From a virus, in the IMG/VR virus record IMGVR_UViG_3300020469_000021, positions 40,957-104,956 of that record: a DNA stretch of 64,000 bases. One strand, given 5' to 3'. A program made the translations under genes and the position numbers. Under the pieces are notes generated by a model. The model ran no database searches, was not told the DNA's origin, and saw nothing but the letters and a program-made list of their open reading frames with translations. This document shows positions 1 through 64,000 of this stretch, piece by piece. Each line of letters opens with the position of its first letter. Position 1 is the first letter of the stretch.

Positions 1-447
1 GGAGCTATGGTTTCTTCAAAAGGCGATCCATTTTGGCCTTTCGTTCATTTTTATTTGCAAGCTTACCAATTTTTGCAAGAAAAAAAATTAAACGCAAACT
101 CCCATGTTAACTCAAAGACCCAGAATGTATTAAGAACTACAGGCCCAAGATTCTTAAGAGAAGCGTATGTAAAATATAAAAACGTGACAGAAGGCTTACC
201 AACTGGCAATGGAGTTAATGTATTCCCTTGGTTTTGCATTAATCTACCTAGAGTTCCAAGTGTTGATAAAGAAAATCCTTGGGTAGTTTACGATAGTTTT
301 CATCCAAAAAATTTAAGTAAAGTTGATAACGACAATCCAGCTTCTTCAGTTTGGTCAAGATTTTTACCCTTTACTGCCAAAGCAGAAGATTACCCAAATA
401 CTTTTTTTATCCACCAAAGCCTACAGACATGGCATAAAGATTTATGA
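1..447 (+). CDS. GT32-like glycosyltransferase, C-terminal fragment (5' partial)
   Basis: The frame is open to the first base of the window, so the gene probably starts upstream. The first ATG (position 7) falls in the middle of a typical GT32/OCH1-type pattern: an ASK-like SSKGDPFW segment, then VLRTTGPRFLREAY, which is the 'TGP' motif found in the C-terminal half of sugar transferases that use nucleotide-sugar donors. The N-terminal DXD catalytic part would lie before the window. It would transfer a sugar to a surface glycan or glycolipid. The stop overlaps the next ATG by 4 nt, so it leads an operon with the nuclease and the FkbM methyltransferase. The family call rests on motif resemblance only. 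Confidence 0.55.
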   Translation, partial: GAMVSSKGDPFWPFVHFYLQAYQFLQEKKLNANSHVNSKTQNVLRTTGPRFLREAYVKYKNVTEGLPTGNGVNVFPWFCINLPRVPSVDKENPWVVYDSFHPKNLSKVDNDNPASSVWSRFLPFTAKAEDYPNTFFIHQSLQTWHKDL

Positions 448-1004
448 TTGAAATACCATTTAGCCCTACAATGATTGCAGAGGCAAAAAAAAAGGCAGAA
501 GAACTTGGAGAAATAAATAATTCAATAACTAAAGGTGGGGGCAATAGAGCTGGCTATTTAGGAGAATTTTCAATTGCAAAACATATTAAGGCAAATAATG
601 TTAGTTGCGAACTTGGTAGATCCAAATATAACAGAGATTTAATAAAATACAAAGGCTCTACGGAGATTGACCTTGAGGTAAAGACTAAGCGCAGGACTGC
701 CAACCCTAAGTCTTATTACGATGCTTCTATAGCAGACACAAGCAAGCACCAACAACCTAATTATTACTTATTTTTGAGCATAACTTTTCAACGCTCAACA
801 AAAGAGCATCCTAGACAGTATTACAATCCATTAAGCGTATGGTTTTGTGGTTTTATGGAAAGAGATGAGTATTTTAAAAAAGCTAAACTATGGAAGAAAG
901 GAGATGTGGATAATAGCAATGACTTTACCACGAAAGTAGACATGTATAATCTTCCTTATTCTGAATTAATTCATCCAAAAGAATTTTTTAATATATTTAA
1001 ATAA
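444..1004 (+). CDS. PD-(D/E)XK-type nuclease-like protein
   Basis: 186 residues. The segment GYLGEFSIAKHIK (about 36-48) followed by DLIKYKGSTEIDLEVKTKRR (about 66-86) has the order E ... D ... ExK (LEVKTK) expected of the PD-(D/E)XK nuclease fold. This makes a DNA-cleaving, restriction-endonuclease-like enzyme likely. The C-terminal half is rich in Tyr and Trp and is not recognised. It overlaps the preceding stop by 4 nt and is followed 2 nt later by an FkbM methyltransferase. Its substrate is unknown; host DNA degradation or homing-type cutting are both possible. Confidence 0.55.
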   Translation: MIEIPFSPTMIAEAKKKAEELGEINNSITKGGGNRAGYLGEFSIAKHIKANNVSCELGRSKYNRDLIKYKGSTEIDLEVKTKRRTANPKSYYDASIADTSKHQQPNYYLFLSITFQRSTKEHPRQYYNPLSVWFCGFMERDEYFKKAKLWKKGDVDNSNDFTTKVDMYNLPYSELIHPKEFFNIFK

Positions 1005-1006
1005 AT

Positions 1007-1798
1007 ATGAATCTACCAAGTTATTATCTATCTTTTGCTCAACAAATGGGTATAGATGTAGCAGATATTGTTAGGCTAGACAAATTTAAGTTCATTAATA
1101 AAGATTTTCCATTAGCTTCTATTTTAATATATGAATCACCTTTCAATAAAATTCGTGTTGGCAGAGATGGAGATGGAGGTTATGTAATTGCAGAGGGTTT
1201 GACTTACGATTGCTTAATTAGTGGAGGAGTCAATGACGATGACTCTTTTGAGCAAGATTTTCTATCTCTCAATGATGTTCCATCTTACGCTTTTGATGGC
1301 TCTATAGAGAAGATGCCTACAAAAGATAGAAGAATAAAATTCTACAGCAAGAACATCTCAGATAAAAACTCTAAAAAAGAAGATAATTTATCTAACTTGT
1401 TGAAAGACTATGATGACATTTTTTTAAAGATTGACATAGAAGGAGACGAATATATTTGGCTAAATAGCCTTGATGATGACCAGCTATCTAAATTCAAGCA
1501 AATCGCCATTGAGTTTCATGAGCCATATGAGCGATACAAATGGAGGTGCTTAGAAAGATTATCTTCAAGCCATTGGGCAATTCATTTTAATCCCAATAAT
1601 TGTGGTTCTGTTTGCTATCATGTTAATGATGAAGTTTCCACAAGAGTTGCCGAGTGTTTTGAAATGACATACATAAGGAAGGCAGACATAAAAGGCGAGC
1701 TGAATCTTAATAAATCAACATTTCCAACAAAATTAGATAAACCTAACGACCCAAATAGGAGAGTCATTAACTATCAGGGGTTTCCCTACTCAATATGA
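1007..1798 (+). CDS. FkbM-family SAM-dependent methyltransferase
   Basis: 263 residues. RVGRDGDGGYVIAEGL (about 49-64) and FLKIDIEGDEYIWL (about 140-153) are the hallmark segments of FkbM methyltransferases. The KIDIEGDE stretch contains the acidic SAM/substrate motif. Such enzymes O-methylate sugars or other surface molecules. It sits directly behind the nuclease gene and overlaps the DUF1796-like gene by 4 nt, in a glycan-modification cluster. A second FkbM homologue lies at 3023-3601. The methyl acceptor cannot be told from the sequence. Confidence 0.8.
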   Translation: MNLPSYYLSFAQQMGIDVADIVRLDKFKFINKDFPLASILIYESPFNKIRVGRDGDGGYVIAEGLTYDCLISGGVNDDDSFEQDFLSLNDVPSYAFDGSIEKMPTKDRRIKFYSKNISDKNSKKEDNLSNLLKDYDDIFLKIDIEGDEYIWLNSLDDDQLSKFKQIAIEFHEPYERYKWRCLERLSSSHWAIHFNPNNCGSVCYHVNDEVSTRVAECFEMTYIRKADIKGELNLNKSTFPTKLDKPNDPNRRVINYQGFPYSI

Positions 1799-2466
1799 GC
1801 ATGCAAAATATCTACATTTCTTTGGGTTATGGATGCCAAATAGCTGAAAAACTTCGAGATTTAAATTTAAGGAATTTTTCTTTGCCTTTCGACTGGGTAA
1901 TACCCCACGGAGGAGTTTCAGATATAATTAAAAATAATTTTAAAAATTTTTTACCTCAAGATAAATTTATAAATTCTAGAGGAGATGAGCATCCAATGAA
2001 TTTAAACTCTAAATTAATTTTCCCTCATAATGCATTTCCTAGGGATGAACAAGCAATGAAAAGAAGAATTCTTCGTTTCATGGAATTGCTTAAACTAAAA
2101 GACGATCAATTAATTTTTCTTAAACGAGGTCATTTGGAATCTCATCATAATGCAGAATATACGACAAAACATGGTTGGCCTATAAAAAATGATATATATG
2201 AATGTGAAGAGCTGAGCGCTTACTTGAAAGAAAAATACCCTAAATTACAATTTAAAATTGTACTAATCTTACTATGCTCACTTTGCTTTCAGCATACCGA
2301 AACTTCCAATTCAAAAAATATTTTAATATATAATTGCGCTTTCCCAAATTGCAATCGCCAACAAAAAGACGAAATTGCAGACAAAGCTTTAGTAAATATA
2401 ATTAAATCATTAAACAAACATGAAAACTATAACAAACAAGATATTCAGAAATTGGTTTATTCATAA
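1795..2466 (+). CDS. DUF1796-like (putative papain-like cysteine peptidase) protein
   Basis: 223 residues. The start YISLGYGCQIAEKLRDL followed by FSLPFDWV matches the usual opening of DUF1796 proteins (SLG.NC ... PFDW), a family predicted to be papain-like cysteine peptidases and often found beside sugar-modification genes. Cys14 would be the nucleophile and the HN of LIFPHNAF could supply a later conserved position. It overlaps the preceding gene by 4 nt and the next by 47 nt. Assignment is by motif memory only. Confidence 0.55.
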   Translation: MSMQNIYISLGYGCQIAEKLRDLNLRNFSLPFDWVIPHGGVSDIIKNNFKNFLPQDKFINSRGDEHPMNLNSKLIFPHNAFPRDEQAMKRRILRFMELLKLKDDQLIFLKRGHLESHHNAEYTTKHGWPIKNDIYECEELSAYLKEKYPKLQFKIVLILLCSLCFQHTETSNSKNILIYNCAFPNCNRQQKDEIADKALVNIIKSLNKHENYNKQDIQKLVYS

Positions 2467-2614
2467 TGTTATCGGGCATCCAATCATACAGATGATGGGA
2501 ATGCTATTTTGTGGTCATGATTACACTCAGGTTGCTAGCTACGGCATTGGAGGCATGTGGGAATGTAAAAAGTGCGGCAAAAAAGAGGTTAGAGAACTTG
2601 CAGATTTTTATTAA
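2420..2614 (+). CDS. Small zinc-ribbon-like phage protein
   Basis: 64 residues. HNVIGHPIIQMMGMLFCGHDYT is followed by a CKKCGKK knuckle near the C-terminus. The second cysteine pair of a full ribbon may be supplied by the C and H of LFCGHD. Small proteins of this HNVxGHP...CxxC layout are common in large phages; their function is unknown. The start lies inside the end of the DUF1796-like gene (47 nt overlap). Confidence 0.6.
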   Translation: MKTITNKIFRNWFIHNVIGHPIIQMMGMLFCGHDYTQVASYGIGGMWECKKCGKKEVRELADFY

Positions 2615-2780
2615 CAGACAGCTAAATGTCTCAGAGATGCTTTATTGGGTGATTCTTCCATTTGACGCGACAAAAGCTAGTGTAGTCTCAGTTTGGTTTC
2701 ATGATTCTACTTGCCCAAATAAAAGCCATAAAGACGAGTCGTTTACCTAGAATTTATTTGCCTTAAATATATAATATATT

Positions 2781-3059
2781 GTGAAAAAAGAGAAGCATGA
2801 ACAACCAAGGCTCTACACCTTCAGGGTTAAATATAACGCGGGTGCAGGGCATGAAGCGAATGATTCGTTTCATTATTTTAAAGCAATAAGCGCCGATCAA
2901 GCTTTAGACTTTCATTTTGCAATGATGGAAAGAAATAATTTCATTAGCCAAACTATTAGCGTGGAAAGAAAAGATCCCTATGCGGATAAATGGGTTTTAG
3001 AAGAAAGCAAAAAAAATAATAAATGGACAAATATAACGGAAAATTGTTTCAAACAATAA
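2781..3059 (+). CDS. Hypothetical protein, GTG start
   Basis: 92 residues, starting at GTG. The centre, YNAGAGHEANDSFHYFKAISADQALDFHFAMM, looks like a small alpha/beta domain, but I do not recognise the family. The 3' end overlaps the second FkbM gene by 37 nt. The A/T-rich TATATAATATATTGTG just upstream could be a promoter -10 right before the start codon. Confidence 0.6.
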   Translation: MKKEKHEQPRLYTFRVKYNAGAGHEANDSFHYFKAISADQALDFHFAMMERNNFISQTISVERKDPYADKWVLEESKKNNKWTNITENCFKQ

Positions 3060-3601
3060 ATGGTGGAGATAAAAAATACTCAAAAGTCCACAGGAGATGT
3101 CTCGAACATGATGGGTGTATCGTAGACCTAGGTTGTTTAATGTGGAATTGGAGCAAATTTTTTATAGGTAAAAAAACCGTAATCGGCGCAGATCCATTTG
3201 AAAAACAAATCGAAAAAACTTTATTCTTCGAAGGGCTTGTGTCGAATTTCGATGGACATATAAACATGAAGAAAAAAGACTTTCTTGCTTCAAGTGATAT
3301 GTTTGAAGAAGGGGAACACAAAAAAGAAGTTTTATCATGGAAGTCTTTTTTGAATAAATTTAGTATTAAAGAAATATCTGTATTAAAAATGAATATTGAA
3401 GGAGCAGAATACGACCTATTAAGAAGTTTAACTAAAGAGGATTTTAGCAAAATAGACCAAATAGCAGTAAGCTTTCACGAATGGCTAAACCCGCAATGGA
3501 CAAAAGATACAGAAGAATGCATATCTATATTAAAAGAAAACAATTTTGATATTCTCAACTTAGGTCAGTTTGGGTGGAGATTATGCATAAAAAATGATTA
3601 A
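3023..3601 (+). CDS. FkbM-family methyltransferase (second copy)
   Basis: 192 residues, shorter than the homologue at 1007-1798. It keeps the SAM-binding start (IVDLGCLMW), the acidic loop (VIGADPFE) and the family signature LKMNIEGAEYDLLRSL followed by IDQIAVSFHEW. It probably O-methylates a sugar or surface molecule. It overlaps the preceding small gene by 37 nt and is followed by tRNA-Thr. Divergence from the first copy suggests independent acquisition or an old duplication. Confidence 0.75.
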   Translation: MDKYNGKLFQTINGGDKKYSKVHRRCLEHDGCIVDLGCLMWNWSKFFIGKKTVIGADPFEKQIEKTLFFEGLVSNFDGHINMKKKDFLASSDMFEEGEHKKEVLSWKSFLNKFSIKEISVLKMNIEGAEYDLLRSLTKEDFSKIDQIAVSFHEWLNPQWTKDTEECISILKENNFDILNLGQFGWRLCIKND

Positions 3602-3633
3602 ATTAATTATATTTGGCTTTAGATTAATATTTT

Positions 3634-3709
3634 GCCACTTTAGCTCAGATGGTAGAGCACCTCACTTGTAATGAGGATGTCGTCAGTTCGATCCTGACAA
3701 GTGGCTCCA
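3634..3709 (+). tRNA. tRNA-Thr (anticodon TGT)
   Basis: A full cloverleaf is visible. The acceptor GCCACTT (3634-3640) pairs with AAGTGGC (3699-3705). The D arm is AGCTCAGATGGTAGAGC, the anticodon stem CCTCA/TGAGG has loop CTTGTAA, the T arm is GTCAG-TTCGATC-CTGAC, and a CCA is encoded at 3707-3709. The anticodon TGT reads ACA. The discriminator base is T rather than the A usual in bacterial tRNA-Thr. An encoded CCA is typical of phage tRNAs that mature without host CCA addition. Confidence 0.95.
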
Positions 3710-3710
3710 T

Positions 3711-3887
3711 TTAACCGCCATGTTCATTTATTTTTTTTACAATTTCTTTTTTTTCTTCTTCGGTCAGCTTCTCATATTTTTCTTCAGCAAGCGCCCAAGC
3801 AGCTCTAACTCTCACCGCGTAATGGACTTTAAAGCTCTTGTCTGCCATAATTTCCACAGTCAAATAATCAACTATTCTGTTCCTCAT
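3711..3887 (-). CDS. Hypothetical 58-aa protein, hidden minus-strand gene
   Basis: Reading the minus strand from the ATG at 3887 gives a well-formed 58-residue protein: MRNRIVDYLTVEIMADKSFK, then a charged helix (AAWALAEEKYEKLTEEEKKE). The plus-strand frame over the same bases is a poly-Phe shadow, typical of an antisense Lys/Glu-rich helix. It is convergent with the tRNA, ending 1 nt from the CCA. No clear Shine-Dalgarno is seen. Function unknown. Confidence 0.65.
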   Translation of the reverse strand: MRNRIVDYLTVEIMADKSFKVHYAVRVRAAWALAEEKYEKLTEEEKKEIVKKINEHGG

Positions 3888-3998
3888 ATAAAAAAATACA
3901 CAAAAAGCTTGACTTTGCCTGCCAAATATGCATTATTGTTCTTAGTTAACGAGATAAAAATCTCAAAACAAAAACAATAAAAATTCAAATATATAAAA

Positions 3999-4175
3999 AT
4001 GGATAATACATCGTTTATACAACTCACAGAACTATGGCAAGACGGCGGCTTTTCTGAAGTCGGAAATATTATTAACGAAGAAAAGTGGAGCGCTTCTAAG
4101 GTCGCAGAATTTTGCGCTTATGTTACAAGGTATCTTGGTACTTCTCAGCTAAATATACTATATAAATTTTTGTAA
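3999..4175 (+). CDS. Hypothetical 58-aa protein
   Basis: 58 codons from ATG at 3999 (MDNTSFIQLTELWQDGGFSE...). It ends in TAATG, shared with the start of the next gene, so the two are translationally coupled. It looks like a small helical protein; family not recognised. Confidence 0.6.
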   Translation: MDNTSFIQLTELWQDGGFSEVGNIINEEKWSASKVAEFCAYVTRYLGTSQLNILYKFL

Positions 4176-4432
4176 TGGAAACCGAAACCGAAGTGCTTTA
4201 TTTAAATTCCGCTCATGAAATTATGGAGGCTAGTTTTGTATCTAGTCCATTTGAAATGAAGTTGGTTGCGGAAGCAATTTCTGAATTTACAAAGAAGCAT
4301 TATATAAATAATGAATCATTAGATGATTTTCGCTTAAAGCTTCAACAGGCATATCAATCCCACCATAATTTACATGAAAATGATTTCGGCTTCATAGAAG
4401 AAGATCGACAAGAGGTGTACGGAGCTTTTTAA
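4175..4432 (+). CDS. Hypothetical acidic protein
   Basis: 85 residues, soluble and acidic, starting at the A of the preceding stop (TAATG). Predicted mainly helical. No domain recognised. First part of a run of coupled small genes to 6.9 kb. Confidence 0.6.
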   Translation: METETEVLYLNSAHEIMEASFVSSPFEMKLVAEAISEFTKKHYINNESLDDFRLKLQQAYQSHHNLHENDFGFIEEDRQEVYGAF

Positions 4433-4434
4433 TC

Positions 4435-4815
4435 GTGAAAAGAAAGGAGCAAATAGAATTACTATGGATGACCCATGATTTTTTACTAGAAAAAATATAT
4501 CCTCTTGAAGAAGAAAACGAAATACTTTATGCAAATATAAAAGAATTCCAAAAAGAAGTAAACAATCCCCACAAATTACTAACGGCATTTCTGCAAATAA
4601 ACAAAGATTTAGATTTGTTTTATGGCAAACAATTAATTTGCTTGGACGATATAATTCCTTTGCATGAAGAGAATATAGACATTCCGCCAGAAAGAGAAAT
4701 TGACATCGAGACGCTTTATGCTTTGAGATGTGCTACCATTAATTTATTAGAAAACCACAGGGTCACAGGCGAAGAAATTAAACAATTAATTGACGATTTA
4801 AATGAAAGAAATTGA
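4435..4815 (+). CDS. Hypothetical coiled-coil-like protein, GTG start
   Basis: 126 residues, starting at GTG 2 nt after the previous stop. Glu/Lys/Leu-rich helices (LEEENEILYANIKEFQKEV) suggest a coiled coil. Overlaps the MazG-like gene by 14 nt. Family not recognised. Confidence 0.6.
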   Translation: MKRKEQIELLWMTHDFLLEKIYPLEEENEILYANIKEFQKEVNNPHKLLTAFLQINKDLDLFYGKQLICLDDIIPLHEENIDIPPEREIDIETLYALRCATINLLENHRVTGEEIKQLIDDLNERN

Positions 4816-4990
4816 AAACAGGCGCAAAGAAAGGCATATCCTGCTTAAACTCGCGGAAGAATTGAGTGAGCTATCGGTAGAAGTTTTGCATTGCGTAAAT
4901 AAACCAAAGAAAGAAAATTTAAATGAAATCTTTTCAGAAATTAAAGATGTTGAAAAATGGATTTTAAAATTTAAAGAACTTAAAAATTAA
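4802..4990 (+). CDS. MazG-like short nucleotide pyrophosphohydrolase-like protein
   Basis: 62 residues. The helix pair LLKLAEELSELSVEVLHC and EIFSEIKDVEKWIL has the EELSE and ExxD acidic pattern of the MazG/all-alpha NTP pyrophosphohydrolase fold, which binds Mg2+ and hydrolyses NTPs to NMP plus PPi. It is about two-thirds of the usual domain length, so it may need to dimerise or may be inactive. Start overlaps the previous gene. Confidence 0.5.
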   Translation: MKEIENRRKERHILLKLAEELSELSVEVLHCVNKPKKENLNEIFSEIKDVEKWILKFKELKN

Positions 4991-5006
4991 TTTAAATAAA
5001 AATATT

Positions 5007-5198
5007 ATGATGAATGTTATACAAGTAGAAGATGCAAATAATGAAAAGTATCATATAAACCCGAAGCAGGTTATGTATGTAAAAGAAAAGGTGAGTGGTA
5101 GCTCAATTCTTTATAGAATAGCTCTAGCAAATGGAGAGTCTATTGTTACAAAAAATTCACATGGAATAGAGCAAATTATACGCTCTATGAAAAAATAA
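5007..5198 (+). CDS. Hypothetical beta-rich small protein
   Basis: 63 residues, with ATG at 5007 and a second ATG at 5010. The pattern VIQVEDANNEKYHINPKQVMYVKEK...RIALANGESIVTK looks like a small beta-barrel with a C-terminal helix, reminiscent of the LytTR half-domain, but it is too short to assign. Confidence 0.55.
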   Translation: MMNVIQVEDANNEKYHINPKQVMYVKEKVSGSSILYRIALANGESIVTKNSHGIEQIIRSMKK

Positions 5199-5207
5199 TT
5201 TCAAAAA

Positions 5208-5411
5208 ATGATTGAGCAAATAAGTGAAGAAATAAACTATCAAAAAGGCTACGACAAAGGTTGGACAGATGCCCAAGAATATCTTGCTAAAAAATTTGAA
5301 AAAAGTATGCTAAAAAATAAAACGGAGTCATACGATAAAGGCTATCAAGAAGGTGCGAATCAGAAAGATAACCAACCTTGTCTTTGCGGATTTTGGGGTA
5401 ATAAAAAATGA
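5208..5411 (+). CDS. Hypothetical protein with repeated YDKGxxxG motif
   Basis: 67 residues. It contains two copies of a KGYDKGWTDAQEY / SYDKGYQEGANQ motif, an alpha-hairpin pattern frequent in phage accessory proteins, then a CLCG near the C-terminus. Overlaps the next gene by 4 nt. Confidence 0.55.
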   Translation: MIEQISEEINYQKGYDKGWTDAQEYLAKKFEKSMLKNKTESYDKGYQEGANQKDNQPCLCGFWGNKK

Positions 5412-5590
5412 AAATATCAATTACTAATTACAATAAAACTTATAGCGTTGAATCTGATGAAGATGTAGATGCAGAAGGCTTGGCAGATATGTTAAAGGGC
5501 TTAATGGTAAGCATGGGCTTTCATCCTAAAAATGTAGACGAATTATTTAACACAGAATACGAATGGTTCTCCGAAGAAGAAAATGATTAA
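5408..5590 (+). CDS. Hypothetical protein
   Basis: 60 residues, acidic. MKISITNYNKTYSVESDEDVDAEGLADML resembles small phage proteins with one beta hairpin and one helix. Coupled to both neighbours by 4-8 nt overlaps. Confidence 0.55.
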   Translation: MKISITNYNKTYSVESDEDVDAEGLADMLKGLMVSMGFHPKNVDELFNTEYEWFSEEEND

Positions 5591-5900
5591 TTGGATTAAA
5601 ATTGAAGACGAAATACCCGAAGAGGGGAAGAGACTGCTTTACTTTTTTGAAGGTACAGGTGTTTGGGTAGGTTTTTATTATGGAAGAGATGAAACTTACC
5701 CCGACTCAAATAACCATGTGTTCGGTTGCGAGGCAGGATTCTTAACAGGAGATGTCACTCATTACTGCTACATTGATTACCCCGAAGGTGGGGAATGGAG
5801 AGTCGAAGCAGATAAAGAATTTTCTAAAGAAGCAAAAAAAGAAATGCTAGAAATACAAAAAGAGCAGAATGAAATATTCAATAATTTACTTGGTGATTAA
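5583..5900 (+). CDS. DUF551-like protein
   Basis: 105 residues. The opening WIKIEDEIPEEGKRLLYFFEG...VWVGFYYG and the later DVTHYCYIDYPEGG match the pattern of DUF551 (W..v...P..g..Vlv......v..g...g.......THW), a small domain widespread in phages and prophages with unknown role. Overlaps the previous gene by 8 nt. Confidence 0.65.
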   Translation: MINWIKIEDEIPEEGKRLLYFFEGTGVWVGFYYGRDETYPDSNNHVFGCEAGFLTGDVTHYCYIDYPEGGEWRVEADKEFSKEAKKEMLEIQKEQNEIFNNLLGD

Positions 5901-5903
5901 AAT

Positions 5904-6200
5904 ATGAAAACATTACATAATACTAAAAATTGCAAATACAGAAAATACTTGCATAAAAAATTAAAGCACGGCAAAATAAGTGGTAAGTTTTATAAGTTTC
6001 TTTGCAGAAGCTTTCCTTATCGACTTACTGCAAGAGAAGTTGAAATTTGTGTCACAATGGTTCTTGATGGCAGAATGAGTGAGAACAAAGCTATCACCAC
6101 TTTGCAAGGAGCAGAAACTGAACTTAAGAGACAAAGAGAGTTGTACAAGTCAAATGTAGAGTGCAGAAAAAAAATAGGGTGGAAACAAATAAATAAATGA
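5904..6200 (+). CDS. Hypothetical basic protein
   Basis: 98 residues, very basic (KYRKYLHKKLKHGKISGKFYKF at the N-terminus), with a helix-rich C-terminal half. Nucleic-acid binding is an inference from charge alone. Its stop overlaps the cytidylyltransferase ATG. Confidence 0.55.
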   Translation: MKTLHNTKNCKYRKYLHKKLKHGKISGKFYKFLCRSFPYRLTAREVEICVTMVLDGRMSENKAITTLQGAETELKRQRELYKSNVECRKKIGWKQINK

Positions 6201-6622
6201 AAACAGGAATTACATTTTCAACTTTTGACCTTCTCCATGCGGGTCATATCTTAATGCTAAAAGAAGCAAAATCTGTCTGCGATTATCTTATTTGTGGTCT
6301 TCACATTGACCCGCAGATTGAGCGCCCTCAAAAAAATAAACCTATTCAAAGTGTGGTCGAGCGCTATATTCAATTATCTTCAGTAGAATATGTTGATGAA
6401 ATAATTCCTTATAATTTAGAGATGGATTTAGGCGACATTCTTCTAGGGTATAATATTGATGTTAGAATTATTGGTGCTGACTACAAGGGCGAAAACTTTT
6501 CGGGACTAGGCATTTGTCAAACCAAAGGTATTGAAATTTATTACAACGAAAGATCACATAGTTTTTCAAGCTCAGAATTAAGGAGAAGAATCGCCAATGC
6601 AGAACAAGAGAGGTTGCAATGA
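6197..6622 (+). CDS. TagD-like cytidylyltransferase (glycerol-3-phosphate type)
   Basis: 141 residues, the full length of the single-domain nucleotidyltransferases. TFDLLHAGHILML (about 9-21) carries the HxGH catalytic motif that binds the triphosphate, and RSHSFSSSELRRRI near the C-terminus matches the ISTT/SSS loop and following arginines. The family couples CTP to glycerol-3-phosphate or a similar alcohol phosphate, releasing PPi, to make CDP-activated head groups. In this phage it could feed the glycan/lipid modification genes at 1-3.6 kb. It is tightly packed between small genes. Confidence 0.85.
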   Translation: MKTGITFSTFDLLHAGHILMLKEAKSVCDYLICGLHIDPQIERPQKNKPIQSVVERYIQLSSVEYVDEIIPYNLEMDLGDILLGYNIDVRIIGADYKGENFSGLGICQTKGIEIYYNERSHSFSSSELRRRIANAEQERLQ

Positions 6623-6720
6623 AATTTTTAGAATGGGCATGGGATACTATTTGCGTAATTTGCATACTTTGTTATTGCATTTTTGCTAGTTTTAAATTAT
6701 TATTTACAAATGATGAATAA
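6619..6720 (+). CDS. Single-TM micropeptide
   Basis: 33 residues, beginning in the end of the cytidylyltransferase gene. Mostly one hydrophobic stretch (TICVICILCYCIFASFKLLF), so a membrane peptide rich in Cys. Overlaps the next ORF. Confidence 0.45.
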   Translation: MKFLEWAWDTICVICILCYCIFASFKLLFTNDE

Positions 6721-6922
6721 ATTATTATACAATATGTTAAAAAACTCCGCACAAGCGGATATAGATAAAGCGAAATTAAGTCTCCATTTACTTGGAGAAA
6801 AAGCAGTTGGCATAGGAGATCATTCGACAGAAGATTTCTACAACAATGCCAAGGAAGCTCTATGCTTACTCGATGACGCGCAAGGTAGGCTAGAAGTTTT
6901 AAAACAATTTGAAAAACATTAA
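6710..6922 (+). CDS. Hypothetical helical protein
   Basis: 70 residues if begun at the ATG at 6710, which overlaps the stop of the membrane micropeptide (an upstream in-frame start at 6683 would add nine residues inside that gene). Soluble helical protein (KNSAQADIDKAKLSLHLLGEK). Family unknown. Confidence 0.55.
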   Translation: MMNKLLYNMLKNSAQADIDKAKLSLHLLGEKAVGIGDHSTEDFYNNAKEALCLLDDAQGRLEVLKQFEKH

Positions 6923-6954
6923 TATGTAGAAAAATTAATTTAAATAAATTTATT

Positions 6955-7188
6955 ATGTTTGATAGCGGTGTAGATAATCAGTTTGAAGAAGCTCATCAAA
7001 AAGGCTTGCACAGAGGCTTTGATCTAGGTTGGTCTTATAAAGGTAGATACTACCGACAAATAGTTAGAGATATGCTTAATGACAAAGACTATTTAATAAA
7101 GTCGGGAGAAGGAACTCTCAAAAGGCTCTTGAAGAAAATGGAAAGAGATAAAGACAACAGAGAGAACATTACAATAAATAGTTGGTAA
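6955..7188 (+). CDS. Hypothetical protein
   Basis: 77 residues with a KGLHRGFDLGWSYKGRYY motif like that at 5208-5411 (YDKG/FDLGW helix-turn pattern) and a basic helical C-terminus. Last gene before a new promoter. Confidence 0.55.
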   Translation: MFDSGVDNQFEEAHQKGLHRGFDLGWSYKGRYYRQIVRDMLNDKDYLIKSGEGTLKRLLKKMERDKDNRENITINSW

Positions 7189-7195
7189 ATAGTTC

Positions 7196-7224
7196 TTGAC
7201 ACCTTCGGCTTCTTGTTATATAGT
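7196..7224 (+). promoter_or_regulatory. Sigma-70-type promoter for the macro-domain operon
   Basis: TTGACA, 17-bp spacer, TATAGT. The ATG at 7234 begins 9 nt after the -10, leaving almost no 5' leader. Confidence 0.7.
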
Positions 7225-7233
7225 TGAGAAATT

Positions 7234-7752
7234 ATGGCAGAAGTAACACAAATAGAAGGAAATCTTTTGGACTTCCCAAATGATATTAATAGCATTGCTC
7301 ATTCCTGCAATACTAGACATATCATGGGTGCAGGTATAGCGAAACAAATTAAAGATCGCTACCCCGAAGCGCACGAAGCAGATTGGAAAGCGTTCAATCA
7401 AGAGTACGACCACAATGGACAATTTGTTCATTGGCTCGGTAAATTCTCAAAAGCCAAAATAAATGGCGACAAATATATATACAATATGTACACTCAAGCG
7501 AGCATCGGGACAGGTAGAGAAGTTCATTATGAAAAATTTTGGCAAGCATTAAAGAGGGTAGAACAAGACCTTTTTGAGATGAATGTAAATAAACATGAAT
7601 ACGATCCAACTCCACCTCCTGTCCTTGGATTGCCTTATGGCATCTCATGTGGGCTTGCAGGGGGAAATTGGGGAATAATAAAAGCAATGATCGAAGATAT
7701 TTTTCTTGACTCTCCTATAAAATGCTATATTGTTAAGTTTGATTTAGCATAA
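7234..7752 (+). CDS. Macro-domain (ADP-ribose-1''-phosphate processing-like) protein
   Basis: 172 residues. EGNLLDF, SIAHSCNTRHIMGAGIAKQI and GLPYGISCGLAGGNWGII are the ADP-ribose-binding loops of the macro domain, closest in layout to Poa1p-type phosphatases that remove the 1''-phosphate of ADP-ribose, or de-ADP-ribosylate macromolecules. The gene has its own promoter and shares its final base with the ATG of a P-loop kinase, so the two enzymes are made together. This is suggestive of nucleic-acid end repair or of undoing a host ADP-ribosylation defence. Confidence 0.85.
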   Translation: MAEVTQIEGNLLDFPNDINSIAHSCNTRHIMGAGIAKQIKDRYPEAHEADWKAFNQEYDHNGQFVHWLGKFSKAKINGDKYIYNMYTQASIGTGREVHYEKFWQALKRVEQDLFEMNVNKHEYDPTPPPVLGLPYGISCGLAGGNWGIIKAMIEDIFLDSPIKCYIVKFDLA

Positions 7753-8135
7753 TGAACATTTTATACATAGTCAGAGGTCTTTCGGGGAGTGGCAAAACCA
7801 CTCTTGCCCATAATTTATCTCCTGTTGTTTATTCTGCTGATGATTGGTTTACAGATCAAGTAGGTAACTACGCTTTTAATCCAAATGAATTAAAAGTAGC
7901 GCATGAAAATTGTCAAAGAAATGTCAAATATGCTATGACGCAGAAAGCCAATGTTATAGCAGTAGCAAACACTTTCTCTCAAGCATGGGAAGCAGAACCT
8001 TACTTTGCTTTAGCCAAAGAATTTAATTACTCCCCTTTTGTTATTGAGTGTCAAAACTCTTTTCGAAATACACATGGAGTATCACAAGAAACAATTAACT
8101 CAATGAAAGATAGATGGGAGTCTAATTTAATATGA
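7752..8135 (+). CDS. N4BP2-like P-loop kinase (polynucleotide-kinase-like)
   Basis: 127 residues. GLSGSGKTTLA (9-19) is the Walker A loop, SADDWF the acidic lid segment, ANTFSQAWEAEPY the DxNT-like segment and RNTHGVSQETINSMKDRWE the C-terminal signature of the N4BP2/PNK-like AAA_33 ATPases. It would phosphorylate a nucleic-acid 5' end or small molecule using ATP. It is coupled to the macro-domain gene (TAATG) and to the next gene (4 nt overlap). Confidence 0.8.
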   Translation: MNILYIVRGLSGSGKTTLAHNLSPVVYSADDWFTDQVGNYAFNPNELKVAHENCQRNVKYAMTQKANVIAVANTFSQAWEAEPYFALAKEFNYSPFVIECQNSFRNTHGVSQETINSMKDRWESNLI

Positions 8136-8377
8136 AAGAAAAAGGATTATATGATAGATTTGATTTAGAAGAAGCAATTCAAAAAATGGGCATGGTAGAA
8201 GAGGATATAGAATCAATAATGTATGCTTTTTCTGACGCTCCAACGGCTTTTGTTGGGCATCCCTCTGAAGACCAAATATTAAATATGTTGATTGGGGCAA
8301 AAGAGTTGCATAAAGTTAGACAAGAAAAACTTTTTCATATTTTTGAAGATTTAGTTAAAAATAAAATTATAAAATGA
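8132..8377 (+). CDS. Hypothetical protein
   Basis: 81 residues, acidic and helical (DLEEAIQKMGMVEEDIESIMYAF). Overlaps both neighbours by 4 nt. Not recognised. Confidence 0.6.
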   Translation: MKEKGLYDRFDLEEAIQKMGMVEEDIESIMYAFSDAPTAFVGHPSEDQILNMLIGAKELHKVRQEKLFHIFEDLVKNKIIK

Positions 8378-8643
8378 ATAAAAAAAATGATCCATTCTAC
8401 GATGAAGATTTTAATATCACTTGCCCCATCACAAATAAAGATGTTCTTGATGATTGCCATATCGTAATAGAGTTTGGTTATGGTAGTGACAAAGATATGA
8501 CTACTTATACTTTTTCCGCTGTACATGATGAAGTGGGCAAGAAAGTTGTAGCTTACATACAATCGCTCATGCCCAAAGGTAACTCCGTAGAAGATTTTAG
8601 TACAAATGTCATGGACGAATTGTTTGGGAGCGAAAGTTCTTGA
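8374..8643 (+). CDS. Hypothetical protein with two-Cys N-terminus
   Basis: 89 residues (DFNITCPITNKDVLDDCHIVIEFGYGSDKDMTTYTF), looking like a small beta-sandwich. Its TGA stop is embedded in the TTGACA -35 of the next promoter. Confidence 0.6.
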   Translation: MNKKNDPFYDEDFNITCPITNKDVLDDCHIVIEFGYGSDKDMTTYTFSAVHDEVGKKVVAYIQSLMPKGNSVEDFSTNVMDELFGSESS

Positions 8644-8678
8644 CAATTATTTTTTTTCCCTCAATATAGGAAGGTATT

Positions 8679-9632
8679 ATGGAATCAGATACAATGTTTA
8701 GTGGCTTGGTAGGACAATCAAGCGTCAAAAGAAAGTTAGCTTTTTATAAATCCGCTTTCAATCAAACTAGCCTATGCCCATTTTTGTTATTCGCAGGTGC
8801 TAAAGGCTTGGGCAAGACAGAGTTTGCCAAAGCTTTTGCTAATGAACTTAACAATCGAAGTGGTAGTAAAAGACCATTGCTAGAATTAAACTGCTCTACA
8901 TTATCTAATGTTGACACATTTTTTGAACAAGTCTTTCTGCCAATTATTAATAATAATGAAGTTTCAATTTTATTTGATGAAGCGCATGAATTACCCAAAG
9001 ACCTAACCAATGCTTTTTTGACTATTTTTAATACTGAAAGTAGCCCTAATAAGGAATTCATTTGGCAAGAGTCTGTCTGTCATTTTGATTTTACAAGACA
9101 AACCTATATGTTTGCAACGACTGAAACAGATAAGTTGTTTCCACCCTTGAAAGACAGGTTGACCCCAATAGACTTTGAGCCGTATTCTTATGACGAGCTT
9201 TCAAACATTATGGCTCTAAATATTAGTGATGACATTCATATTGATGACGATGCCTTAGAAAGACTTAGTAAGACAACTAGAGGTAACGCGAGAAATGCAG
9301 TCAAAAGAGCTAAGGAAGTCCATCTCTATTGCGAGGCTAAAAGAAAAGATAAGTTTTGCCTTGACGATTTGAGAGATTTAAAAGATACTTTAGATATTCT
9401 TCCGTTTGGAATATCAAGAACAGAAAAGGAAATCTTAGAAATATTACATAAAGATGGGTGTTGCACATTAACATCTCTATCAGCAAAAACAGGTTTAAGC
9501 AAGACTGCGCTAATGCAAGATCATGAAATGTACTTATTGAGAAAGTCTTTTATTGAGATTGATGGCAAAAGAAAGCTAACTCCAAATGGCAGAAAATTAA
9601 TAGCAAGAATATTAGAAGGAGAAACAAAATGA
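8679..9632 (+). CDS. RuvB-like AAA+ ATPase
   Basis: 317 residues. Walker A GAKGLGKTEFAK (40-51), Walker B ILFDEAHEL (DEAH at 100-103), sensor 1 ATTETDKL and arginine-finger region LKDRLTPIDF are followed by an alpha lid and a C-terminal winged helix (EILEILHKDGCCTLTSLSAK...). This order matches Holliday-junction branch-migration helicase RuvB rather than the clamp loader. It would act as a ring on DNA junctions in phage recombination/replication. It starts with its own promoter and a good Shine-Dalgarno (AGGAAGG). No RuvA or RuvC neighbour is seen. Confidence 0.75.
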   Translation: MESDTMFSGLVGQSSVKRKLAFYKSAFNQTSLCPFLLFAGAKGLGKTEFAKAFANELNNRSGSKRPLLELNCSTLSNVDTFFEQVFLPIINNNEVSILFDEAHELPKDLTNAFLTIFNTESSPNKEFIWQESVCHFDFTRQTYMFATTETDKLFPPLKDRLTPIDFEPYSYDELSNIMALNISDDIHIDDDALERLSKTTRGNARNAVKRAKEVHLYCEAKRKDKFCLDDLRDLKDTLDILPFGISRTEKEILEILHKDGCCTLTSLSAKTGLSKTALMQDHEMYLLRKSFIEIDGKRKLTPNGRKLIARILEGETK

Positions 9633-10021
9633 TTGATATAATAAAAACTTGGCAAGCGCCCGATAAAATTGCTTTAGAAATAATTGACTTAGCTTTAACT
9701 CACATTAAAAAAGTTGAGCTTAACCCCGAAGTCGAAACCGAAGGAGATAACTTTGACTATTGGAATAGTTATGATTTGGGAGATGGTAATTATATAGATT
9801 ATAATATTCATTGTGGAGACGAGTGGTGCGAACTTAAACAAGATAGCTCGGGAGAGTATGAATATACTGATCCTAGCACATGGTCTTGGGATGTTGCTTG
9901 TTATGCAGTTAATCCACCAACTGAAGATAACCCCTATCATCAAATAGATACAGATAGAGAGCAATACTTATTTAGTTATAATAAAAAAGGAAATAGAGAG
10001 GTGGAGTTTGAAAATGAGTAA
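9629..10021 (+). CDS. Hypothetical acidic protein
   Basis: 130 residues, strongly acidic and aromatic (DYWNSYDLGDGNYIDYNIHCGDEWCELK). The acidic surface could mimic DNA, but this is only an inference from composition. Overlaps the AAA+ gene by 4 nt. Confidence 0.6.
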   Translation: MIDIIKTWQAPDKIALEIIDLALTHIKKVELNPEVETEGDNFDYWNSYDLGDGNYIDYNIHCGDEWCELKQDSSGEYEYTDPSTWSWDVACYAVNPPTEDNPYHQIDTDREQYLFSYNKKGNREVEFENE

Positions 10022-10238
10022 TGGCAATTATTACGATAGAATTGATTTAGCTAAAAAGAATACTTATGTATTCAGCGTCCCCGCAACTTACTTTTATGAA
10101 GTAGATGCAGATTCCGAAGACGAGGCTAGAAAACTATTAGAAGAAGAAGGGGGCATGGACATCATGGGTACTCTTGGAGAAATCACCCACAAGGATTATA
10201 TGAATGCTACTCTTGAAGAGACTTGGTCAAGTGAATAA
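10014..10238 (+). CDS. Hypothetical protein (DpnD/PcfM-like pattern)
   Basis: 74 residues from the ATG at 10014, which overlaps the previous stop. TYVFSVPATYFYEVDADSEDEARKLLEEE has the beta-strand plus 'A.s.dEA...' helix pattern of small DpnD/PcfM-type phage proteins. Similar patterns occur at 15984 and 24335 in this window. Confidence 0.55.
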   Translation: MSNGNYYDRIDLAKKNTYVFSVPATYFYEVDADSEDEARKLLEEEGGMDIMGTLGEITHKDYMNATLEETWSSE

Positions 10239-10248
10239 ATATAATAAT

Positions 10249-10317
10249 ATGAAATTTTTTTTTGAGTTACTTATTATTGCAACTATTACCATTCTTTTGT
10301 GGTGTTTAGTATTTTGA
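10249..10317 (+). CDS. TM micropeptide
   Basis: 22 residues, MKFFFELLIIATITILLWCL then VF: a single hydrophobic helix. Its TGA overlaps the next ATG. Confidence 0.35.
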   Translation: MKFFFELLIIATITILLWCLVF

Positions 10318-10436
10318 TGAACGAATTTCACGACCCAAAAGATAACTCTTGGAGTAAAAAAGATATTTTTTTGTTGACATACGCTATCGTTATTAATATA
10401 CTCACCCTTAGTTTTATATTATACATTATACTTTAA
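10317..10436 (+). CDS. Small single-TM protein
   Basis: 39 residues. A polar N-terminus (MNEFHDPKDNSWSKKD) leads into a 20-plus-residue hydrophobic helix. Coupled to the upstream micropeptide, suggesting a pair of small membrane proteins. Confidence 0.45.
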   Translation: MNEFHDPKDNSWSKKDIFLLTYAIVINILTLSFILYIIL

Positions 10437-10439
10437 ATT

Positions 10440-11012
10440 ATGAGTGGAGAAGGTTTATCAGTTAGTTTTAGAAGAACGAAAGCGACTACCAAGTCTAATC
10501 AAGAACTCCTTAGAGAGTTTCAAAAGATTATCTATGCTAGTCGAGTGACTACCCACATGAAATGGTATGGTGAAGCTCATAGTGTTGACATACTAGAGCA
10601 TGGTGACGACAATCGACCAAAGTTTCAACAAGAATATGTTGCGATTAAAGATACTTTTCAATTTGAGATTAGCGTTTATGATTCTTGGTATCAAGATGCA
10701 GACCTATATGAATCCCATGAGAGAGAAGATAGCTTTGTTTCTTTTGCTAGAAAATTTGCCGAAGATAATAATTTAATGTATTTCCCCGATGGTTTTCCTG
10801 CTGAATGGATTGAGCAAGAAATAATTGATGGAAAGAAAAATTGGAATCATTATAATGTAAAACCCGATGACAAAAACATTGACAAGATATGTGAAGTGTG
10901 GTATAAATATGGTATGAAAAAATTACAAAACGATTCTGATTCCCTTTGGTATAATACTAGAGATGAAATAAAAGAATTAATGGAGAAAAAAGAACATGAA
11001 TATAGTAGCTGA
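10440..11012 (+). CDS. Hypothetical protein
   Basis: 190 residues, acidic and aromatic, opening MSGEGLSVSFRRTKATTKSN. No domain recognised. Starts 3 nt after the small TM gene and overlaps the next gene by 17 nt. Confidence 0.6.
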   Translation: MSGEGLSVSFRRTKATTKSNQELLREFQKIIYASRVTTHMKWYGEAHSVDILEHGDDNRPKFQQEYVAIKDTFQFEISVYDSWYQDADLYESHEREDSFVSFARKFAEDNNLMYFPDGFPAEWIEQEIIDGKKNWNHYNVKPDDKNIDKICEVWYKYGMKKLQNDSDSLWYNTRDEIKELMEKKEHEYSS

Positions 11013-11211
11013 TGTAAAACATGACTCAGTAGGGAATGACGATGGTTCTTTTGGTGGAGAAGATTTTGTTTTAACAGGTGGAAACGCTTGGCTTAGAATA
11101 GATGGATATTCTTTAATGATTAGCAACCATGAAGACAGAATTTCAATTGCGCTCTTCCATCTTGGGAAAGAAGCTGACGATGAGCTTGAGAGTTTTGATT
11201 ATTTTAAATAA
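10996..11211 (+). CDS. Hypothetical beta-rich protein
   Basis: 71 residues (DFVLTGGNAWLRIDGYSLMISNHEDRISIALFHLG), a typical small beta-sheet phage protein. It is followed by the ligase promoter. Confidence 0.55.
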   Translation: MNIVADVKHDSVGNDDGSFGGEDFVLTGGNAWLRIDGYSLMISNHEDRISIALFHLGKEADDELESFDYFK

Positions 11212-11253
11212 TATCTTGACATCACCTTAAATGTATGTCAACATTATTGAGTA

Positions 11254-12447
11254 ATGAAAAAACTAGACACACTATATAAAGTAGATACCAAAGGTAAATT
11301 GCGTGAATGGACTATGCACATTGATGGCAATTCATTCTATGCAGTCAAGGGTCTTGTCGAAGGCAAAAAGACCCAAGACAAAGCTACGACTACAATCGCT
11401 AAAAATGTTGGCAGATCAAACGAAACAACTCCCGAAGAACAAGCGGAGCTTGAAGCGCAAGCAAAGTTTCAAAAGAAATTAGATTCGGGCTATGCGCTTA
11501 ATGAAATAGACGCGCAAGACAAAAAGTTCTACGAACCAATGCTTGCACATAATTATAAAGATCGCAAGAGTGAAATTGAGTACCCGATCTACTCCCAACC
11601 AAAGCTCGATGGCATTCGTTGTATCGTTCGCATGGAAGGTGATATGCTCGTAGGACGCACTCGTAATGGCAAGGAGATAGAGTGTATCCCTCATATTCTC
11701 AAAAGCCTCAATAGCTTCTTCCTTGACTACCCAAATGCCATTCTTGATGGAGAGTTGTATAATCACGACTTGAGGGACAATTTCAATAAGATTACTTCAC
11801 TTGTTCGCAAACAAAAACCAATTAAATCAGACAAGATGAGCGATAATGCTTTCGCAAAGAAGGTTGCTGATTACGAAGACAGGCTTGCAGAAGCAGAAGA
11901 GACGATTGAATACCATGTGTATGATGTACCTTATCTTAATCATTATTGCACAGAGAATACTACATTCGATATGCGCTTTAATCAACTTGAAAACGCTTTC
12001 AACAAAAGTGCAAACATTATTCAACATAATGTGTTGCTTGTAGAAACATCTAAAGTCGAGAATGAACATGAGCTTGACAATTTGTATGGTCAATATATCG
12101 ACTTAGGCTACGAAGGTCAAATGGTTCGCAAGGACGAATGCTACGAGAACAAGCGCAGTAAAACTCTTCTTAAACGCAAAGAATTTATTGATGCAGAATA
12201 TCGAGTTATCGACATTGATGTGGGCAATGGTAATCGTAGTGGGACTGCAAAGCACCTAGTATGCTTTTGCGAAAATACTCAAAAAACTTTCAATTCAAAT
12301 ATTAAAGGTTCATTTGATTACCTTAAAGAAATTTATGATAATCGCAAGAATTATATTGGTCAGTTAGCGACCATCAAATTTTTTCAGCTTACACCCGATG
12401 GAATACCTAGATTTCCATATGCAATCGGATTTAGAAATTATGAATAA
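11254..12447 (+). CDS. ATP-dependent DNA ligase with N-terminal WGR-like domain
   Basis: 397 residues. The nucleotidyltransferase domain carries QPKLDGIR with the adenylated Lys117 (KxDGxR), then LDGELYN, YEGQMVRKDE and TLLKRKEF as motifs III-V, and an OB-fold C-terminus. Residues 1-60 (LYKVDTKGKLREWTMHIDG...KKTQDKATT) look like a WGR domain, a fusion seen in some phage ligases. It seals DNA nicks with ATP during phage replication and repair. Codon use is somewhat richer in GC (CGC, CTC) than in its neighbours, hinting at a different origin. It has its own TTGACA promoter at 11217. Confidence 0.9.
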   Translation: MKKLDTLYKVDTKGKLREWTMHIDGNSFYAVKGLVEGKKTQDKATTTIAKNVGRSNETTPEEQAELEAQAKFQKKLDSGYALNEIDAQDKKFYEPMLAHNYKDRKSEIEYPIYSQPKLDGIRCIVRMEGDMLVGRTRNGKEIECIPHILKSLNSFFLDYPNAILDGELYNHDLRDNFNKITSLVRKQKPIKSDKMSDNAFAKKVADYEDRLAEAEETIEYHVYDVPYLNHYCTENTTFDMRFNQLENAFNKSANIIQHNVLLVETSKVENEHELDNLYGQYIDLGYEGQMVRKDECYENKRSKTLLKRKEFIDAEYRVIDIDVGNGNRSGTAKHLVCFCENTQKTFNSNIKGSFDYLKEIYDNRKNYIGQLATIKFFQLTPDGIPRFPYAIGFRNYE

Positions 12448-12459
12448 TTTTTTTATATT

Positions 12460-12636
12460 ATGCACTTAGACAATTCACCAACACACAAATATATTTTGAT
12501 TGACACATCTTTAAAGCCTTGCTATGCTTTCATAAGTTCTGCATATTTGACAGAATATGAGGCGAAAACCAAGAACTATGCTTATGCAATGAATCGTGCT
12601 AAAAAGAAATATATATTAAAGAAAGATTGGAAATAA
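12460..12636 (+). CDS. Hypothetical 58-aa protein
   Basis: 58 residues (MHLDNSPTHKYILIDTSLKP...), C-terminally basic. Too short for a 60-residue cut-off but tightly fitted: it follows the ligase by 12 nt and its TAA overlaps the next ATG. Confidence 0.55.
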   Translation: MHLDNSPTHKYILIDTSLKPCYAFISSAYLTEYEAKTKNYAYAMNRAKKKYILKKDWK

Positions 12637-12926
12637 TGAGTGCAAAAAATAGCCACTTAACAATAAGAGAAGATTTACTAGAAGAAGACCCCAACATCTC
12701 TGTTCCTATTCGATTTCTTGACCATCAAGAAGATGCTTGGATTGGAGATAGTGATACTTTATATATAGATGAAGTATATTCTCCCGAAAATGGAGAGCAA
12801 CTAGATGATATGTGGGGCTACAATATGATTATTAAAATCACCGACCCTAACCAAAAAGATCAATATGGCAATGTTTGGAAGGATAGACTAGCTTTCGCAA
12901 TATCAGCAGATTTTGATTGGAATTAA
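12636..12926 (+). CDS. Hypothetical acidic protein
   Basis: 96 residues from the ATG in TAATG (12636); an in-frame TTG at 12627 is unlikely. Acidic and beta-rich (VPIRFLDHQEDAWIGDSDTLYIDEVY). Not recognised. Confidence 0.55.
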   Translation: MSAKNSHLTIREDLLEEDPNISVPIRFLDHQEDAWIGDSDTLYIDEVYSPENGEQLDDMWGYNMIIKITDPNQKDQYGNVWKDRLAFAISADFDWN

Positions 12927-12930
12927 TGTT

Positions 12931-13125
12931 ATGCCAAGTAAAAAAAATCAAGCAGTAGCAAATTGGAAAGACATAAACGGAGATAATTTAGATAGCCCCA
13001 AACCGAAAGAAGTTATAATGGAGTCTAATAAAAAGTTTTACAGAGAGCAAGTAAAAACTATAATGATCGCAACGACAATGTTTTTGCAAATTATTATTTT
13101 TTTAAAAGTATTTAATTTAATATGA
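12931..13125 (+). CDS. Hypothetical protein with C-terminal TM helix
   Basis: 64 residues from ATG 12931. A basic soluble N-terminal half is followed by a hydrophobic C-terminal helix (IMIATTMFLQIIIFLKVFNL), so probably tail-anchored in the membrane. Overlaps the next gene by 4 nt. Confidence 0.5.
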   Translation: MPSKKNQAVANWKDINGDNLDSPKPKEVIMESNKKFYREQVKTIMIATTMFLQIIIFLKVFNLI

Positions 13126-13670
13126 GTATGACAATGAGTGGAGCAAGACTCCGAGGCAATGTAGACAAAGATAAAATTTTAAGAAGGTTTGAGAATGTCT
13201 TACAATTAGTTTACATGAATTGTTTGCCAACAAAAGATGGCAGTTATAAAATTCCTAAAAAAGTTTTTGAATCCGTTCAAACTGAATTAGACTTTAATCC
13301 ACCATCAGAAAATGTTGAAGAGCAAATAAAAAAACGCTATCGAAAAAGAGAAACTTATCGTTTTTGGAAAGAGTTTTTGTGGGCATCAAAAATAGGCAAT
13401 CAAATTGACGCAAAAGAATATCTAATGAAAATATATACCCTTTGTGATAATAAAGGTGTTTATGGCAGTATGACGCATTCTCGCTACGCTTTAGAGACAA
13501 TGACTCTTGCGCTAGATGATTTGTACGGAACAAATGAAACAATCATATCCCAAACCCCATTTAGAGTAAATAAGAAAAAAGTAATTATACCTATTGTTGG
13601 CGGTCAAGGTATTGTTTACAAAAAAAAAGAAACTGAGCAGGACGATCCTGCGGATCAAGTTCCATTTTGA
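13122..13670 (+). CDS. Hypothetical protein with SSB-like acidic C-terminus
   Basis: 182 residues. The body (GNVDKDKILRRFENVLQLVY...YRFWKEFLWASKIGNQ) is not recognised. The last residues, QDDPADQVPF, resemble the acidic -DDxxPF tails by which single-stranded DNA-binding proteins recruit partners. A DNA-replication accessory role is an inference from that tail and from the ligase nearby. Confidence 0.6.
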   Translation: MSMTMSGARLRGNVDKDKILRRFENVLQLVYMNCLPTKDGSYKIPKKVFESVQTELDFNPPSENVEEQIKKRYRKRETYRFWKEFLWASKIGNQIDAKEYLMKIYTLCDNKGVYGSMTHSRYALETMTLALDDLYGTNETIISQTPFRVNKKKVIIPIVGGQGIVYKKKETEQDDPADQVPF

Positions 13671-13708
13671 TCTTGACTATATAAAAACAAATAGTATTAT
13701 AAACATAA

Positions 13709-13885
13709 ATGATTACCGAAAACATAAGTACAGAAAAGTTAGAACAACTATCTCACCAAATAGTAGACTCATGGGACATGGATACCTTAATAGAGTTTGC
13801 TTTAGATAAAGTTGAGGTAGGGTTAATGAGTTTGTCAGATGAAGAATTTAATGAAGAATATGAAAGGTTTTTCAATGACAGATAA
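13709..13885 (+). CDS. Hypothetical 58-aa acidic protein
   Basis: 58 residues, helical and acidic (MITENISTEKLEQLSHQIVD...). It lies 7-8 nt behind a TTGACT/TATTAT promoter (13673-13701), so its mRNA should have practically no leader. Confidence 0.55.
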   Translation: MITENISTEKLEQLSHQIVDSWDMDTLIEFALDKVEVGLMSLSDEEFNEEYERFFNDR

Positions 13886-14075
13886 AAGTGATTTAAATAA
13901 AATAATTTTAGATTCTTTAATTTCTCTTAAAGCAAAGCAAATTAATCTTGATTCTGAATCGGGCAGACAAATAGTTGCAGATGTAGTTGAAGAAAAAGTT
14001 CAACCATATTTTTTTGATCAAATTGAAGCAATCGTTACTCCGCAAAAATCATACGCTTACTCTAAAAATGTTTGA
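13875..14075 (+). CDS. Hypothetical helical protein
   Basis: 66 residues, taking the ATG at 13875 that overlaps the previous stop; an earlier in-frame ATG (13839) would lie deep in the upstream gene. MTDKSDLNKIILDSLISLKAKQ suggests an amphipathic helical protein. Unknown. Confidence 0.5.
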   Translation: MTDKSDLNKIILDSLISLKAKQINLDSESGRQIVADVVEEKVQPYFFDQIEAIVTPQKSYAYSKNV

Positions 14076-14331
14076 TAAATGGCAGAGCGATGACTTAGAA
14101 ATAAATAAGTTGGTAGAGAATGTTTCTCATTTAATTAATAATTGCTTACAAATACTAGATGAAAATGATTTAATTATTGTTCAAAAGAGAATGAATAGCT
14201 TATTAAATAATGGTTTTTTTTGGATGCGTCAAGACAATAGAGAAAGATTTTATTATGATTTAAAAGATTTCGCAAATTGGTTGTGTGACTTTATTGCAGA
14301 AAAAGAAAGAGAATCTTGGGATAAGTCTTGA
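14068..14331 (+). CDS. Hypothetical helical protein
   Basis: 87 residues from the ATG at 14068 (overlapping the previous TGA). Starting at 13987 would give a Lys-rich N-terminus inside the neighbour. Helical (LVENVSHLINNCLQILDENDLIIV). Ends in the TTGACA of the UvdE promoter. Confidence 0.5.
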   Translation: MFDKWQSDDLEINKLVENVSHLINNCLQILDENDLIIVQKRMNSLLNNGFFWMRQDNRERFYYDLKDFANWLCDFIAEKERESWDKS

Positions 14332-14367
14332 CATTTATTTTTATTTATGGCAGAATAGTATTATATT

Positions 14368-15363
14368 ATGAAATTAGGTTTAACTTGTATTAGTGAAGAA
14401 TTAAAACAGAAGGATAAGAAAAAGTATTCTTTTAAAACTATGACTCGCAAAAGATTTAACGATCTTTGTGTAAGAGATGGCAAAGATGAAGCCATTAAAG
14501 AACTATCAGAAAGGATTCTGCATAATGTTCGTACTACTCGCTATATTATTCGCCATTGCATTAGTAATAACATCCTACATTATCGTCTTAGCTCTGCTCT
14601 TTTCCCTCTTGTTACTGACGAAAAGACAGAAGTTGCTTTCGATGATTTACCCGATAAAACTTCAATACAAGAAGAGTTAGATTTTGCGGGTAAAATCGCT
14701 AAAGATTTTGGCATATCTATCGGTTCTCACCCCGATCAGTTCAATGTTCTTGCCTCTCCCGATAGAGAAAAAGTTACTCGCACAATTAATGAGTTAAATT
14801 TTCAAGCAAGCGTTCTTGATATGTTGGGTCTTCCACAAGATCATACTGCGCCAATGAACATTCACATAAACTATACTCCAAAAGCAGATGAAACGCTAGA
14901 GTTAGTTGCTACTAGATTCTTTCGTAATCTTTCTATGTGCGATAAAGGAGTTTACAAACGACTTACTATTGAGAACGAAGATAAAGGCTTCTTCAATGTA
15001 GATAATTGCATTAAATTTAGCGACTATTTATTTAAAACATTTCAAGCAAATATCCCTATTTGCTATGACAATCTACATGACTTTTGCAATCCATCAGAAG
15101 ATCACAATGTCATTTTTCAAGCAGAGCGTTGTGCATATACATGGGTGAATCAAGGAGAAGGTGATAATAATTTTCTTGCTCCTGTCTTTCATTGGTCAGA
15201 AGGTAAGCCCGAAAAACCTCGCTCTCATGCAGAGTATTTTGCTTTGGGTAATATTCCACCTGTTATTGCTATCGATCCAAATAAAGAAGTCAAGTGGGAG
15301 TGCGAAGTAAAGCAAAAAGACAAAGCTATCCGCTTAATGAGAAAAAACTTAGCTTTTGCCTAA
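14368..15363 (+). CDS. uvsE: UV-damage endonuclease (UvdE/UvsE family)
   Basis: 331 residues, close to the family's usual core of about 300. LGLTCISEEL at the N-terminus, YRLSSALFPL (about 72), the metal-site motif SHPDQFNVLASP (about 118), LTIENEDKGF and ICYDNLHDFCNP mark the TIM-barrel, three-metal endonuclease that nicks DNA 5' of UV photoproducts and starts an excision repair independent of UvrABC. This protects phage DNA from sunlight and fits an aquatic or exposed environment. It has its own TTGACA promoter whose -35 overlaps the preceding stop. Confidence 0.93.
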   Translation: MKLGLTCISEELKQKDKKKYSFKTMTRKRFNDLCVRDGKDEAIKELSERILHNVRTTRYIIRHCISNNILHYRLSSALFPLVTDEKTEVAFDDLPDKTSIQEELDFAGKIAKDFGISIGSHPDQFNVLASPDREKVTRTINELNFQASVLDMLGLPQDHTAPMNIHINYTPKADETLELVATRFFRNLSMCDKGVYKRLTIENEDKGFFNVDNCIKFSDYLFKTFQANIPICYDNLHDFCNPSEDHNVIFQAERCAYTWVNQGEGDNNFLAPVFHWSEGKPEKPRSHAEYFALGNIPPVIAIDPNKEVKWECEVKQKDKAIRLMRKNLAFA

Positions 15364-15370
15364 AAAAGTC

Positions 15371-15399
15371 TTGACTTTTTAATTAATTTACTTTAGTCT
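15371..15399 (+). promoter_or_regulatory. Leaderless-type promoter
   Basis: TTGACT, 17 bp, TAGTCT, then 7 nt to the ATG at 15407. This favours 15407 over the in-frame TTG at 15401, which lies before the expected transcription start. Confidence 0.65.
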
Positions 15400-15406
15400 T
15401 TTGGAT

Positions 15407-15700
15407 ATGAGTGAAAAAGATACAATAGATAAAATTAGAAAACTTCGTGCTGATCGTGCGGAACGATTAAGACAGGCTATTTCTGAGCATAATCCCGAAG
15501 CATTATTCGCTGATGGTTTTGATGAGTCGATTATCGGTTATTCTAGTGATGGAAAAGTCATCTATTCTGTTGATATGATCGTAGGAACTCTTGTCAACAG
15601 AGATGGCATGACTCCCGATGAAGCGATAGATTATTTTAATTTTAATATGGAGTGCGCTTACCTTGGCGAATATACTCCAATCTATATGTACGAGGAATAA
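15407..15700 (+). CDS. Hypothetical protein
   Basis: 97 residues. The basic N-terminal helix (IDKIRKLRADRAERLRQAI) and VNRDGMTPDEAIDYFNFNMECAYLGEYTPIYMYEE are typical of a small phage family whose C-terminus reads 'D.A.e.....v..a..G..tPv'. Function unknown. Start set by the promoter spacing. Confidence 0.6.
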   Translation: MSEKDTIDKIRKLRADRAERLRQAISEHNPEALFADGFDESIIGYSSDGKVIYSVDMIVGTLVNRDGMTPDEAIDYFNFNMECAYLGEYTPIYMYEE

Positions 15701-15703
15701 ATA

Positions 15704-15973
15704 ATGAATAAAGGATTATACACAGAAATAGTTTGGTCTAAAGGTAGAACAAAAGAAGAGATGGTGAAACAAACATCTTGGTCTAGTTCAAAAGATTATA
15801 GTGGGCTAAGTGGTTTGAAGTTCCATTGTTACTCTTTTAATAATGATGTTCAAATTACTGCAATTACTAGCCAAGGAGTTAGCCACAATAAATATTTACA
15901 GATTCCTGTTGACAAGATCGAAGAAGTATGTAAGACTCTCATGCGATCAAAGAAACTAATGGAGAGTAATTAA
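15704..15973 (+). CDS. Hypothetical protein
   Basis: 89 residues (WSKGRTKEEMVKQTSWSSSKDYSGLSGLKFHCYSF). Small mixed alpha/beta protein, unknown. Confidence 0.55.
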   Translation: MNKGLYTEIVWSKGRTKEEMVKQTSWSSSKDYSGLSGLKFHCYSFNNDVQITAITSQGVSHNKYLQIPVDKIEEVCKTLMRSKKLMESN

Positions 15974-15983
15974 ATAAAGACCT

Positions 15984-16268
15984 ATGAAAAGAGAATATTG
16001 CGTTGGAATTAAAATTATTAACTGCTTTTATGTTGAAGCAGAAAGTCGAGAGGAAGCAGAGGAAATAGTAAGAGAGTATGACCCATACAAGACTCTTGAC
16101 GATTGTGATTTTAATATTGAATATGCTGACCCTACAAATGGGGAAACTGCATGGAAAATAAAAGCAAATGAAATTGATTGGTCTGAACTTTGTGATGAGC
16201 ATGATAATTATCTTGACAAGCGCATAGATGATCTTTATGGTGATGATCCTACTTACGAAACAAAATGA
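15984..16268 (+). CDS. Hypothetical protein (DpnD/PcfM-like pattern)
   Basis: 94 residues. CVGIKIINCFYVEAESREEAEEIVREYDP shares the strand-strand-helix pattern of 10014-10238. Acidic C-terminus. Overlaps the next gene by 4 nt. Confidence 0.55.
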   Translation: MKREYCVGIKIINCFYVEAESREEAEEIVREYDPYKTLDDCDFNIEYADPTNGETAWKIKANEIDWSELCDEHDNYLDKRIDDLYGDDPTYETK

Positions 16269-16492
16269 ATAAAAAAGCTATGGAAGGTTTAAAGAAAGAA
16301 GAAGAATTAAAAAGCGAGATAAGAGATGCTTGTTCTCATATTAAAGACTTAGAGGCAGAATTGGAATGGATGCACTCAAGAGAACCCCATGAAGTAGAAT
16401 ATATTGCTAGGCTACAAAAAGTTTTAGATGAACAATATGCAATAACTACAAAACTAGATGTTGAATTTCTCGCAACAAAAGGAATTAAATAA
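16265..16492 (+). CDS. Hypothetical coiled-coil protein
   Basis: 75 residues, almost entirely one charged helix (KKEEELKSEIRDACSHIKDLEAELEWM), probably a coiled-coil dimer. Coupled to both neighbours. Confidence 0.55.
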   Translation: MNKKAMEGLKKEEELKSEIRDACSHIKDLEAELEWMHSREPHEVEYIARLQKVLDEQYAITTKLDVEFLATKGIK

Positions 16493-16704
16493 TGAGATTA
16501 ACAAAATATCAAAAAGCTAGATTATTAGAATATAATTGGGATGTAATAACTAATGAAGTTGATGGTAAAGAGCAAAATTGCTCTTGGATAAGTATCTCTC
16601 CCGAAGATGGTGCAATTTTTGGTCAAGTTGTTGAGCATTTTAAATTGACAGGAGAAGGTGAAGATGTTAAATTGTTAGTTATTGGAACGGCTGAAGAAGA
16701 ATGA
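16492..16704 (+). CDS. Hypothetical protein
   Basis: 70 residues, begins at the last base of the previous stop. Mixed alpha/beta, acidic end. Unknown. Confidence 0.55.
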   Translation: MRLTKYQKARLLEYNWDVITNEVDGKEQNCSWISISPEDGAIFGQVVEHFKLTGEGEDVKLLVIGTAEEE

Positions 16705-16916
16705 GAACTACACAAAGAGAACTTAGACAAGGCAATCCTACTATCCACGAAATGAGATATGATCTTGCCGAACAAGAGGCAATGAACATGAGTGTTACAA
16801 ATATTATTGATATGCTTGTAGATGGGTTCGAAGGATTAGATAATTTACCCGACATTGAGATAAGAGAAGAATGGGAACAAATTTTCGGTGAATTAAAAAA
16901 TTGGGAGACAAAGTAA
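16701..16916 (+). CDS. Hypothetical protein
   Basis: 71 residues; N-terminal RTTQRELRQGNPTIHEMRYDLAEQEAM, C-terminal acidic helix. Overlaps neighbours by 4 and 1 nt. Confidence 0.5.
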   Translation: MRTTQRELRQGNPTIHEMRYDLAEQEAMNMSVTNIIDMLVDGFEGLDNLPDIEIREEWEQIFGELKNWETK

Positions 16917-17107
16917 TGAATTTTAAAGAAGCACTAGGAATCGTAGTGAACGAGGCAGAAGTTTCTGCTCTTGGGGAAAGGACAGATGAACATTTAAGAA
17001 TTTTGAAAGCGTGTGAGATCGTTCAAGAATTTCTGAATCATTTAGAAAAAAATGATATATTATTTACAAATGATGAATATATATCAATAGGACAAACTAA
17101 TGAATGA
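16916..17107 (+). CDS. Hypothetical helical protein
   Basis: 63 residues from ATG 16916 (in TAATG); the in-frame TTG at 16901 would lie in the previous gene. Helical, acidic. Unknown. Confidence 0.5.
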   Translation: MNFKEALGIVVNEAEVSALGERTDEHLRILKACEIVQEFLNHLEKNDILFTNDEYISIGQTNE

Positions 17108-17276
17108 GGCAAGCGTATATATATCAAACTTGCTAGAAGAAAATAAACTTTCTTACTCTGAAGCGCAAATTTTTCTTGACTATGCTTATGATTTGGTATT
17201 AGATGGGTATGGTGATCTTGAGATAGAGAAACTTATCACAGAAAATATCAATCAAAAATTAAAAGAAAAAAAATAA
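17100..17276 (+). CDS. Hypothetical 58-aa protein
   Basis: 58 residues (MNEASVYISNLLEENKLSYS...). Helical and acidic, overlapping the upstream gene by 8 nt and ending 1 nt before the next. Confidence 0.5.
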   Translation: MNEASVYISNLLEENKLSYSEAQIFLDYAYDLVLDGYGDLEIEKLITENINQKLKEKK

Positions 17277-17277
17277 A

Positions 17278-17898
17278 ATGAACAATTACTTCGCAAATCA
17301 ACCGATTCATTGGAATCAATTTAGTTCTAGGGACATCTATTTCAAAAGCAATGCTATAACCAAAAAGCTATTGCCCGAAGATAATATTTTGTCTTGGAAA
17401 ACAAAGGAAAGTAGGCATAATGAGGTAGCAAGTAAAACAGGCGCTACTGCCCAAACGAGCAGGGGTTGGAATGGGCAAGTTCATACTTACTACTCTAGGG
17501 ATAGCTACAAAGGAGTTTTTGTTCAACTTACGAATGTTAAGAAAGAATATGTTACTGCAAATTTAGACTTCATTAATTATAAACCGAAAAAAGATAGTCA
17601 AGGCAATCACCTTGCAGGTCTTGACGCTCTAGTTTACATTGGTTCTTTCCATGATAGGCATGAGTGGGTAAAAGACTCAAGCGGTAATTATAGTATGCAA
17701 AAGACAAACAAAGTGTCCCTTAATGATTACGAAGGTTATAGAATTGCGTATGGGGGTCAAGGAGATAGCAACTATCTAACTCACAGAGAGTTGATAGAGA
17801 TAGCCGACATTAGCGAATCAGTCAAAAAATTCCTTATAGACATGGTCTTGCCACTTAAAAGGGGTATTCTAAATAAAGATTTGGCTCTAGTCGCATAA
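17278..17898 (+). CDS. Hypothetical protein
   Basis: 206 residues, soluble, with several Gly/Asn-rich turns (TGATAQTSRGWNGQVHTYYS, VYIGSFHDRHEWV). I do not recognise the family. It shares its stop with the ATG of a TM micropeptide. Confidence 0.6.
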   Translation: MNNYFANQPIHWNQFSSRDIYFKSNAITKKLLPEDNILSWKTKESRHNEVASKTGATAQTSRGWNGQVHTYYSRDSYKGVFVQLTNVKKEYVTANLDFINYKPKKDSQGNHLAGLDALVYIGSFHDRHEWVKDSSGNYSMQKTNKVSLNDYEGYRIAYGGQGDSNYLTHRELIEIADISESVKKFLIDMVLPLKRGILNKDLALVA

Positions 17899-17990
17899 TG
17901 GATTTTTCTGATATATTGCAAATGAATTTTACGGCAATAACAATTACATTAGTTATTTTATTTTTGTTAATAGTTTCTTCCTATGATTAA
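17898..17990 (+). CDS. TM micropeptide
   Basis: 30 residues with one hydrophobic helix (AITITLVILFLLIVSS). Overlaps both neighbours (1 and 8 nt). Confidence 0.4.
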   Translation: MDFSDILQMNFTAITITLVILFLLIVSSYD

Positions 17991-18168
17991 TTTGTTAAAA
18001 AGATTAGTGCGTTTGTTTCGTAAAGAAAAGCAATCTAAATTATCAGTTGCCCAAATAGATGAGTTAATTGAAACAAATAAAAATGTATTAGCGCAGTTAG
18101 GTGACGAAGCAGATTATGATGGCATGGGAGATTGGGGAAGATTCCCGCCAATTAAAAAGAAAGAATAA
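17983..18168 (+). CDS. Hypothetical basic protein
   Basis: 61 residues; a basic amphipathic N-terminus (MINLLKRLVRLFRKEKQSKL) could lie on the membrane surface. Coupled to a TM micropeptide and a polytopic membrane protein. Confidence 0.5.
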   Translation: MINLLKRLVRLFRKEKQSKLSVAQIDELIETNKNVLAQLGDEADYDGMGDWGRFPPIKKKE

Positions 18169-18545
18169 TGGATTTACAAATATCAGACTATTTACAACTT
18201 ATAGTAGGAATTTCTATTCTCTCTGTTTGGCTTCTTCACGCTCATGTGCCAACCAATTTCAGAGTTGGTCAAGCTCAAACACTAAGAGAAGAGGTTACAG
18301 AAGCAGGTTTGCCCGATTATGTTTATGATGTTATGAGAATAGTTAAACCTATTTTTGCTTTCTTTTTAATCATGGGCATACTATGGAATCCCATTACCTT
18401 GCCCTGCATGGCATTTACAACTATTTTCATGGTTGGCGCAGTTGTTATGCACATTAAAGTTAAAGATAATTTATTTAAAATGATTCCTGCCTTGACATTG
18501 CTTTTATTTTGTTTTATTATATTTACTTGTCCATCAAAATGGTAA
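18168..18545 (+). CDS. Polytopic membrane protein, DoxX-like layout
   Basis: 125 residues with four hydrophobic segments (about 8-26, 58-74, 77-97 and 103-121). The P/G-rich turns and the IVKPIFAFFLIMGIL segment resemble small DoxX/DUF-type membrane proteins, but I would not insist on it. It is part of a membrane-associated gene group (17.9-19.4 kb) that also contains a lipoprotein. Confidence 0.5.
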   Translation: MDLQISDYLQLIVGISILSVWLLHAHVPTNFRVGQAQTLREEVTEAGLPDYVYDVMRIVKPIFAFFLIMGILWNPITLPCMAFTTIFMVGAVVMHIKVKDNLFKMIPALTLLLFCFIIFTCPSKW

Positions 18546-18560
18546 ACTATATAACGACAA

Positions 18561-18731
18561 ATGACTTTAAAAGATAAAATACAAAAAGAAATTGAAAGGT
18601 TAAGTAGCGACCATAGCGAAGAAACTATCAATCTCATAAATAATGTGTTGCTTCCAATGTTGCAATACATCAGAGATCACGAAAAAATTTTACGAGATAT
18701 TGCTAGGATTAGTGGTAAACATGGTGTATAA
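18561..18731 (+). CDS. Hypothetical 56-aa helical protein
   Basis: 56 residues, helical (MTLKDKIQKEIERLSSDHSE...), no TM. Between the polytopic membrane protein and the lipoprotein. Confidence 0.5.
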   Translation: MTLKDKIQKEIERLSSDHSEETINLINNVLLPMLQYIRDHEKILRDIARISGKHGV

Positions 18732-18737
18732 TATGTT

Positions 18738-19031
18738 ATGCGCTATTTATTATTTTTACTATTATTGACAGGATGTGGTCAACCCACTATTATTGAAACT
18801 GAATCAGAAGACATTTCAAAAGAAATAAACGATCTTTTGGCTCAAGACAAGAAAAACAAATTACTTGAATTGGAATATTTAGAACAAATTAGAATCGCTC
18901 AAGAGAACAATGATACCGAAGCCTTTGAATTTTTTCTACAAGAATATATTGATGTGGATAGATTACAAATTCCCGAAGAATTAAAAAAAGACCCAAATTA
19001 TTTCCAAGGTGGACAGAAGGTTAAATATTGA
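18738..19031 (+). CDS. Lipoprotein
   Basis: 97 residues. MRYLLFLLLLTGCGQP is a short signal peptide with lipobox LLTGC (Cys at 13), so it is lipidated and anchored outside the inner membrane. The mature part is an acidic helix. Phage lipoproteins of this size are often superinfection-exclusion factors or outer spanins; neither is shown here. Confidence 0.65.
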   Translation: MRYLLFLLLLTGCGQPTIIETESEDISKEINDLLAQDKKNKLLELEYLEQIRIAQENNDTEAFEFFLQEYIDVDRLQIPEELKKDPNYFQGGQKVKY

Positions 19032-19032
19032 T

Positions 19033-19119
19033 ATGAGCCAACCCATGCAACGGCAAATTAATTTCATTAAAAATATATCCAAGTTAATTAAGCAACAGAC
19101 AGATAGAAGAAATCAATGA
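19033..19119 (+). CDS. Hypothetical micropeptide
   Basis: 28 residues, basic (MSQPMQRQINFIKNISKLIK...). Starts 1 nt after the lipoprotein stop and overlaps the next ATG. Confidence 0.35.
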   Translation: MSQPMQRQINFIKNISKLIKQQTDRRNQ

Positions 19120-19349
19120 AAACATATTTGAGTAAAGTTTTCTATTTTTTAGGAGACTTAGTTTCTTATCTTTTGCATTATAATATAACAAGCATAATTT
19201 TTTATCCATTGTATAGATGGTTAATGTTAGTTAGTATTAGCCTTGACAAAGATAGCATTGTATGGGAGAATGTAGAAAAGAAAGAAAGCTCAAGAGCAGA
19301 TTTAATTTTAAAAGTAAAAGATGAAAATAGATTTAGGAGTAAGAGGTAG
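19116..19349 (+). CDS. Membrane-associated hypothetical protein
   Basis: 77 residues. The N-terminal half is hydrophobic/aromatic (VFYFLGDLVSYLLHY, IIFYPLYRWLMLVSI), the C-terminal half charged. Overlaps the next gene by 29 nt. Confidence 0.5.
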   Translation: MKTYLSKVFYFLGDLVSYLLHYNITSIIFYPLYRWLMLVSISLDKDSIVWENVEKKESSRADLILKVKDENRFRSKR

Positions 19350-19578
19350 TGAGGATGCGATAAATCATATATTACTTAGAGTAAACAATGATTTTATTTT
19401 GCAGACTAAAGACAATTTATTTTTTTCGGGAGAAGAAGGTAGAGATAAAACAGGGAAAAATTTAGTTGAGTTATTAGAAACTTTATCTAAAGATCACGAA
19501 ATATCTGTTCGCAAAAATGTTGCGGAAGAAATTGAAAGAGAATTAAATTTAAATGGAGAAATAATTAAATATGTCTGA
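19321..19578 (+). CDS. Hypothetical protein
   Basis: 85 residues, soluble alpha/beta (LLRVNNDFILQTKDNLFFSGEEGRDKTG). Unknown. Confidence 0.5.
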   Translation: MKIDLGVRGSEDAINHILLRVNNDFILQTKDNLFFSGEEGRDKTGKNLVELLETLSKDHEISVRKNVAEEIERELNLNGEIIKYV

Positions 19579-19687
19579 AATAAAAGAATTATGGGATTTA
19601 TCGTGGACTGATGGTTTATTGTTGACATTTATGTTGATGGCGCTATATACTTATAAGGTTTGGATAGATAATAAATTTAAGAAATAA
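19571..19687 (+). CDS. Small TM protein
   Basis: 38 residues with one TM helix (GLLLTFMLMALYTYKVW). Overlaps the upstream gene by 8 nt. Confidence 0.4.
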   Translation: MSEIKELWDLSWTDGLLLTFMLMALYTYKVWIDNKFKK

Positions 19688-19695
19688 ATAAGACA

Positions 19696-19923
19696 ATGGC
19701 ACACGATGAATTTAATAGCGGAGCAAGACATGGATTCTGCATGGCGAAACTTGCGGTCAGAGATATTGACAGAACTTTAGAGTATCCCAATGAAGAAGAT
19801 CACACGCAAAAAAGTTGGTGTTTAGCATACGAAAAATATCATGCAGAAAAAGATTTATTACACAAAATATATGAAGCAATTAACAAATCAATGGAAGAAG
19901 AAGTAAGTGAAAACGATTATTAA
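19696..19923 (+). CDS. Hypothetical protein
   Basis: 75 residues, helical (FNSGARHGFCMAKLAVRDIDRTL). Last gene before the SprT promoter. Confidence 0.5.
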   Translation: MAHDEFNSGARHGFCMAKLAVRDIDRTLEYPNEEDHTQKSWCLAYEKYHAEKDLLHKIYEAINKSMEEEVSENDY

Positions 19924-19927
19924 TTTC

Positions 19928-19956
19928 TTGACATAATCCAAAATTTAGTCTAGTGT
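19928..19956 (+). promoter_or_regulatory. Leaderless-type promoter for the SprT-like gene
   Basis: TTGACA, 17 bp, TAGTGT, 7 nt, ATG at 19964. Confidence 0.7.
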
Positions 19957-19963
19957 TTTAATC

Positions 19964-20482
19964 ATGGACACAAATGACGCAAAAGCACTTGCCCTACTTC
20001 ACATGGACGAACATGGGCTTTTTGACGAACTTTGGCATTTTGATTTTGAAGATTGCAAACGCTCTCTTGGTCGATGTCATTATACAAAAAGAAAGATTTC
20101 TTTGTCTGAATGGTATGTCGAGCTAAACAACGAAAAAGATGTAGAAGATACCATCCTACACGAAATTGCTCACGCTTTATCGTGGACAAGATATGGCAAA
20201 AAAGCCAAGGGTCATGGCAAGCTATGGAAACAGGTTTGCATAGAGATTGGCGCAACTCCGCAAAGATTGCACAAAGGTATTATAACATATCCTAACAATC
20301 ATTACAAATATATAGATACTTGTGGTTGCAATATTACTTATAAAAGGCATCGTTTAAGTGAGTTTAGATCATATCGTTGCCCAAAATGCAGAGAACCTCT
20401 TTTTAATTCCAAAAGAAAAAAAGAATGGTTATCTTCAAAAGTTACTGCTGATTATTTAATGGAAGAACTTTTTGGGGCTTGA
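19964..20482 (+). CDS. SprT-like zinc metalloprotease
   Basis: 172 residues. LHEIAHALSW (HExxH at 66-70) with a third ligand in the GHGKLW segment (about 81) forms the zincin active site. A C-terminal zinc ribbon (CGC ... YRCPKC) completes the SprT domain. The eukaryotic relative Spartan degrades proteins crosslinked to DNA, so a role clearing DNA-protein crosslinks during phage replication fits, beside UV repair and ligase genes. Transcribed from its own near-leaderless promoter. Its TGA lies within the next TTGACA. Confidence 0.88.
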   Translation: MDTNDAKALALLHMDEHGLFDELWHFDFEDCKRSLGRCHYTKRKISLSEWYVELNNEKDVEDTILHEIAHALSWTRYGKKAKGHGKLWKQVCIEIGATPQRLHKGIITYPNNHYKYIDTCGCNITYKRHRLSEFRSYRCPKCREPLFNSKRKKEWLSSKVTADYLMEELFGA

Positions 20483-20506
20483 CAATTAGATAAACAATGT
20501 TATTCT
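20479..20506 (+). promoter_or_regulatory. Promoter overlapping the SprT stop codon
   Basis: TTGACA, 16 bp, TATTCT. Transcription should begin near 20513, well before the first usual start codon of the following ORF. Confidence 0.55.
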
Positions 20507-20606
20507 AAGGGTTATCAGTTACGAAGATTTCTATAAGGAGTTTGGTTTTGATAGGTCTGTCTACGAAGATAAGACGCTATACCAAGGCAAGACTAGAACA
20601 CAATGG

Positions 20607-21734
20607 TTGAGAGATACAAAAATTATGACAGACAATCCAATTAGCATAAAATTTTTTGAAGAGTGCGGGAAAATACAAAAGCCCTTCAAAAATTATGGTA
20701 TTGAAAAAAATGGAAATTATTATCCAATAGACAACAGAACTTATGTTTCTCATTCCACTTACGATGGGATTGAACCTTTAGTAAAGCATTTAGATTTTTA
20801 TTTTGCAAATTTTGCTGACAATCTTTCAAAGAAGCATACAAGAAAAGATTTCATAAATTTTGCTTTAGATTTAAATAAGTTTATGGGTGAGATCGATTTC
20901 TATTTTATTTTATCAAAAATAATGCACTTGCGAAACGCTTGTCAATTTCAAATTCAGAAAGAAGTCTCAAGAGATGCTTTGTTTTGTGATAGCTCTCAAA
21001 TAACTAGCGTTTCAGATATACCTTGGTTTCATCATAAAGTTATTGAATTTTTCTTTGAAGATTCAGATTTACCTACTTTTTTAGTTTACAGAGGTTCTTT
21101 TGATGGATTAGTAGATGAGTTTAACATTCCGCATAAAGTTGTCGGCAAGCAAGAAGAAGGAATTCATTTTTTTGCAGAAACCCCGACTTTAGGTTCGGTT
21201 CTATTTAGCGTAGATAACGAGACTTTGCCCCTTTTATTTTCAAGAAATTACAATGAATTACTTTCAGTCGTAAATTCTGACACAACTTCCAAATTAACGC
21301 TCAACTCAAAAGAGGGTGCAGAACTCACGAAAGAGGAAATCCCCCATCTAGTTAGTGGAGTCGTTACTTGTTTGAAATCTATGGTTTATGCGCATTGCGA
21401 TCCTACGCATATTCGACATAATGCACCTCAATCCACTCTAAAAGATGGCAAAGCAAAGATAAAGGGTAGACCAAAAAGCGAAGTGAATAAAATTATTTAT
21501 GTACCTAAAGTTCAATATGAGAATAGCGCCTCTTCAAATAATGCCTCAAAAGAAAAACGAAAATTTTTAGGCAAGTTACCTTATTTTCGCATTTACAAAA
21601 ATGACAGGTATGTGAACATGGAAAAGGATAAGAAATATTTTTATCCTAAAGTGTTGGGCGAAAACGGAGAAGACCCTGTTGAGCGTGAGTACACGAAATA
21701 TATTGCGAGAAAAATCAATACTCCTTTCAAATAA
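20607..21734 (+). CDS. Hypothetical protein, start uncertain
   Basis: 375 residues if begun at TTG 20607; the first ATG is at 20625. The same frame stays open upstream to 20490 and reads like coding sequence (SYEDFYKEFGFDRSVYEDKT), starting close to the predicted transcription start, but offers no ATG, GTG or TTG there. The protein has a basic, Lys-rich C-terminal third (GRPKSEVNKIIYVPKVQY...). No family recognised. Downstream, a promoter overlaps its end. Confidence 0.6.
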   Translation: MRDTKIMTDNPISIKFFEECGKIQKPFKNYGIEKNGNYYPIDNRTYVSHSTYDGIEPLVKHLDFYFANFADNLSKKHTRKDFINFALDLNKFMGEIDFYFILSKIMHLRNACQFQIQKEVSRDALFCDSSQITSVSDIPWFHHKVIEFFFEDSDLPTFLVYRGSFDGLVDEFNIPHKVVGKQEEGIHFFAETPTLGSVLFSVDNETLPLLFSRNYNELLSVVNSDTTSKLTLNSKEGAELTKEEIPHLVSGVVTCLKSMVYAHCDPTHIRHNAPQSTLKDGKAKIKGRPKSEVNKIIYVPKVQYENSASSNNASKEKRKFLGKLPYFRIYKNDRYVNMEKDKKYFYPKVLGENGEDPVEREYTKYIARKINTPFK

Positions 21735-21737
21735 TTC

Positions 21738-21766
21738 TTGACAAGTACGGAAAAACAATCTATTGT
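21738..21766 (+). promoter_or_regulatory. Leaderless-type promoter
   Basis: TTGACA, 17 bp, TATTGT, then 7 nt to the ATG at 21774. The TTG of the -35 box also opens the reading frame, but the spacing argues for 21774 as the start. Confidence 0.7.
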
Positions 21767-21773
21767 TCCCTTT

Positions 21774-22007
21774 ATGAATACATCAGAAGCATTTTTAGCA
21801 AGCATACAACAATCAATCGCAAGCGCAGAGAAGATAGCAAATTCAATTCCCAAGAAGGGTCTTAATGTCTATCTTGACAAGTCAACTATGGTTATGCAAA
21901 CTTTTAGTGATCCTAGTGCATTTGCTCATGCCAAGAAAGTTACTGCAAGAGCAGGGCAATCAAGTTGCCTTCGCAATGTGTTAGATGCAGGGGGCAGATT
22001 ACAATAA
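21774..22007 (+). CDS. Hypothetical protein
   Basis: 77 residues, helical N-terminus (FLASIQQSIASAEKIANSIPKK), basic C-terminus. Start chosen from the promoter geometry. Unknown. Confidence 0.55.
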   Translation: MNTSEAFLASIQQSIASAEKIANSIPKKGLNVYLDKSTMVMQTFSDPSAFAHAKKVTARAGQSSCLRNVLDAGGRLQ

Positions 22008-22077
22008 CGCTTGATAAAAGATGCAAAATAATTGTTTAATTACATAAATACTAATTTTTAATTAATAACACAATAAA

Positions 22078-22335
22078 ATGCTTGACATATCATGCAAAAT
22101 GGACTTGAATAACGACATGGAAGAATTACAAACATACGAAGAATATACAAAAGATATGCCATTAGTAGATCAAATAAAATTTTATTATGATGTTGACCTT
22201 AAAGATTTTTTCCCCGATGGATGGATGGTTGACCCTTGGGAAATTGTCGCACAAGTTGCAACCAATCCTAATTGGCTAAATGAATTTAACAAAGAGTTTG
22301 AAGAAAGTTTAAGAGAAAGGGAATATATAAGATGA
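22078..22335 (+). CDS. Hypothetical acidic protein
   Basis: 85 residues, acidic (DLNNDMEELQTYEEYTKDMP). The first bases contain TTGACAT, as other promoter-proximal genes do, but this is within the ORF. Unknown. Confidence 0.5.
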   Translation: MLDISCKMDLNNDMEELQTYEEYTKDMPLVDQIKFYYDVDLKDFFPDGWMVDPWEIVAQVATNPNWLNEFNKEFEESLREREYIR

Positions 22336-22562
22336 ATGAATTAAAAGAAAAGTTAAATAAAAATATTGCTTACCATGTAGAACGAGTAGCTGAAACAGGT
22401 TCATCAAGTTTCTCTACTTGCGATTATCGTGGATGGGATAAAGATATTTGGAATCATAGACATTCTATCATTGACAAACTAGTCAGCACAGGTTATCGTG
22501 TTGAAAGTGCAGTTAATCATGGAGTGCTAGATGTAACAATAACTGCAAATTTAGAATTATGA
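22332..22562 (+). CDS. Hypothetical protein
   Basis: 76 residues; ends in two beta strands (YRVESAVNHGVLDVTITANLEL). Overlaps both neighbours by 4 nt. Confidence 0.55.
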   Translation: MNELKEKLNKNIAYHVERVAETGSSSFSTCDYRGWDKDIWNHRHSIIDKLVSTGYRVESAVNHGVLDVTITANLEL

Positions 22563-22789
22563 AATATGTAAGAAAAGTTTGGAATATCGAACCACAAAAA
22601 ATGTTAGATTATATCCTTGAGGCAGACAGATCAAATGGTTTGCACAAAGAAGGAGATTATAGTCCTGTATTTTATGTTGGAAAAGATTTAGATTATATTC
22701 GTGAAGTTTATGAAGATTACAATGGTCTTGATAGTCTTACCGAAGCAGAGCAAATAGAGAACGAATATTACAGATTGGAGATAGCATAA
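22559..22789 (+). CDS. Hypothetical protein
   Basis: 76 residues, acidic and Tyr-rich (YVGKDLDYIREVYEDYNGLDS). Shares its stop with the next ATG. Confidence 0.55.
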   Translation: MKYVRKVWNIEPQKMLDYILEADRSNGLHKEGDYSPVFYVGKDLDYIREVYEDYNGLDSLTEAEQIENEYYRLEIA

Positions 22790-22941
22790 TGGAATATACA
22801 TCAGAAAATATCGACCAAGTTGCAGAGGAAATTGTCAACAATATGTCGCTAGAAGAATTAAAGGCTTTTGTATATGACGAAATTTATGGTGAAATGTTTG
22901 AAGATGAAGAGGTTTTTCAACTTAATTTAAAAAAAATATAA
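22789..22941 (+). CDS. Hypothetical 50-aa protein, paralogue of the next gene
   Basis: 50 residues. MEYTSENIDQVAEEIVNNMS then LEELKAFVYDE is clearly related to the following ORF (MEYTDDNMQLVAEKVVLNMS then LADLQAYVCED). A tandem duplication of a small acidic helical protein. Confidence 0.6.
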   Translation: MEYTSENIDQVAEEIVNNMSLEELKAFVYDEIYGEMFEDEEVFQLNLKKI

Positions 22942-22943
22942 TT

Positions 22944-23117
22944 ATGGAATATACAGATGATAATATGCAATTAGTTGCAGAAAAAGTTGTTTTAAATATG
23001 TCTTTAGCAGACTTGCAAGCGTATGTATGCGAGGATTATTTCTTTCGATTTGACCAAGATAGTGAATTTTTTGAAGACCAAGTAAAAGAATTGGGGCTTG
23101 ACAATGAGAGTAACTAG
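22944..23117 (+). CDS. Hypothetical 57-aa protein, paralogue of the previous gene
   Basis: 57 residues, starting 2 nt after its paralogue's stop and matching it over the first 30 residues. The C-terminus (FDQDSEFFEDQVKELG) is acidic. Overlaps the next gene by 14 nt. Confidence 0.6.
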   Translation: MEYTDDNMQLVAEKVVLNMSLADLQAYVCEDYFFRFDQDSEFFEDQVKELGLDNESN

Positions 23118-23307
23118 TATAAGATATTTTGAGACAAATAGAGGTCTTGGTTATCAATGCAAAACCAACATCGATGGCATCGAAATATGGAACGATGGAA
23201 ATGGTGGAGCAACTTATTTAGATGGTGCATATAAATATACAAAAAATTTCGAGCATTTATCTGAATCATACTTAGAAAATTTAATTGACAAATACGAAAA
23301 GTGTTGA
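23104..23307 (+). CDS. Hypothetical protein
   Basis: 67 residues from ATG 23104 (a TTG at 23098 is part of a TTGACA). Beta-rich (YFETNRGLGYQCKTNIDGIEIWNDG). Ends within the next -35 box. Confidence 0.5.
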   Translation: MRVTSIRYFETNRGLGYQCKTNIDGIEIWNDGNGGATYLDGAYKYTKNFEHLSESYLENLIDKYEKC

Positions 23308-23332
23308 CAGAATCATTTTAATATAATAAAGT
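23304..23332 (+). promoter_or_regulatory. Leaderless promoter, start-codon deciding
   Basis: TTGACA, 17 bp, TAAAGT, then ATGGAT and ATG. The first ATG touches the -10 box and cannot be in the mRNA. The second (23339) is exactly 6 nt away, as at many other promoters here. Confidence 0.75.
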
Positions 23333-23338
23333 ATGGAT

Positions 23339-23500
23339 ATGAACGATTACATGGAAGATAATATTAATAAATTAGAATACGATTGCTTCACAGGAACTTA
23401 TTGGTTAGCCGATGAAGAGTGGGAAGAACCTATTGAATTTACTGAAGACGAATTAATTACAGAAGGAATTTATTTAAATGAGTTTAATCAAAGAGTATAA
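23339..23500 (+). CDS. Hypothetical 53-aa acidic protein
   Basis: 53 residues from the second ATG (see promoter at 23304). Very acidic (DEEWEEPIEFTEDELITEG). Overlaps the next gene by 23 nt. Confidence 0.55.
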   Translation: MNDYMEDNINKLEYDCFTGTYWLADEEWEEPIEFTEDELITEGIYLNEFNQRV

Positions 23501-23720
23501 TATAAATCTTGGTCTAACCGATCAAGATATATCTGAAATTTCAGATGGTAGAATTAAGTTACATTTTTTACCAAATAACAATACCGACTATGATGAGAAA
23601 ATAACAATTTCAATCGGAAAAGTTGAGGATGATGCACCTTTATCGGAGTGCATGGATTTAGTTGTAGGAAATTTTCAAGATTCGGAAGATTTAGAACTAG
23701 GCTTGACAGGTTTATCTTAA
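23478..23720 (+). CDS. Hypothetical acidic protein
   Basis: 80 residues, acidic, beta-rich (RIKLHFLPNNNTDYDEKITISIGK). Unknown. Confidence 0.5.
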   Translation: MSLIKEYNINLGLTDQDISEISDGRIKLHFLPNNNTDYDEKITISIGKVEDDAPLSECMDLVVGNFQDSEDLELGLTGLS

Positions 23721-23743
23721 TAGTTTAATACATTGGAATAAAT

Positions 23744-23929
23744 ATGAGAGATTACCTTATTGTAAAACTTAAAGATTTAGTTGCGAATAAATTTATTCAC
23801 ATCGAAAGAGCGCAACAAATGCTTGACTCTTACGATAAAGATTTAGAAGAGCAGGGTGAAGATTCAGCTATTGAGAGGGCGCTAGATCACATAAATATTA
23901 TTATCAATACAGAGGGGCATGGAGAATGA
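23744..23929 (+). CDS. Hypothetical helical protein
   Basis: 61 residues (LIVKLKDLVANKFIHIERAQQML). A TTGACA/17/TAATAC promoter lies at 23702-23730. Overlaps the next gene by 4 nt. Confidence 0.5.
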   Translation: MRDYLIVKLKDLVANKFIHIERAQQMLDSYDKDLEEQGEDSAIERALDHINIIINTEGHGE

Positions 23930-24081
23930 CGATAGTACAAATACAAAACTTTCTTTATGAAATAGACTCTATTTTAAGTGATGACCAAATAAATACTTTA
24001 GCAGAAGAAATATTTAATAATCAAGAAATTTTAATAGAATTAATTAACAATGAGAAATTCACATACAATTCAAATACATAA
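23926..24081 (+). CDS. Hypothetical 51-aa protein
   Basis: 51 residues (MTIVQIQNFLYEIDSILSDD...), helical. The end overlaps the next gene by 32 nt in another frame. Confidence 0.45.
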   Translation: MTIVQIQNFLYEIDSILSDDQINTLAEEIFNNQEILIELINNEKFTYNSNT

Positions 24082-24232
24082 GGACAACGATTATCCACAT
24101 CACGATAAGATTTTAATTCCTGTTCTTTTTTCCTTGACAGACGAAGGCGAAAGAGTTTATGATGTTGAGCTTATGCACGAAATACTTAGAGATTATATTG
24201 AAGGAATAATTGAACATGAAAAAGTTTACTGA
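24050..24232 (+). CDS. Hypothetical protein
   Basis: 60 residues with a His-rich N-terminus (MRNSHTIQIHKDNDYPHHDK). Unknown. Confidence 0.5.
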   Translation: MRNSHTIQIHKDNDYPHHDKILIPVLFSLTDEGERVYDVELMHEILRDYIEGIIEHEKVY

Positions 24233-24338
24233 TGAGCATGGTTGTGACGAACTTTTTTACAATCATGATTTAACTAAATATCATGGCGATCAAACTCATG
24301 GAGACAGAGAAGTAGTAAGTTGCGAGAAAATAAAATGA
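24216..24338 (+). CDS. Hypothetical 40-aa protein
   Basis: 40 residues, His/Asp-rich with two Cys (MKKFTDEHGCDELFYNHDLT...). Coupled to both neighbours; could bind a metal, but this is only inferred from composition. Confidence 0.4.
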   Translation: MKKFTDEHGCDELFYNHDLTKYHGDQTHGDREVVSCEKIK

Positions 24339-24541
24339 AAACATTTGAAATAGAAATAGCAAGCACGACTTATCGCACTTACTTTATTGATTCAGAATCG
24401 AAAGATGATGCAGTTAGTAGAGCTTTTGATGAAATGGAAGCTGATTGGGAAATAAGTAAAGCATGGAAACAGAATGCTGAAGTTAGTTTCACAGAAGAGA
24501 GAGAGAAAGAATCTGAAGAAGATTCAATGGAATTAAAATGA
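24335..24541 (+). CDS. Hypothetical protein (DpnD/PcfM-like pattern)
   Basis: 68 residues from ATG 24335, overlapping the previous TGA. MKTFEIEIASTTYRTYFIDSESKDDAVSRAF follows the strand-strand-helix pattern of 10014 and 15984, so three related small proteins may occur here. Overlaps the AbrB-like gene by 4 nt. Confidence 0.55.
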   Translation: MKTFEIEIASTTYRTYFIDSESKDDAVSRAFDEMEADWEISKAWKQNAEVSFTEEREKESEEDSMELK

Positions 24542-24837
24542 AAGTTTCAGAATTAGAAGTTAAGCAAAGTTTTGATGGTGAATTATATTTTCGCTTGCCC
24601 GATGATCTATTAAAAAGATTAGGATGGGAAGTTGGTGACGAATTAGAATTTATCCCACAAGATGAAGCATTTATTATTAGAAAAGTTAAAATTGATTTAC
24701 GAAAATATAAGAAGATTGAGCTTGACTTTAGTAGCGATGATTTGTTAAAGTATATGATGTTCGCACATGAAAAAAATATTACATTTAATGAACTCTGCGA
24801 GGAAGCAGTAAAAGAAAAACTAAAAGAAAATGAATAA
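24538..24837 (+). CDS. AbrB/SpoVT-like swapped-hairpin DNA-binding protein
   Basis: 99 residues. GELYFRLPDDLLKRLGWEVGDELEF...FIIRKVK (about 14-50) matches the swapped-hairpin AbrB fold used by transition-state regulators and antitoxins. The C-terminal half is a helical extension. It probably binds DNA as a dimer and could regulate the early region; no toxin gene is evident alongside. Confidence 0.65.
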   Translation: MKVSELEVKQSFDGELYFRLPDDLLKRLGWEVGDELEFIPQDEAFIIRKVKIDLRKYKKIELDFSSDDLLKYMMFAHEKNITFNELCEEAVKEKLKENE

Positions 24838-25105
24838 AATAGAAGAAGCACAAAAAATAGATAGTTTGTTTGAGGTTGAAAGTGGATTAGACACTCGTCT
24901 TTTCGAGTTGGCAGGTTATCCTCTTATCGAAGACATTGTAGAACAAATGTTTCAATTAAAAGAAAAAATGAACAAGAGGCTCAATGACAGAGCAAAACTT
25001 TTAGGTATAGGTGGAGAGTTTGGTGTTGTTCCACCCGATACATCTCACTTAAATAATGATGACTTTGGCGCATTTATTAGGGAAGAGATTAGTGTTGACA
25101 AGTAA
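24830..25105 (+). CDS. Hypothetical protein
   Basis: 91 residues, helical (EDIVEQMFQLKEKMNKRLNDR), Gly/Pro-rich near the C-terminus. The stop region contains the next TTGACA. Confidence 0.55.
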   Translation: MNKIEEAQKIDSLFEVESGLDTRLFELAGYPLIEDIVEQMFQLKEKMNKRLNDRAKLLGIGGEFGVVPPDTSHLNNDDFGAFIREEISVDK

Positions 25106-25123
25106 AAATATACTTGCTAAAGT
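25095..25123 (+). promoter_or_regulatory. Leaderless promoter
   Basis: TTGACA, 17 bp, TAAAGT, exactly 6 nt, ATG at 25130. The -35 lies inside the 3' end of the upstream gene. Confidence 0.75.
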
Positions 25124-25129
25124 ACGAAC

Positions 25130-25531
25130 ATGAAAGAAATTATAGGAGACGATTATCCAACTTACGAAGAATCTGTAAACATGAGTCTTGCAGAGCAAGC
25201 TAGGAAGAGGACAGAAGATATGGAAAATTTGAGGAAAGAAGAGAAGGATGTAACTAAAAGCAATCTCGAAAGATTGTTACAAGAAAATTTTGAACTTAAA
25301 CATCGATTGGCTTGCGTTGCTGATGATATTGAAATTATAGATAGGCATATCCAAAATAATTGCAATAAAAGATTTAAAAGACCAAGTTTACTTGAAGATG
25401 GAAGCACCCATGCAGATGAAGCATGGCATAACATTACTAATATACAAATTGCTTGCGACTTAAATGATGATGATGTATTAGAATGGACTAGCGATGTTAG
25501 AAAAGCGCAAGAGGCAAATAAAAGAAAATGA
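25130..25531 (+). CDS. Hypothetical helical protein
   Basis: 133 residues. A central helix (LERLLQENFELKHRLACVADDIEII) could form a coiled coil. Leaderless by promoter spacing. Unknown function. Confidence 0.6.
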   Translation: MKEIIGDDYPTYEESVNMSLAEQARKRTEDMENLRKEEKDVTKSNLERLLQENFELKHRLACVADDIEIIDRHIQNNCNKRFKRPSLLEDGSTHADEAWHNITNIQIACDLNDDDVLEWTSDVRKAQEANKRK

Positions 25532-25686
25532 ATAAATTAATAGAGTTAATTGACAAAAAAATTGAAGAGATTGAAAATTATGCAGTAGATACTCAAGAGA
25601 ACGAGGAGAGATACATCCATGAGATAAATTGCTTAATTCAGACTAAGTTTTTGTTAGTTGGAAATAAAAATCTTTTAGTGGACTGA
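25528..25686 (+). CDS. Hypothetical 52-aa protein
   Basis: 52 residues, acidic helix (MNKLIELIDKKIEEIENYAV...). Overlaps the previous gene by 4 nt. Confidence 0.5.
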   Translation: MNKLIELIDKKIEEIENYAVDTQENEERYIHEINCLIQTKFLLVGNKNLLVD

Positions 25687-25695
25687 AAAAAACAT

Positions 25696-25724
25696 TTGAC
25701 ATTTCCAAAATTCTTGTCAAACTT
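25696..25724 (+). promoter_or_regulatory. Promoter with TTGACA/TGTCAA dyad
   Basis: TTGACA, N13, TGTCAA: a perfect inverted repeat whose left arm is the -35 and whose right arm ends in the -10 (AAACTT). ATG follows 9 nt after the -10. Confidence 0.5.
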
Positions 25725-25733
25725 ATTAGCATT

Positions 25734-26042
25734 ATGAAAGAAGAGCTAGACAATAAAACATTAAAGAAAATTTTGAGAGGCAAAGAAACAGGTGGATGGG
25801 GAGACTATTCAGCTTTTCGCCATGCACAGAAAAGAGCGCTTCAGAGGCATGGAATCGACATTAACATTAGGGTTTACAGAGAACTCTGTCTGAAGGCTCT
25901 TAATTCTCCTGTCAAAAGAAAAGCAAAGGGCGGTAGAAAAGTCGTCTCCCTTCCACATAGAAAAAAAAGATTTAGGGTTGTTTTTGACCCCGACACAAAC
26001 ACGATTGTAACCTTTCTTCCAAAAATGGAAAAAAAACCTTGA
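25734..26042 (+). CDS. Hypothetical basic protein
   Basis: 102 residues, basic. A C-terminal FRVVFDPDTNTIVTFLPKM strand pair resembles the closing strands of DUF4258/RelE-like toxins, and a KRALQRHGIDINIRVYREL helix precedes it. A small nuclease-like protein is possible but unproven. Its stop overlaps the rIIA promoter. Confidence 0.55.
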   Translation: MKEELDNKTLKKILRGKETGGWGDYSAFRHAQKRALQRHGIDINIRVYRELCLKALNSPVKRKAKGGRKVVSLPHRKKRFRVVFDPDTNTIVTFLPKMEKKP

Positions 26043-26114
26043 CAGGCATTATCCTTTATGTAATATTAGAGGCTCAATCAAATTTATCACACAAAAAATA
26101 GAAATTCGCACAAA

Positions 26115-28457
26115 ATGATTATCGCACAAGACAAGTCTAAAAAAGTAGTTCAATCTCATGATTTTGAGCAAGTAAATTGCACCATCGATGCAGAAGATAT
26201 GCGCTATGTCGCATCTCTTTTGAGAAACAATTACTCCAATCCACCTCTCGCAGTAGTTCGTGAGATTACCGCAAATGCGCTTGACGCAAATCTTGAAGCA
26301 AATTCAAGTCGCAGGATTGAAGTTACTATTCCATCTGCTCTTAATCCTCATTTTGTTGTTCGTGATTTCGGGGGTGGACTCAGTAAGGAAGATATTTTTG
26401 GTCTTTATTCTAAGTATGGAAAATCAACGAAAAGAGATAGCAATAATTATATCGGTGCTTTCGGCATTGGTAAGTTTGCCCCCCTTTCTTATGGTGATAA
26501 TTTTACTTGCGTATCCTACCACAATGGTACGAAAGCTACATATAATATTTTTGTTAATGACGATGACGATACCAAGATTGTCGAGTTGCAAAAGCCTCAA
26601 CCATCTGACGAACCAAGTGGTTTAGTAATAGAGGTTGCAGTTGCCGATGAAGATGTAGACACTTTTAGAGATGTTTGCAAACAATTCTTTCGCTTTTTCT
26701 CTGAAGAAGAAAAACCTAAGTTTATTGGTGTTGGAGAAGATGAAGAGTTTTTCGAGCCATACAAGGTTGTAATGGAAGCTGAAGATAAATCTTGGTGGAT
26801 TCTTGAGGATGAAAGAGATTATTGGAGTAAAAGCCATGCAGAATCTCATGCAGTTATGGGTAGGGTTCACTATCCGCTTAACACAAATGCAATAAATTTC
26901 TCATCAATTACAGATGGAGATGAATCTCTAACTAGAAACTTGAAAGAGTTAGCTTCGCACGAAAATCTTTACATTCGTTTTGATATTGGTCAACTCAAAT
27001 TGCATCATAGCAGAGAATCTTTAGAGTACAACAAGCAAACTCAAAAGGAAATTCTATCTGTTTTAATGAATGTCCAAAAGGATATTGAGAAGATTGCAAA
27101 GAAAAAACTTGGTGATGCAGAAGATTTGTGGGACGCAAAAGCCAAGTATGCTCAAGTAATTAATGCTCTTCCTTATGGTCTTAAAAACTTATTTCAAAAT
27201 TCTTTTGAATGGGATGGCATAAAGATCAAAGGAATAGAGATCAGTAGGGATTACAAGTATCAAGACGATATTATTATTACTGATTACCACAAGGATTCCG
27301 ATGCAGATGCGACCGATGGTTATAGAGTTCGCTCTACAAAAATTCACAGAATCCTTCCGCATGAGAATACTCAACTCTGTATTCAATTCAATAAGCATCC
27401 TCATGGCAACGCTCAAAGAGTCAGAACCTTGTTCCAACAGAACGAAAATCTTGATAAAGTTACTTGCGTTTATGCTACCGAAGTAGGAGAAGAGCATCTT
27501 TATGATATTGATGGTATGCAGTTTAACAAATTTAAGAAGGGTAGAACCATTGACATTTCTACTATTGAAAAGGCAAAGTTGCAATCGAGAGGAACAGGTG
27601 TTTCGGGAGAAAGTCGAGCAGATGTCCCTCTTTTTGAATTTGATGCAGATAATAAGAATAAATGGCAAAGGAAAAACGCAGACTATTGGCTTAATTGTAT
27701 AGAAAAAATTGATGAATTAGAGTCTATTGCTTCAGAAGGTGGAGATACGCTAATTTATGTTCCGATTTCTAATTATAAGATTGTCGATGACAAGGTAACA
27801 GGTCAAGAAGCAGTTATGGGATTGGACGCTTTTAAGAGAGATGTAAAAGCAATTTTCAATATTCAAAAGGATCAAGATGATTCATTCAGTCAACCTTTAA
27901 TTTTAGGTATACGCAAAAAAGATTGCAATAAACTCGATAAAGCGTATTGGAAATCATGGGATGACTACAAGAAATCTTTTGCAAAGTCTTATTTAATAAA
28001 CAATAAGCATATAATTACAAAATCTGAGAAGGCAATGGCTTATAAGGAGAATCAGTATAATATGAAAAATTATCGTTTACTTCATTCTTTGTTGGATAAT
28101 CCTAATTGGAGAAAATTCGTCCAAGCTAATTTGCCTTCCCATCACATTTGGTCTGAACTCATGGAAGATGTTGAGTTGATGATTGCAGAAGGCGCAGAAG
28201 AGCAGAAACTTACAACTATTTATCGTCTAGTAAACTTCTTGAAGAAAGAGGATGAAGAATGGGTCAAGGAAAATATTCAGTCAGATTATGATGTGAATGA
28301 ATTCGACAATAAATGTTTAGAAATTTCTAAGCAATACCCATTGCTCGTCAATATTTGTGAAGGAATTTACGGATGGAGAAGTATGCAAGAGGGAAGCATT
28401 GGAGACAACATAATTAGCTACATAAATTTGTGCGATAAAGTGGGGGTTGGGAATTAA
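26115..28457 (+). CDS. rIIA: rIIA-like GHKL-ATPase protein
   Basis: 780 residues. The N-terminal ATP-binding domain carries the N-box VVREITANALDANLEAN (E50, N54), the DFGGGLS loop (84-90) and GAFGIGKFAPLS (115-126), all typical of the GHKL fold in phage rIIA proteins. The long C-terminal part is characteristic of that family. In T4, rIIA and rIIB influence lysis inhibition and protect against the lambda RexAB exclusion system; both associate with membrane and DNA. Here rIIB follows directly, supporting the call. A TTGACA promoter lies at 26039. Confidence 0.85.
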   Translation: MIIAQDKSKKVVQSHDFEQVNCTIDAEDMRYVASLLRNNYSNPPLAVVREITANALDANLEANSSRRIEVTIPSALNPHFVVRDFGGGLSKEDIFGLYSKYGKSTKRDSNNYIGAFGIGKFAPLSYGDNFTCVSYHNGTKATYNIFVNDDDDTKIVELQKPQPSDEPSGLVIEVAVADEDVDTFRDVCKQFFRFFSEEEKPKFIGVGEDEEFFEPYKVVMEAEDKSWWILEDERDYWSKSHAESHAVMGRVHYPLNTNAINFSSITDGDESLTRNLKELASHENLYIRFDIGQLKLHHSRESLEYNKQTQKEILSVLMNVQKDIEKIAKKKLGDAEDLWDAKAKYAQVINALPYGLKNLFQNSFEWDGIKIKGIEISRDYKYQDDIIITDYHKDSDADATDGYRVRSTKIHRILPHENTQLCIQFNKHPHGNAQRVRTLFQQNENLDKVTCVYATEVGEEHLYDIDGMQFNKFKKGRTIDISTIEKAKLQSRGTGVSGESRADVPLFEFDADNKNKWQRKNADYWLNCIEKIDELESIASEGGDTLIYVPISNYKIVDDKVTGQEAVMGLDAFKRDVKAIFNIQKDQDDSFSQPLILGIRKKDCNKLDKAYWKSWDDYKKSFAKSYLINNKHIITKSEKAMAYKENQYNMKNYRLLHSLLDNPNWRKFVQANLPSHHIWSELMEDVELMIAEGAEEQKLTTIYRLVNFLKKEDEEWVKENIQSDYDVNEFDNKCLEISKQYPLLVNICEGIYGWRSMQEGSIGDNIISYINLCDKVGVGN

Positions 28458-28565
28458 TTTTCCCTTCCCTCATATTTTTGTTGACAAGTTCATGTATATT
28501 CGCATAATTGTAGGAATGCTTAGATAAAACAACTTTTTTAAAATTTAAAATCATTAAAAATAAAC

Positions 28566-28594
28566 TTGACAGAATCAAAAATTTTTAGTATAGT
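28566..28594 (+). promoter_or_regulatory. Strong promoter upstream of rIIB
   Basis: TTGACA, 17 bp, TATAGT, followed by a leader of about 30 nt rich in A. Unlike the leaderless genes, rIIB has room for a ribosome-binding site here, though only a weak AGAGAT is seen. Confidence 0.7.
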
Positions 28595-28629
28595 ATAGCA
28601 ATAACATTAAGAAATAGAGATAAAAAATT

Positions 28630-29808
28630 ATGAGTGAGAGAATACCATATACATTAAGTGAAAGTTCAATTTGCGTTTTTTGGGAAGGCAAGCCTTATAC
28701 CATTCGCAAAGACAATGTAAACTTTGAAAATTTGAAGCAAGCGATATTTGACGCTAGATACGAGGATGTTCCACAATATCTTGACATCGTTAAGGCAGTA
28801 GAAAATTTTGTTGAAGGCGACATCGAAGTTCGTGACGAAGTAGTTTACTACAAAAGTCATCGCTTGCATGGTGTTGTCGTGAATAAGTTGCTTGAAATGC
28901 TTCGTGCAGGAATGAAAGACTCTGCTCCGCTTACTAATTTCATTTCTCGTTTGCAAGCCAATCCAAGCGCTAATTCGGTAAATGAACTTTATTCCTTTAT
29001 GAATTACAAGATGCTTCCTAACACTCCCGAAGGTAAGGTTTTGGGATACAAAGGAGTTCAATCTGATTATTGGTCAACCACAGGTAATGCAGATACCATT
29101 GTTCTTCAAGGCAAGACAAACGAAAGGCATCAAATTTTGAATGAAGTTGGCACAACCATCGAAGTTCAACGCAGATGCGTGGATGACAATAAGGACAATC
29201 ATTGTTCTTTTGGGCTTCATGTCGGTTCTTATGATTATGCTGATTCTTGGGCAGGAGATGGTGGAAGATTGCTTGTAGTCGAGTTTGACCCTGCTGATGC
29301 AGTTAGCGTTCCGACTGATTGTGATTTTCAGAAATTGAGGGTTTCCAAGTACAAGGTAGTCGAAGACATTACTGAACACAGGAAAGAGATGAATAAACCT
29401 GTCTACGAGGCTAATAAGCCCATCTATGGATCGAATAATGATAATGATTATGAAATTGAGGATGAGGATGAAGGTCGTGATTATCTTTATGATGATGATG
29501 GAATAGATGGTGATTATGACATGGATCAAACCGATTCGGATGTTGAATCAAGAGATTCCAAAGAATTCTTCAAGAGATTTGCGAGTGCTAAAAATGAGGA
29601 AGACTTCTTAACGCATTTAGCTATACGAAATTATGTAGACAATAAGCATGACAAGGGCATCAATCCTTCTGTCAAGCAAGTTCGTTCTTTACAAGTTGTT
29701 CGTGATGCGAAGTTTGATACTGCACAAGTTGGAGACATCTTAGATCAATTAGGGTTTAATTTAGATGGAAATGGTTGCCTTACCGACAAGTTGGTTTTAA
29801 GAAACTGA
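28630..29808 (+). CDS. rIIB: rIIB-like protein
   Basis: 392 residues. LYSFMNYKMLPNTPEGKVLGYKGVQSDYWSTTGN..., CVDDNKDNHCSFGLHVGSYDYA and GRLLVVEFDPADAVSVPTDC are the signature segments of T4 rIIB and its homologues. An acidic, Asp/Glu-rich linker (about 265-305) precedes a helical C-terminal domain. It would work with the rIIA protein encoded just upstream. It has its own promoter, so the pair need not be co-transcribed. Confidence 0.88.
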   Translation: MSERIPYTLSESSICVFWEGKPYTIRKDNVNFENLKQAIFDARYEDVPQYLDIVKAVENFVEGDIEVRDEVVYYKSHRLHGVVVNKLLEMLRAGMKDSAPLTNFISRLQANPSANSVNELYSFMNYKMLPNTPEGKVLGYKGVQSDYWSTTGNADTIVLQGKTNERHQILNEVGTTIEVQRRCVDDNKDNHCSFGLHVGSYDYADSWAGDGGRLLVVEFDPADAVSVPTDCDFQKLRVSKYKVVEDITEHRKEMNKPVYEANKPIYGSNNDNDYEIEDEDEGRDYLYDDDGIDGDYDMDQTDSDVESRDSKEFFKRFASAKNEEDFLTHLAIRNYVDNKHDKGINPSVKQVRSLQVVRDAKFDTAQVGDILDQLGFNLDGNGCLTDKLVLRN

Positions 29809-29809
29809 T

Positions 29810-30049
29810 ATGTCAATTTCTCTATTAGAAAGTTCGCTCAAACAAGCGTCAGTTACTCAAATTGACGCTTGTTGGGCGATCTTGAAATATAAGGATATGG
29901 GTATTCTAAGAAAAGTTCGTTGCATTAGTTTTGTCCTCGATATAGATTATGACACTTTTCTAAAAGAATGTCCATCTAGTAATGAAGGTAGAATTTACGA
30001 TCAGCATACTCGTAATATGATTGATGCGAGTTTGAAGAAATATTCTTGA
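29810..30049 (+). CDS. Hypothetical helical protein
   Basis: 79 residues (SLLESSLKQASVTQIDACWAIL), starting 1 nt after rIIB. Helix-turn-helix-like C-terminal half (FLKECPSSNEGRIYDQHTRNM). Ends in the next TTGAC. Confidence 0.55.
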   Translation: MSISLLESSLKQASVTQIDACWAILKYKDMGILRKVRCISFVLDIDYDTFLKECPSSNEGRIYDQHTRNMIDASLKKYS

Positions 30050-30099
30050 CTATGTTCCAATTATATCGTAAGATTGGGGCATAAATTAATTTTGTTAAA

Positions 30100-30342
30100 A
30101 TGGTTACTTTAAATAAAGATGGTACTCCTCGCAAGAAGGGGAGTGGAAAGACAAAAGGTTCTACTTCTTTCGTTGAAATTAAACTCTCTACGCTCAAGAA
30201 TCTAGTGAAGGATGGGGTTACAATTCCTGTTAGCAGAAAGTGGCTAAATGCACTTGGATACAAAGAAAGTTCTGTTGCTTCAAATAAATCCAAGGAAGAG
30301 AGTTCAGATAAGGTAGAGTTTACTATAACAAATTTTGAATAA
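30100..30342 (+). CDS. Hypothetical basic protein with GSGKTKGS-like tail
   Basis: 80 residues. The N-terminus NKDGTPRKKGSGKTKGSTSF is a flexible basic arm of the kind seen in phage DNA-binding proteins; GSGKT here is in an unstructured context and is not a credible Walker loop. SRKWLNALGYK follows. Promoter TTGACT at 30047. Confidence 0.55.
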   Translation: MVTLNKDGTPRKKGSGKTKGSTSFVEIKLSTLKNLVKDGVTIPVSRKWLNALGYKESSVASNKSKEESSDKVEFTITNFE

Positions 30343-30484
30343 ACTTTAACCAACATAGACAATTAATTTAAATTTAATATAATTTATTTTACATAATAAA
30401 AAATTGTCATTTGTGGTAGAGCGAAAACAAGAAAGACGAACGGAAAAGTCAAATTCGGGGCGCTAGTTAATTAAATACAAAAAT

Positions 30485-30655
30485 ATGATAAGTAATATCA
30501 GATTCAAAGCAATAGACGATTTGAAAAACTTGAGAGCAGAAGTTCTGACATTGCCGAAGCCAAGCAAACAAGATGATGAAAGAATAAGTAAATTAGCTGA
30601 AGAAAACAAGTTAATCAAAATAGGAATTATTAAGCAAACCGCCAAAAAGAAATAG
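30485..30655 (+). CDS. Hypothetical 56-aa basic protein
   Basis: 56 residues, helical and basic (MISNIRFKAIDDLKNLRAEV...). Surrounded by long A/T-rich spacers on both sides, unlike the packed region before it. Confidence 0.45.
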   Translation: MISNIRFKAIDDLKNLRAEVLTLPKPSKQDDERISKLAEENKLIKIGIIKQTAKKK

Positions 30656-30721
30656 ATAAAAAATTCTTATTTATTAATATAATTTAATTATAATTTAAAA
30701 TAACCCAAACTAAATTTTATA

Positions 30722-30967
30722 ATGAGCCACAACGCTTACCAAGTATATGATGCTAAAGGCAATTTTCATGCAGGATATGACATTGATTGTCGTTCATGGA
30801 GTCAAAATGATGCACTCAAATGGGCTAAGATTACCGCCAAACATATTCATGGCTTAATTATGCTAAAGTCCTCTGAATCAGAGACTTTGCGAGTCATCCA
30901 CAACTTCTCCCATAAGAAATATAACAATAATGCTAATAGTAAGAATAATAAGCAAAATAATAAGTAA
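30722..30967 (+). CDS. Hypothetical protein with Asn-rich tail
   Basis: 81 residues. NAYQVYDAKGNFHAGYDID resembles short phage proteins with a beta hairpin. The C-terminus is Asn/Lys-rich (NNNANSKNNKQNNK), reflecting the local AAT/AAR repeats. Confidence 0.5.
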   Translation: MSHNAYQVYDAKGNFHAGYDIDCRSWSQNDALKWAKITAKHIHGLIMLKSSESETLRVIHNFSHKKYNNNANSKNNKQNNK

Positions 30968-31040
30968 GAAAATATATGGGTTTGAGATGTGGAGTTTTTA
31001 AATATATAAAAAATAAGATAAAATAAGAAATTTTAAATTA

Positions 31041-31190
31041 ATGAAAACTTTACCTATGTTATGTTCGATGGTTTTGTGGGGCAAGCTGAGAGCTAGAAAG
31101 AAACAAAACAAAATAGAACAAAATAAAACAAATAATAAGCGCCCCAAGAAAGTGCAAAGAAATGATTATGGATTTCCTACATTTAAATAG
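31041..31190 (+). CDS. Hypothetical 49-aa basic protein
   Basis: 49 residues, a hydrophobic start (MKTLPMLCSMVLWGKLRARK) and a very basic tail. The ORF is isolated in A/T-rich DNA. Confidence 0.35.
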   Translation: MKTLPMLCSMVLWGKLRARKKQNKIEQNKTNNKRPKKVQRNDYGFPTFK

Positions 31191-31530
31191 AAAAAATTAC
31201 TAATCAAATTTTCACTAAATAATAGAACTTAATAAAGATTTATAATAATTTTAATAAGATTAGGGCGCATTTAATTAAATTTAAAATAATTTAAAATAAA
31301 CACAAATAAGCATCTGCGAAATAATCGCCCGAATGAAAAGCAAACGCGGAAATAATTAAATAAGAAAATACATAAAGTACAAATAATCTAATTGCAAAAG
31401 ATTTTTTGCGGAAATAAGATAAATGCAGAGCAAATATTAAAAGAATACAAATAATATTTAATGAAATAAAGAATCAACGCAAAAGTTAATTATATAGATT
31501 TTTTTGTGTTTTATGTGACAATTTTTTATG
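31191..31530 (+). other. A/T-rich spacer without a supported gene
   Basis: About 340 bases dominated by AAATAA/TTTAAAATA runs with a few GC-richer islands (GGGCGCATTT, ATCGCCCG, GCAAACGCGG). No ORF, tRNA or clear terminator is seen. It could be a long A/T-rich upstream region of the following promoter. Confidence 0.5.
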
Positions 31531-31559
31531 TTGACATTATGTATAATTCTGTCAGACTT
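31531..31559 (+). promoter_or_regulatory. CTGTC-class promoter
   Basis: TTGACA, 17 bp ending in CTGTC, AGACTT. The TTGACA lies inside the longer open frame from 31506, showing that the true start is downstream. Confidence 0.6.
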
Positions 31560-31589
31560 AGGGTAAACAATGAGAAACCAAATATCAAT

Positions 31590-32114
31590 ATGAGTTTAGC
31601 AAGAGAAATAAATAAGAAATTAGATGAAATATTGTCAATTAAGAATGAAATAAATAAGTTGAGAGAAGAAGTTTCTCCCGATGCACTCTTGACAAATCAC
31701 GAAACAGGTGATACTATGTCTCGTGATGATGCGATAAAGGTAGCAGAAGGTGTTATCGAGCGTATCAATGACGACCTAAATAAACTTACAAACCAAGGAC
31801 AAAATGTTAGAAATATCTTTGATAATACTTTCTATATTAATGATTTACTTCAAGATAAGGAACGACCCGATGGGGTAAAGAGTAAAAAACAAACAAAATC
31901 AAATAAAATAAAGAAAAAATATTCTAAAAAATGGAGCGCACCGCCTTCGGGCTTTAAGTCTTCACCCAAACCACAGGCAGATGCGTTAAATGAATTAAAA
32001 AATAAATTAAATAAAGATGGATATTTTGATAAGAATGGTAAAATTTCACAAGAAGAATTCATGAAAAAATTAAGAGAATACTATAACCGAAAACAAGATG
32101 AAGAACCTTGGTAA
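31590..32114 (+). CDS. Hypothetical coiled-coil and basic protein
   Basis: 174 residues from ATG 31590. In-frame starts at 31506-31570 lie in or before the promoter. A leucine/isoleucine coiled coil (INKKLDEILSIKNEINKLREE) is followed by a lysine-rich linker (KKQTKSNKIKKKYSKK) and a C-terminal EF-hand-like or helical segment (LNKDGYFDKNGKISQEEFMK), in which DKNGKISQEEF fits a calcium loop. A seven-codon ORF (31570-31593) overlaps the start by ATGA. Confidence 0.6.
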   Translation: MSLAREINKKLDEILSIKNEINKLREEVSPDALLTNHETGDTMSRDDAIKVAEGVIERINDDLNKLTNQGQNVRNIFDNTFYINDLLQDKERPDGVKSKKQTKSNKIKKKYSKKWSAPPSGFKSSPKPQADALNELKNKLNKDGYFDKNGKISQEEFMKKLREYYNRKQDEEPW

Positions 32115-32132
32115 AAAAGAATAAAAAAGGTG

Positions 32133-32161
32133 TTGACTTTTTAAAAAAACCTGTCAGACTT
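32133..32161 (+). promoter_or_regulatory. CTGTC-class promoter with leader
   Basis: TTGACT, 17 bp ending in CTGTC, AGACTT. Unlike the leaderless genes it is followed by a 25-nt leader with an excellent AGGAGG site before the ATG at 32193. Confidence 0.6.
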
Positions 32162-32192
32162 ATAGAATAACAATTAAAACAGGAGGAAAAAT

Positions 32193-32393
32193 ATGGCAAA
32201 CATAGCAAAATGCGCAAGGGCAACTGCGGTAATGAACAAGGTAAAAGGGAGAGACCCACACGCTTTCAATCGCAGGTTTCTAGGATATAACGAGGCGATA
32301 GAGGGCATCATTGCCCAACAGAAACAAGCCGATCTTCAACTCAAGCAAATACAAGCTCAAAGAGCAATTAGAGTAGCAAAAGGGGTAGCATAA
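32193..32393 (+). CDS. Hypothetical basic protein
   Basis: 66 residues, basic, helical (MANIAKCARATAVMNKVKGR, then AEGI-like helices rich in Gln). First gene of a three-gene operon with a strong Shine-Dalgarno (AGGAGG). Shares its stop with the next ATG. Confidence 0.6.
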   Translation: MANIAKCARATAVMNKVKGRDPHAFNRRFLGYNEAIEGIIAQQKQADLQLKQIQAQRAIRVAKGVA

Positions 32394-32575
32394 TGAATTT
32401 ATCACAGGAAAATAATTTAATAGAAAAAATTGCTCAATTAATAGATGAGTATCTCGAAACAGAAGTCGAGGACTTGAGCCACATAGATAAGATGGTTCAA
32501 ATACAAAAGCAAGAGGCAAAGAAACTACAAGAAAAAAATAATGCACTTGACGCAATAAATGGAGGTAGCAAATAA
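32393..32575 (+). CDS. Hypothetical helical protein
   Basis: 60 residues, acidic helix followed by a Gln/Lys helix (MVQIQKQEAKKLQEKNNALD); probable coiled coil. Ends with a GGAGG site for the next gene, with which it overlaps by 1 nt. Confidence 0.55.
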   Translation: MNLSQENNLIEKIAQLIDEYLETEVEDLSHIDKMVQIQKQEAKKLQEKNNALDAINGGSK

Positions 32576-32790
32576 TGATTGATCCCGACGAGTGGATGGA
32601 GGAAGCAATAGGTGCAAGTGATCCTTTTAATTCATTATTATATAAACTTAATCAAATAAAAAATCAGATGAAACAAGAGTTGGGCAGAGAGCCTACCGCA
32701 GAAGAAATTTCTTCTGAAACAAAAATTGAAATTGGAGTAATAACAAAACTACTTCCTATCGTAAAAAAGAGAAAACTTCACGAACAATAA
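32575..32790 (+). CDS. Orphan sigma-70 region 3-like mini-protein
   Basis: 71 residues. Residues 33-63 (KQELGREPTAEEISSETKI...VITKLLPIVKK) match the first helices of sigma-70 region 3, whose consensus reads ELGREPT.EEIA......V..LL.....; regions 2 and 4 are absent. In a full sigma factor this domain contacts the extended -10 element and RNA polymerase. A free copy could compete with or modify a host sigma factor, or work with a separate phage subunit. It is the third gene of a coupled operon. Confidence 0.65.
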   Translation: MIDPDEWMEEAIGASDPFNSLLYKLNQIKNQMKQELGREPTAEEISSETKIEIGVITKLLPIVKKRKLHEQ

Positions 32791-32798
32791 AATTGTAC

Positions 32799-32827
32799 TT
32801 GACAAATATCAAATATTGTAGTATGAT
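32799..32827 (+). promoter_or_regulatory. Strong promoter of the large non-coding RNA
   Basis: TTGACA, 17 bp, TATGAT: the best sigma-70 match in the region, with no start codon behind it. Transcription should begin near 32834. Confidence 0.8.
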
Positions 32828-32833
32828 ATATAA

Positions 32834-33530
32834 ATAATCAAAATTGAGAACCAAACTCAAATAAATAAAATAAATCGATCTTTAACATTTTAATTTTCCA
32901 AGAGGCAGGACAAGCAATGGAGTTGAAAAACCTTAAATGGTTAGTAAGAAAATTGCTGGAGAGCCTTTAGAAGGACTGAAGTTACCTATAGAGCTTAAGT
33001 AGTTACTGAAGAAAATTTTTTCACTTTTATTTTCCTAGCTACTACTTCGTATGAAGTAAGTTTCGCAAAAGGAGTTACTGACGAAATTCACTCTTGGAAA
33101 ACACTTTGGAAGGGCTTATAATCCTTCCTGTGGGTGACTGAACTAATCCTGTCGTGAGCGGGATAAAGTATGCAAATTCCCTGTGGTAGGGTAGGTAGAG
33201 TCCAATCGGATGAGCTTAGTACGATTCCAAGTATAGTTTGTAGTTCGAAGTAGGTAATCCTGAACTGATGTTCACGCCGAAAAGTTGGAGGTATACAGTA
33301 GTCCTCCCCCACACCTATTTGTTTCATATTATTATTCCTGTTTGTGGTAAAGGTTGTATTTGGACTGAAACGTTTGAATAACCTTCTTTGCGAAGGGGTA
33401 CTAAAGGGTATTGTAGCGGATTTCGTAGTCTGGTTATTTCATCGCCCTTCCCGTAACTACATAAAAGCGTGGAACACTTTCCCACTCCTCCGACCCTCAC
33501 CTGCTTTTTTTTGCAGGTGGGGGTTTTTTT
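32834..33530 (+). ncRNA. Large structured non-coding RNA (about 700 nt)
   Basis: A 700-nt stretch without a credible gene, bounded by a near-consensus promoter and a perfect intrinsic terminator. It is GC-richer than the surrounding coding DNA and full of local hairpins: GGAAGG/CCTTCC (near 33110), ATCCTG/CGGGAT, CCCT/AGGG, GGAGG/CCTCC (near 33290-33308), CCTTC/GAAGG (near 33390) and CTTC/GAAG around 33050. Size, phage context and structure density resemble the giant ornate RNAs GOLLD and ROOL found in phages, but I cannot align it to either. Overlapping minus-strand ORFs have no start signals and are taken as shadows. Confidence 0.7.
33493..33530 (+). terminator. Intrinsic terminator of the large RNA
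   Basis: A 12-bp stem (33493-33504 with 33513-33524, one G-U pair), a T8 loop and a T7 tract. Confidence 0.9.
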
Positions 33531-33534
33531 GTTG

Positions 33535-33563
33535 TTGACTTTGTGAGTTATTCTGTCAGTATA
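33535..33563 (+). promoter_or_regulatory. CTGTC-class promoter
   Basis: TTGACT, 17 bp ending in CTGTC, AGTATA, then 5 nt to the ATG at 33569. Directly follows the terminator. Confidence 0.65.
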
Positions 33564-33568
33564 TAGGT

Positions 33569-33823
33569 ATGAATACATTAAAAGAAATTATAGATTGTTG
33601 GGGGTTTGTTAATTCTATTCAACTTAAAGAGTTGGCTCAGTATTTTCCAAACACTCCATTAGTTATTAAATGGGGTATGCGTCAGAGGGAGATCTGCCAA
33701 GCTTGCGATGTTGCTGATCGCATCGAAAAGGTAGAGTCTGAGTCAGACGACTATGTTCGTGAAGTTTTCATTCAAGTAGACAACTTCCGCCAATTAAAAT
33801 CAGTACTAGGAGTAGAGGAATAA
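33569..33823 (+). CDS. Hypothetical protein
   Basis: 84 residues, alpha/beta (LVIKWGMRQREICQACDVADRIEKVESES). Virtually leaderless. Shares its stop with the next ATG. Confidence 0.6.
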   Translation: MNTLKEIIDCWGFVNSIQLKELAQYFPNTPLVIKWGMRQREICQACDVADRIEKVESESDDYVREVFIQVDNFRQLKSVLGVEE

Positions 33824-34221
33824 TGGAACTAAGAAATCAAAACAATATTAGATACAAAATTGATTATAATAAAAAGGTTTTTGTTTATAAGAATTTACAT
33901 AGAGACTGTTGGTCTATAAAACAGGGCGGGTTGGTAAAAGCCCATGCCAATGAAGTTGATCTTTGGGATTGTGCTTTTCAAGTCAATGCCACAGGCAGGA
34001 AGAAAGTTTTGGAAGAGAGGCGCAAGAATGTTCACGCAGGAATCAAGGGTTATATGGATAAGGAGCCTATCGCATCGTACGAAGATTCATTTGAAGTAAC
34101 TTACAATCCCTACAAGTACGAGACTTTTGTATACAAAAACTCAGAGAACCCAATCTACGCCTCTCATTCAGTCAAGCTATCACACAACAAAGTGCTGGCA
34201 GACTATGGACCCGAGCGATAA
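33823..34221 (+). CDS. Hypothetical protein with KxxH-type beta domain
   Basis: 132 residues. KKVFVYKNLHRDCWSIKQGGLVKAHANEVDLWDCAFQVN...GRKKVLEERRKNVHAGIKGYM matches a small phage/plasmid family of basic beta-rich proteins that read 'v.vyyNLhkk.wSv...G.vv.ha..v.l.d..f.V...GR..v...krKnVHA...G'. Function unknown. Co-transcribed with the preceding gene. Confidence 0.65.
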   Translation: MELRNQNNIRYKIDYNKKVFVYKNLHRDCWSIKQGGLVKAHANEVDLWDCAFQVNATGRKKVLEERRKNVHAGIKGYMDKEPIASYEDSFEVTYNPYKYETFVYKNSENPIYASHSVKLSHNKVLADYGPER

Positions 34222-34245
34222 CAATCTAAACAATAAAACAAATAT

Positions 34246-34317
34246 ATGGAAATAATTATAATATCTATAGCAGTAGGAATATCAATGTATATTAGAACAA
34301 ATAATCTTATGAATTAA
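34246..34317 (+). CDS. TM micropeptide
   Basis: 23 residues with a hydrophobic stretch (MEIIIISIAVGISMYI). Possible membrane peptide. Confidence 0.3.
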   Translation: MEIIIISIAVGISMYIRTNNLMN

Positions 34318-34356
34318 AATTTGCAATACTATAATCAAGCGCGTAGCTTTTTGGCC

Positions 34357-34423
34357 TAAGTCACTGAAGATCAAAGGGTTACGGCGCTCAGAGCGGTGTA
34401 AGTTGTTGGTATTCAGTAAGTTA
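34357..34423 (+). repeat. 69-nt two-hairpin repeat, copy 1
   Basis: First copy of the dispersed element. TAAGTC...GGTTA and GTAAGTT...TAAGTTA arms flank the GC-rich core CGGCGCTCAGAGCGG; TTCAG/CTGAA arms also pair across the ends. Followed by a T-tract and the promoter at 34445. Confidence 0.75.
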
Positions 34424-34444
34424 AGTTTTTTTAAAAAAAAAGTG

Positions 34445-34473
34445 TTGACTTAACCCAAGAATCTGTCAAACTA
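34445..34473 (+). promoter_or_regulatory. Leaderless CTGTC-class promoter with dyad
   Basis: TTGACT, N13, TGTCAA inverted repeat. The -10 position (AAACTA) is followed by exactly 6 nt and the ATG at 34480. Confidence 0.6.
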
Positions 34474-34479
34474 ATAATT

Positions 34480-34662
34480 ATGAAGATTGAACAAGACAGC
34501 GAATACCATCTCTCACTTGCCATTGAGCAAGTGATGATGAAACTACAAAGCCTTGGAGCTACCAACGAAGATAGTCCTTTTGGAGAAACATTTGCCACGC
34601 TTGCCGTGCTATTAATGAAAGTTAGAGAAGAGGAGGAACAAAATGAAAATGCAGATGCTTAG
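34480..34662 (+). CDS. Hypothetical protein
   Basis: 60 residues, helical, acidic C-terminus. First gene of an eight-gene run (34480-36142). Overlaps the next by 20 nt. Confidence 0.55.
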   Translation: MKIEQDSEYHLSLAIEQVMMKLQSLGATNEDSPFGETFATLAVLLMKVREEEEQNENADA

Positions 34663-34828
34663 AGTTAAGATTCCCGTTTCCCAATGTATTGAGGAAGTTA
34701 AAGATTATATTTTATATAGTGAAATGGAGGGCGAGGTAGACAAGACAGATCCTTGGTACTCAACCTTCGAGCTGCTAGAAGAACTAAAACAAAAAGTACT
34801 AGACGAGGAGGAAATGTCAAATGAATAA
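34643..34828 (+). CDS. Hypothetical acidic protein
   Basis: 61 residues (RVKIPVSQCIEEVKDYILYSE). A GAGGAGGAA site sits before the ATG. Overlaps both neighbours. Confidence 0.55.
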   Translation: MKMQMLRVKIPVSQCIEEVKDYILYSEMEGEVDKTDPWYSTFELLEELKQKVLDEEEMSNE

Positions 34829-35060
34829 ACTAATGGAAGCACACAAGAAAAAGTTGGAGGAAAGATGTTCAATCACCGACGCAATCTCTGGAGTTGCAGA
34901 TGAACTCTACGAAATGCGAAAGAATAACGATGAAACTTTCTTTCAATTAAAAAACATAGCGGGATCTCTCGACCTAGTTAGTCAGTACCTCTACGACATT
35001 AGTTGGGAGTTAAAGAAAAGCAACGAAAAAAGTGTTGACACAGACGCATTAATTCAATAG
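34821..35060 (+). CDS. Hypothetical coiled-coil protein
   Basis: 79 residues, helical (SITDAISGVADELYEMRKNN). A GAGGAGGAAA Shine-Dalgarno lies upstream. Unknown. Confidence 0.55.
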   Translation: MNKLMEAHKKKLEERCSITDAISGVADELYEMRKNNDETFFQLKNIAGSLDLVSQYLYDISWELKKSNEKSVDTDALIQ

Positions 35061-35070
35061 TATTTTAACT

Positions 35071-35274
35071 ATGATTACATTAGACACACCCGAACAAATC
35101 GATATGTTTCGATTCCTCAGTCTCAAATCCGCACTCAAGCTAGAGTGTCTTGGAATGAGCAGAAGAGGTCAATCAGCATATTCAATTATTAAAGCCGAGT
35201 ACGGATTCAAAGGCAACAAGAAGTCCGTCTTAGAACAAATGGAACAAATTATTAAGGAGTTTAAAAATGACTAA
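35071..35274 (+). CDS. Small phage protein, conserved type
   Basis: 67 residues. EQIDMFRFLSLKSALKLECLGMSRRGQSAYSIIKAEYGFKG is a pattern I have seen in many phage small proteins of unknown function. Overlaps the next gene by 8 nt. Confidence 0.6.
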   Translation: MITLDTPEQIDMFRFLSLKSALKLECLGMSRRGQSAYSIIKAEYGFKGNKKSVLEQMEQIIKEFKND

Positions 35275-35488
35275 AGCACAGATAGAATCAAGAGTAGAAG
35301 GTTGGAATTGGAATATGAATATCTTCGAGATATATGATGAGCTCAGAGATGGGCATACGGGAGAAGAGCAAGAGCAACTTTTAACTTTTGCTTATAATTA
35401 TTTCAATAACGATACAATGATCAAAGAGCTTGCGGATCATTTTTGCATAACTATTCATACAGACGAAGACTCACCAATCCCTTGCTAA
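35267..35488 (+). CDS. Hypothetical acidic protein
   Basis: 73 residues (RVEGWNWNMNIFEIYDELRD). Acidic, His-containing C-terminus. Unknown. Confidence 0.55.
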   Translation: MTKAQIESRVEGWNWNMNIFEIYDELRDGHTGEEQEQLLTFAYNYFNNDTMIKELADHFCITIHTDEDSPIPC

Positions 35489-35489
35489 G

Positions 35490-35687
35490 ATGGAATTTGA
35501 GCAAAGAATGATAGATTATGCCCAAAAGTGGTATGAAGTAAACGACCTAGAGACAGAGAAAAAGAACGGAAACGATCTTTATCTTCGAGTCAATGACAAT
35601 GTATTTACTGAAGTCTCACACTGCGACATCAGACAAAAAGCCATGCTATGGTTAGAATCAGAATTAGAAGGAGTAAACAATTATTAA
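35490..35687 (+). CDS. Hypothetical protein
   Basis: 65 residues, acidic (FEQRMIDYAQKWYEVNDLET). Follows the previous stop by 1 nt and precedes the next ATG by 1 nt. Confidence 0.55.
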   Translation: MEFEQRMIDYAQKWYEVNDLETEKKNGNDLYLRVNDNVFTEVSHCDIRQKAMLWLESELEGVNNY

Positions 35688-35688
35688 A

Positions 35689-35925
35689 ATGAACAATTAC
35701 ATAGAAGCAATCTGTATCGGCAAACCATTGGACTTGCCCGAATACAATGAAGACACAGAACTTTGGGAGGTTCACTTTGAGGAATCACCCACCCCTTGGC
35801 ATCCATATGATGAACAAGATTTAATTTCTTATAGTTGTGACTCAGCCGAAGAGGCATGCGAGTTGTACAACTATTACAACCAAAACCCTGTAACAAAGGA
35901 TAATACAAATGAAGAAGATAATTAA
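35689..35925 (+). CDS. Hypothetical acidic protein
   Basis: 78 residues, acidic and aromatic (LPEYNEDTELWEVHFEESPT). Overlaps the next gene by 17 nt. A long minus-strand frame over it is a shadow. Confidence 0.55.
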   Translation: MNNYIEAICIGKPLDLPEYNEDTELWEVHFEESPTPWHPYDEQDLISYSCDSAEEACELYNYYNQNPVTKDNTNEEDN

Positions 35926-36142
35926 TAAAATTAAAAGAATGTTCAACCCATTGTATAGCTTGGTCTATACTACTAAGGATGGACGCACCGAAATGTATAC
36001 CATTGAGAAGCCTTTGCATGTCAATGAGTTTGGCAATGTAACTGAGAAGCTTGTTACTGCAGGCTTCAGAGCGTACTGCCATAACAAGAATGGTATTCGC
36101 TCCTTTCGATATGATAGAATCGTATCGCTAAATCGAGCCTAA
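35909..36142 (+). CDS. Hypothetical WYL-like beta protein
   Basis: 77 residues. YSLVYTTKDGRTEMYTIEKP...VTAGFRAYCHNKNGIRSFRYDRI matches a recurrent small phage beta-barrel that ends in '..R.Fr.drI', similar to part of a WYL domain. Last gene before repeat copy 2. Confidence 0.55.
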   Translation: MKKIINKIKRMFNPLYSLVYTTKDGRTEMYTIEKPLHVNEFGNVTEKLVTAGFRAYCHNKNGIRSFRYDRIVSLNRA

Positions 36143-36192
36143 CCAAATAAGCCTTTGAGTATGTTCGTGTTATAGGGTTAATAGAAAACTTC

Positions 36193-36263
36193 GCAAGTCG
36201 TTGGTTATCAGCGGCTTGCGTCGCCCTGAGCGGCGTAAGTGCTTGATAGCTAGCAGGTTATGA
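36193..36263 (+). repeat. 69-nt two-hairpin repeat, copy 2
   Basis: 5' hairpin CAAGTCG/CGGCTTG with TTG...TCAG inside, core GCGTCGCCCTGAGCGGCG, then the 3' arm beginning TAAGTGCTTGAT. Followed by T8 and the promoter at 36292. Confidence 0.8.
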
Positions 36264-36291
36264 CTATTTTAACTTTACTTGATTTTTTTTC

Positions 36292-36320
36292 TTGCGTTTT
36301 ACTTATCACCTGTCATACTC
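36292..36320 (+). promoter_or_regulatory. CTGTC-class promoter with leader
   Basis: TTGCGT, 17 bp ending in CTGTC, ATACTC. The gene behind it has a normal leader with an AAGGAG site. Confidence 0.5.
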
Positions 36321-36356
36321 ATATATACAAAGCAACTTAAACATAAGGAGAAAATC

Positions 36357-36767
36357 ATGGGGCTAGATCAATACGCATACGCTAAAGACGAAAACGAAGA
36401 GACAGAACATCTCGCAGAGTGGAGAAAACACAACCGCCTCCAAGGATATATGGAGAAACTTTGGGAGGACAAGGGCAGACCATTTGATGGTCAGTTGGAT
36501 GATAACCCAATGGGAGATTTCAACTGCGTGCCTGTCGAGCTAACGCTTACTGACCTTGAGCAACTCGAAGCAGTTATCGCTCAAAAGGATATGCCTGAGA
36601 CAGGCGGTTTTTTCTTTGGTAGTGACTCCTACTCTTGGGAGCAAGAGGATGGAAAGCCCTACAAGGATGGCGATTACTTTTACAAAGAAACTGACTTGCA
36701 GTTTATATCTGATGCATACAAAGCCATGGCAAAAGGCAAGAAAGTATTTTACTCTTCTTGGTGGTAA
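36357..36767 (+). CDS. MGLDxYxY-type phage protein
   Basis: 136 residues from ATG 36357, which has a good Shine-Dalgarno (AAGGAG); the frame is open earlier but across the promoter. MGLDQYAYAKD...AEWRKHNRLQGYMEKLW and VELTLTDLEQLEAVI...TGGFFFGSDSY...YKETDLQFISDAYKAM are hallmark segments of a conserved phage family (phosphoglycerate-kinase-like in some annotations), whose function is not established. The Shine-Dalgarno is in contrast to the leaderless genes around it. Confidence 0.75.
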   Translation: MGLDQYAYAKDENEETEHLAEWRKHNRLQGYMEKLWEDKGRPFDGQLDDNPMGDFNCVPVELTLTDLEQLEAVIAQKDMPETGGFFFGSDSYSWEQEDGKPYKDGDYFYKETDLQFISDAYKAMAKGKKVFYSSWW

Positions 36768-36807
36768 ACGCTTGACAACTTAACGAAATTTTCTTAAGAT
36801 TTATACT

Positions 36808-36978
36808 ATGGAAACAATAGATATCACACCAACATGGTCAGCACTCATTCCCATTATGGTTGAGGTGTTGAAGAGCCCAAAAGCAAGCAACTCTGCAAAA
36901 CAAGAAGTTGTGGTTGAGTTAAAGCGTTTAGCTAAAATCGTTGACGATCAAAACAGAAAGGCGAAACAAAATGGATAA
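36808..36978 (+). CDS. Hypothetical 56-aa protein
   Basis: 56 residues (METIDITPTWSALIPIMVEV...), helical, basic C-terminus. Near-leaderless: TTGACA at 36773, TAAGAT at 36795, ATG 7 nt later. Overlaps the next ATG. Confidence 0.55.
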   Translation: METIDITPTWSALIPIMVEVLKSPKASNSAKQEVVVELKRLAKIVDDQNRKAKQNG

Positions 36979-37144
36979 CTTAACTGAACAAGAATTAAAG
37001 GCAGTCTTTGATGTGGTTAATGTTTACGAACCCGAAGACATAAGGCATGTCTACCCCGCAATGGCGACTGATGAATTCATGAAAGATATAAACTCTGCAT
37101 GGAGAAAGATTTTAAACTCTCTTGACAATACCAACAACAACTGA
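36971..37144 (+). CDS. Hypothetical protein
   Basis: 57 residues from ATG 36971, overlapping the previous stop by 8 nt. MDNLTEQELKAVFDVVNVYE is a helical start. Ends in the next promoter. Confidence 0.5.
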   Translation: MDNLTEQELKAVFDVVNVYEPEDIRHVYPAMATDEFMKDINSAWRKILNSLDNTNNN

Positions 37145-37150
37145 GAAAAT
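37122..37150 (+). promoter_or_regulatory. Leaderless promoter
   Basis: TTGACA, 17 bp, GAAAAT, exactly 6 nt (ACTATT), ATG at 37157. The -35 is inside the preceding gene. Confidence 0.65.
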
Positions 37151-37156
37151 ACTATT

Positions 37157-37471
37157 ATGCACGAAAAAATAGAGCAACCCGTAAATTCCTACACCGAATT
37201 CGAGAAGCTTCAATGGGCTTGTGATAAGCCAATGCCATCGATTGGCTCAGAAGTTAATGTCAAGATCAATGGTATTGGTCGATCAAAAGTCTTAAAGTAT
37301 TTTGTGGAGTATGGCTTCATTGGAATGCTTGTTCAGCCTTTCGACCCACCCGCTTGGTATATAAAGCAAAACGGGGCAGATGAGCCTTGTCATGTTTTTC
37401 CTGCTGAGACTGAAGAGCTTAGGGTTGAGAAAAAAGGCTTTTACGAATCTATTCACAACGCAATGGCGTAA
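37157..37471 (+). CDS. Hypothetical protein
   Basis: 104 residues, beta-rich (GSEVNVKINGIGRSKVLKYFVEYGFIGMLVQ). Typical of small phage SH3-like proteins ending in 'fP.e...'. Its TAA is inside repeat copy 3. Confidence 0.6.
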   Translation: MHEKIEQPVNSYTEFEKLQWACDKPMPSIGSEVNVKINGIGRSKVLKYFVEYGFIGMLVQPFDPPAWYIKQNGADEPCHVFPAETEELRVEKKGFYESIHNAMA

Positions 37472-37536
37472 GTCACTCTATAACAACAAGTTAGGCCGCT
37501 CTGGGCGGCGCAAGTCTTTGCCGTCCAACGACTTAC
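37468..37536 (+). repeat. 69-nt two-hairpin repeat, copy 3
   Basis: Ends GTAAGTC and GACTTAC are perfect complements; core GCCGCTCTGGGCGGC is a 5-bp hairpin. The stop codon of the upstream gene is the TAA of the first arm. Confidence 0.85.
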
Positions 37537-37605
37537 GAGACTATAAGCTAAACTTATTTTAGCTATAAGCGACAAAAGAAACTTCACTTAAAAACTTTTT
37601 TTTGC

Positions 37606-37634
37606 TTGCGGTTTACTCAGAATCTGTCAGTATA
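37606..37634 (+). promoter_or_regulatory. Leaderless CTGTC-class promoter
   Basis: TTGCGG, 17 bp ending in CTGTC, AGTATA, exactly 6 nt, ATG at 37641. Confidence 0.65.
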
Positions 37635-37640
37635 TATATT

Positions 37641-37760
37641 ATGAAAGCAAGGGAAATTAAGATTAGAAAGCCGATCCTTTTCACTAAGGCTCGCCCCTTC
37701 AAGATGAAGAACAAAACCTTAGAGAGAAAACTTAAACACAAAAAACGCTATGAATATTAA
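37641..37760 (+). CDS. Hypothetical 39-aa basic protein
   Basis: 39 residues, extremely basic (MKAREIKIRKPILFTKARPF...), likely nucleic-acid or ribosome binding by charge. Leaderless. Overlaps the next gene by 11 nt. Confidence 0.5.
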   Translation: MKAREIKIRKPILFTKARPFKMKNKTLERKLKHKKRYEY

Positions 37761-37995
37761 CGAAGATTTCACCAACGAATTTGAATGCCCCGAAGCCCAA
37801 GAGGTTATGGATCAAAGCATGGATTTCATATTTGACAAACTTATCAACCCCATGAATGAAATGGGAAAGCTCACCGAAGAGGACTTGGCAATGATTAGCC
37901 TTATCGGCATCAGTCTCAAGATCATTTCCGAACAAGCGTCACTTTACGAAAAGTCTGTATCAGAAGATACTTCACAAAACTTTTACAAAAATTAA
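37750..37995 (+). CDS. Hypothetical acidic helical protein
   Basis: 81 residues, acidic helices (EAQEVMDQSMDFIFDKLINP). Unknown. The next promoter begins just after its stop. Confidence 0.55.
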   Translation: MNINEDFTNEFECPEAQEVMDQSMDFIFDKLINPMNEMGKLTEEDLAMISLIGISLKIISEQASLYEKSVSEDTSQNFYKN

Positions 37996-37998
37996 TCC

Positions 37999-38027
37999 TT
38001 GACAATCAACAAAAAAACTGAGAGAAT
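37999..38027 (+). promoter_or_regulatory. Leaderless promoter of the DUF932-like gene
   Basis: TTGACA, 17 bp, GAGAAT, exactly 6 nt (ATAATC), ATG at 38034. Confidence 0.65.
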
Positions 38028-38033
38028 ATAATC

Positions 38034-38963
38034 ATGTCAGAAACAAAAAACAGAATTAACCTCGCCATCTGCGGAGGCGAGCATAAGGTAGTAACGCTAG
38101 GGGAAGTCGCTGATGTAGTGACTCCCGATATCGAGTATCGCAAAGAGGCGAACAAGGACGGAACGCACTCCGTTTCTTATCAGCCTATTTCGCACAATCT
38201 CTTGATTGACAAGACTCGTAACCATCTTGAGCAAGGTGGGTTTGAAGTTGTAGACGAGTGCCACAACCTCGCAAGAGGTGGCAAACGCTACTTTGGATTG
38301 TTTGAGGTCACTCACCCAAACAGGGAAAACACCGAGAGAGGCACAATCGTTGGCTTGCGTAATGCTCACGACAAGTGCTTTCCTGCGGGATTGTGTGCAG
38401 GTGATGCTCCATTTGTTTGCGACAACCTCATCTTTACCAATTCGGTCAAGTTGGCTCGCAGACACACTAAGAACATCCTTTCCGAGCTAGATCATGTGAT
38501 CTCTCGCACTTTGGGCAAGTTGTTCAATTTTTGGATGGGTCAAGATCAACGCATCGTATCCTACAAGGATTTTGATTTGACTAACGCTCAAGTCAACGAT
38601 CTTGTGATTCGTGCGTACAAAGCAGGTGCAGTCAGCAAGACTAAGATTGCTGATGTGGTTGACCAATGGGAAAAGTCTGATCACACCGAGTTTTGGGACA
38701 GAAACATGAACTCCCTTTACAATGCCTTTACCGAGGTATACAAGGGCAATCTTGTTGCCTTGCCTCAACGCTCTGAGGCATTGCACTCTGTTCTTGACTC
38801 TGAGGTCGGGTTCGATCTTTCAGCTTTCGATCCTCAAGTCGAGGAAGCTGAACTTGTCGAAGTTGCTCATGCCCCTGCCCCTCAAGTTCTTGAGGTAGCA
38901 GGTAACATAGATGGCGAAGTTCCTGCCGATCTATATGATGCAGAGGATGACTACCCTTTCTAA
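38034..38963 (+). CDS. DUF932-like protein with SSB-like C-terminus
   Basis: 309 residues. GLRNAHDKCFPAGLCAGDAPFVCDNLIFTNSVKLARRHTKNIL (about 106-148) is the core signature of the DUF932/DUF945 phage-plasmid family, whose role is unknown but often near replication genes. The last residues, YDAEDDYPF, mimic the acidic -DDxPF tip of single-strand-binding proteins. Codon use is visibly GC-richer than in the 1-33 kb region, as for most of this cassette area. Leaderless promoter; ends at an intrinsic terminator. Confidence 0.75.
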   Translation: MSETKNRINLAICGGEHKVVTLGEVADVVTPDIEYRKEANKDGTHSVSYQPISHNLLIDKTRNHLEQGGFEVVDECHNLARGGKRYFGLFEVTHPNRENTERGTIVGLRNAHDKCFPAGLCAGDAPFVCDNLIFTNSVKLARRHTKNILSELDHVISRTLGKLFNFWMGQDQRIVSYKDFDLTNAQVNDLVIRAYKAGAVSKTKIADVVDQWEKSDHTEFWDRNMNSLYNAFTEVYKGNLVALPQRSEALHSVLDSEVGFDLSAFDPQVEEAELVEVAHAPAPQVLEVAGNIDGEVPADLYDAEDDYPF

Positions 38964-38989
38964 AGGGTTGGTCGCCAAATAGGCAAATA

Positions 38990-39017
38990 AGCCCCCTCAC
39001 CCCGAGGGGGCTTTTTT
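38990..39017 (+). terminator. Intrinsic terminator
   Basis: AGCCCCCTC (38990-38998), loop ACCCC, GAGGGGGCT (39004-39012), T tract to 39017. Confidence 0.92.
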
Positions 39018-39035
39018 ATTGGGCATTTACTTTCT

Positions 39036-39104
39036 GTAAGTCATTGATGATCAAGGGCTTACGGCGCTCTGAGCGGCGCAAACTATTGATTGGTAGGTAC
39101 TTAC
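39036..39104 (+). repeat. 69-nt two-hairpin repeat, copy 4
   Basis: 5' hairpin GTAAG...CTTAC enclosing TTGA-TGA-TCAA, core GGCGCTCTGAGCGGCG, second arm to TACTTAC; ends GTAAG and CTTAC pair. Confidence 0.85.
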
Positions 39105-39124
39105 GACAAAAAGAAAAAAAAGTA

Positions 39125-39153
39125 TTGACTTCACTCGATATTCTGTCACAATT
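39125..39153 (+). promoter_or_regulatory. CTGTC-class promoter of the tRNA-like RNA
   Basis: TTGACT, 17 bp ending in CTGTC, ACAATT. Transcription would start near 39160, about 28 nt before the tRNA-like element. Confidence 0.55.
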
Positions 39154-39187
39154 GTATTTAGTTCTTTTGACAATCAATTTCATTTGT

Positions 39188-39304
39188 GCCCTCTTAGTTT
39201 ACATTGGTGAAAACAATGGCTCTCGGCAGTATACTAGTTAAGCCTGCGAGCGACCGATCATCGTTTTGGAGTCAAAGAGGTGAGTTCGAATCTCACAGAG
39301 GGCT
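39188..39304 (+). tRNA. tRNA-like gene with a 41-nt insertion in the anticodon loop
   Basis: The acceptor GCCCTCT (39188-39194) pairs perfectly with AGAGGGC (39297-39303). U8 A9 and a canonical D arm GTTT-ACATTGGTGA-AAAC (39197-39214, with A14 and GG) follow. The T arm GTGAG-TTCGAAT-CTCAC (39280-39296) is perfect, and the variable loop is 5 nt. The anticodon stem TGGCT/AGTCA (39217-39221, 39270-39274) closes a loop of 48 nt instead of 7. If the extra 41 nt were removed to leave TTTTGGA or CTTTTGG, the anticodon would be TTG (Gln) or TTT (Lys). No CCA is encoded. It may be an intron-bearing, degenerate or repurposed tRNA. Confidence 0.6.
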
Positions 39305-39480
39305 GCTTTTTCTGTAGATGCGAAAGCATTGAACAACGAGGCGTCAGCACACGCCTACAACCTTCGGGAGAGAGAAAAAGGTTCACAATTTTGAGAGTGC
39401 AGTACCAAGCCTTATAGGCACCTAGTGTCACATCCTCGGTAAGACGGGGTAGCATTTACCACGGGCGGCTCCGTGGCTCT
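39305..39480 (+). ncRNA. Structured RNA candidate downstream of the tRNA-like gene
   Basis: No ORF fits here, but hairpins follow one another: GATGC-GAAA-GCATT (GNRA loop, about 39317-39330), AGGCGT/ACGCCT (39339-39356), AACCTT/AAGGTT (39359-39383), GCCT/AGGC (about 39409-39419), GGTA/TACC (about 39449-39460) and CCACGG/CCGTGG (39459-39476). A 3' GGCTCTC repeats one in the tRNA-like element. Probably part of the same transcript; class unknown. Confidence 0.45.
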
Positions 39481-39494
39481 CAATTCACTTTATT

Positions 39495-39581
39495 ATGACA
39501 CAACAGCAAACATTCTCACTAGCATTCTTAATCATCATGATTGCCATCGCAATAGTTCATTTTCTTGGGCTTAGCGGTTGA
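39495..39581 (+). CDS. TM micropeptide
   Basis: 28 residues, one hydrophobic helix (FSLAFLIIMIAIAIVHFLGL). Its TGA lies in the next TTGACA. Confidence 0.4.
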   Translation: MTQQQTFSLAFLIIMIAIAIVHFLGLSG

Positions 39582-39606
39582 CAATCAATAAAAAATTGTT
39601 TAGATT
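39578..39606 (+). promoter_or_regulatory. Leaderless promoter
   Basis: TTGACA, 17 bp, TAGATT, exactly 6 nt, ATG at 39613. Confidence 0.7.
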
Positions 39607-39612
39607 TATATC

Positions 39613-39819
39613 ATGAAACATTCAGAGAGCGGTAATCGTAAAGTTCTAAAGCAAATAAAGAAATGCCCAGATATTGAGGAGATTCGGGCGACTGCAAATG
39701 GGTATATGATCATGGCAAAGAACGGAGAGCAATACTTGGCTCATATGTCTGCCAAAGCATTTCACCCGCTTCGCAGGTGGCTAAAGAACAATACAAGACT
39801 AAAGGCATTAAAGTTCTAA
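39613..39819 (+). CDS. Hypothetical basic protein
   Basis: 68 residues. KQIKKCPDIEEIRATANGYMIMAKNGEQYLAH...FHPLRRWLKNNT matches a small recurrent phage family (hairpin plus basic helix 'HP.r.W.k.nt'). Unknown function. Leaderless. Confidence 0.6.
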   Translation: MKHSESGNRKVLKQIKKCPDIEEIRATANGYMIMAKNGEQYLAHMSAKAFHPLRRWLKNNTRLKALKF

Positions 39820-39823
39820 TTTC

Positions 39824-39893
39824 ATAAGCCTTTGCGATTCAAGGGTTTACGACGCCCTGAGCGACACAAGTCCTTGCCGGGCAACAACTTACA
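39824..39893 (+). repeat. 69-nt two-hairpin repeat, copy 5
   Basis: Divergent arms that still pair: CTTTG/CAAGG in the first hairpin, TTGC-CGG-GCAA in the second, and TAAG/CTTA across the ends. Such compensatory change supports a selected structure. Confidence 0.8.
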
Positions 39894-39933
39894 GCGTTAA
39901 GCAAAACTTTCTTGCGATTTAGCATTTTTTTTC

Positions 39934-39962
39934 TTGCAATTAAGGCAAAACGGGCTTAGTAT
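39934..39962 (+). promoter_or_regulatory. Leaderless promoter
   Basis: TTGCAA, 17 bp, TAGTAT, exactly 6 nt, ATG at 39969. Confidence 0.7.
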
Positions 39963-39968
39963 CTATGT

Positions 39969-40406
39969 ATGATTATTAACTACGACATACCAAACTACAT
40001 TTCAGATTATCAAGCCGATGCCCCAAAGAGTAGACTCAAGGGGTTTGATGATTTAGTTTTCGAGCCTCATTTAGGATTTGCCGATGGCAAGGCTATTCAA
40101 GCCATACTTGATTTTGGTTCGAGGAATCAATTCACCATATCAGTCGTGCAAAACACTAAAGACAACATTGGATTGTATGGCAACCCTTCGGATAACACTT
40201 ACGAAGTCGCAATGTGGTATGATGGCAGAGAAACCATGCTTCCTTTGTCTGTTGGTGATGATGTTCTTGCATGGCAAACTCCCGTTCAGATCACTAAGCT
40301 AATGCATCAAGCACATCTTAACGATTTTGCTTGGGTCACCCTTCTTCATAACATTAGACAAGACTACAACAAAGAATTAGGTCTTGACAACTTAGACCAA
40401 TACTGA
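39969..40406 (+). CDS. Hypothetical protein
   Basis: 145 residues. SDYQADAPKSRLKGFDDLVFEPH and YGNPSDNTYEVAMWYDG...LPLSVGDDVLAWQTP suggest a beta-rich domain; seen-like proteins occur in other phages but without known function. The next promoter overlaps its end. Confidence 0.6.
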   Translation: MIINYDIPNYISDYQADAPKSRLKGFDDLVFEPHLGFADGKAIQAILDFGSRNQFTISVVQNTKDNIGLYGNPSDNTYEVAMWYDGRETMLPLSVGDDVLAWQTPVQITKLMHQAHLNDFAWVTLLHNIRQDYNKELGLDNLDQY

Positions 40407-40412
40407 GAGAAT
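40384..40412 (+). promoter_or_regulatory. Leaderless promoter
   Basis: TTGACA, 17 bp, GAGAAT, exactly 6 nt (ACTATC), ATG at 40419. Confidence 0.65.
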
Positions 40413-40418
40413 ACTATC

Positions 40419-40547
40419 ATGACAGATCGAAACCAACAACTCACGGGCAACGCTTTGCTCATTTACTTAATGTCTCGCTTTAACATGACAAAGCCAGAAG
40501 CTCTCAACTCAATGAGAAGAGCAGGGCACAACACGGACAACCTATAA
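40419..40547 (+). CDS. Hypothetical 42-aa protein
   Basis: 42 residues (MTDRNQQLTGNALLIYLMSR...), helical with a 'TKPEALNSMRRAG' second helix. Leaderless; followed 2 nt later by the DUF7249-like gene. Confidence 0.5.
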   Translation: MTDRNQQLTGNALLIYLMSRFNMTKPEALNSMRRAGHNTDNL

Positions 40548-40549
40548 TT

Positions 40550-40780
40550 ATGAGCTATAACGGATGGAAAAATAGAGAGACTTGGAATGTCGCCCTTTGG
40601 ATCGGCAACGACGAGGGAATGTATAATTTCGCCAAAGAGTGTGGAACTTATGATAACTTTGTCGAGCAGATGAGAGAGGTTGGATATACCGAGACTCCCG
40701 ACAGGGTAGCTTACAACGACAGCAGCCTTGACCTTCCAAGGCTCGAAGAGTATTTTGATGAACTAAGAGAAGACGACTAA
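40550..40780 (+). CDS. DUF7249-like protein
   Basis: 76 residues. The start SYNGWKNRETWNVALWIGNDEGMYNFAKE is the hallmark 'NGWxNRETWNVALWI.NDE' found in a small protein family of many phages. Function unknown. Its TAA is the first arm of repeat copy 6. Confidence 0.8.
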   Translation: MSYNGWKNRETWNVALWIGNDEGMYNFAKECGTYDNFVEQMREVGYTETPDRVAYNDSSLDLPRLEEYFDELREDD

Positions 40781-40845
40781 GTCGTTGACAATCAGCGACT
40801 TGCGTCGCTCTGGGCGCCGGAAAGTCTTGGTATTCAAGGACTTAC
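40777..40845 (+). repeat. 69-nt two-hairpin repeat, copy 6
   Basis: 5' hairpin AAGTCG/CGACTT around TTGA..ATCA, core GCGTCGCTCTGGGCGCC, 3' hairpin AAGTC-TTG...CAAG-GACTT. Overlaps the stop codon of the upstream gene. Confidence 0.88.
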
Positions 40846-40875
40846 AACTATTTTTACTTAGTTGCAATTTTTTTC

Positions 40876-40904
40876 TTGTGTTTTACTGAGAATCTGTCAG
40901 TATA
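40876..40904 (+). promoter_or_regulatory. CTGTC-class leaderless promoter
   Basis: TTGTGT, 17 bp ending in CTGTC, AGTATA, 5 nt, ATG at 40910. Confidence 0.6.
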
Positions 40905-40909
40905 TAGGA

Positions 40910-41110
40910 ATGAAAGAAACAGTAAAAGTACTAATGTCCCGCGATGGTTTAACCCAAGCCGAGGCGGTCAAGCAAGTTGTTCAATTCTTTAACGAAATGA
41001 AAGCTGATTGGGAAGCCGGCGGCGACCTTTCCGAATGGGAGCATATTTTCATGAGTGATTTTGGGCTTGAGCCTGATTACTTTGAGGATTTTATTTTTAG
41101 GCTTGCATAG
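40910..41110 (+). CDS. Hypothetical protein
   Basis: 66 residues from ATG 40910; the frame is open earlier but across the promoter. MSRDGLTQAEAVKQVVQFFNEMKADWEAGGD...WEHIFMSDFGLEPDYFED is a helical pattern like the 'dG.s..eA........' phage family also suggested at 15407. Unknown. Confidence 0.6.
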   Translation: MKETVKVLMSRDGLTQAEAVKQVVQFFNEMKADWEAGGDLSEWEHIFMSDFGLEPDYFEDFIFRLA

Positions 41111-41137
41111 TCAAACTAATTCAACTAGTATTCTATT

Positions 41138-41854
41138 ATGATTAAAACAACTCTACTCACCGCAGGGAATGCCAAGATTACAAAGGGCGAGGCATTCGGA
41201 TATTTAACTAAAGGCATTCACTTAGCTCCCGCTAATTTGTCGGGTTACGAAGTTTGCCAATGGCGTTCTAAAGGTTGCACTATGGCTTGCCTCAACACAG
41301 CAGGTCGTGGGCAAATGAATTCTGTTCAAGATTCACGCATTGCCAAGACTAAGTTGTTCTTTGAGCAAAGGTTTGACTTCCTTGCCAAACTATCAAAAGA
41401 AATTACTTCCACGATTAAGTCGGCAAGCAAGAAAGGTTTGCAAGCGGTCTTCCGCCCCAACCTTACAAGCGACATTGCATGGGAAAACATTATCAATGAA
41501 GATGGTGTGAATTTGTTTGAGAAGCATAGCAAAACTCAATTTTATGATTATACTAAGTCATTCAAAAGGATGCAACGCTTTCTCAATGGTGAATTGCCTA
41601 GTAACTACCACTTGACTTTTTCTTGCTCCGAGACTAACGAAAAGATTGCCAAACTTGTTTTAGAGATGGGCGGCAATGTTGCGGTTGTCTTTCGTAACCA
41701 ATTACCCGACACTTGGAATGGTGTCGAGGTTGTCAATGGCGACGAATCAGATTTGCGATTTCTTGACAAGCAAAGCGTTGTCGTTGGACTTATAGAAAAA
41801 GGTCTTGCCAAAAAAGATTTGACAGGATTCGTTAAAGAAGGTATAAATTCATAA
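41138..41854 (+). CDS. gp88-like protein
   Basis: 238 residues. FGYLTKGIHLAPANLSGYEVCQWRSKGCTMACLNTAGRG (about 21-58), RIAKTKLFFEQRFDFLAKL, RPNLTSDIAWE, FYDYTKSFKRM, NYHLTFSCSETNEKIA, and the C-terminal DLRFLD match the conserved 'gene product 88' family of phages and plasmids. The CxxxxxxGCxxxCL cluster is reminiscent of an iron-sulfur site in these proteins; the reaction is unknown. Codon use is GC-richer than that of the 1-33 kb genes. Confidence 0.8.
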   Translation: MIKTTLLTAGNAKITKGEAFGYLTKGIHLAPANLSGYEVCQWRSKGCTMACLNTAGRGQMNSVQDSRIAKTKLFFEQRFDFLAKLSKEITSTIKSASKKGLQAVFRPNLTSDIAWENIINEDGVNLFEKHSKTQFYDYTKSFKRMQRFLNGELPSNYHLTFSCSETNEKIAKLVLEMGGNVAVVFRNQLPDTWNGVEVVNGDESDLRFLDKQSVVVGLIEKGLAKKDLTGFVKEGINS

Positions 41855-42024
41855 TGGACTATTACGATTCAGCCGAGGACATCACTATAACGCAAGACCG
41901 AGCTTTGCAAGAATTGGCAAGGCACGGGATCACATCCAATGAGGACATTTTAGAGTTCTTTGCAGATGTGGGCGAGTCTCAAGAGTATGACGCACAAGAG
42001 GTTTTAGATTGGCTAGGCTACTAA
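41854..42024 (+). CDS. Hypothetical 56-aa acidic protein
   Basis: 56 residues (MDYYDSAEDITITQDRALQE...), acidic. Coupled to the gp88-like gene (TAATG); its own TAA is the first arm of repeat copy 7. Confidence 0.55.
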   Translation: MDYYDSAEDITITQDRALQELARHGITSNEDILEFFADVGESQEYDAQEVLDWLGY

Positions 42025-42089
42025 GTCATTGATAATCAGGCACTTAGGGCGCTCTGGGCGGCGCAAGTCATTGAAGTGCAAGGACTTAC
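42021..42089 (+). repeat. 69-nt two-hairpin repeat, copy 7
   Basis: 5' hairpin CTAAGT/ACTTAG around TGATAATCA, core GGCGCTCTGGGCGGCGC, 3' arm AAGTC...GACTT; ends TAAGTC and GACTTA pair. Contains the preceding stop codon. Confidence 0.88.
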
Positions 42090-42157
42090 GTATTATTAGA
42101 GAAACTTATAAAGGATATAAGCGGGCGGACAAAGTGATTATTTTACATTTTTTTTTG

Positions 42158-42186
42158 TTGCAGTTTGCTCAAAAGTCCTTAGTATT
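42158..42186 (+). promoter_or_regulatory. Leaderless promoter
   Basis: TTGCAG, 17 bp, AGTATT, exactly 6 nt, ATG at 42193. Confidence 0.65.
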
Positions 42187-42192
42187 TTATGT

Positions 42193-42378
42193 ATGATAAC
42201 TATTAAGAAAAACGCTAACTTTCCCAAGTGGATTCAAGTCTTCGCCTTCGGTAATTTCATTGACGAGGTAGAAGGTAACGCAAAGGCATTGCGTCTAGCA
42301 AAGACTATTGCCAAGAAAAATGGAGTCGCCCATATTAATGTTTTTGGTGAAGTAAAAAAAATTGAAGAAAATGCCTAA
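42193..42378 (+). CDS. Hypothetical protein, paralogue of the minus-strand gene at 44872-45048
   Basis: 61 residues. MITIKKNANFPKWIQVFAFGNF then IDEVEGNAKALRLAKTIAKK is clearly homologous to MITIKQNPNFSKFFQVFAFGQY then IDEVERRSKALRMATKLAKQ on the other strand at 44.9 kb. A beta hairpin plus helix resembling single-layer DNA/RNA-binding folds. Leaderless. Confidence 0.65.
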   Translation: MITIKKNANFPKWIQVFAFGNFIDEVEGNAKALRLAKTIAKKNGVAHINVFGEVKKIEENA

Positions 42379-42383
42379 TGGGC

Positions 42384-42412
42384 TTGACATTCAACCGATA
42401 ATTTAAGAGAAT
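42384..42412 (+). promoter_or_regulatory. Leaderless promoter
   Basis: TTGACA, 17 bp, GAGAAT, exactly 6 nt (ACTATC), ATG at 42419. Same downstream sequence as the promoter at 40384. Confidence 0.65.
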
Positions 42413-42418
42413 ACTATC

Positions 42419-42706
42419 ATGGAAAATCAAAAAGAACAACTCACTCAAGAACAACGCATCGAGCTTATCCGTCAAGCAGTCGAACAAACAAAAGGAGTCG
42501 CTCTCAGCGATCAAGCCCAAGAGTTTGTAGAGGATGTTAAAACTGAAGAGTTAGTCGTCGAACATGGTTTGTTTGACACTCACAAAGAAGACTTGGAAGA
42601 CGAGTCTCAATTTTTGTTCAGCGACTCTGCTGAAGAAATTGATGAAGAAGACGAATCTATCGGAGTAAGTTCCGAGATGAGTGAAGTCTATAACAACAAC
42701 AACTAA
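42419..42706 (+). CDS. Hypothetical very acidic protein
   Basis: 95 residues with an exceptionally acidic second half (EDLEDESQFLFSDSAEEIDE), then an Asn-rich end. Charge pattern compatible with DNA mimicry, unproven. Followed by AGGAGG for the next gene. Confidence 0.6.
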   Translation: MENQKEQLTQEQRIELIRQAVEQTKGVALSDQAQEFVEDVKTEELVVEHGLFDTHKEDLEDESQFLFSDSAEEIDEEDESIGVSSEMSEVYNNNN

Positions 42707-42721
42707 GGAGGAAAACATATT

Positions 42722-42973
42722 ATGCAATCAGAATTCTCATTCATACAAAAAGCTAATGCGGTGGCAAAGTATCAACCGCAAAATGTAAACAAACAAGGAG
42801 ACAAACTTTGCTTCTCTTACATGAATAATGCAGGCGTTATGGTCAATGCTTTTTATGAGTATAGCTCACGCAAGTTCAAGTCTGCGGTCAAAGGCAGTCA
42901 GTACGGAGATGGTGTTGCCATCAGAAACCTTGTAGCAAAACCTGTTGTTGAAGGAATCTTGAGCAATGGATGA
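42722..42973 (+). CDS. Hypothetical beta-rich protein
   Basis: 83 residues, preceded by a strong AAGGAGG. KLCFSYMNNAGVMVNAFYEYSSRKFKSAVKGSQYGDGVAIRNLV looks like a small beta domain. Overlaps the next micropeptide by 8 nt. Confidence 0.6.
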   Translation: MQSEFSFIQKANAVAKYQPQNVNKQGDKLCFSYMNNAGVMVNAFYEYSSRKFKSAVKGSQYGDGVAIRNLVAKPVVEGILSNG

Positions 42974-43049
42974 GTGGGTTGATCTTTTAATCTTCTTGCC
43001 GTGGGCTTTAGCTTTTGCTTTTTTGTGGCATTGTAATGAACATATTTAG
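42966..43049 (+). CDS. TM micropeptide
   Basis: 27 residues, one hydrophobic helix (VDLLIFLPWALAFAFLW). Last plus-strand gene before the terminator. Confidence 0.4.
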   Translation: MDEWVDLLIFLPWALAFAFLWHCNEHI

Positions 43050-43085
43050 TGGTTAGTTATATTATTAGTTAGTATGTTAGTGTGG

Positions 43086-43128
43086 GCCCCTCACTCGCCC
43101 TTCAAAAAGGCGGATGGGGGGCTTTTTT
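43086..43128 (+). terminator. Intrinsic terminator at the strand switch
   Basis: A 14-position stem (43086-43099 with 43109-43122, one mismatch, two G-U), then T6. It closes the plus-strand cassette region where transcription meets the minus-strand genes. Confidence 0.85.
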
Positions 43129-43178
43129 GCAAATAGTCAAATAAAATCTTGAGGGCGGGCGATAGAACAATGCTTTTT

Positions 43179-43248
43179 GTAAGTCGTTGAACATCAGTTA
43201 CTTGCGTCGCTCAGGGCGGCATAAGTAGCTGACTATAAAAGACTTAAG
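43179..43248 (+). repeat. 69-nt two-hairpin repeat, copy 8
   Basis: GTAAGT/ACTTGC first hairpin, core GCGTCGCTCAGGGCGGC, second arm to GACTTAAG. Same orientation as copies 1-7 although the adjoining gene is on the minus strand; that gene's stop (TTA, 43244-43246) lies in the element. Confidence 0.85.
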
Positions 43249-43501
43249 CTAAGTAACGCTCCCAGTCTTCTTGGTCAAAGCTGTCAAACGCTCCCCATGT
43301 ATCAAACTCTATCCACTGGTGGACGACTTCACGAAGGCTTTCGTTTTCTCTGTCCCACAGGTGGATTTCTAGCTGAAACTCAGCTTTTAGTGGAGAGTTG
43401 ATATATTGCTCTGCTAAAGCGTAGCAGCTACTAAGACCATCTCGATCTTTTGGAGTAGAGAGTGCTACCTCTCCGTCGTGAACTAATTCGTATCTTAACA
43501 T
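43244..43501 (-). CDS. Hypothetical protein
   Basis: 85 residues from the ATG at 43501, exactly 6 nt beyond the -10. An in-frame ATG at 43507 abuts the -10 and should not be transcribed. LRYELVHDGEVALSTPKDRDGLSSCYALAEQYINS, then an acidic C-terminus. Unknown. Confidence 0.65.
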   Translation of the reverse strand: MLRYELVHDGEVALSTPKDRDGLSSCYALAEQYINSPLKAEFQLEIHLWDRENESLREVVHQWIEFDTWGAFDSFDQEDWERYLA

Positions 43502-43507
43502 ATCCAT

Positions 43508-43536
43508 AAAGTAGTTTAATTTTGGTTAAAAGTCAA
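43508..43536 (-). promoter_or_regulatory. Leaderless promoter, start-codon deciding
   Basis: On the minus strand: TTGACT, 17 bp, TACTTT, ATGGAT, ATG. The same arrangement as at 23304. Confidence 0.75.
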
Positions 43537-43613
43537 GAGATTTTTAAACAAATTTTAACAAACACAATGCCAAATAACTGCCCCGGGCAGAATTTTGCTT
43601 TCAACTATGTTTC

Positions 43614-43682
43614 CATAAGGTGTTGGTGATCAATGACTTATGTCGCTCAGGGCGGCGTAAACCCTTGATTATCAAGGATTAA
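43614..43682 (+). repeat. 69-nt two-hairpin repeat, copy 9
   Basis: CATAAG/CTTATG first hairpin with TTG...ATCAA, core GTCGCTCAGGGCGGCG, second hairpin CCTTGA-TTA-TCAAGG. Includes the stop of the minus-strand gene at 43679. Confidence 0.88.
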
Positions 43683-43939
43683 TGAAACTGTTTTAAGGTT
43701 TTCTTGCGGGTGACTGCTCGGGTGATTAGCTCGTCAGGTTCTAGCATATGGGCGTAGACGCCCGTGGCGTCTTGCTCGCCATAGCCTCGGGAGTACCAAG
43801 GTCCGCCCGTATTTATATCCTTGCAGGCAAGGGCTGCGTTAATGCCTCGGTCTTGCCAAAACTTTTTCCAAGCCAAGTCAACACTTTGAGAGAGACCTGC
43901 AAGTGTTTCGTTGTATCGTGCAATTTCTTCCTCACTCAT
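43679..43939 (-). CDS. Hypothetical protein
   Basis: 86 residues. MSEEEIARYNETLAGLSQSVDLAWKKFWQDRGINAALACKDINTGGPWYSRGYG is not recognised. Coupled to a TM micropeptide upstream (TAATG). Codon use is GC-rich. Confidence 0.6.
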   Translation of the reverse strand: MSEEEIARYNETLAGLSQSVDLAWKKFWQDRGINAALACKDINTGGPWYSRGYGEQDATGVYAHMLEPDELITRAVTRKKTLKQFH

Positions 43940-44007
43940 TATGAGTTGGCTTTTGAAAGCGTTGGGATTACTAAAGCAAAGAAAACCATAAGAATCATTT
44001 CGATCAT
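43939..44007 (-). CDS. TM micropeptide
   Basis: 22 residues, MIEMILMVFFALVIPTLSKA then NS: a hydrophobic peptide that could be a membrane peptide or short signal. Its stop overlaps the next ATG. Confidence 0.35.
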   Translation of the reverse strand: MIEMILMVFFALVIPTLSKANS

Positions 44008-44008
44008 T

Positions 44009-44200
44009 TTACTTACCTAAGTAGAATTTTACTTGCTCGGATGTGGCAGGACTCAAGTCTTTAAACAAAACCTCGGATTCTATCATGTCGGAAGCGTGAT
44101 GCTTTAGCGTTGCAACCTTTTGGGTTTGGTCTGCCCGAAGTACTCGGACGATACAAGCGTTTGATTTTGAGAAGTAGATTTGTCCATTTGTTATTTTCAT
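44009..44200 (-). CDS. Hypothetical beta-rich protein
   Basis: 63 residues (GQIYFSKSNACIVRVLRADQTQKVATLKHH), small beta barrel-like. Leaderless: see promoter at 44207. Confidence 0.55.
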   Translation of the reverse strand: MKITNGQIYFSKSNACIVRVLRADQTQKVATLKHHASDMIESEVLFKDLSPATSEQVKFYLGK

Positions 44201-44206
44201 AATTAT

Positions 44207-44235
44207 AAAGTATTATAGTTTTTAGAGAATTGCAA
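44207..44235 (-). promoter_or_regulatory. Leaderless promoter
   Basis: Minus strand TTGCAA, 17 bp, TACTTT, exactly 6 nt (ATAATT), ATG at 44200. Confidence 0.72.
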
Positions 44236-44243
44236 GTTTTTTT

Positions 44244-44441
44244 TTACTTTTTTTGTCTCTTAGGCAAGACAAATGCGAGGAGGATTTTTTCTCTTTCAGT
44301 TAGGATCTGCTCCTCCTCTTGCCATCTACGGATGACTTGCTGAGCGGCAATCTCAGCCTCGACTCGAGAGCGTTCCTCAAATTCGAGATCGGTCATGCCG
44401 AAGGCGTGGGCGGTGCGGGTGAGTGAGTCATTATTTTCCAT
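44244..44441 (-). CDS. Hypothetical helical protein
   Basis: 65 residues, mainly charged helix (FEERSRVEAEIAAQQVIRRWQE). Promoter TTGCAA/17/TAGTTT at 44504-44476 leaves a leader of about 30 nt. Confidence 0.55.
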   Translation of the reverse strand: MENNDSLTRTAHAFGMTDLEFEERSRVEAEIAAQQVIRRWQEEEQILTEREKILLAFVLPKRQKK

Positions 44442-44516
44442 AAGTATAAGATTAAAGATTTGTAATTATATTTTAAAACTAAACTATTTTTTAGTGAATT
44501 GCAAGGGAAAAGCGAA

Positions 44517-44663
44517 TTATTTTACCGCTTCCACTATCATGTCGTAAGTCCAAACGTGACCACCGACATCTTCCCAAAGATCATAAGCCACCGCCATGGG
44601 GCTTGCTTGGATACGTACAAGACCATTGTCTTGAATGAATTTTTCTATTTTCTTATCTAACAT
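44517..44663 (-). CDS. Hypothetical 48-aa protein
   Basis: 48 residues (MLDKKIEKFIQDNGLVRIQA, then WEDVGGHVWTYDMIVEAVK). Good codon use and a leaderless promoter support it. Confidence 0.6.
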   Translation of the reverse strand: MLDKKIEKFIQDNGLVRIQASPMAVAYDLWEDVGGHVWTYDMIVEAVK

Positions 44664-44669
44664 ACCTAT

Positions 44670-44698
44670 AAGGTAGCATATAAAACGCATATTTACAA
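44670..44698 (-). promoter_or_regulatory. Leaderless promoter
   Basis: Minus strand TTGTAA, 17 bp, TACCTT, exactly 6 nt (ATAGGT), ATG at 44663. Confidence 0.68.
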
Positions 44699-44806
44699 GA
44701 TTTTTTTTTACTATTAGCTTCTTTTTAGCTGAGCTTATAGCTTGCTAAACCCGGGCTTATACTTGCCGCGAGTCATAAGTTGGCACGCTATATGAACATC
44801 GGTTTC

Positions 44807-44876
44807 GTAAGTCATTGAATGTCAGCTAGTTAGCCGGCGCAGGGCGGCCTAAAGCCCTGATTATCAACGATTTAGG
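44807..44876 (+). repeat. 69-nt two-hairpin repeat, copy 10
   Basis: First arm TAAGTCATTGAATGTCAG, core CCGGCGCAGGGCGGC, second hairpin CCTAAA/TTTAGG around TGATTATCA. Contains the stop codon of the minus-strand gene at 44872. Confidence 0.82.
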
Positions 44877-45048
44877 ACACTTCTTGCATCAAGCCGTCAA
44901 CATTGATGAAGTCTTGCTTGTGTTGCTTGGCTAGCTTGGTAGCCATGCGTAAGGCTTTACTACGACGCTCTACCTCGTCGATGTATTGCCCAAAGGCGAA
45001 CACTTGAAAGAACTTAGAGAAGTTAGGGTTTTGTTTTATTGTTATCAT
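44872..45048 (-). CDS. Hypothetical protein, paralogue of 42193-42378
   Basis: 58 residues, missed by a 60-residue cut-off. About half the residues match the plus-strand paralogue over 48 positions (MITIKQNPNF...FQVFAFG...IDEVE...KALRMATKLAK). Both copies lie beside a 69-nt repeat. Co-transcribed with 45050-45307, from which it is 1 nt apart. Confidence 0.7.
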   Translation of the reverse strand: MITIKQNPNFSKFFQVFAFGQYIDEVERRSKALRMATKLAKQHKQDFINVDGLMQEVS

Positions 45049-45049
45049 T

Positions 45050-45307
45050 TTAGTATATGTATTGATCTGTTGAGTCGATGAAGGAGTGAAGGATTGCTAC
45101 TGACATAACCTCCCAAGGATTATTATCCCAATCAGCTTTCCCGAAAGCCCAAGCATGATTTAGCTCTTGGTCAAGGTCAGCACTTACTCGCATCTTGTAA
45201 GTCCGTTGTTCAGATGGGTTGCTTTTGAGCCTATCGACAACTTGAATGGTTACAGCTTGAAACTCGACTCTGCGAGTGGGAACATTTCTATTTGAAGTAT
45301 TTAACAT
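45050..45307 (-). CDS. Hypothetical protein
   Basis: 85 residues (RRVEFQAVTIQVVDRLKSNPSEQRTYKMRVSADLDQELNHAWAFG). Mixed alpha/beta, unknown. Leaderless. Confidence 0.6.
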   Translation of the reverse strand: MLNTSNRNVPTRRVEFQAVTIQVVDRLKSNPSEQRTYKMRVSADLDQELNHAWAFGKADWDNNPWEVMSVAILHSFIDSTDQYIY

Positions 45308-45313
45308 ATTATA

Positions 45314-45342
45314 AACTTAAAGGATTTTTTGTGGAATTGCAA
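45314..45342 (-). promoter_or_regulatory. Leaderless promoter
   Basis: Minus strand TTGCAA, 17 bp, TAAGTT, exactly 6 nt (TATAAT), ATG at 45307. Confidence 0.72.
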
Positions 45343-45360
45343 GAAAAAAATGAATTATTT

Positions 45361-45546
45361 TTACTCCCATTGGGAGTGATGACCAAAGTCGATGTCCTCG
45401 ACTTCTTGGAAGTCAAGGAGTGCAACCTTGTCCTGAAGGTCGCCGATTTCGTTGCGAATTGCAACAAGGTCAGCGGAAGAGAGGACGGAGTCCGCAAGGA
45501 CTTCGCGAAGGAGAGAGATTTTGTTGAGCATTTCGGACTTAGTCAT
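45361..45546 (-). CDS. Hypothetical coiled-coil protein
   Basis: 61 residues, one long charged helix (LNKISLLREVLADSVLSSAD...). The plus-strand frame over the same region (to 45720) is Lys/Phe-rich shadow. Confidence 0.6.
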   Translation of the reverse strand: MTKSEMLNKISLLREVLADSVLSSADLVAIRNEIGDLQDKVALLDFQEVEDIDFGHHSQWE

Positions 45547-45585
45547 AATTTTTTTTGTGTTAGGTTTTCTTTATCTTATATATAC

Positions 45586-45614
45586 AAAGTAGCAGAGTTT
45601 TCGCCAAAAGTCAA
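45586..45614 (-). promoter_or_regulatory. Promoter with leader
   Basis: Minus strand TTGACT, 17 bp, TACTTT, about 40 nt before the ATG at 45546. Confidence 0.6.
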
Positions 45615-45649
45615 ACTTTTTTTCACTTTTTTTTCATTTTTTTTGTGTT

Positions 45650-45718
45650 GTAAGTCGTTGGAAATGAGATACTTACGCCGCCTTGCGCCGGCTAACCGGC
45701 TGATAGTCAACGACTTAT
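45650..45718 (-). repeat. 69-nt two-hairpin repeat, copy 11 (inverted)
   Basis: The outer arms TAAGTCGTTG and CAACGACTTA are perfect 10-bp complements. The core reads CTTACGCCGCCTTGCGCCGG, which is the reverse complement of the copy 10 core, so this copy is inverted with respect to the other ten. Confidence 0.88.
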
Positions 45719-45746
45719 GAAAGAGCCGTTCAGGTTTCGTGCCAAT

Positions 45747-46055
45747 TTAGATGACGAGAGGATTGGTCATCTTTGTGTTGCTAGCAAACCAATCGAATGA
45801 GTTAATTTCTTGACCGTTTAAAACAGGCTCAAAGTTAACTTGGTGAACGCCTGCATTTGCAATGCCGTTAACGCGTTCGCGTGTGGTGGGAGTATTCCAC
45901 CCCGCCAAGCTCCAACGGACTAGCCCGTCAAAGTCGCGTTTTACGATGGCGTTACCATGTAGCCAAACGGTTTGCCCGTCTGTCTCGGTGTTGCCGACTT
46001 TTTTGGATGTGCCTTGCTCGAAGGCTTCTTTTATTTGTTCTGTTACTTTTCTCAT
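45747..46055 (-). CDS. Hypothetical protein
   Basis: 102 residues from ATG 46055; a longer frame to 46175 would overlap the real gene at 46060. The segment TDGQTVWLHGNAIVKRDFDGLVRWSLAGWNTPTTRERVNGI is typical of a conserved phage protein of unknown role (hydrophilic beta sheet, 'LHG..Ia.......l..slagW.T.TT..RLN'). Confidence 0.65.
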   Translation of the reverse strand: MRKVTEQIKEAFEQGTSKKVGNTETDGQTVWLHGNAIVKRDFDGLVRWSLAGWNTPTTRERVNGIANAGVHQVNFEPVLNGQEINSFDWFASNTKMTNPLVI

Positions 46056-46059
46056 GGTA

Positions 46060-46248
46060 TTATTTAAAAAATGGATGATGGCGAACATCACGAAGGCGGA
46101 TGCCGTGAACGATATTCGTTCTGTACTTGCGAACATTTGCACAAGCCCCCCAAGTTGGGTGATCGATTGGGTCATCAGTAAGTTGATAGATTTTCTTGCA
46201 ACGCGTCAGCACAACATCGCCCTTTTTGAATGTGTTAGTGTTTTTCAT
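46060..46248 (-). CDS. Hypothetical KOW/SH3-like protein
   Basis: 62 residues. FKKGDVVLTRCKKIYQLTDDPIDHP...NIVHGIRLRDVRHH looks like a small SH3-type barrel (short basic beta strands after KGD). Leaderless; 4 nt before the next gene. Confidence 0.6.
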   Translation of the reverse strand: MKNTNTFKKGDVVLTRCKKIYQLTDDPIDHPTWGACANVRKYRTNIVHGIRLRDVRHHPFFK

Positions 46249-46254
46249 ATATAT

Positions 46255-46283
46255 AAAGTAGCACGTTAAAGGTTAAAGGTCAA
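46255..46283 (-). promoter_or_regulatory. Leaderless promoter
   Basis: Minus strand TTGACC, 17 bp, TACTTT, exactly 6 nt (ATATAT), ATG at 46248. Confidence 0.72.
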
Positions 46284-46284
46284 A

Positions 46285-46473
46285 TTATTTTTTGCAGTTA
46301 TTTATCATTGCCAACCTGTCTTGAGCTTTCCATTCGTCAAGCCAAGCTTGGTTCTTTGCCAAGAGATCCCGGGCAATGCTGACCATTTCGGCATCGGTAT
46401 CGTGAGCGATGATCTCCCGAAGGAGTACCATCTCGGCTTTAACTTTTGAAGTGAGGCTAGCTGATTTATTCAT
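46285..46473 (-). CDS. Hypothetical helical protein
   Basis: 62 residues, charged helix (LTSKVKAEMVLLREIIAHDTDAEM), similar in layout to the protein at 45361. First gene of the minus-strand block. Confidence 0.6.
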   Translation of the reverse strand: MNKSASLTSKVKAEMVLLREIIAHDTDAEMVSIARDLLAKNQAWLDEWKAQDRLAMINNCKK

Positions 46474-46648
46474 AAGTATAACTTAGCAAAAAAACCCCGA
46501 AAAAGCGAGAACAAAAATCGGCATTAGGTGCGTTTGTAGTTCAGCTAATGGGGTTATTAGTAGCTCTACTACTTACCCCCACCCCGGTTTTTTAAAAAAA
46601 AAGATTGACAAATCGCTTGACAATTGGCGGGGGGTGGTTTTCTTCAAT

Positions 46649-46756
46649 ATGAAAACACAAAAGTATACTATAGAATCATGGTGGTCAAAAAAAATCGACG
46701 GCCAATTTTCTACAGAACAAACAGCTTGGCGGCTTGCTTTATTTTTTCTTAATTAG
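46649..46756 (+). CDS. Hypothetical 35-aa protein
   Basis: 35 residues (MKTQKYTIESWWSKKIDGQF...). Two TTGACA boxes at 46605-46622 lie upstream. Overlaps the end of the convergent gene at 46739 by 18 nt. Confidence 0.35.
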   Translation: MKTQKYTIESWWSKKIDGQFSTEQTAWRLALFFLN

Positions 46757-46933
46757 TTTTTCCTGAAAATCAAACTCAATAGCCACTCGTACTTTATCTA
46801 TATCTCTATTTTCTAAGATAAGTTTTGCGGGTGTTTCATTATTAAGTTTTTTATTTTCAGTTTTCAACCAAACTGTCGCTTCGTAGGGAGGAGCCACTTG
46901 TGACAGAGTTTCCATGATCTTAGTTTTAGTCAT
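46739..46933 (-). CDS. Hypothetical protein
   Basis: 64 residues (METLSQVAPPYEATVWLKTENKK), Lys-rich C-terminus. Unknown. Divergent from phoH. Confidence 0.5.
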   Translation of the reverse strand: MTKTKIMETLSQVAPPYEATVWLKTENKKLNNETPAKLILENRDIDKVRVAIEFDFQEKLIKKK

Positions 46934-46993
46934 CTATCTTATATTATGTTATTTTATGTTTATTTCAATTTATAGTGTACTATTGTTGTAGTG

Positions 46994-47710
46994 ATGGCTA
47001 AAAAGTCTACCAACAAGCCTGAGATATATATACCTCAGTTACCTCAAACTATTCACGTCAATTCTTTAAAACTAACAGAGAAACAAAAAAGATTTATTTC
47101 TATTGCGTTTAATGAAGATACTAATATAATGTTTATTGCCGGCCCGGCAGGGTCAACAAAAACTTATATGGCAGTATATGCGGCATTAAGATTATTGAGC
47201 GCTAAAGAAGAATTAGATTTACTGTATATAAGAACTGTTATAGAAAGCGCTGAAAAAGGCCTCGGGGCTTTGCCGGGTGATATTGATGACAAGTTTAATC
47301 CTTATATATCTCCTTTAGAAGACAAATTATCTGAAATGCTTCCAAAAACAAATACTTGCAAAAGAGAGCTTTTAGAAAATGGTAGAATTTCAGCTATGCC
47401 AATAAACTATTTAAGAGGCGCAAGCTGGACAGATAAAGTAGTTGTAGCAGATGAAGCACAAAACTTTACATATAAAGAGCTGACCACATTGCTTACAAGA
47501 GTAGGGGAAAATTGTAAGCTTTTTATCTGCGGTGATTTTATGCAAAGCGACATTAATGGCAAAAGCGGATTTGGCCCAATGTTCGATTTATTTAATGACC
47601 CAGAAAGTAAAGACAGAGGAATACATGCTTTTAAATTTGGGAAAGAAGATATTCTAAGAAGCGAGATATTAAAATTTATTATATCAAAGCTAGAAGGAAA
47701 AGCGAGCTAA
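46994..47710 (+). CDS. phoH: PhoH-like P-loop ATPase
   Basis: 238 residues from ATG 46994 (a GTG precedes in frame). LTEKQKRFISIAFN, the Walker A FIAGPAGSTKTYMA (about 47-60), RTVIESAEKGLGALPGDIDDKFNPYISPLED, the Walker B KVVVADEAQNFT, and the CGDFMQSDI segment are diagnostic of the PhoH family, helicase-like ATPases common in aquatic phages. Its role in phages is unsettled (RNA/phosphate stress proposals). It is preceded by a late-like TAGTGTACTATTG sequence and convergent with the following minus-strand genes. Confidence 0.93.
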   Translation: MAKKSTNKPEIYIPQLPQTIHVNSLKLTEKQKRFISIAFNEDTNIMFIAGPAGSTKTYMAVYAALRLLSAKEELDLLYIRTVIESAEKGLGALPGDIDDKFNPYISPLEDKLSEMLPKTNTCKRELLENGRISAMPINYLRGASWTDKVVVADEAQNFTYKELTTLLTRVGENCKLFICGDFMQSDINGKSGFGPMFDLFNDPESKDRGIHAFKFGKEDILRSEILKFIISKLEGKAS

Positions 47711-47714
47711 AAAT

Positions 47715-47900
47715 TTATTTATATCTTTTTATTCCCCACCAAACATTCCTAAGCAAATATTTAAGTCTTTTCACTTTTTTCCAATTACCAAGAAGTTTTT
47801 GTTGTGAAATTTCTTTTTCCGTAGATCTATATTTGCGAGAAACATTTTTACGTTTACTATATTCTAATATCCACCAAGGTTTTCTATCTTTTCTGCTCAT
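47715..47900 (-). CDS. Hypothetical very basic protein
   Basis: 61 residues, rich in Lys/Arg/Trp (MSRKDRKPWWILEYSKRKNV...). Could bind RNA or DNA by charge. Overlaps the next upstream gene by 4 nt. Confidence 0.5.
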   Translation of the reverse strand: MSRKDRKPWWILEYSKRKNVSRKYRSTEKEISQQKLLGNWKKVKRLKYLLRNVWWGIKRYK

Positions 47901-48316
47901 AGCCAGTGATTATTCATGTTTAAAATACTAATAAATTTCAATTTCCACACTTGAAAACAAGTTTTTTGAGTTCCTTGCCAATTACAAACGTTTTGAGTAT
48001 AAAAGAAATCTTCTATGTCTATATCGTTATTTAGGTAGTAAATTCTGCAATGCGCTTTTAAATTTTCATCCGAAATAGATTTGATCGAGACTATCGGATT
48101 ATTTTTCATTATTCCCCCAACTATCCTCTGATAATACAATAAAGAAAATTTTGGGTTTTTTGTCATCTTAACCTTGTCCAAAGGTTTATCTGACTCGTCA
48201 ACACCAGTCAATAAAAAACAGTCAACAAATTTATCGTGGAAAGAATGTAGCTTATCTTCAAATAAAAGGTCAGCCTCTTGGAAGACGTGTTTTTCTATCT
48301 CGGCGTTTTCTTGCAT
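47897..48316 (-). CDS. Hypothetical protein
   Basis: 139 residues. The N-terminus FQEADLLFEDKLHSFHDKFVDCFLLTGVDESDKPL may be helical; the rest is mixed. Not recognised. Overlaps both neighbours. Confidence 0.5.
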   Translation of the reverse strand: MQENAEIEKHVFQEADLLFEDKLHSFHDKFVDCFLLTGVDESDKPLDKVKMTKNPKFSLLYYQRIVGGIMKNNPIVSIKSISDENLKAHCRIYYLNNDIDIEDFFYTQNVCNWQGTQKTCFQVWKLKFISILNMNNHWL

Positions 48317-48404
48317 TGGATCTCAACATTTTCTTACACCTAGAAAGATCCTCCTGTAACGAAGAAATTTTTTTTATATATTTTAACTCAAGACTTTTTT
48401 TCAT
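48270..48404 (-). CDS. Hypothetical 44-aa basic protein
   Basis: 44 residues: an amphipathic helix (SLELKYIKKISSLQEDLSRC) and a very basic tail (NARKRRDRKTRLPRG). Overlaps the next gene by 47 nt. Moderate support only. Confidence 0.35.
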   Translation of the reverse strand: MKKSLELKYIKKISSLQEDLSRCKKMLRSNARKRRDRKTRLPRG

Positions 48405-48421
48405 ATTTATTTACCTATTTA

Positions 48422-48946
48422 TTATTTAATAAAATACCAACTAGGATATCTATCTTGCCATTTAGTCGTATCTACCCCCGGAATCACTTCGATATTTTTG
48501 CCTACAGAATTAGCAAAACTGTCTACAGCTTTAACTGTTTTTGGCCATGATCTATTGTCGTAGTCGTGTCCAGAAAATATACCACCAATTTTTAACTTTG
48601 GGTACCACTCATGAAGAATTGTTCCGTCTTCCTGACCAGTATGAGCGTATGCATCAATATATATAAAGTCAAAATAAGATTCAGGGAAAAGACACAAGAC
48701 ATCGCTGAAAGAGGATCTCATCACAATGCTTCTCGTTTTGTGTTTTGCAAGAAGCTTGCAAGCTTTAACGTACTCCGAATCATTATGGTGATCTAACCAG
48801 CGGTCTATTGAAAAGAGTCGTTGTACATTATTAGATGCAAGCAGTGCGTCCGAGAAATGCCCTTGAGCAACACCAAGCTCAACGCCAATTGCGTCTTTTG
48901 GAAAAAGTGACGAAAGTCCACGGCGACCAATTTTAGAAAAGTTCAT
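48422..48946 (-). CDS. Class I SAM methyltransferase
   Basis: 174 residues. GVELGVAQGHFSDALLAS (about 21-38) is motif I, FSIDRW the acidic motif II, FDFIYIDAYAHTGQ motif IV, and GGIFSGHDYD the following strand: the Methyltransf_24 pattern. It would use SAM to methylate a small molecule or sugar. It is 1 nt downstream of a GT29-like glycosyltransferase gene, so a sugar substrate is plausible. Confidence 0.85.
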   Translation of the reverse strand: MNFSKIGRRGLSSLFPKDAIGVELGVAQGHFSDALLASNNVQRLFSIDRWLDHHNDSEYVKACKLLAKHKTRSIVMRSSFSDVLCLFPESYFDFIYIDAYAHTGQEDGTILHEWYPKLKIGGIFSGHDYDNRSWPKTVKAVDSFANSVGKNIEVIPGVDTTKWQDRYPSWYFIK

Positions 48947-48947
48947 T

Positions 48948-49532
48948 TTATTCTTTTAAATAAGTAACCCTAGATCCGAACTCACAAAGAAGTTGATGCT
49001 CAACCTCTCCATCATGCTCCTTAGGTTTTCCAAATGATTGTTTTAACCAATAGTGGTGCTGCGAGCTTTGCTCTTTAGAAAAATGATCGAACCCTAATAA
49101 CGTAACTTGTTCAATACCAACTTTTTCCAACAACCAACAAGTAGTTAGAAATCCACTCGAAGGCAAGATCGGGGCTTCGTTTCTTTTTTTTGATTTTACG
49201 ATGTCTTGGATAATTTTTCTTTTTTCTTGATGGTAATGATATGGAATCCTAAAAATATCATGATTTTCGATATCTTTTATTCGGGCGCCCTCATGAGTTA
49301 ATATTACTTTTTTTGGCGGCTCCGTGCCTTGCGGTCTTTCTCCTCTTCCGAAGGTTGCCCAGAATGTAACTTTTGTTCCAAGGTTTTTTTCAAAACCATT
49401 TATTTTAAACCTGTTAAACCTAACGACTTCGTCAAATTGATCTATTTCACTTCCAAGCTCGAACATCGCAGATGATGGTCCGTTGCCAATCAATATTACT
49501 GATCCATTAATTTTTGGAATAGAATTACTCAT
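48948..49532 (-). CDS. GT29 (sialyltransferase)-like glycosyltransferase
   Basis: 194 residues. VILIGNGPSSA (about 11-21) and VVRFNRFKINGFEKNLGTKVTFWAT correspond to the L-sialylmotif (GNG/GNSP ... D.V.RFN), and PSSGFLTTCWLLEKVGIEQVTLLGFDHF to the S-motif. The final HDGEVEHQLL resembles the short VS motif (H...E). Such proteins transfer sialic acid or a related sugar, and free-standing short versions occur in environmental viruses. Supports host-surface or virion glycan modification with its methyltransferase neighbour. Confidence 0.8.
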   Translation of the reverse strand: MSNSIPKINGSVILIGNGPSSAMFELGSEIDQFDEVVRFNRFKINGFEKNLGTKVTFWATFGRGERPQGTEPPKKVILTHEGARIKDIENHDIFRIPYHYHQEKRKIIQDIVKSKKRNEAPILPSSGFLTTCWLLEKVGIEQVTLLGFDHFSKEQSSQHHYWLKQSFGKPKEHDGEVEHQLLCEFGSRVTYLKE

Positions 49533-49589
49533 ATAAATATATTATATATTGGGGCTATCAAATTCTAAATTACATTTTTTTTGTATTTT

Positions 49590-49606
49590 GTGTATATAAT
49601 ATTAAC
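49590..49606 (+). promoter_or_regulatory. Late-type promoter motif
   Basis: GTGTATATAATATTAAC directly before the ATG at 49607, related to the GTGTATAATACTT motif of the portal and scaffold genes. No -35 box is seen. Confidence 0.5.
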
Positions 49607-50041
49607 ATGGGACCTATATTATACACCGTGATGGGCGCGGGAATTAAAATTCTCTGCAATCTTATTAATCATTGGCTGGAGCAAAAAAGGCAAGACCAAA
49701 TGATGCTTGCCGCAAGAGACAGAGAGCTTACGCTAGCCATTATAGACAATCAGAAAAATCAAGCAGGAGATTCATTTGTTAAGGTAACAAGAAGAATACT
49801 ATTTTTATCTATTACTTTAACGCTTTGTTATTTAATGTTGTATTATGCTATGAATCCAAATATATCCTATGATGTCATTGTGCCCAAAGGGGATAATGCA
49901 AAATGGGGATTTTTCGGATGGGTGTTCGGAGGAACTGACTGGGTTATAGTAAAATTAACCGGCGGCTTGTTGCTTACATCTTTTATGGATTTATGTTTTA
50001 TGGTTGTAGGGTTTTATGCTATCCCAAGCAAAAAAAGATAA
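49607..50041 (+). CDS. Membrane protein, holin-like layout
   Basis: 144 residues with an N-terminal hydrophobic segment, an amphipathic linker (LEQKRQDQMMLAARDRELT), a TM helix (about 65-84) and a C-terminal TM helix (about 120-138). Size and layout would suit a holin or anti-holin, but no endolysin gene is adjacent. First of three coupled membrane genes at the head of the late region. Confidence 0.5.
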   Translation: MGPILYTVMGAGIKILCNLINHWLEQKRQDQMMLAARDRELTLAIIDNQKNQAGDSFVKVTRRILFLSITLTLCYLMLYYAMNPNISYDVIVPKGDNAKWGFFGWVFGGTDWVIVKLTGGLLLTSFMDLCFMVVGFYAIPSKKR

Positions 50042-50045
50042 TTAA

Positions 50046-50378
50046 ATGAAATACTTAATCAACCTATTTTTATTTGCCGCGATCCTAGCATCCCTAGGAG
50101 GCTGTATGTCTATGAATAGGCATGTTGCCCCTCCTAGAATTGAGCAACCATCTTTAAGGCCTTCTATATCGTTCACAGAGATAGATGCTAACAATGACGG
50201 TGACGTCACCCGTAAAGAAATAGAACAATACAACAAAGTAGAAGGCGCGTCCAATTTAACGTATAATGAACCTACAACTACATTTCTGTATATAATTATT
50301 GCAGTTTTTATTTTATGTGGTAGTAGCATGGTCTACGAATTATTTAAAATTAAAAAGGGAGATAAAAAGAAAGATTAA
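50046..50378 (+). CDS. Lipoprotein with EF-hand and C-terminal TM
   Basis: 110 residues. MKYLINLFLFAAILASLGGC is a signal peptide with lipobox SLGGC (Cys20). Residues about 45-59 (DANNDGDVTRKEIEQY) form a textbook EF-hand calcium loop. A C-terminal TM helix (TFLYIIIAVFILCGSSMVY) and a basic tail follow. The unusual lipoprotein-EF-hand-TM combination could span the envelope or sense Ca2+. Coupled to the next gene by TAATG. Confidence 0.7.
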   Translation: MKYLINLFLFAAILASLGGCMSMNRHVAPPRIEQPSLRPSISFTEIDANNDGDVTRKEIEQYNKVEGASNLTYNEPTTTFLYIIIAVFILCGSSMVYELFKIKKGDKKKD

Positions 50379-50971
50379 TGGAAACATCAACTGCGACAGT
50401 AATAGCGGCTGTACTATCCGCAATAACCACGCTCACAGGCATTTGGTTAAGAAATAAAGTATCTTATAAGAAAAAAAATTGCATAGCTAATCAGGCTCGC
50501 ATCGGTATAAACGTATATACCGCACTGGAATATATTCAATCAATTATGAAATCTGATAGAACTTATGTTTTTGAGTTTCATAATGGCGGCCAATTTTTTT
50601 CGGGAAGAGGGCAGCAAAAGTTCAGTTCTACCTATGAACTTGTTGAGCCCGGCGTTAGCGCTGAGGCCGACAATTCACAAGATTATAAAGTATCAAGATA
50701 TAGTAAATATCTTCATAATCTTATTAAAGATGGTTATTATCAAAAATCTATAGATGAAATTACAGATGAAGGCTTTAAATCTTTACTGAGAGATAAGGGG
50801 GTAAAATACATATACAATGTCCCTATTACAACGCTTAATGGAAAAGTCATAGGAATACTAGGAGTAGACTATGTAAAAAATAATTTTGAAGGATGTAAAA
50901 ATTGCGAAGAAGATGATGTGCATAAATTCATGAGAAGGCAAGCAAGAATAGTAAGCGGATATCTAGTGTAA
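50378..50971 (+). CDS. Membrane-anchored GAF-like protein
   Basis: 197 residues. One N-terminal TM helix (ATVIAAVLSAITTLTGIWL) and a cytoplasmic domain (about 45-190) with TYVFEFHNGGQFFSGRGQQKFSSTYELVEPG...YNVPITTLNGKVIGILGVDYV, a GAF-type fold also seen in other phage proteins beginning '..vyr.HnG...s..g.p..k.s...E'. It might sense a small ligand at the membrane. Third member of the coupled membrane trio. Confidence 0.6.
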   Translation: METSTATVIAAVLSAITTLTGIWLRNKVSYKKKNCIANQARIGINVYTALEYIQSIMKSDRTYVFEFHNGGQFFSGRGQQKFSSTYELVEPGVSAEADNSQDYKVSRYSKYLHNLIKDGYYQKSIDEITDEGFKSLLRDKGVKYIYNVPITTLNGKVIGILGVDYVKNNFEGCKNCEEDDVHKFMRRQARIVSGYLV

Positions 50972-51010
50972 TTTATTTGAAATTTAATTAAAAAGAATTA
51001 AAATAAATAA

Positions 51011-51361
51011 ATGAATAAATTCTGCACAGAATGTGGCTCTAAAATTGAGTTTTCCGCTAATGAACCTCCAAAGTTTTGCTCGTCTTGTGGCGCTCCACTA
51101 AACGGAGCCTTAAGAGCATCTACAATTACTGAAGAAGTTGAGCAAGAGGAAATTACAGAAAGTACAAAAATAAGGATACCCAGAAACTTAAAAATTGAAT
51201 ATGAAGTTTCCTATGCCGAGGGGCCTAAGCCAATGAATCAAGTAATGAAAGAACAGAAGCTAGGGCTTGGCAAAATCCAAAGAAACAAAGTCGAAGGCGA
51301 CCCTCTAGAGAGAGCCATGAAAGAATGCAGGCCAGCTAGAGGAACCATCGACCTTGGATAA
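51011..51361 (+). CDS. Zinc-ribbon protein
   Basis: 116 residues. The N-terminal FCTECGSK...KFCSSCGAPL (residues about 4-32) is a classic four-Cys zinc ribbon. The remainder is charged and likely flexible, with a basic C-terminus. Overlaps the sigma-like gene by 8 nt; a transcription-related role is inferred from that pairing. Confidence 0.7.
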   Translation: MNKFCTECGSKIEFSANEPPKFCSSCGAPLNGALRASTITEEVEQEEITESTKIRIPRNLKIEYEVSYAEGPKPMNQVMKEQKLGLGKIQRNKVEGDPLERAMKECRPARGTIDLG

Positions 51362-52073
51362 AAAAAAGAAAAGAAAAGTTTCCTACGAGGAAATGTTTCC
51401 TGCTATTGATCAAGAGATCAAAAAAAGAAGGGGAAAATGGTCTTTAAACTCTTTGGCTTGGGTGGACTATGACGACGTGTCTCAAATAATTAGAACGCAT
51501 ATATATAATAAATGGGATCAGTGGGATCAAGAAAGACCTCTTCTTCCTTGGATAAATAAGATTATCACAAATCAACTTAAAAACATTCTGCGGAATTATT
51601 ATAGTAATTTTGTGCGACCATGCCTAAGCTGCCCTTTTAATCAAGCAGGACCAAGCAAAGCGGAGCAAGTTGATAGCTTGTGCGGCTTCACGACCAGTGG
51701 GCTCCAAGACTCTGAATGCCCTCTGTTTGCAAAATGGGAAAAAACTAAAAAATATGCATATGACATAAAAATGCCTGTTGCTTTAGAACATCACTCTCAT
51801 GAAGCGCATCACATAGAGGAAAGCTTTTACGATATGGACACTGCTAGAGGAAGACTTAATCGAGCGATTAAAGAAGTTCTTTCCGATAGGCAATATTTAG
51901 TTTACGAACTTCTTTTTGTGCAAAATAAAAGCGAAGAGGAAGTTGCAAAAGTACTAGGATTCAAAACTAGCGAAAAAGGCAGAAAAGCAGGTTACAAACA
52001 AATAAAAAACCTTAAAAAAATGTTCGCCAAAAAAGCTGAGCATATATTAAAAACGCAGGATATAATCTTATGA
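51354..52073 (+). CDS. Sigma-70-like (late) transcription factor, TTG start
   Basis: 239 residues. The N-terminal half contains a region 2-like segment (WVDYDDVSQIIRTHIYNKWDQWDQERPLLPWINKIITNQLKNILRNYY), the 'pf..wl..i..n...n..R' pattern of ECF-type sigma 2. A cysteine-rich insert (CLSCPF...LCGF...ECPLF) follows, then region 4 (LSDRQYLVYELLFVQNKSEEEVAKVLGFK...GYKQIKNLKKMF). It starts at TTG overlapping the zinc-ribbon stop. As in T4 gp55, it could direct host RNA polymerase to the -35-less late promoters found before the head genes. Confidence 0.7.
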   Translation: MDKKKKRKVSYEEMFPAIDQEIKKRRGKWSLNSLAWVDYDDVSQIIRTHIYNKWDQWDQERPLLPWINKIITNQLKNILRNYYSNFVRPCLSCPFNQAGPSKAEQVDSLCGFTTSGLQDSECPLFAKWEKTKKYAYDIKMPVALEHHSHEAHHIEESFYDMDTARGRLNRAIKEVLSDRQYLVYELLFVQNKSEEEVAKVLGFKTSEKGRKAGYKQIKNLKKMFAKKAEHILKTQDIIL

Positions 52074-53116
52074 GCGACTTATCAGAAGAGCAAAAAAAGT
52101 TTATAAGGGAAAATGTTCAAAAATACCCCAATCTCACTGATATGACTAGAAATGTTTTTGACGACCCTTTTCTAGATGGCAGAACAAAAGAAGGAAGAGC
52201 TGTCAGGCAGTTCATGGCGCAAGAGGGCATTGAATATAAAACAAGCAAGGTAGACCTAGTCAAAGACATTGAGCTTTCCAAAGATGACAAAAGAATAATT
52301 GACACTTATTCAGAAGAAGGCTTGAATTCCTATCAAATTGCAACAATGCTTTTTCCTGATAGAGAAATAACTCCCTTAAGTAAACCTACTTTAGTTGTTC
52401 AAAAATATGTAAAAGAAGCCAATAAACACAGGCTTAGTGACGCAGAAAAAAGCAAAAAATATATTCCTGAAAAAGCTTTCGATGGAGTTTTAAATAAAAT
52501 TAATATTTGCGCCGGAAATTCTCTAGAAAAAGAACAAATTAATATGAACCAAAGGCTTTGTATAGAGCAATTAATGAATTACTTGCAATCTCCTAGGTTT
52601 GTTCAGGTGGTTAGTGGATACTCAAACGATTTAGACCGAGAACTGTTTGAGTCAGAATTTATTAGAGCGACATGGGATAAGCCAGATCTCACAACAGACG
52701 AAATCAACTTATATATAAACGTATGCATGGAATATATTAATATTAAACATATTTCTAAAGCTATGGATAAATTGAATGCTATGTTTGACAATGCTGAAAC
52801 GCAGCAAGAGATGACTGTAAGATTAGCAGAACTTTTAAAAACAAAAAGCGAAGAATATAATCAATGCGAAAAAAGAATGGAGTCATTGATTCAAAAATTA
52901 CAAGGAGATAGATCAAAAAGAGTTTTGGATAAACAAAAACAAAACGCAAGCCTATTAAATCTAGTAGCAATTTTTCAGTCCGAAGAAGAAAGAAAAATTA
53001 TGATAAAAATTGCAGAGTTGCAACGCAAAGCTGTAGAAGAAGAAGTCGAAGAACTTGAAAAAATGCCCGAATGGAAAGCTAGAGTATTAGGAATAAATAA
53101 AAACGATGCAATCTAA
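52070..53116 (+). CDS. Hypothetical DNA-binding protein, possible small terminase-like
   Basis: 348 residues. The segment YPNLTDMTRNVFDDPFLDGRTKEGRAVRQFMAQEGI and the later EGLNSYQIATMLFPDREITPLSKPTLVVQKYVKE each look like helix-turn-helix units; long coiled coils follow (about 235-330). Position just before the ERCC4 nuclease and the large terminase would suit a small-terminase role, but the length and fold are not diagnostic. Overlaps both neighbours by 4 and 1 nt. Confidence 0.55.
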   Translation: MSDLSEEQKKFIRENVQKYPNLTDMTRNVFDDPFLDGRTKEGRAVRQFMAQEGIEYKTSKVDLVKDIELSKDDKRIIDTYSEEGLNSYQIATMLFPDREITPLSKPTLVVQKYVKEANKHRLSDAEKSKKYIPEKAFDGVLNKINICAGNSLEKEQINMNQRLCIEQLMNYLQSPRFVQVVSGYSNDLDRELFESEFIRATWDKPDLTTDEINLYINVCMEYINIKHISKAMDKLNAMFDNAETQQEMTVRLAELLKTKSEEYNQCEKRMESLIQKLQGDRSKRVLDKQKQNASLLNLVAIFQSEEERKIMIKIAELQRKAVEEEVEELEKMPEWKARVLGINKNDAI

Positions 53117-54054
53117 TGAAATTTCAATGCAAAATTTGCAAGGAAGAATTCGATTCCGAAGAAGCTCTTATAAAGCACATCAAGGTGCATTCTGTAACCC
53201 TAGCAGAATACTATACGACTTTTCACCCAAGATATAATTTACTTACCGGAGAACGGTTGCCATACAAAAACAAAAAAGACTATTTTTCTAAAGATTTTAC
53301 CACCAGAACTCAACTTAAAAAATGGTGCCAGACAAATCTTCAAGAAACAGTAAAATCTTACATATTGAAACTCCTTAGAGCTAGAGTAGAAGAAAAAAAC
53401 TTATCTCACGGCCCAAGCCACCTAGAACTACAATTGAGAATGTTGCCAGAAATAGAAGAGTATCAAAAACACTATGGAAGCTTTACCCGGGTTTGTGAAT
53501 TAGTTAATGTAAAACCGTTATTCTGCAATAGACTTCCTAATGACTTTTTTGAGGTAAACGTCCCGAAAAAAATGGAAATTATCGTAGATACCAGAGAAAA
53601 ACAACCACTGAACTTCAATTGTTTTGTCAAAAAAAAATTAGACATCGGAGACTACGCTTTAACTGATGAAAATACACTGACATTTGTTGATAGAAAAAGC
53701 GAAAGCGATTTCAAAAGCACTTTTACGGTAAAAAAGAATTTAGATAGATTTAAAAAAGAAATCAATCGAGCAGTAGAGTTAAATGGATACTTGTTTATCG
53801 TCATAGAAAGTAGTATTCAGGACATTTACAAAAACAACAACCAACGATGGCAGCACAAAAGCAATCTCGATTATCTTTGGCATAATATTATAGATATTGG
53901 GCACGAGTTTGCAGGTCGCTGCCAATTTGTTTTTTCTGGTAGCAGAGAAAACTCAGAAGATTTAATTCCAAGAATTCTTTACTATCAAGATAGAATATGG
54001 ACTGTTGACTTACAACATTATATGGATAGCTGGATAAAAAGGAGGAAAAAATGA
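53116..54054 (+). CDS. C2H2-finger ERCC4/XPF-type nuclease
   Basis: 312 residues. An N-terminal zinc finger FQCKICKEEF...ALIKHIKVH (3-25) is followed by a spacer with helical DNA-binding character and a C-terminal ERCC4 nuclease domain. That domain has IIVDTREKQPL (156-164), LDIGDY (175-180) and FVDRKSESDF (190-199), where Asp replaces the first Glu of the usual ERK. The ERCC4 family cuts branched or flap DNA. Encoded immediately before terL (4 nt overlap), it may resolve replication branches before packaging, the role T4 gives to gp49. Confidence 0.8.
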   Translation: MKFQCKICKEEFDSEEALIKHIKVHSVTLAEYYTTFHPRYNLLTGERLPYKNKKDYFSKDFTTRTQLKKWCQTNLQETVKSYILKLLRARVEEKNLSHGPSHLELQLRMLPEIEEYQKHYGSFTRVCELVNVKPLFCNRLPNDFFEVNVPKKMEIIVDTREKQPLNFNCFVKKKLDIGDYALTDENTLTFVDRKSESDFKSTFTVKKNLDRFKKEINRAVELNGYLFIVIESSIQDIYKNNNQRWQHKSNLDYLWHNIIDIGHEFAGRCQFVFSGSRENSEDLIPRILYYQDRIWTVDLQHYMDSWIKRRKK

Positions 54055-55928
54055 CTTGGGAGGAAGGCTCTAATCCTAATCCGGTAACAAAGGGTTCAGG
54101 ACAGTTAAATAAACAATTGCTTGAGATTGAAGGCTACTTAGAAGAAAATGAAGCAAAGATTGAGCTTTATAAATTTTTGCGCAGTAACATGACTTTTACA
54201 GTTGACTTAATATCAGGAGTAAAACTGTTCCCATTTCAGCATTTAGCAATTAAAAGCATGTTTGAGTCAGATTACTTTATGGGAGTATGGTCAAGAGGAA
54301 TGTCTAAATCTTTTACCACTGGAATATATGCTTTTTTAGATGCGATTTTAAATCAAGGTGTCGAAATAGGTATTTTATCTAAGTCTTTTAGGCAGGCAAA
54401 GATGATATTTAAGAAGATAGAGGATATAGCCGCAAAGCCAGAAGCAGGATTTTTAGCGCAATGCATAACTAAAAAAAGTAAAAGCAATGATGAGTGGTTA
54501 ATGGAAATCGGGTCTTCAAGAATTAGAGCTCTCCCTCTTGGTGACGGAGATAAGCTTCGCGGATTTAGATTTCATCGTATAATTATAGATGAGTTTGCTC
54601 TGATGCCTGAAAGAATTTACAATGAGGTTATTGTTCCATTTCTTTCTGTTGTAGAAAATCCTACAGAAAGAGAAGATTTAGACCAAGCAGAAGAAGAGCT
54701 AATACTTCAAGGCAAAATGGATAAAAAAGATAAACACGTTTGGCCAAACAATAAATTAATTATGCTATCTTCTGCATGTTATAAGTTTGAATATATGTAC
54801 AAGCTTTATGAGCAGTTTGAACAATTAATTAATGAGGCATCTCAAGACCCAACTTCTGCTAAAAGGGCTATAATGAAATTTAGTTATGACTGCGCTCCAA
54901 AACAGCTCTATGATCAAAATCTTATTACCCAAGCTAAATCTAGCATGAGTCAAAGTCAGTTTGAAAGAGAGTTTGGCGCAATATTTACAGATGATAGCTC
55001 AGGGTACTTTAAAACATCAACAATGGCTGCCTGCACAATACCAGATGGACAAGGGGCTCATATAGAAGTAAAAGGCGAGCCTGAATCAAAATATATTTTG
55101 TCTTTTGACCCAAGCTGGGCAGAATCAGAAAGTTCTGACAATTTTGCCATGCAAGTATTTAAGCTTGATGACGAAAAGAAAATTGGAACGATGGTCCATG
55201 GCTACGCTTTACCGGGAACAACACTAAGAGAGCATATAAAATACTTTCACTATTTACTTACTAACTTTAATATAGTATCAATTGTAGGTGACTATAATGG
55301 AGGAGTTCAATTTCTTAGCGCTGCAAATGAAAGTTCTATATTCAAAAAAGATAAACTTAAAATTGATCAAATAAAAGACGTAGATTTTACAAATGTAGTT
55401 GACTACCCGTCTGTTATAAAAGAAGCAAAAAAACAATACAATTTGCCCGATAAAAGAATTTGCTACTTGCAAAAACCTTCCAGCCCATGGATAAGGAGAG
55501 CCAACGAACTTTTGCAGGCCAACCTTGATCATAAAAGAATTAAGTTCGCCTGTCGGGCCGTGGACGACGCATATCACGCACAAAGGAAAAAGAAAATACC
55601 AATTAATAAAATAAAATTTTCCGTTCATACAGACGTAGACAAGCAGGCCGACTCAGCAAAAATGATAGATTTTGTTGAGCATCAAAGTGACATGATAGAT
55701 CTCACTAAATCTGAATGTGCATTAATCCAAATATCTACTTCCCCTCAGGGAACTCAAACTTTTGACTTGCCGCTAGAACTAAGAAGACAAACTGGTCCAG
55801 ACAAAATCAGGAAAGACTCTTATTCTGCGCTGGTATTAGGAAATTGGATGATTAAAGTATACTATGATATGATGCATGCACCTAAAGATGAAACTCAAGT
55901 TACCTTCACGCCAATGTTCGTTAGTTAA
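54051..55928 (+). CDS. terL: Terminase large subunit
   Basis: 625 residues. The ATPase domain shows FPFQHLAIKSMF, a Walker A-like WSRGMSKSFTT (80-90, lacking the usual GxGKS form but typical for T4-like TerL), the Walker B RIIIDEFALM (176-184) and LSSACYKFEYM. The nuclease domain starts at ILSFDPSWAESE (about 350) with the metal-binding Asp, and IVGDYNGG and later acidic residues follow. It cuts concatemeric DNA and pumps it into the prohead through the portal encoded next. Confidence 0.93.
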   Translation: MTWEEGSNPNPVTKGSGQLNKQLLEIEGYLEENEAKIELYKFLRSNMTFTVDLISGVKLFPFQHLAIKSMFESDYFMGVWSRGMSKSFTTGIYAFLDAILNQGVEIGILSKSFRQAKMIFKKIEDIAAKPEAGFLAQCITKKSKSNDEWLMEIGSSRIRALPLGDGDKLRGFRFHRIIIDEFALMPERIYNEVIVPFLSVVENPTEREDLDQAEEELILQGKMDKKDKHVWPNNKLIMLSSACYKFEYMYKLYEQFEQLINEASQDPTSAKRAIMKFSYDCAPKQLYDQNLITQAKSSMSQSQFEREFGAIFTDDSSGYFKTSTMAACTIPDGQGAHIEVKGEPESKYILSFDPSWAESESSDNFAMQVFKLDDEKKIGTMVHGYALPGTTLREHIKYFHYLLTNFNIVSIVGDYNGGVQFLSAANESSIFKKDKLKIDQIKDVDFTNVVDYPSVIKEAKKQYNLPDKRICYLQKPSSPWIRRANELLQANLDHKRIKFACRAVDDAYHAQRKKKIPINKIKFSVHTDVDKQADSAKMIDFVEHQSDMIDLTKSECALIQISTSPQGTQTFDLPLELRRQTGPDKIRKDSYSALVLGNWMIKVYYDMMHAPKDETQVTFTPMFVS

Positions 55929-55979
55929 AAGTCAACTTTAACTTTGTTTAACTTTAACTTTGACTTTGGCTATTCTTTC

Positions 55980-55992
55980 GTGTATAATACTT
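55980..55992 (+). promoter_or_regulatory. Late promoter motif before portal
   Basis: GTGTATAATACTT, with no TTGACA upstream and only 4 nt to the ATG at 55997. Identical 13-mer at 58067. Confidence 0.7.
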
Positions 55993-55996
55993 CATT

Positions 55997-58042
55997 ATGA
56001 CAAAAAGAAAGTATAATAAAAAGTCTTCTTATTGGGATAAGTTCGATCAAGACAAGGGTCAAGGAGTAGGATCTGTAGAGGATTTCTTTAAAACAAAAGT
56101 AGAGGATACCCAGCCTCAGTCTGCAGGGCAGCCTTATTATATAGAAGCTGGCACATCGTCATACATAAGAAAAACTAGCGAAGGAACCCGAACGCTGGGA
56201 CGGCGTAATGCAATTACATCTGGAGATAAAGAGAAACGATTTGCAAATATAAGAAAAGGCATGCTTCCTTATGAATATGGAGCAGATGGAATAAATATAA
56301 AAGATGCTATAGATTTATGCCAGAAGGCTTATGCAAATATATCTATATTCAAAAATGCCATTGATATTATGTCAGAGTTAACTAATTCTGAAATAAAGCT
56401 GGAAGGAGGCTCTGAAAAAGCTCGAGCTTTTATTGAGAAGTGGTTTGAGAAAATAAATATATGGGGCTTGAAAGATCAATACTTTAGAGAATATTATAAA
56501 ACGGGTAATATCTTTTTGTATAGAATTGATGGAAAATTTAGCACCGAAGACTTTGCTAAGTTAACTAAAGTATACGGAGCAGCAGGACAGCTTAAGGCCA
56601 ATCATATTCCAATAAAATATATTCTTTTGAATCCTTTTGATATTGCTATGAAGCCAAAGACCTCATTTTCTGGGTCTAACTTTAGGAAGGTTTTATCAAA
56701 GTATGACCTTGAGCGATTAAGAAACCCGACGACAGAAGAAGATAAGGCAATATTTGATGCGCTTCCAGAAGAAAAAAAAGCTGAAATTAAAAAAGGTCAA
56801 TTTATAGACACAGGAATTTATATAGATTTAGAGCCCGAAAAACTTTCTTATAGTTTTTATAAAAAACAAGACTACGAGCCTTTTGCCGTGCCTTTTGGGT
56901 TTCCTGTATTGGATGATATTAACTGGAAGCTAGAACTCAAAAAAATTGATCAAGCAGTAAGCAGAACAATTGAAAATGTAATACTCCTTATAACAATGGG
57001 CGCCGAGCCCGACAAAGGAGGTATTAATGCAAATAACTTACATGCGATGCAAGCGCTGTTCCAAAACGAAAGCGTGGGCAGGGTGCTAGTCAGTGACTAT
57101 ACTACAGAAGCAGAATTTATTATACCTGATATATCAAAAATAATTGGCCCCGACAAATATGAAATTGTTAACAATGATATTAGGGAAGGCCTACAGAATG
57201 TAGTAGTTGGTAATGAAAAATTTGCAAACACTCAGGTTAAGGCAGAGATATTCCTAGAAAGACTAAAAGAAGCTAGACACGCTTTTATTCACGATTTTAT
57301 TCAGCCGCAAATAAAACTAATATGTAGAAATCTGGGATTCAGAAAATTTCCTGCAGCAAGATTTGAACAGCTAGATATAAAAGACGAAGTTCAGCTTCAA
57401 AGAGTAGCTACGAGACTTATGGAAATTGGTATACTTACGCCTCAGCAAGGAGTGGACGTAATAAAAACCGGAATCTACCCGAAGCCAGAGGAGTTGTCTC
57501 CTGCTCAAGAACAGTACGCAAAGGAAAGAGAGAAGGGGTATTATAATCCTTTAGTTGGCGGAGTGCCCGCTGTTGAAGCTGCTGGCGCCGAAGAAGAAAG
57601 AGAAATTAAAGAGAAAGCAATAAAGTCTAAGCCTGCCGCCCCAGCTGCACCTCAAAATCTTAATCAGCAGGTGACTCCTAATCAAAACGGACGTCCACCG
57701 GGCGCAACTGCGTCTGAATCTGGTAAGCCAAATTATAGCAGAAAGAATATTCAAGAAACTGTATATAAAATAGAGTCTCTGAGATCTCACGCTACAAAGA
57801 GTATTAAGGATAAATTTTCAGTAAAGAGGCTTAACAAGCAGCAAAGCGAAATGCTTGATAGTTTTGTTGAAGCTGTTGTGTGCGCAAAAGAAAAAGATGA
57901 ATGGGAATCTTCTGTTGATGCGTGCATAAAAAATATCGATGAATTGGAAAAGCTATCCTCAATACAAGGAGTCCTTAATATTTCTGCCACCCATGAGTTA
58001 GAGCAGTACCCTTCGGCAATTCTATATCACTCTGAAGAATAA
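55997..58042 (+). CDS. Portal protein
   Basis: 681 residues. Position after terL, length, and the pattern of a long N-terminal wing (GADGINIKDAIDLCQKAYANISIFKNAIDIMSEL), a central domain with beta strands (KYILLNPFDIAMKPKTSFSG), a stem/crown region, and a Pro/Ala-rich C-terminal tail followed by helices, fit the dodecameric portal of T4-like and related myoviruses, through which DNA is packaged. Begins with a late promoter motif and a leader of only a few nucleotides. Confidence 0.85.
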   Translation: MTKRKYNKKSSYWDKFDQDKGQGVGSVEDFFKTKVEDTQPQSAGQPYYIEAGTSSYIRKTSEGTRTLGRRNAITSGDKEKRFANIRKGMLPYEYGADGINIKDAIDLCQKAYANISIFKNAIDIMSELTNSEIKLEGGSEKARAFIEKWFEKINIWGLKDQYFREYYKTGNIFLYRIDGKFSTEDFAKLTKVYGAAGQLKANHIPIKYILLNPFDIAMKPKTSFSGSNFRKVLSKYDLERLRNPTTEEDKAIFDALPEEKKAEIKKGQFIDTGIYIDLEPEKLSYSFYKKQDYEPFAVPFGFPVLDDINWKLELKKIDQAVSRTIENVILLITMGAEPDKGGINANNLHAMQALFQNESVGRVLVSDYTTEAEFIIPDISKIIGPDKYEIVNNDIREGLQNVVVGNEKFANTQVKAEIFLERLKEARHAFIHDFIQPQIKLICRNLGFRKFPAARFEQLDIKDEVQLQRVATRLMEIGILTPQQGVDVIKTGIYPKPEELSPAQEQYAKEREKGYYNPLVGGVPAVEAAGAEEEREIKEKAIKSKPAAPAAPQNLNQQVTPNQNGRPPGATASESGKPNYSRKNIQETVYKIESLRSHATKSIKDKFSVKRLNKQQSEMLDSFVEAVVCAKEKDEWESSVDACIKNIDELEKLSSIQGVLNISATHELEQYPSAILYHSEE

Positions 58043-58066
58043 ACTTTTGTAAATTACAATCTTTTT

Positions 58067-58079
58067 GTGTATAATACTT
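58067..58079 (+). promoter_or_regulatory. Late promoter motif before protease-scaffold
   Basis: GTGTATAATACTT again, 7 nt before the ATG at 58087, in a T-rich context (CTTTTT) and without a -35. Confidence 0.7.
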
Positions 58080-58086
58080 AGAATGC

Positions 58087-59703
58087 ATGAAAAGGCCTTT
58101 TAAATATATTACAAAATTTACTGGGGAAATAACAGCTTCTTCTTCTGTGGATGATCCGCAGATGAATATTACCGAAGCTTCACTTGAGTCTCTTAGACCG
58201 CTGATCCCTGATGATATCGACTTCGAGCAGAATGTTGATTTAGTGGCGGTTGCATTCAACGCTGCCGTGGTAAATATGTTTAATAAAAACGGCGACGGTA
58301 TAGATACCGAAACAGCTCTTGCTGTAGTAGACTACTTTAATCATAAACCAACTAATGTAGAACATGAAAGAGATAACATAGTTGGGCATATTGTATCTAG
58401 CTCTTTTTCCACATATGCAGATAATAAGATTTTATCAAAGACTGAAGCTTCTGGGACTTTTCAGCCTTTTAATATTTCTTTGGCCGCTGTTTTATACAAA
58501 ATGGCTGGCGGCCCTTTTGCTCAAATGATAGAGATGATGGCCAACGCAGAAGGTAGCTATAATGAATATATTTCAGCCAGCTGGGAAGTAGGCTTCAATG
58601 ATTACGTAATTGCAGTAGGAAGTAAGAATCTATCTGAATGTGAAATCATTACAGAAGCAAATGGAATAAAAGAATATTCAAAATTTTTAAAATGTAATCA
58701 GGGTGAGGGTAAAACTAAAGACGGATCCCCAGTTTATAGACTACTTAGTGGAGACGTTTATCCTCTAGGAGTCGGCTTTACAACTAACCCCGCTGCAGAT
58801 GTCAAAGGAATTCATGTAGAAAAATCAAGCCCCGAAAAGCAAGAAGAAAAAGAAGAGGACTATGCAGAATATAAAAATTTTTATATAAATAATTTAGAAT
58901 TTTTAAAAAAAATTAAAAATAATAAAGAAATAATTTCCCAATGCTCCGAAGAGCATGTAAAAACTACAAACACCAAAAAAGTTATGGAAAACTCTCAACT
59001 TATCGAAGAATTCACCAAAGCGCTTAAAGACGTAAAGTCAGAAAAGAGCTTTTCGGACGAAGCAGTTGCTAATCTCGGACAAATCTTTCGTGATGCCATT
59101 AAGGAAAAAAACGAACAGTATGTCGAAGAAATTGAGCAGGCTAAAACTGAAAAGGAAAGTCTACTAAAAGCTCAAGCAGATTTCGAAACCAAAGTTTTTG
59201 ATCTCGAAGGCCAGTTGAAAGACACAAAAGAGTCTCTCAGCCAGCTAGAAGAAGATAACAAGGTTCGCGAAGCTGCTGAAAGGTTTCAAGTCCGCATGGC
59301 TGCTGTGAATGAAATTTATCAACTAAGCGAAGATGACAGCAAAATTCTTGTTGCTGAAATCAAGTCGCTTGACGAATCCGAAGAATCATTTTCGGAATAC
59401 CAAGAAAAACTTGCTGTAGTATGGGCTCATAAGAATAAAGAGCACATTGCTAAGCAAGAAGAATCTTTGAAAGAAAAAATCGACGAAGAAGTTGAAAAAC
59501 GTCTCGCCGAACTTTCTACAGCTTCAGAAGAGGCTGCAACAGAGGAAGTAACAGAAGAAGTCGTTGACTCAGCATTGGAAAATGCCGAAGAAACTGACGA
59601 AGTTGTTGCTAACAATAATGCAGAAGTTTCTGAAGAAGAACTAACACTAAAGCAAAAATTCAAACAAGCTTTTACTAAAGAACACGTAACTGTTAACTAC
59701 TAA
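58087..59703 (+). CDS. Prohead protease-scaffold fusion-like protein
   Basis: 538 residues. Residues 1-250 look like a prohead protease/core domain (NMFNKNGDGIDTETALAVVDYFNHKPTNVEHERDNIVGHIVSSSFS, then the late GVGFTTNPAADVKGI strand). Residues about 255-538 are Glu/Lys coiled coil (EQYVEEIEQAKTEKESLLKA...), ending in a strongly acidic stretch: the classic scaffold composition. A fused protease-scaffold would guide capsid assembly and then be cleaved away. Upstream of decoration and major capsid genes. Confidence 0.75.
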   Translation: MKRPFKYITKFTGEITASSSVDDPQMNITEASLESLRPLIPDDIDFEQNVDLVAVAFNAAVVNMFNKNGDGIDTETALAVVDYFNHKPTNVEHERDNIVGHIVSSSFSTYADNKILSKTEASGTFQPFNISLAAVLYKMAGGPFAQMIEMMANAEGSYNEYISASWEVGFNDYVIAVGSKNLSECEIITEANGIKEYSKFLKCNQGEGKTKDGSPVYRLLSGDVYPLGVGFTTNPAADVKGIHVEKSSPEKQEEKEEDYAEYKNFYINNLEFLKKIKNNKEIISQCSEEHVKTTNTKKVMENSQLIEEFTKALKDVKSEKSFSDEAVANLGQIFRDAIKEKNEQYVEEIEQAKTEKESLLKAQADFETKVFDLEGQLKDTKESLSQLEEDNKVREAAERFQVRMAAVNEIYQLSEDDSKILVAEIKSLDESEESFSEYQEKLAVVWAHKNKEHIAKQEESLKEKIDEEVEKRLAELSTASEEAATEEVTEEVVDSALENAEETDEVVANNNAEVSEEELTLKQKFKQAFTKEHVTVNY

Positions 59704-59709
59704 ACTACA

Positions 59710-60384
59710 ATGGCTAATCGACTTCTACCATTCAGAGATTATGACGAACATGACGTCATAAATTTATTCGCGCTTGCTGCTGCCGACGTAAACGATAAAC
59801 TTACCACAACAGGTAAAGGTGACGCCGGAGTAGTTGTAAAATTAACGTCAACTGCTACTGCTGCAGACAATACCCCCGAAGGTTGGGACCTTAATAAGGC
59901 TCCAGTAACTTACGGTGCAGATACTGGAAACTACATGATGGGCGATCATACGATCCCTCACTTGGGATCAAATGGATATCCATCTGCTTCTCTTGAAATG
60001 GCTGCATGTGCAGGCACTGCTGGAGAATCTGTATTTGGAATCACCCTTCGCCAAACTGCTAAGTTCGACGAAAACGGAGAAAACTTACTCCGTTACCCCG
60101 TAAAGAAAGATGAACACATGGCGGTATCTCCCGGTCAAGTAGTTCCAGTTCTTACCAAAGGTTTAGTCATGGTTGATGCCAAGGCAATTGCCGATTCTGC
60201 AGCTGACGCTTCGTTAAAAGCTGGTGCAGCAATTTACGCATTGGCCAACGGATGCATGTCAACAAAAACAGCTACAGGCGTTAGAATTGGAACAGTACTC
60301 GCTATTGGTTCTCGCGCCAAGCAAGGCTCATCCAATATTGACATTCACGAAGGTACTTTTGCCTTGGTTAAGCTCGAACTTTAA
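59710..60384 (+). CDS. Capsid decoration/head-stabilisation-like protein
   Basis: 224 residues, low in charge, Gly/Ala/Thr-rich with many short strands (GDAGVVVKLTSTATAADNTP, VSPGQVVPVLTKGLVMV, GTFALVKLEL). The order scaffold, this protein, major capsid matches that of decoration proteins in several phages. Codon use shifts to a GC-richer, highly expressed style from here to the end of the capsid gene. Confidence 0.6.
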   Translation: MANRLLPFRDYDEHDVINLFALAAADVNDKLTTTGKGDAGVVVKLTSTATAADNTPEGWDLNKAPVTYGADTGNYMMGDHTIPHLGSNGYPSASLEMAACAGTAGESVFGITLRQTAKFDENGENLLRYPVKKDEHMAVSPGQVVPVLTKGLVMVDAKAIADSAADASLKAGAAIYALANGCMSTKTATGVRIGTVLAIGSRAKQGSSNIDIHEGTFALVKLEL

Positions 60385-60415
60385 TTTCAAACTTTAACTC
60401 AGGGACACTATAACA

Positions 60416-61594
60416 ATGAATATCACACTCAAAAGAACAGAAGAACAGCTCGAACTCGTAAAGGCAATGGCCTCCAAGGACAGGGACGTTGCTTATGAAG
60501 CACAAGCCGCCCTTGCAGAATTCATTGCGCCTGTGCTCGCTGAGGTAATCCAGCAAGCTCCTACGTTGAGCAACATGTTTAAAACGCTAAGCTTCACTGC
60601 TGACGACAACCCCAGCATTCCTCTGGATTTGTACTTCGACATTACCGACGAAGATTACATCGAAATCTGGAGCCAAAATGCCCCCGGTGGTCTTCCCAGC
60701 AATCAAGTTGCTCCAACGACTCAAGAGCTCAAGTTCACGACTTATCGTCTGGACAGCGCACTTAGCTTCGATAAGAAGTATGTCGCACGCTCTCGGATGG
60801 ATGTTTTAAGTAAGACATTCACTCGTATGGCTCAAGAACTTCTCCTTAAAATGGAGTCGACTTCTGCTAATATGATCTTGTCGGTGCTTTCTAAAGCTAA
60901 AACAAACGACGTTAGTCACACATTGACAAACACACAAGCTGGTCGTATTCTTCTTCACGACTTTAACAGGATGCTTACTGTTTCCAAGAGAATTCACACT
61001 TCTTTTACAGGTGGAACACCAGTAGGTGGAGTAAGCGGAATTACTGACCTTATCGTTTCTCCAGAGGTTGTTGAAAACCTTCGTGAAATGGCTTACAATC
61101 CAGTCAACACACGTGGAGTTTCAGGTGATTCTCAAGATATTGTTCTCTCCGGCGACTCAGAAACCATAACCGTAGATAATAAGGGCGCAGGAGTAATCCC
61201 CGCCACTGATTCTATGAGAGATGCTATCTATGCTAACGGCGGAATTCCTGAGTTTTACGGAATCAACATTCAAGAATCTCTTGAGTTTGGTCCTGCAGCC
61301 AAGTACACCAAGGTCTATCGTAGCCTTCTTAAGACAGACGGTTCAACCACTGTTAATCAAAACGCTTTTAATGCCAACGATGACGATCTCATCCTCGGTA
61401 TTGATCGTAGTCGTGCAGACATGATGGTCCGCGCAGTTGCAAGCGATGCTGACAATGGAGCCGAGCTTTCCTTGGTACCAGACGATCAGTTCGTTAGCCG
61501 TCAGCAAAAAGTTGGCTACTACGGTTCGGTCGAAGAAGGTCGTATGATCCTCGACAACCGTGTACTGTACGGTATGCATGTTAACGCCGCTTAA
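60416..61594 (+). CDS. Major capsid protein
   Basis: 392 residues. It follows protease/scaffold and decoration genes, has an excellent expression-type codon choice, and shows a HK97-like layout: a long N-terminal helix (KRTEEQLELVKAMASKDRD...LAEFIAPVLAEVIQQAPTLSNMFKTL), an extended loop with FDKKYVARSRMDVL, and A-domain strands (VSGITDLIVSPEVVENLREMAY). It would form the T-number capsid lattice. The gene ends at a strong terminator. Confidence 0.88.
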   Translation: MNITLKRTEEQLELVKAMASKDRDVAYEAQAALAEFIAPVLAEVIQQAPTLSNMFKTLSFTADDNPSIPLDLYFDITDEDYIEIWSQNAPGGLPSNQVAPTTQELKFTTYRLDSALSFDKKYVARSRMDVLSKTFTRMAQELLLKMESTSANMILSVLSKAKTNDVSHTLTNTQAGRILLHDFNRMLTVSKRIHTSFTGGTPVGGVSGITDLIVSPEVVENLREMAYNPVNTRGVSGDSQDIVLSGDSETITVDNKGAGVIPATDSMRDAIYANGGIPEFYGINIQESLEFGPAAKYTKVYRSLLKTDGSTTVNQNAFNANDDDLILGIDRSRADMMVRAVASDADNGAELSLVPDDQFVSRQQKVGYYGSVEEGRMILDNRVLYGMHVNAA

Positions 61595-61616
61595 TTCGGT
61601 TAAGACATTGTTTCTC

Positions 61617-61647
61617 AAAAAATCCACTCTTCTTGAGTGGATTTTTT
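61617..61647. terminator. Bidirectional intrinsic terminator after the capsid gene
   Basis: A 13-bp perfect stem (61617-61629 with 61635-61647), loop TTCTT, A6 before and T6 after, so it can act on both strands. Confidence 0.93.
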
Positions 61648-61667
61648 GTGTATATAGGGTATAATAA
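61645..61667 (+). promoter_or_regulatory. Late-type promoter motif
   Basis: TTTGTGTATATAGGGTATAATAA overlaps the end of the terminator: GTGTATAT and a second TATAAT. Re-starts transc-ription for the neck genes, with AAGGAG before the ATG at 61689. Confidence 0.45.
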
Positions 61668-61688
61668 GAAAAGGAGAAAGGTTACACC

Positions 61689-62075
61689 ATGCCAAAGAAA
61701 TCAAAAACTACTACAAGGAAACCCCGCGCAAGTAAAACCAAGAAACCTATGGAGTTTGCAGACGGAAAAGTTCAAAGCAAAGAAGACAGAATAGAAGAGC
61801 TTCGTAGACTAGAAAAAGCAATAGGTATCACTCGTTCAAATCCTTTTAGGACGGAAGACGAAGAAGAGTTTAATGAAAAAATAGCAGAAATGAATCTGAC
61901 AGATATGCAAGCTTTAGCTGTTAGGGCTGGAGTGTTTCCTTCTGGAACTCGCCCCATCCTCAGAAATAAACTCAAGAAGGCTTTTCATGCCGCAAGAATA
62001 GGAACTATTGCATCACAGTCAAGACCTGTAATAGACCCAAGATCAGAAGAGTATAAAAGGATAACCGGACAATAA
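61689..62075 (+). CDS. SAP-like basic structural/neck protein
   Basis: 128 residues. A Lys/Arg-rich N-terminal arm (MPKKSKTTTRKPRASKTKKP) is followed by a helical SAP-like motif (MNLTDMQALAVRAGVFPSGTRPILRNKLKKAFHA, about 79-108), a DNA-binding fold. Located between capsid and neck genes. It may be a DNA-end or head-completion protein; the role is inferred from position. Confidence 0.6.
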   Translation: MPKKSKTTTRKPRASKTKKPMEFADGKVQSKEDRIEELRRLEKAIGITRSNPFRTEDEEEFNEKIAEMNLTDMQALAVRAGVFPSGTRPILRNKLKKAFHAARIGTIASQSRPVIDPRSEEYKRITGQ

Positions 62076-62076
62076 A

Positions 62077-62730
62077 ATGTCAACTCCGACGCCAACTCCG
62101 ACCCCGACCCCGACGCCAACTCCAACTCCGACCCCGACGCCAACTCCGACCCCGACGCCAACTCCGACCCCGACGCCAACTCCGGCTTATATTCCAAGCG
62201 ACATTGAAAAACTTTCAGAAGACATATTAAATGTCGAACTAGATCATGTAACTGGATCTGCAAGAGTAGCCTTAAAGTCAACTGTATCTGGATATTTAGC
62301 TACCAATGTCGGGCAAATGAATGTATTGATTAATACTCAGTTTGGAGTAGATGAAAATGCTAATTTTTGTCCTTCGCTAAAACTTGAAGAAAAAGCTATT
62401 CTTACTCAGCTATACCTAAAAGATTTCTATACAAAAGAGTCTAGGAAAGCTACAATTGGAGTTGCTACATCTTCTTCCTCTACTGATGGGGGAAGCTCAG
62501 CAGAAGGTGGGGAATGGATATCAATACAAGAAGGAGATACGGTAATTAGAAGAAGCGCTACAAGCTCAACTCCTGCACAAAAAATTGAATCAGCAAAAAT
62601 ATTTAAGGGTCAAGCTTTAGATTCAGAAGAGAAACTAAATAAGTTAATTCACTCTTATAACATGTATCAATCTGTTCCTGTTCAAGTTGCAGGGATGGAC
62701 GCTGCACTGTTCCCTTCTGGGCAATATTAA
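62077..62730 (+). CDS. Neck/head-tail protein with (Thr-Pro)n N-terminus
   Basis: 217 residues. Residues 3-36 are uninterrupted Thr-Pro repeats, an extended, possibly O-glycosylatable or flexible arm. The body (YIPSDIEKLSEDILNVELDHVTGSARVALKSTVSGYLATNVGQMNVLINTQF) and the C-terminal helix are those of a head-tail connector-like protein by position only. The hexanucleotide repeat could vary in length. Confidence 0.6.
   Translation: MSTPTPTPTPTPTPTPTPTPTPTPTPTPTPTPTPTPAYIPSDIEKLSEDILNVELDHVTGSARVALKSTVSGYLATNVGQMNVLINTQFGVDENANFCPSLKLEEKAILTQLYLKDFYTKESRKATIGVATSSSSTDGGSSAEGGEWISIQEGDTVIRRSATSSTPAQKIESAKIFKGQALDSEEKLNKLIHSYNMYQSVPVQVAGMDAALFPSGQY
62082..62185 (+). repeat. Hexanucleotide (Thr-Pro) microsatellite
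   Basis: About 17 units built from ACTCCG, ACCCCG and ACGCCA. The units encode Thr-Pro throughout, so variation by whole units keeps the frame. Confidence 0.9.
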
Positions 62731-63428
62731 TCTTTATTGCCTTTTTTCTTCGGGCAAAGATTTTCTATTATACTTTGTCTTGTTTTATTATTTGCGTGAT
62801 ACCAGTGCCACATAAGATCCTTACGCATATCTAATATCTTTTGTTCTTTAGATTCAATTTCTTTTTCTAGAAATTCTAATTGCTCCATAGATAACTCATC
62901 TGCATCAATCTTAAGGTCTGTAGCAACATCCATGAGCACATGAAAATCACAATTTTCTTTTGCTTCTGTAGCGGCCAAATATAATTCCGTCATCTCTTCA
63001 GCGATTTCATCTGATTCTTGCTGGAACTTATCTGGGTGAGTTTGTAAAACAATTTGCCTAAAAACGCTTTTAACCTCTTCGGAATCAAATATTTTTTTCT
63101 TTTTTTTAGAAACTTTCTTATCTTTATTTTCTTGTTGAGTTAAAGGGCTCATTCGATCAGGATTTTCTTTACAGAAATTCATAATGCTTTTAATGCACTT
63201 TTGTCGTGCTTTTTCAAAAATTTCTTTAGTATCATCGTATTCCATATTCACATACTTAGAACGATGCTTTAACTTCTTAAATAGATTATTCTTATACTCG
63301 TTGCTGTTGGAAGATTTTTTATTTTTTTTATTATTAGGTTTAGATTTGCCTTTATTATTAGGACGCAAATCTTTCGATAGTGGATTCATATTCTTCCACT
63401 TTCTAAAAGCTTCAAAAGGATCATTCAT
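62727..63428 (-). CDS. J-domain (DnaJ-like) protein
   Basis: 233 residues. The C-terminal half holds a J domain around DSEEVKSVFRQIVLQTHPDKFQQES with the HPD tripeptide (131-133) that stimulates Hsp70 (DnaK) ATPase, followed by a helical region. The N-terminal 115 residues are very basic and Asn/Ser-rich. It may recruit host DnaK for virion assembly or replication. It overlaps the neck gene by 4 nt on the opposite strand and has its own late-like promoter (GTGTGTATTATTA) at its start. Confidence 0.8.
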   Translation of the reverse strand: MNDPFEAFRKWKNMNPLSKDLRPNNKGKSKPNNKKNKKSSNSNEYKNNLFKKLKHRSKYVNMEYDDTKEIFEKARQKCIKSIMNFCKENPDRMSPLTQQENKDKKVSKKKKKIFDSEEVKSVFRQIVLQTHPDKFQQESDEIAEEMTELYLAATEAKENCDFHVLMDVATDLKIDADELSMEQLEFLEKEIESKEQKILDMRKDLMWHWYHANNKTRQSIIENLCPKKKGNKD

Positions 63429-63530
63429 TAATTAATAATACACACGGGTTAAATTATTTAAAGAAAAAAAGAGGGCGACCGAAGTCGCCCCCTGATTCAA
63501 AAATTTTAGCAAAATTATTAAGAGATGAGA

Positions 63531-64000
63531 TTACTCGCTCTTAATTGCAACAAACTTGATTTTCCAAGTCTGAGCCTGACCAGCCGAATCGGTGGCAGGT
63601 ATAGGACCTGAGAAGTGGAATGTTACATTATTAGCATCAATAGCTCCTTGTTGAATTGCAACAATTTGCGCGTTCTCAGAAGACGAGTGCAAAGTAGCAA
63701 TAACTACTGCATTTGCATCTTGACCGTGAGCAAACGTTTTGCTTGTAGAAGCAGCGGCTACGACGAACTCTCCAGATTTTGTCTCATTATCAAGACCGTT
63801 AATAACGCTCTTTCTAAGAGAATTTTCCAATCCAAGAGCACTCACACGAGTGGAGTTCTCAAGACCAGCGGCGCTGATACGAGTGGAGTTCTCAAGAGAA
63901 GCAGCGCTCACACGAGTGGAGTTCTCAAGACCAGCAGCACTCACACGAGTGGAGTTCTCAAGACCTGCAGCACTCTTACGAGTGGAGTTCTCAAGACCTG
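63531..64000 (-). CDS. Repeat-rich virion protein (5' end beyond window)
   Basis: The minus-strand frame is open to the window edge, so at least the C-terminal 156 residues are seen. At least seven copies of an 11-residue unit (SAAGLENSTRV with small changes) run from 63800 onward, and the 33-bp DNA unit is nearly perfect. A globular C-terminal domain follows (FVVAAASTSKTFAHGQDANA...VAIQQGAIDANNVTFHF). The layout suggests a fibre-like or tail-associated structural protein. Confidence 0.6.
   Translation of the reverse strand, partial: GLENSTRKSAAGLENSTRVSAAGLENSTRVSAASLENSTRISAAGLENSTRVSALGLENSLRKSVINGLDNETKSGEFVVAAASTSKTFAHGQDANAVVIATLHSSSENAQIVAIQQGAIDANNVTFHFSGPIPATDSAGQAQTWKIKFVAIKSE
63800..64000 (-). 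repeat. 33-bp tandem repeat coding for 11-residue units
   Basis: Repeated GAGTTCTCAAGACC...CACACGAGTG units. The near-identity of the copies indicates recent expansion, and whole-unit changes keep the frame. Confidence 0.85.

What the first reader, a model, noticed from the sequence alone, without database searches (positions are those of the whole stretch)
32799..33530. A 700-nt structured RNA gene with its own strong promoter and terminator
The unit has the best promoter in the area, no start codon, many hairpins, and a 12-bp terminator. Long non-coding RNAs of this size in phages belong to very few classes (GOLLD, ROOL and relatives form large multimeric RNA cages), and their function is unknown. 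It may be a divergent member or a new class.
Basis: partly seen in the sequence, partly recalled or inferred. Interest (0 to 1): 0.8.

Follow-up and report, generated by a model that had tools for sequence, protein, structure and literature searches.

The report
Free-standing manA RNA gene in phages
The 700-base stretch is a real non-coding RNA gene of a marine phage: it belongs to the manA RNA family, long filed as a gene switch, but here it is a self-contained gene with its own start and stop signals, swappable add-on modules and a second, undescribed RNA domain.

Summary
In detail: window 32799-33530 is an untranslated transcription unit (promoter TTGACA-17-TATGAT, 13-bp terminator). It is not GOLLD or ROOL. 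Its core (33108-33317) is an Rfam manA RNA (RF01745; 76.3 bits, cut-off 55.2). 39 of 50 related phage records carry exactly one manA copy, and 49 aligned cores show strong covariation. manA is filed as a cis-regulatory riboswitch candidate, but here it looks like an RNA gene. Among about 58 distinct loci, 52 have a sigma70-like promoter, 45 a boxA-like leader element and 47 a terminator (3.8 expected by chance); the terminators share no sequence and do not co-vary with the core. Downstream genes differ between phages. Cultured cyanophages also carry manA behind its own promoter, in unrelated places. Hairpin modules are inserted between boxA and the core; the window has a 205-nt one that its nearest relative lacks. 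The 3' part is a second conserved pseudoknotted RNA ("RNA-B"; covariation 0/500 shuffles) with no Rfam match. Best reading: a host-transcribed, trans-acting, modular phage ncRNA of the manA family. Molecular target unknown; palindromic P1 loops hint at dimers. New variant of a known kind.

The parts
32799..32827 (+). sigma70-like promoter TTGACA-17-TATGAT; predicted start near 32834
   Evidence: 52 of 59 distinct homologous loci have one upstream, spacer 17 in 50 of them
32844..32860 (+). leader hairpin TTGAG-AACCAAA-CTCAA (boxB-like position)
   Evidence: same hairpin upstream of the boxA-like site in 42 of 59 loci; in about 14-17 long-loop relatives the loop pairs with sequence just 5' of boxA and co-varies (0 of 5000 permutations); the window's loop does not
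32876..32891 (+). boxA-like element CGATCTTTAACATTTT
   Evidence: 45 of 57 loci match E. coli boxA at >=10/12 versus 1.9% of shuffles; sole copy in the window
32892..33101 (+). window-specific ~205-nt 5' module closed by stem TTTTCCAAGAG/CTCTTGGAAAA
   Evidence: clean insertion against the closest relative L187; z -2.13; no homologue in the fetched loci
33108..33317 (+). manA RNA core (Rfam RF01745)
   Evidence: 76.3 bits, E 1e-17; 49-sequence covariation
33108..33128 (+). P1 hairpin GGAAGGG-CUUAUAA-UCCUUCC with palindromic loop hexamer UUAUAA
   Evidence: relatives exchange UUAUAA, UUGCAA, UAGCUA, UGAUCA, or carry a GACG tetraloop
33407..33471 (+). RNA-B: second conserved RNA domain (H-type pseudoknot plus inserted hairpin), not in Rfam
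33492..33531 (+). intrinsic terminator, 13 bp, 8-nt loop, T-run
33569..33823 (+). next gene, 84 aa, unknown function; conserved neighbour in 33 of 55 loci, different gene in the rest

Best explanation
The unit is a free-standing ncRNA gene of about 697 nt, a long, modular member of the manA RNA family. Shown by sequence: promoter, leader hairpin, boxA-like element, optional hairpin modules, conserved 210-nt manA core, here a second conserved domain (RNA-B), then a terminator. Inferred: host RNA polymerase makes it, probably early; the boxA-like leader recruits NusB/S10 so that this long untranslated RNA escapes Rho and folds properly, as in rRNA leaders; the finished RNA acts in trans as a folded particle on host or phage machinery rather than switching the next gene. 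The core is the common working part, and the peripheral modules adapt it to phage or host. Its molecular target is not identified.
For: Family: 76.3 bits; one copy in 39 of 50 related records. Structure: 98.3% of cells paired, 196 double-change cells versus 53 shuffled, 0/500. Autonomy: promoters, terminators in 47 of 58 versus 3.8 by chance, stems all different. No manA-terminator switch: own complementarity 14.85 versus 15.08 permuted. Downstream gene varies. In 11 cultured cyanophages manA lies in different places (before talC, purL, gp32, a Nol-like gene; after gp23 or pstS) with its own promoter upstream; 15 of 21 cyanophage-type metagenomic loci have the promoter. Leader; boxA consensus GYTCTTTAANA from PMC5725501. 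Modules.
Against: No expression data. 33 of 55 loci keep the same 84-aa neighbour, and in many cyanophages an ORF starts shortly after manA, so cis effects remain possible there. The window's boxA is one base off the published gamma-proteobacterial consensus and the host is unknown. Cyanophage-type manA lacks the boxA leader. No function or partner is known.
Confidence: 0.72

Rival explanations
1. Cis-regulatory riboswitch or leader: manA senses a metabolite and controls read-through into, or translation of, the next gene (the Rfam/Weinberg 2010 filing).
For: Weinberg 2010 lists manA as a riboswitch candidate in 5' UTRs; the 84-aa gene follows in 33 of 55 loci; in most cyanophage-type contigs an ORF starts shortly after manA; a terminator lies in between.
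Against: Terminators are sequence-unrelated and show no covariation with the core; TTGACA-type promoters recur between manA and the next ORF (25 of 55); downstream genes are unrelated between phages; usually one copy per genome.
Confidence: 0.18
2. A divergent GOLLD/ROOL-type cage RNA.
For: Similar length, phage origin, conserved core plus variable 5' part; palindromic loops that co-vary as palindromes, the kind of signature reported for OLE and GOLLD dimer contacts (PMC12286853).
Against: No GOLLD/ROOL match at E<=10; strong manA match instead; no nearby tRNA island, the only tRNA is about 29 kb away.
Confidence: 0.04
3. Protein-coding region or gene remnant misread as RNA.
For: Minus-strand ORFs of 79 and 84 aa overlap it.
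Against: Minus-strand frames are open in only a few of 49 homologues, none is open on the plus strand, lengths are mixed modulo 3; compensatory base changes in both domains.
Confidence: 0.01
4. Decoy for host NusB/S10: the boxA leader itself is the active part and titrates rRNA antitermination factors.
For: boxA-like element in 45 of 57 loci, kept even where the hairpin is absent.
Against: One boxA per transcript, while the most invariant part is the manA core; cyanophage-type manA has no such leader.
Confidence: 0.05

Closest known systems
manA RNA motif, Rfam RF01745 (Weinberg et al. 2010, PMC2864571)
   Same: Core matches over all 192 model positions, 76.3 bits; same helices with covariation; phage distribution.
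   Different: Family filed as a cis-regulatory riboswitch candidate; here a terminated unit with boxA-like leader, inserted modules and RNA-B. These phages score 45-93 bits against 169-187 for the cyanophage type.
GOLLD / ROOL / OLE large ornate RNAs (PMC12286853)
   Same: Large phage or prophage ncRNA, conserved part plus variable part, palindrome-exchanging loop suggesting homodimer contacts.
   Different: No sequence or covariance match; core only 210 nt; no tRNA island; multimerisation untested.
rrn leader boxB-boxA antitermination element (PMC5725501, PMC10250234)
   Same: Order promoter - hairpin - boxA - structured untranslated RNA; GTTCTTTAATA of several relatives fits GYTCTTTAANA exactly.
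   Different: Phage-borne, in front of manA; in many relatives the hairpin loop forms a covarying pseudoknot with sequence 5' of boxA; window boxA has one mismatch.
S-CREM1 wcaG-manA-abiF cluster (PMC9964418)
   Same: Phage genome with manA among other RNA elements.
   Different: Annotated there as cis-regulatory by Rfam label only; transcript autonomy was not examined in the passages read.

Membership tests
manA RNA (RF01745) | Covariance-model score above the gathering cut-off over the full model | tested here: met
   76.3 versus 55.2 bits, positions 1-192
manA RNA (RF01745) | Conserved secondary structure with compensatory changes | tested here: met
   49 sequences, 19 of 35 pairs with double changes, 0/500 shuffles on covariation score
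manA RNA (RF01745) | Located in the 5' UTR of a metabolic or photosynthetic gene (putative cis-regulation) | tested here: not met
   Terminator lies between manA and an 84-aa gene of unknown function; terminators in 47 of 58 loci. This is a proposed function, not a structural criterion of the family.
Terminator-controlled riboswitch | Aptamer and terminator arm form mutually exclusive, co-varying pairs | tested here: not met
   own 14.85 versus permuted 15.08, p 0.85, 47 loci
GOLLD / ROOL | Match to the Rfam covariance models | tested here: not met
   no match at E<=10 in 32700-33600
GOLLD / ROOL | Homomultimeric RNA cage | not testable with these tools
   only an indirect hint: palindromic P1 loops
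rrn-type boxA leader | boxA match GYTCTTTAANA downstream of a hairpin | tested here: inconclusive
   window GATCTTTAACA has 1 mismatch; several relatives match exactly; 45 of 57 loci at >=10/12 to E. coli boxA versus 1.9% of shuffles
rrn-type boxA leader | NusB/S10 binding and Rho resistance | not testable with these tools
   needs binding and transcription assays

The most novel reading that the evidence does not exclude
manA RNAs as a whole are not riboswitches but a widespread class of autonomous, trans-acting, modular phage ncRNAs that form kissing-loop homodimers, are made through an rRNA-like boxA leader (with a new pseudoknotted variant) and can fuse with a second undescribed phage RNA domain, RNA-B.
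Probability: 0.4. Interest if true: 0.82.

Novelty: new variant of a known kind. Interest (0 to 1): 0.67.

Why it matters
manA has stood since 2010 as an orphan riboswitch candidate. If its members are autonomous ncRNA genes, the search for a metabolite ligand is misdirected and the right experiment is to find the RNA's partners during infection. The cultured cyanophages that carry manA behind its own promoter (P-SSM2, P-HM2, S-TIM4 and others) make this directly testable. RNA-B and the pseudoknotted boxA leader are additional, covariation-supported RNA elements without an Rfam entry.

Tried and rejected
GOLLD/ROOL/OLE membership: no match. DNA homologues in cultured phages by blastn with the whole unit: none. 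Folding energy as evidence: not significant for the whole RNA, so replaced by covariation. Terminator/antiterminator switch: negative. Coding: negative. tRNA-island context: no tRNA next to manA in the loci scanned by ARAGORN; L231 looked tRNA-adjacent by eye but ARAGORN did not call one. Host from the single MAG hit (L235, Rickettsiales MED606): that genome has no 16S to read a boxA from, so the host stays unknown. Homologue of the 205-nt module: none in the fetched loci. Published transcriptomes of the manA-bearing cyanophages were not found in the library.

Full report
OBSERVATION. The unit 32799-33530 is real. A TTGACA-17-TATGAT promoter stands at 32799-32827 and a 13-bp intrinsic terminator at 33492-33525. 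No credible ORF lies between them on the + strand. The stretch 32791-33568 is the second longest ORF-free gap of the window. Folding energy alone is unimpressive (z -1.46), so structure was tested by comparison.

IDENTITY. Rfam finds one RNA here: manA, RF01745, at 33108-33317, 76.3 bits against a cut-off of 55.2. Nothing matches GOLLD, ROOL or OLE. The window is part of a 104,956-bp uncultured virus record, and that record holds a single manA. Relatives were collected through rIIB and the phrog_586 protein. 39 of 50 related records carry exactly one manA (36 over the cut-off), and 8 more came from a wider set. The closest cultured relatives are remote: the rIIB protein is at most about 34% identical and the terminase about 26%.

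CORE STRUCTURE. 49 distinct cores of the window's type were aligned and folded. 98.3% of cells pair, against 87.5% in shuffles; 196 cells carry double changes against 53; the covariation score is 0.408 against 0.194, with 0 of 500 shuffles reaching it. Sliding the partners destroys it. The closing helix UGUGGG/CCCACA is nearly invariant. No + frame is open in any of the 49 cores and lengths are mixed modulo 3.

A FREE-STANDING GENE. Upstream of manA, 52 of 59 distinct loci carry a sigma70-like promoter, 50 of them with a 17-nt spacer (in four of the 52 the best-scoring site picked by the script lies further upstream than the leader). Downstream, 47 of 58 carry a strong intrinsic terminator within 220 nt, against 3.8 expected; the stems are all different in sequence. 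If manA were a switch acting through that terminator, the core and the terminator arm should be complementary and co-vary. They are not: own score 14.85, permuted 15.08. The next gene is the 84-aa family in 33 of 55 loci (32 in the cluster plus the window), but phrog_586, another small family or singletons in the rest, and in 25 of 55 a promoter-like site lies between manA and that gene. In the eleven cultured cyanophages examined, manA sits before talC, purL, gp32 or a Nol-like gene, or after gp23 or pstS, with a TTGACA/TATAAT-type promoter reaching the first hairpin (read by eye). In several of them the -35 box lies in the loop of a terminator-like hairpin (GGAGGGgTTGACAcCCTCCTTTTTTT). A consensus scan of 21 cyanophage-type metagenomic loci finds the promoter in 15.

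LEADER. Between promoter and core most relatives have a hairpin TTGAG..CTCAA and then GATCTTTAACATTTT or GTTCTTTAATA. E. coli boxA is matched at 10-11 of 12 in 45 of 57 loci, against 1.9% of shuffles. The published gamma-proteobacterial consensus is GYTCTTTAANA (PMC5725501). The order promoter-hairpin-boxA is that of rRNA leaders. In relatives with longer hairpin loops, the loop pairs with sequence just before boxA, and the pairs change together (GAGGC/GCCTC, GGAT/ATCC, GGGC/GCCC, GGGGT/ACCCC, AGCT/AGCT and others; 0 of 5000 permutations). The window has the hairpin but not this pseudoknot. That the element binds NusB/S10 is inference.

MODULES. The boxA-to-manA spacer is 12-14 nt in 22 of 52 loci; in most of the others it holds one or two hairpin-closed inserts of up to about 219 nt (a few of the longest values reflect an upstream boxA-like match chosen by the script). 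The inserts are stable for their composition (mean z -2.8, 19 of 30 below -2), and some are shared between otherwise different loci. The window differs from its closest relative L187 by one clean 205-nt insertion at this point, closed by TTTTCCAAGAG/CTCTTGGAAAA. No homologue was found in the fetched loci.

RNA-B. The part between core and terminator contains 33407-33471, a second conserved element. In 24 sequences three helices (UGUGG/CCACA, an inserted hairpin, and a hairpin whose loop takes part in the first helix) are 97.4% paired against 74.3% in shuffles, with 99 double-change cells against 29 and 0 of 500 shuffles on the score. Rfam has no match. It occurs once in 16 of 50 related records and once in the window's record, in most cases away from manA (150-240 nt after rIIB, or in other phages shortly after a ~193-aa ORF). 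It is fused to the manA unit in the window, L187 and, in divergent form, L209 and L235. It is absent from the cyanophage records tested.

P1 LOOP. Across 181 distinct P1 hairpins the loop is either a GACG tetraloop or, in the second class, one base plus a palindromic hexamer: UGAUCA, UUAUAA (window), UUGCAA or UAGCUA. Exchange between palindromes is the evidence used for symmetric kissing loops in OLE and GOLLD (PMC12286853). Only four palindromes were seen, so this is suggestive.

HOW IT WORKS. Shown: an autonomous, conserved, structured transcription unit of the manA family with a modular periphery. Inferred: transcription by host RNA polymerase; protection and folding aided by boxA; action in trans, possibly as a dimer. 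Not known: target, timing, host. Confidence that it is a manA-family RNA gene is about 0.95; that it acts in trans rather than in cis about 0.72.

NOVELTY. The family is known; the autonomous organisation, leader, modules and RNA-B are not described in the literature read here. The library searched is partial.

Noticed in passing
window 33407-33471; L036, L037, L039, L048-L050, L055, L058, L063, L065, L103, L130, L254, L276-L303: RNA-B, a compact pseudoknotted RNA motif in viral contigs with strong covariation and no Rfam entry; often shortly after a ~193-aa ORF or after rIIB, i.e. 3'-UTR-like.
   Followed up: partly
window 34350, 36187, 37462, 39030, 40771, 42015, 43173, 43609, 44801, 45644: Ten copies of a ~67-75-nt palindromic element (GTAAGTCRTTGA..ATCAG..CGCTCTGGGCGGCG..TTGAT..TCAANGACTTAC) every 0.4-1.8 kb; similar ones in relatives (e.g. 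L258). Function unknown.
   Followed up: partly
leaders of L181, L182, L184, L186, L192, L203, L207, L216 and others: Covarying pseudoknot between the boxB-like hairpin loop and sequence just 5' of a boxA-like site: a possible new antitermination element.
   Followed up: partly
window 34434-34484, 37121-37169, 37998-38046, 40383-40431 and others: Recurrent promoter-like boxes (TTGACA..TGAGAGAATACTATNATG; TTGAC..CTGTCANACTA..ATG) just before start codons, suggesting many genes have their own promoter.
   Followed up: no
L014 10941-11374 (-): ARAGORN calls a tmRNA with an unusual 31-aa tag; may be false.
   Followed up: no
L261, just 3' of the manA core: A second copy of the leader hairpin with pseudoknot-like complement (TTGAGAAGGGGAACTCAAGAGAATAAAATACCTCAG) follows the manA core.
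   Followed up: no
cultured cyanophages P-TIM68, P-RSM6, S-TIM4, P-TIM40, P-HM1, MED4-213 upstream of manA: The manA promoter's -35 box lies in the loop of a terminator-like hairpin: a combined terminator-promoter that insulates manA from the gene before it.
   Followed up: partly
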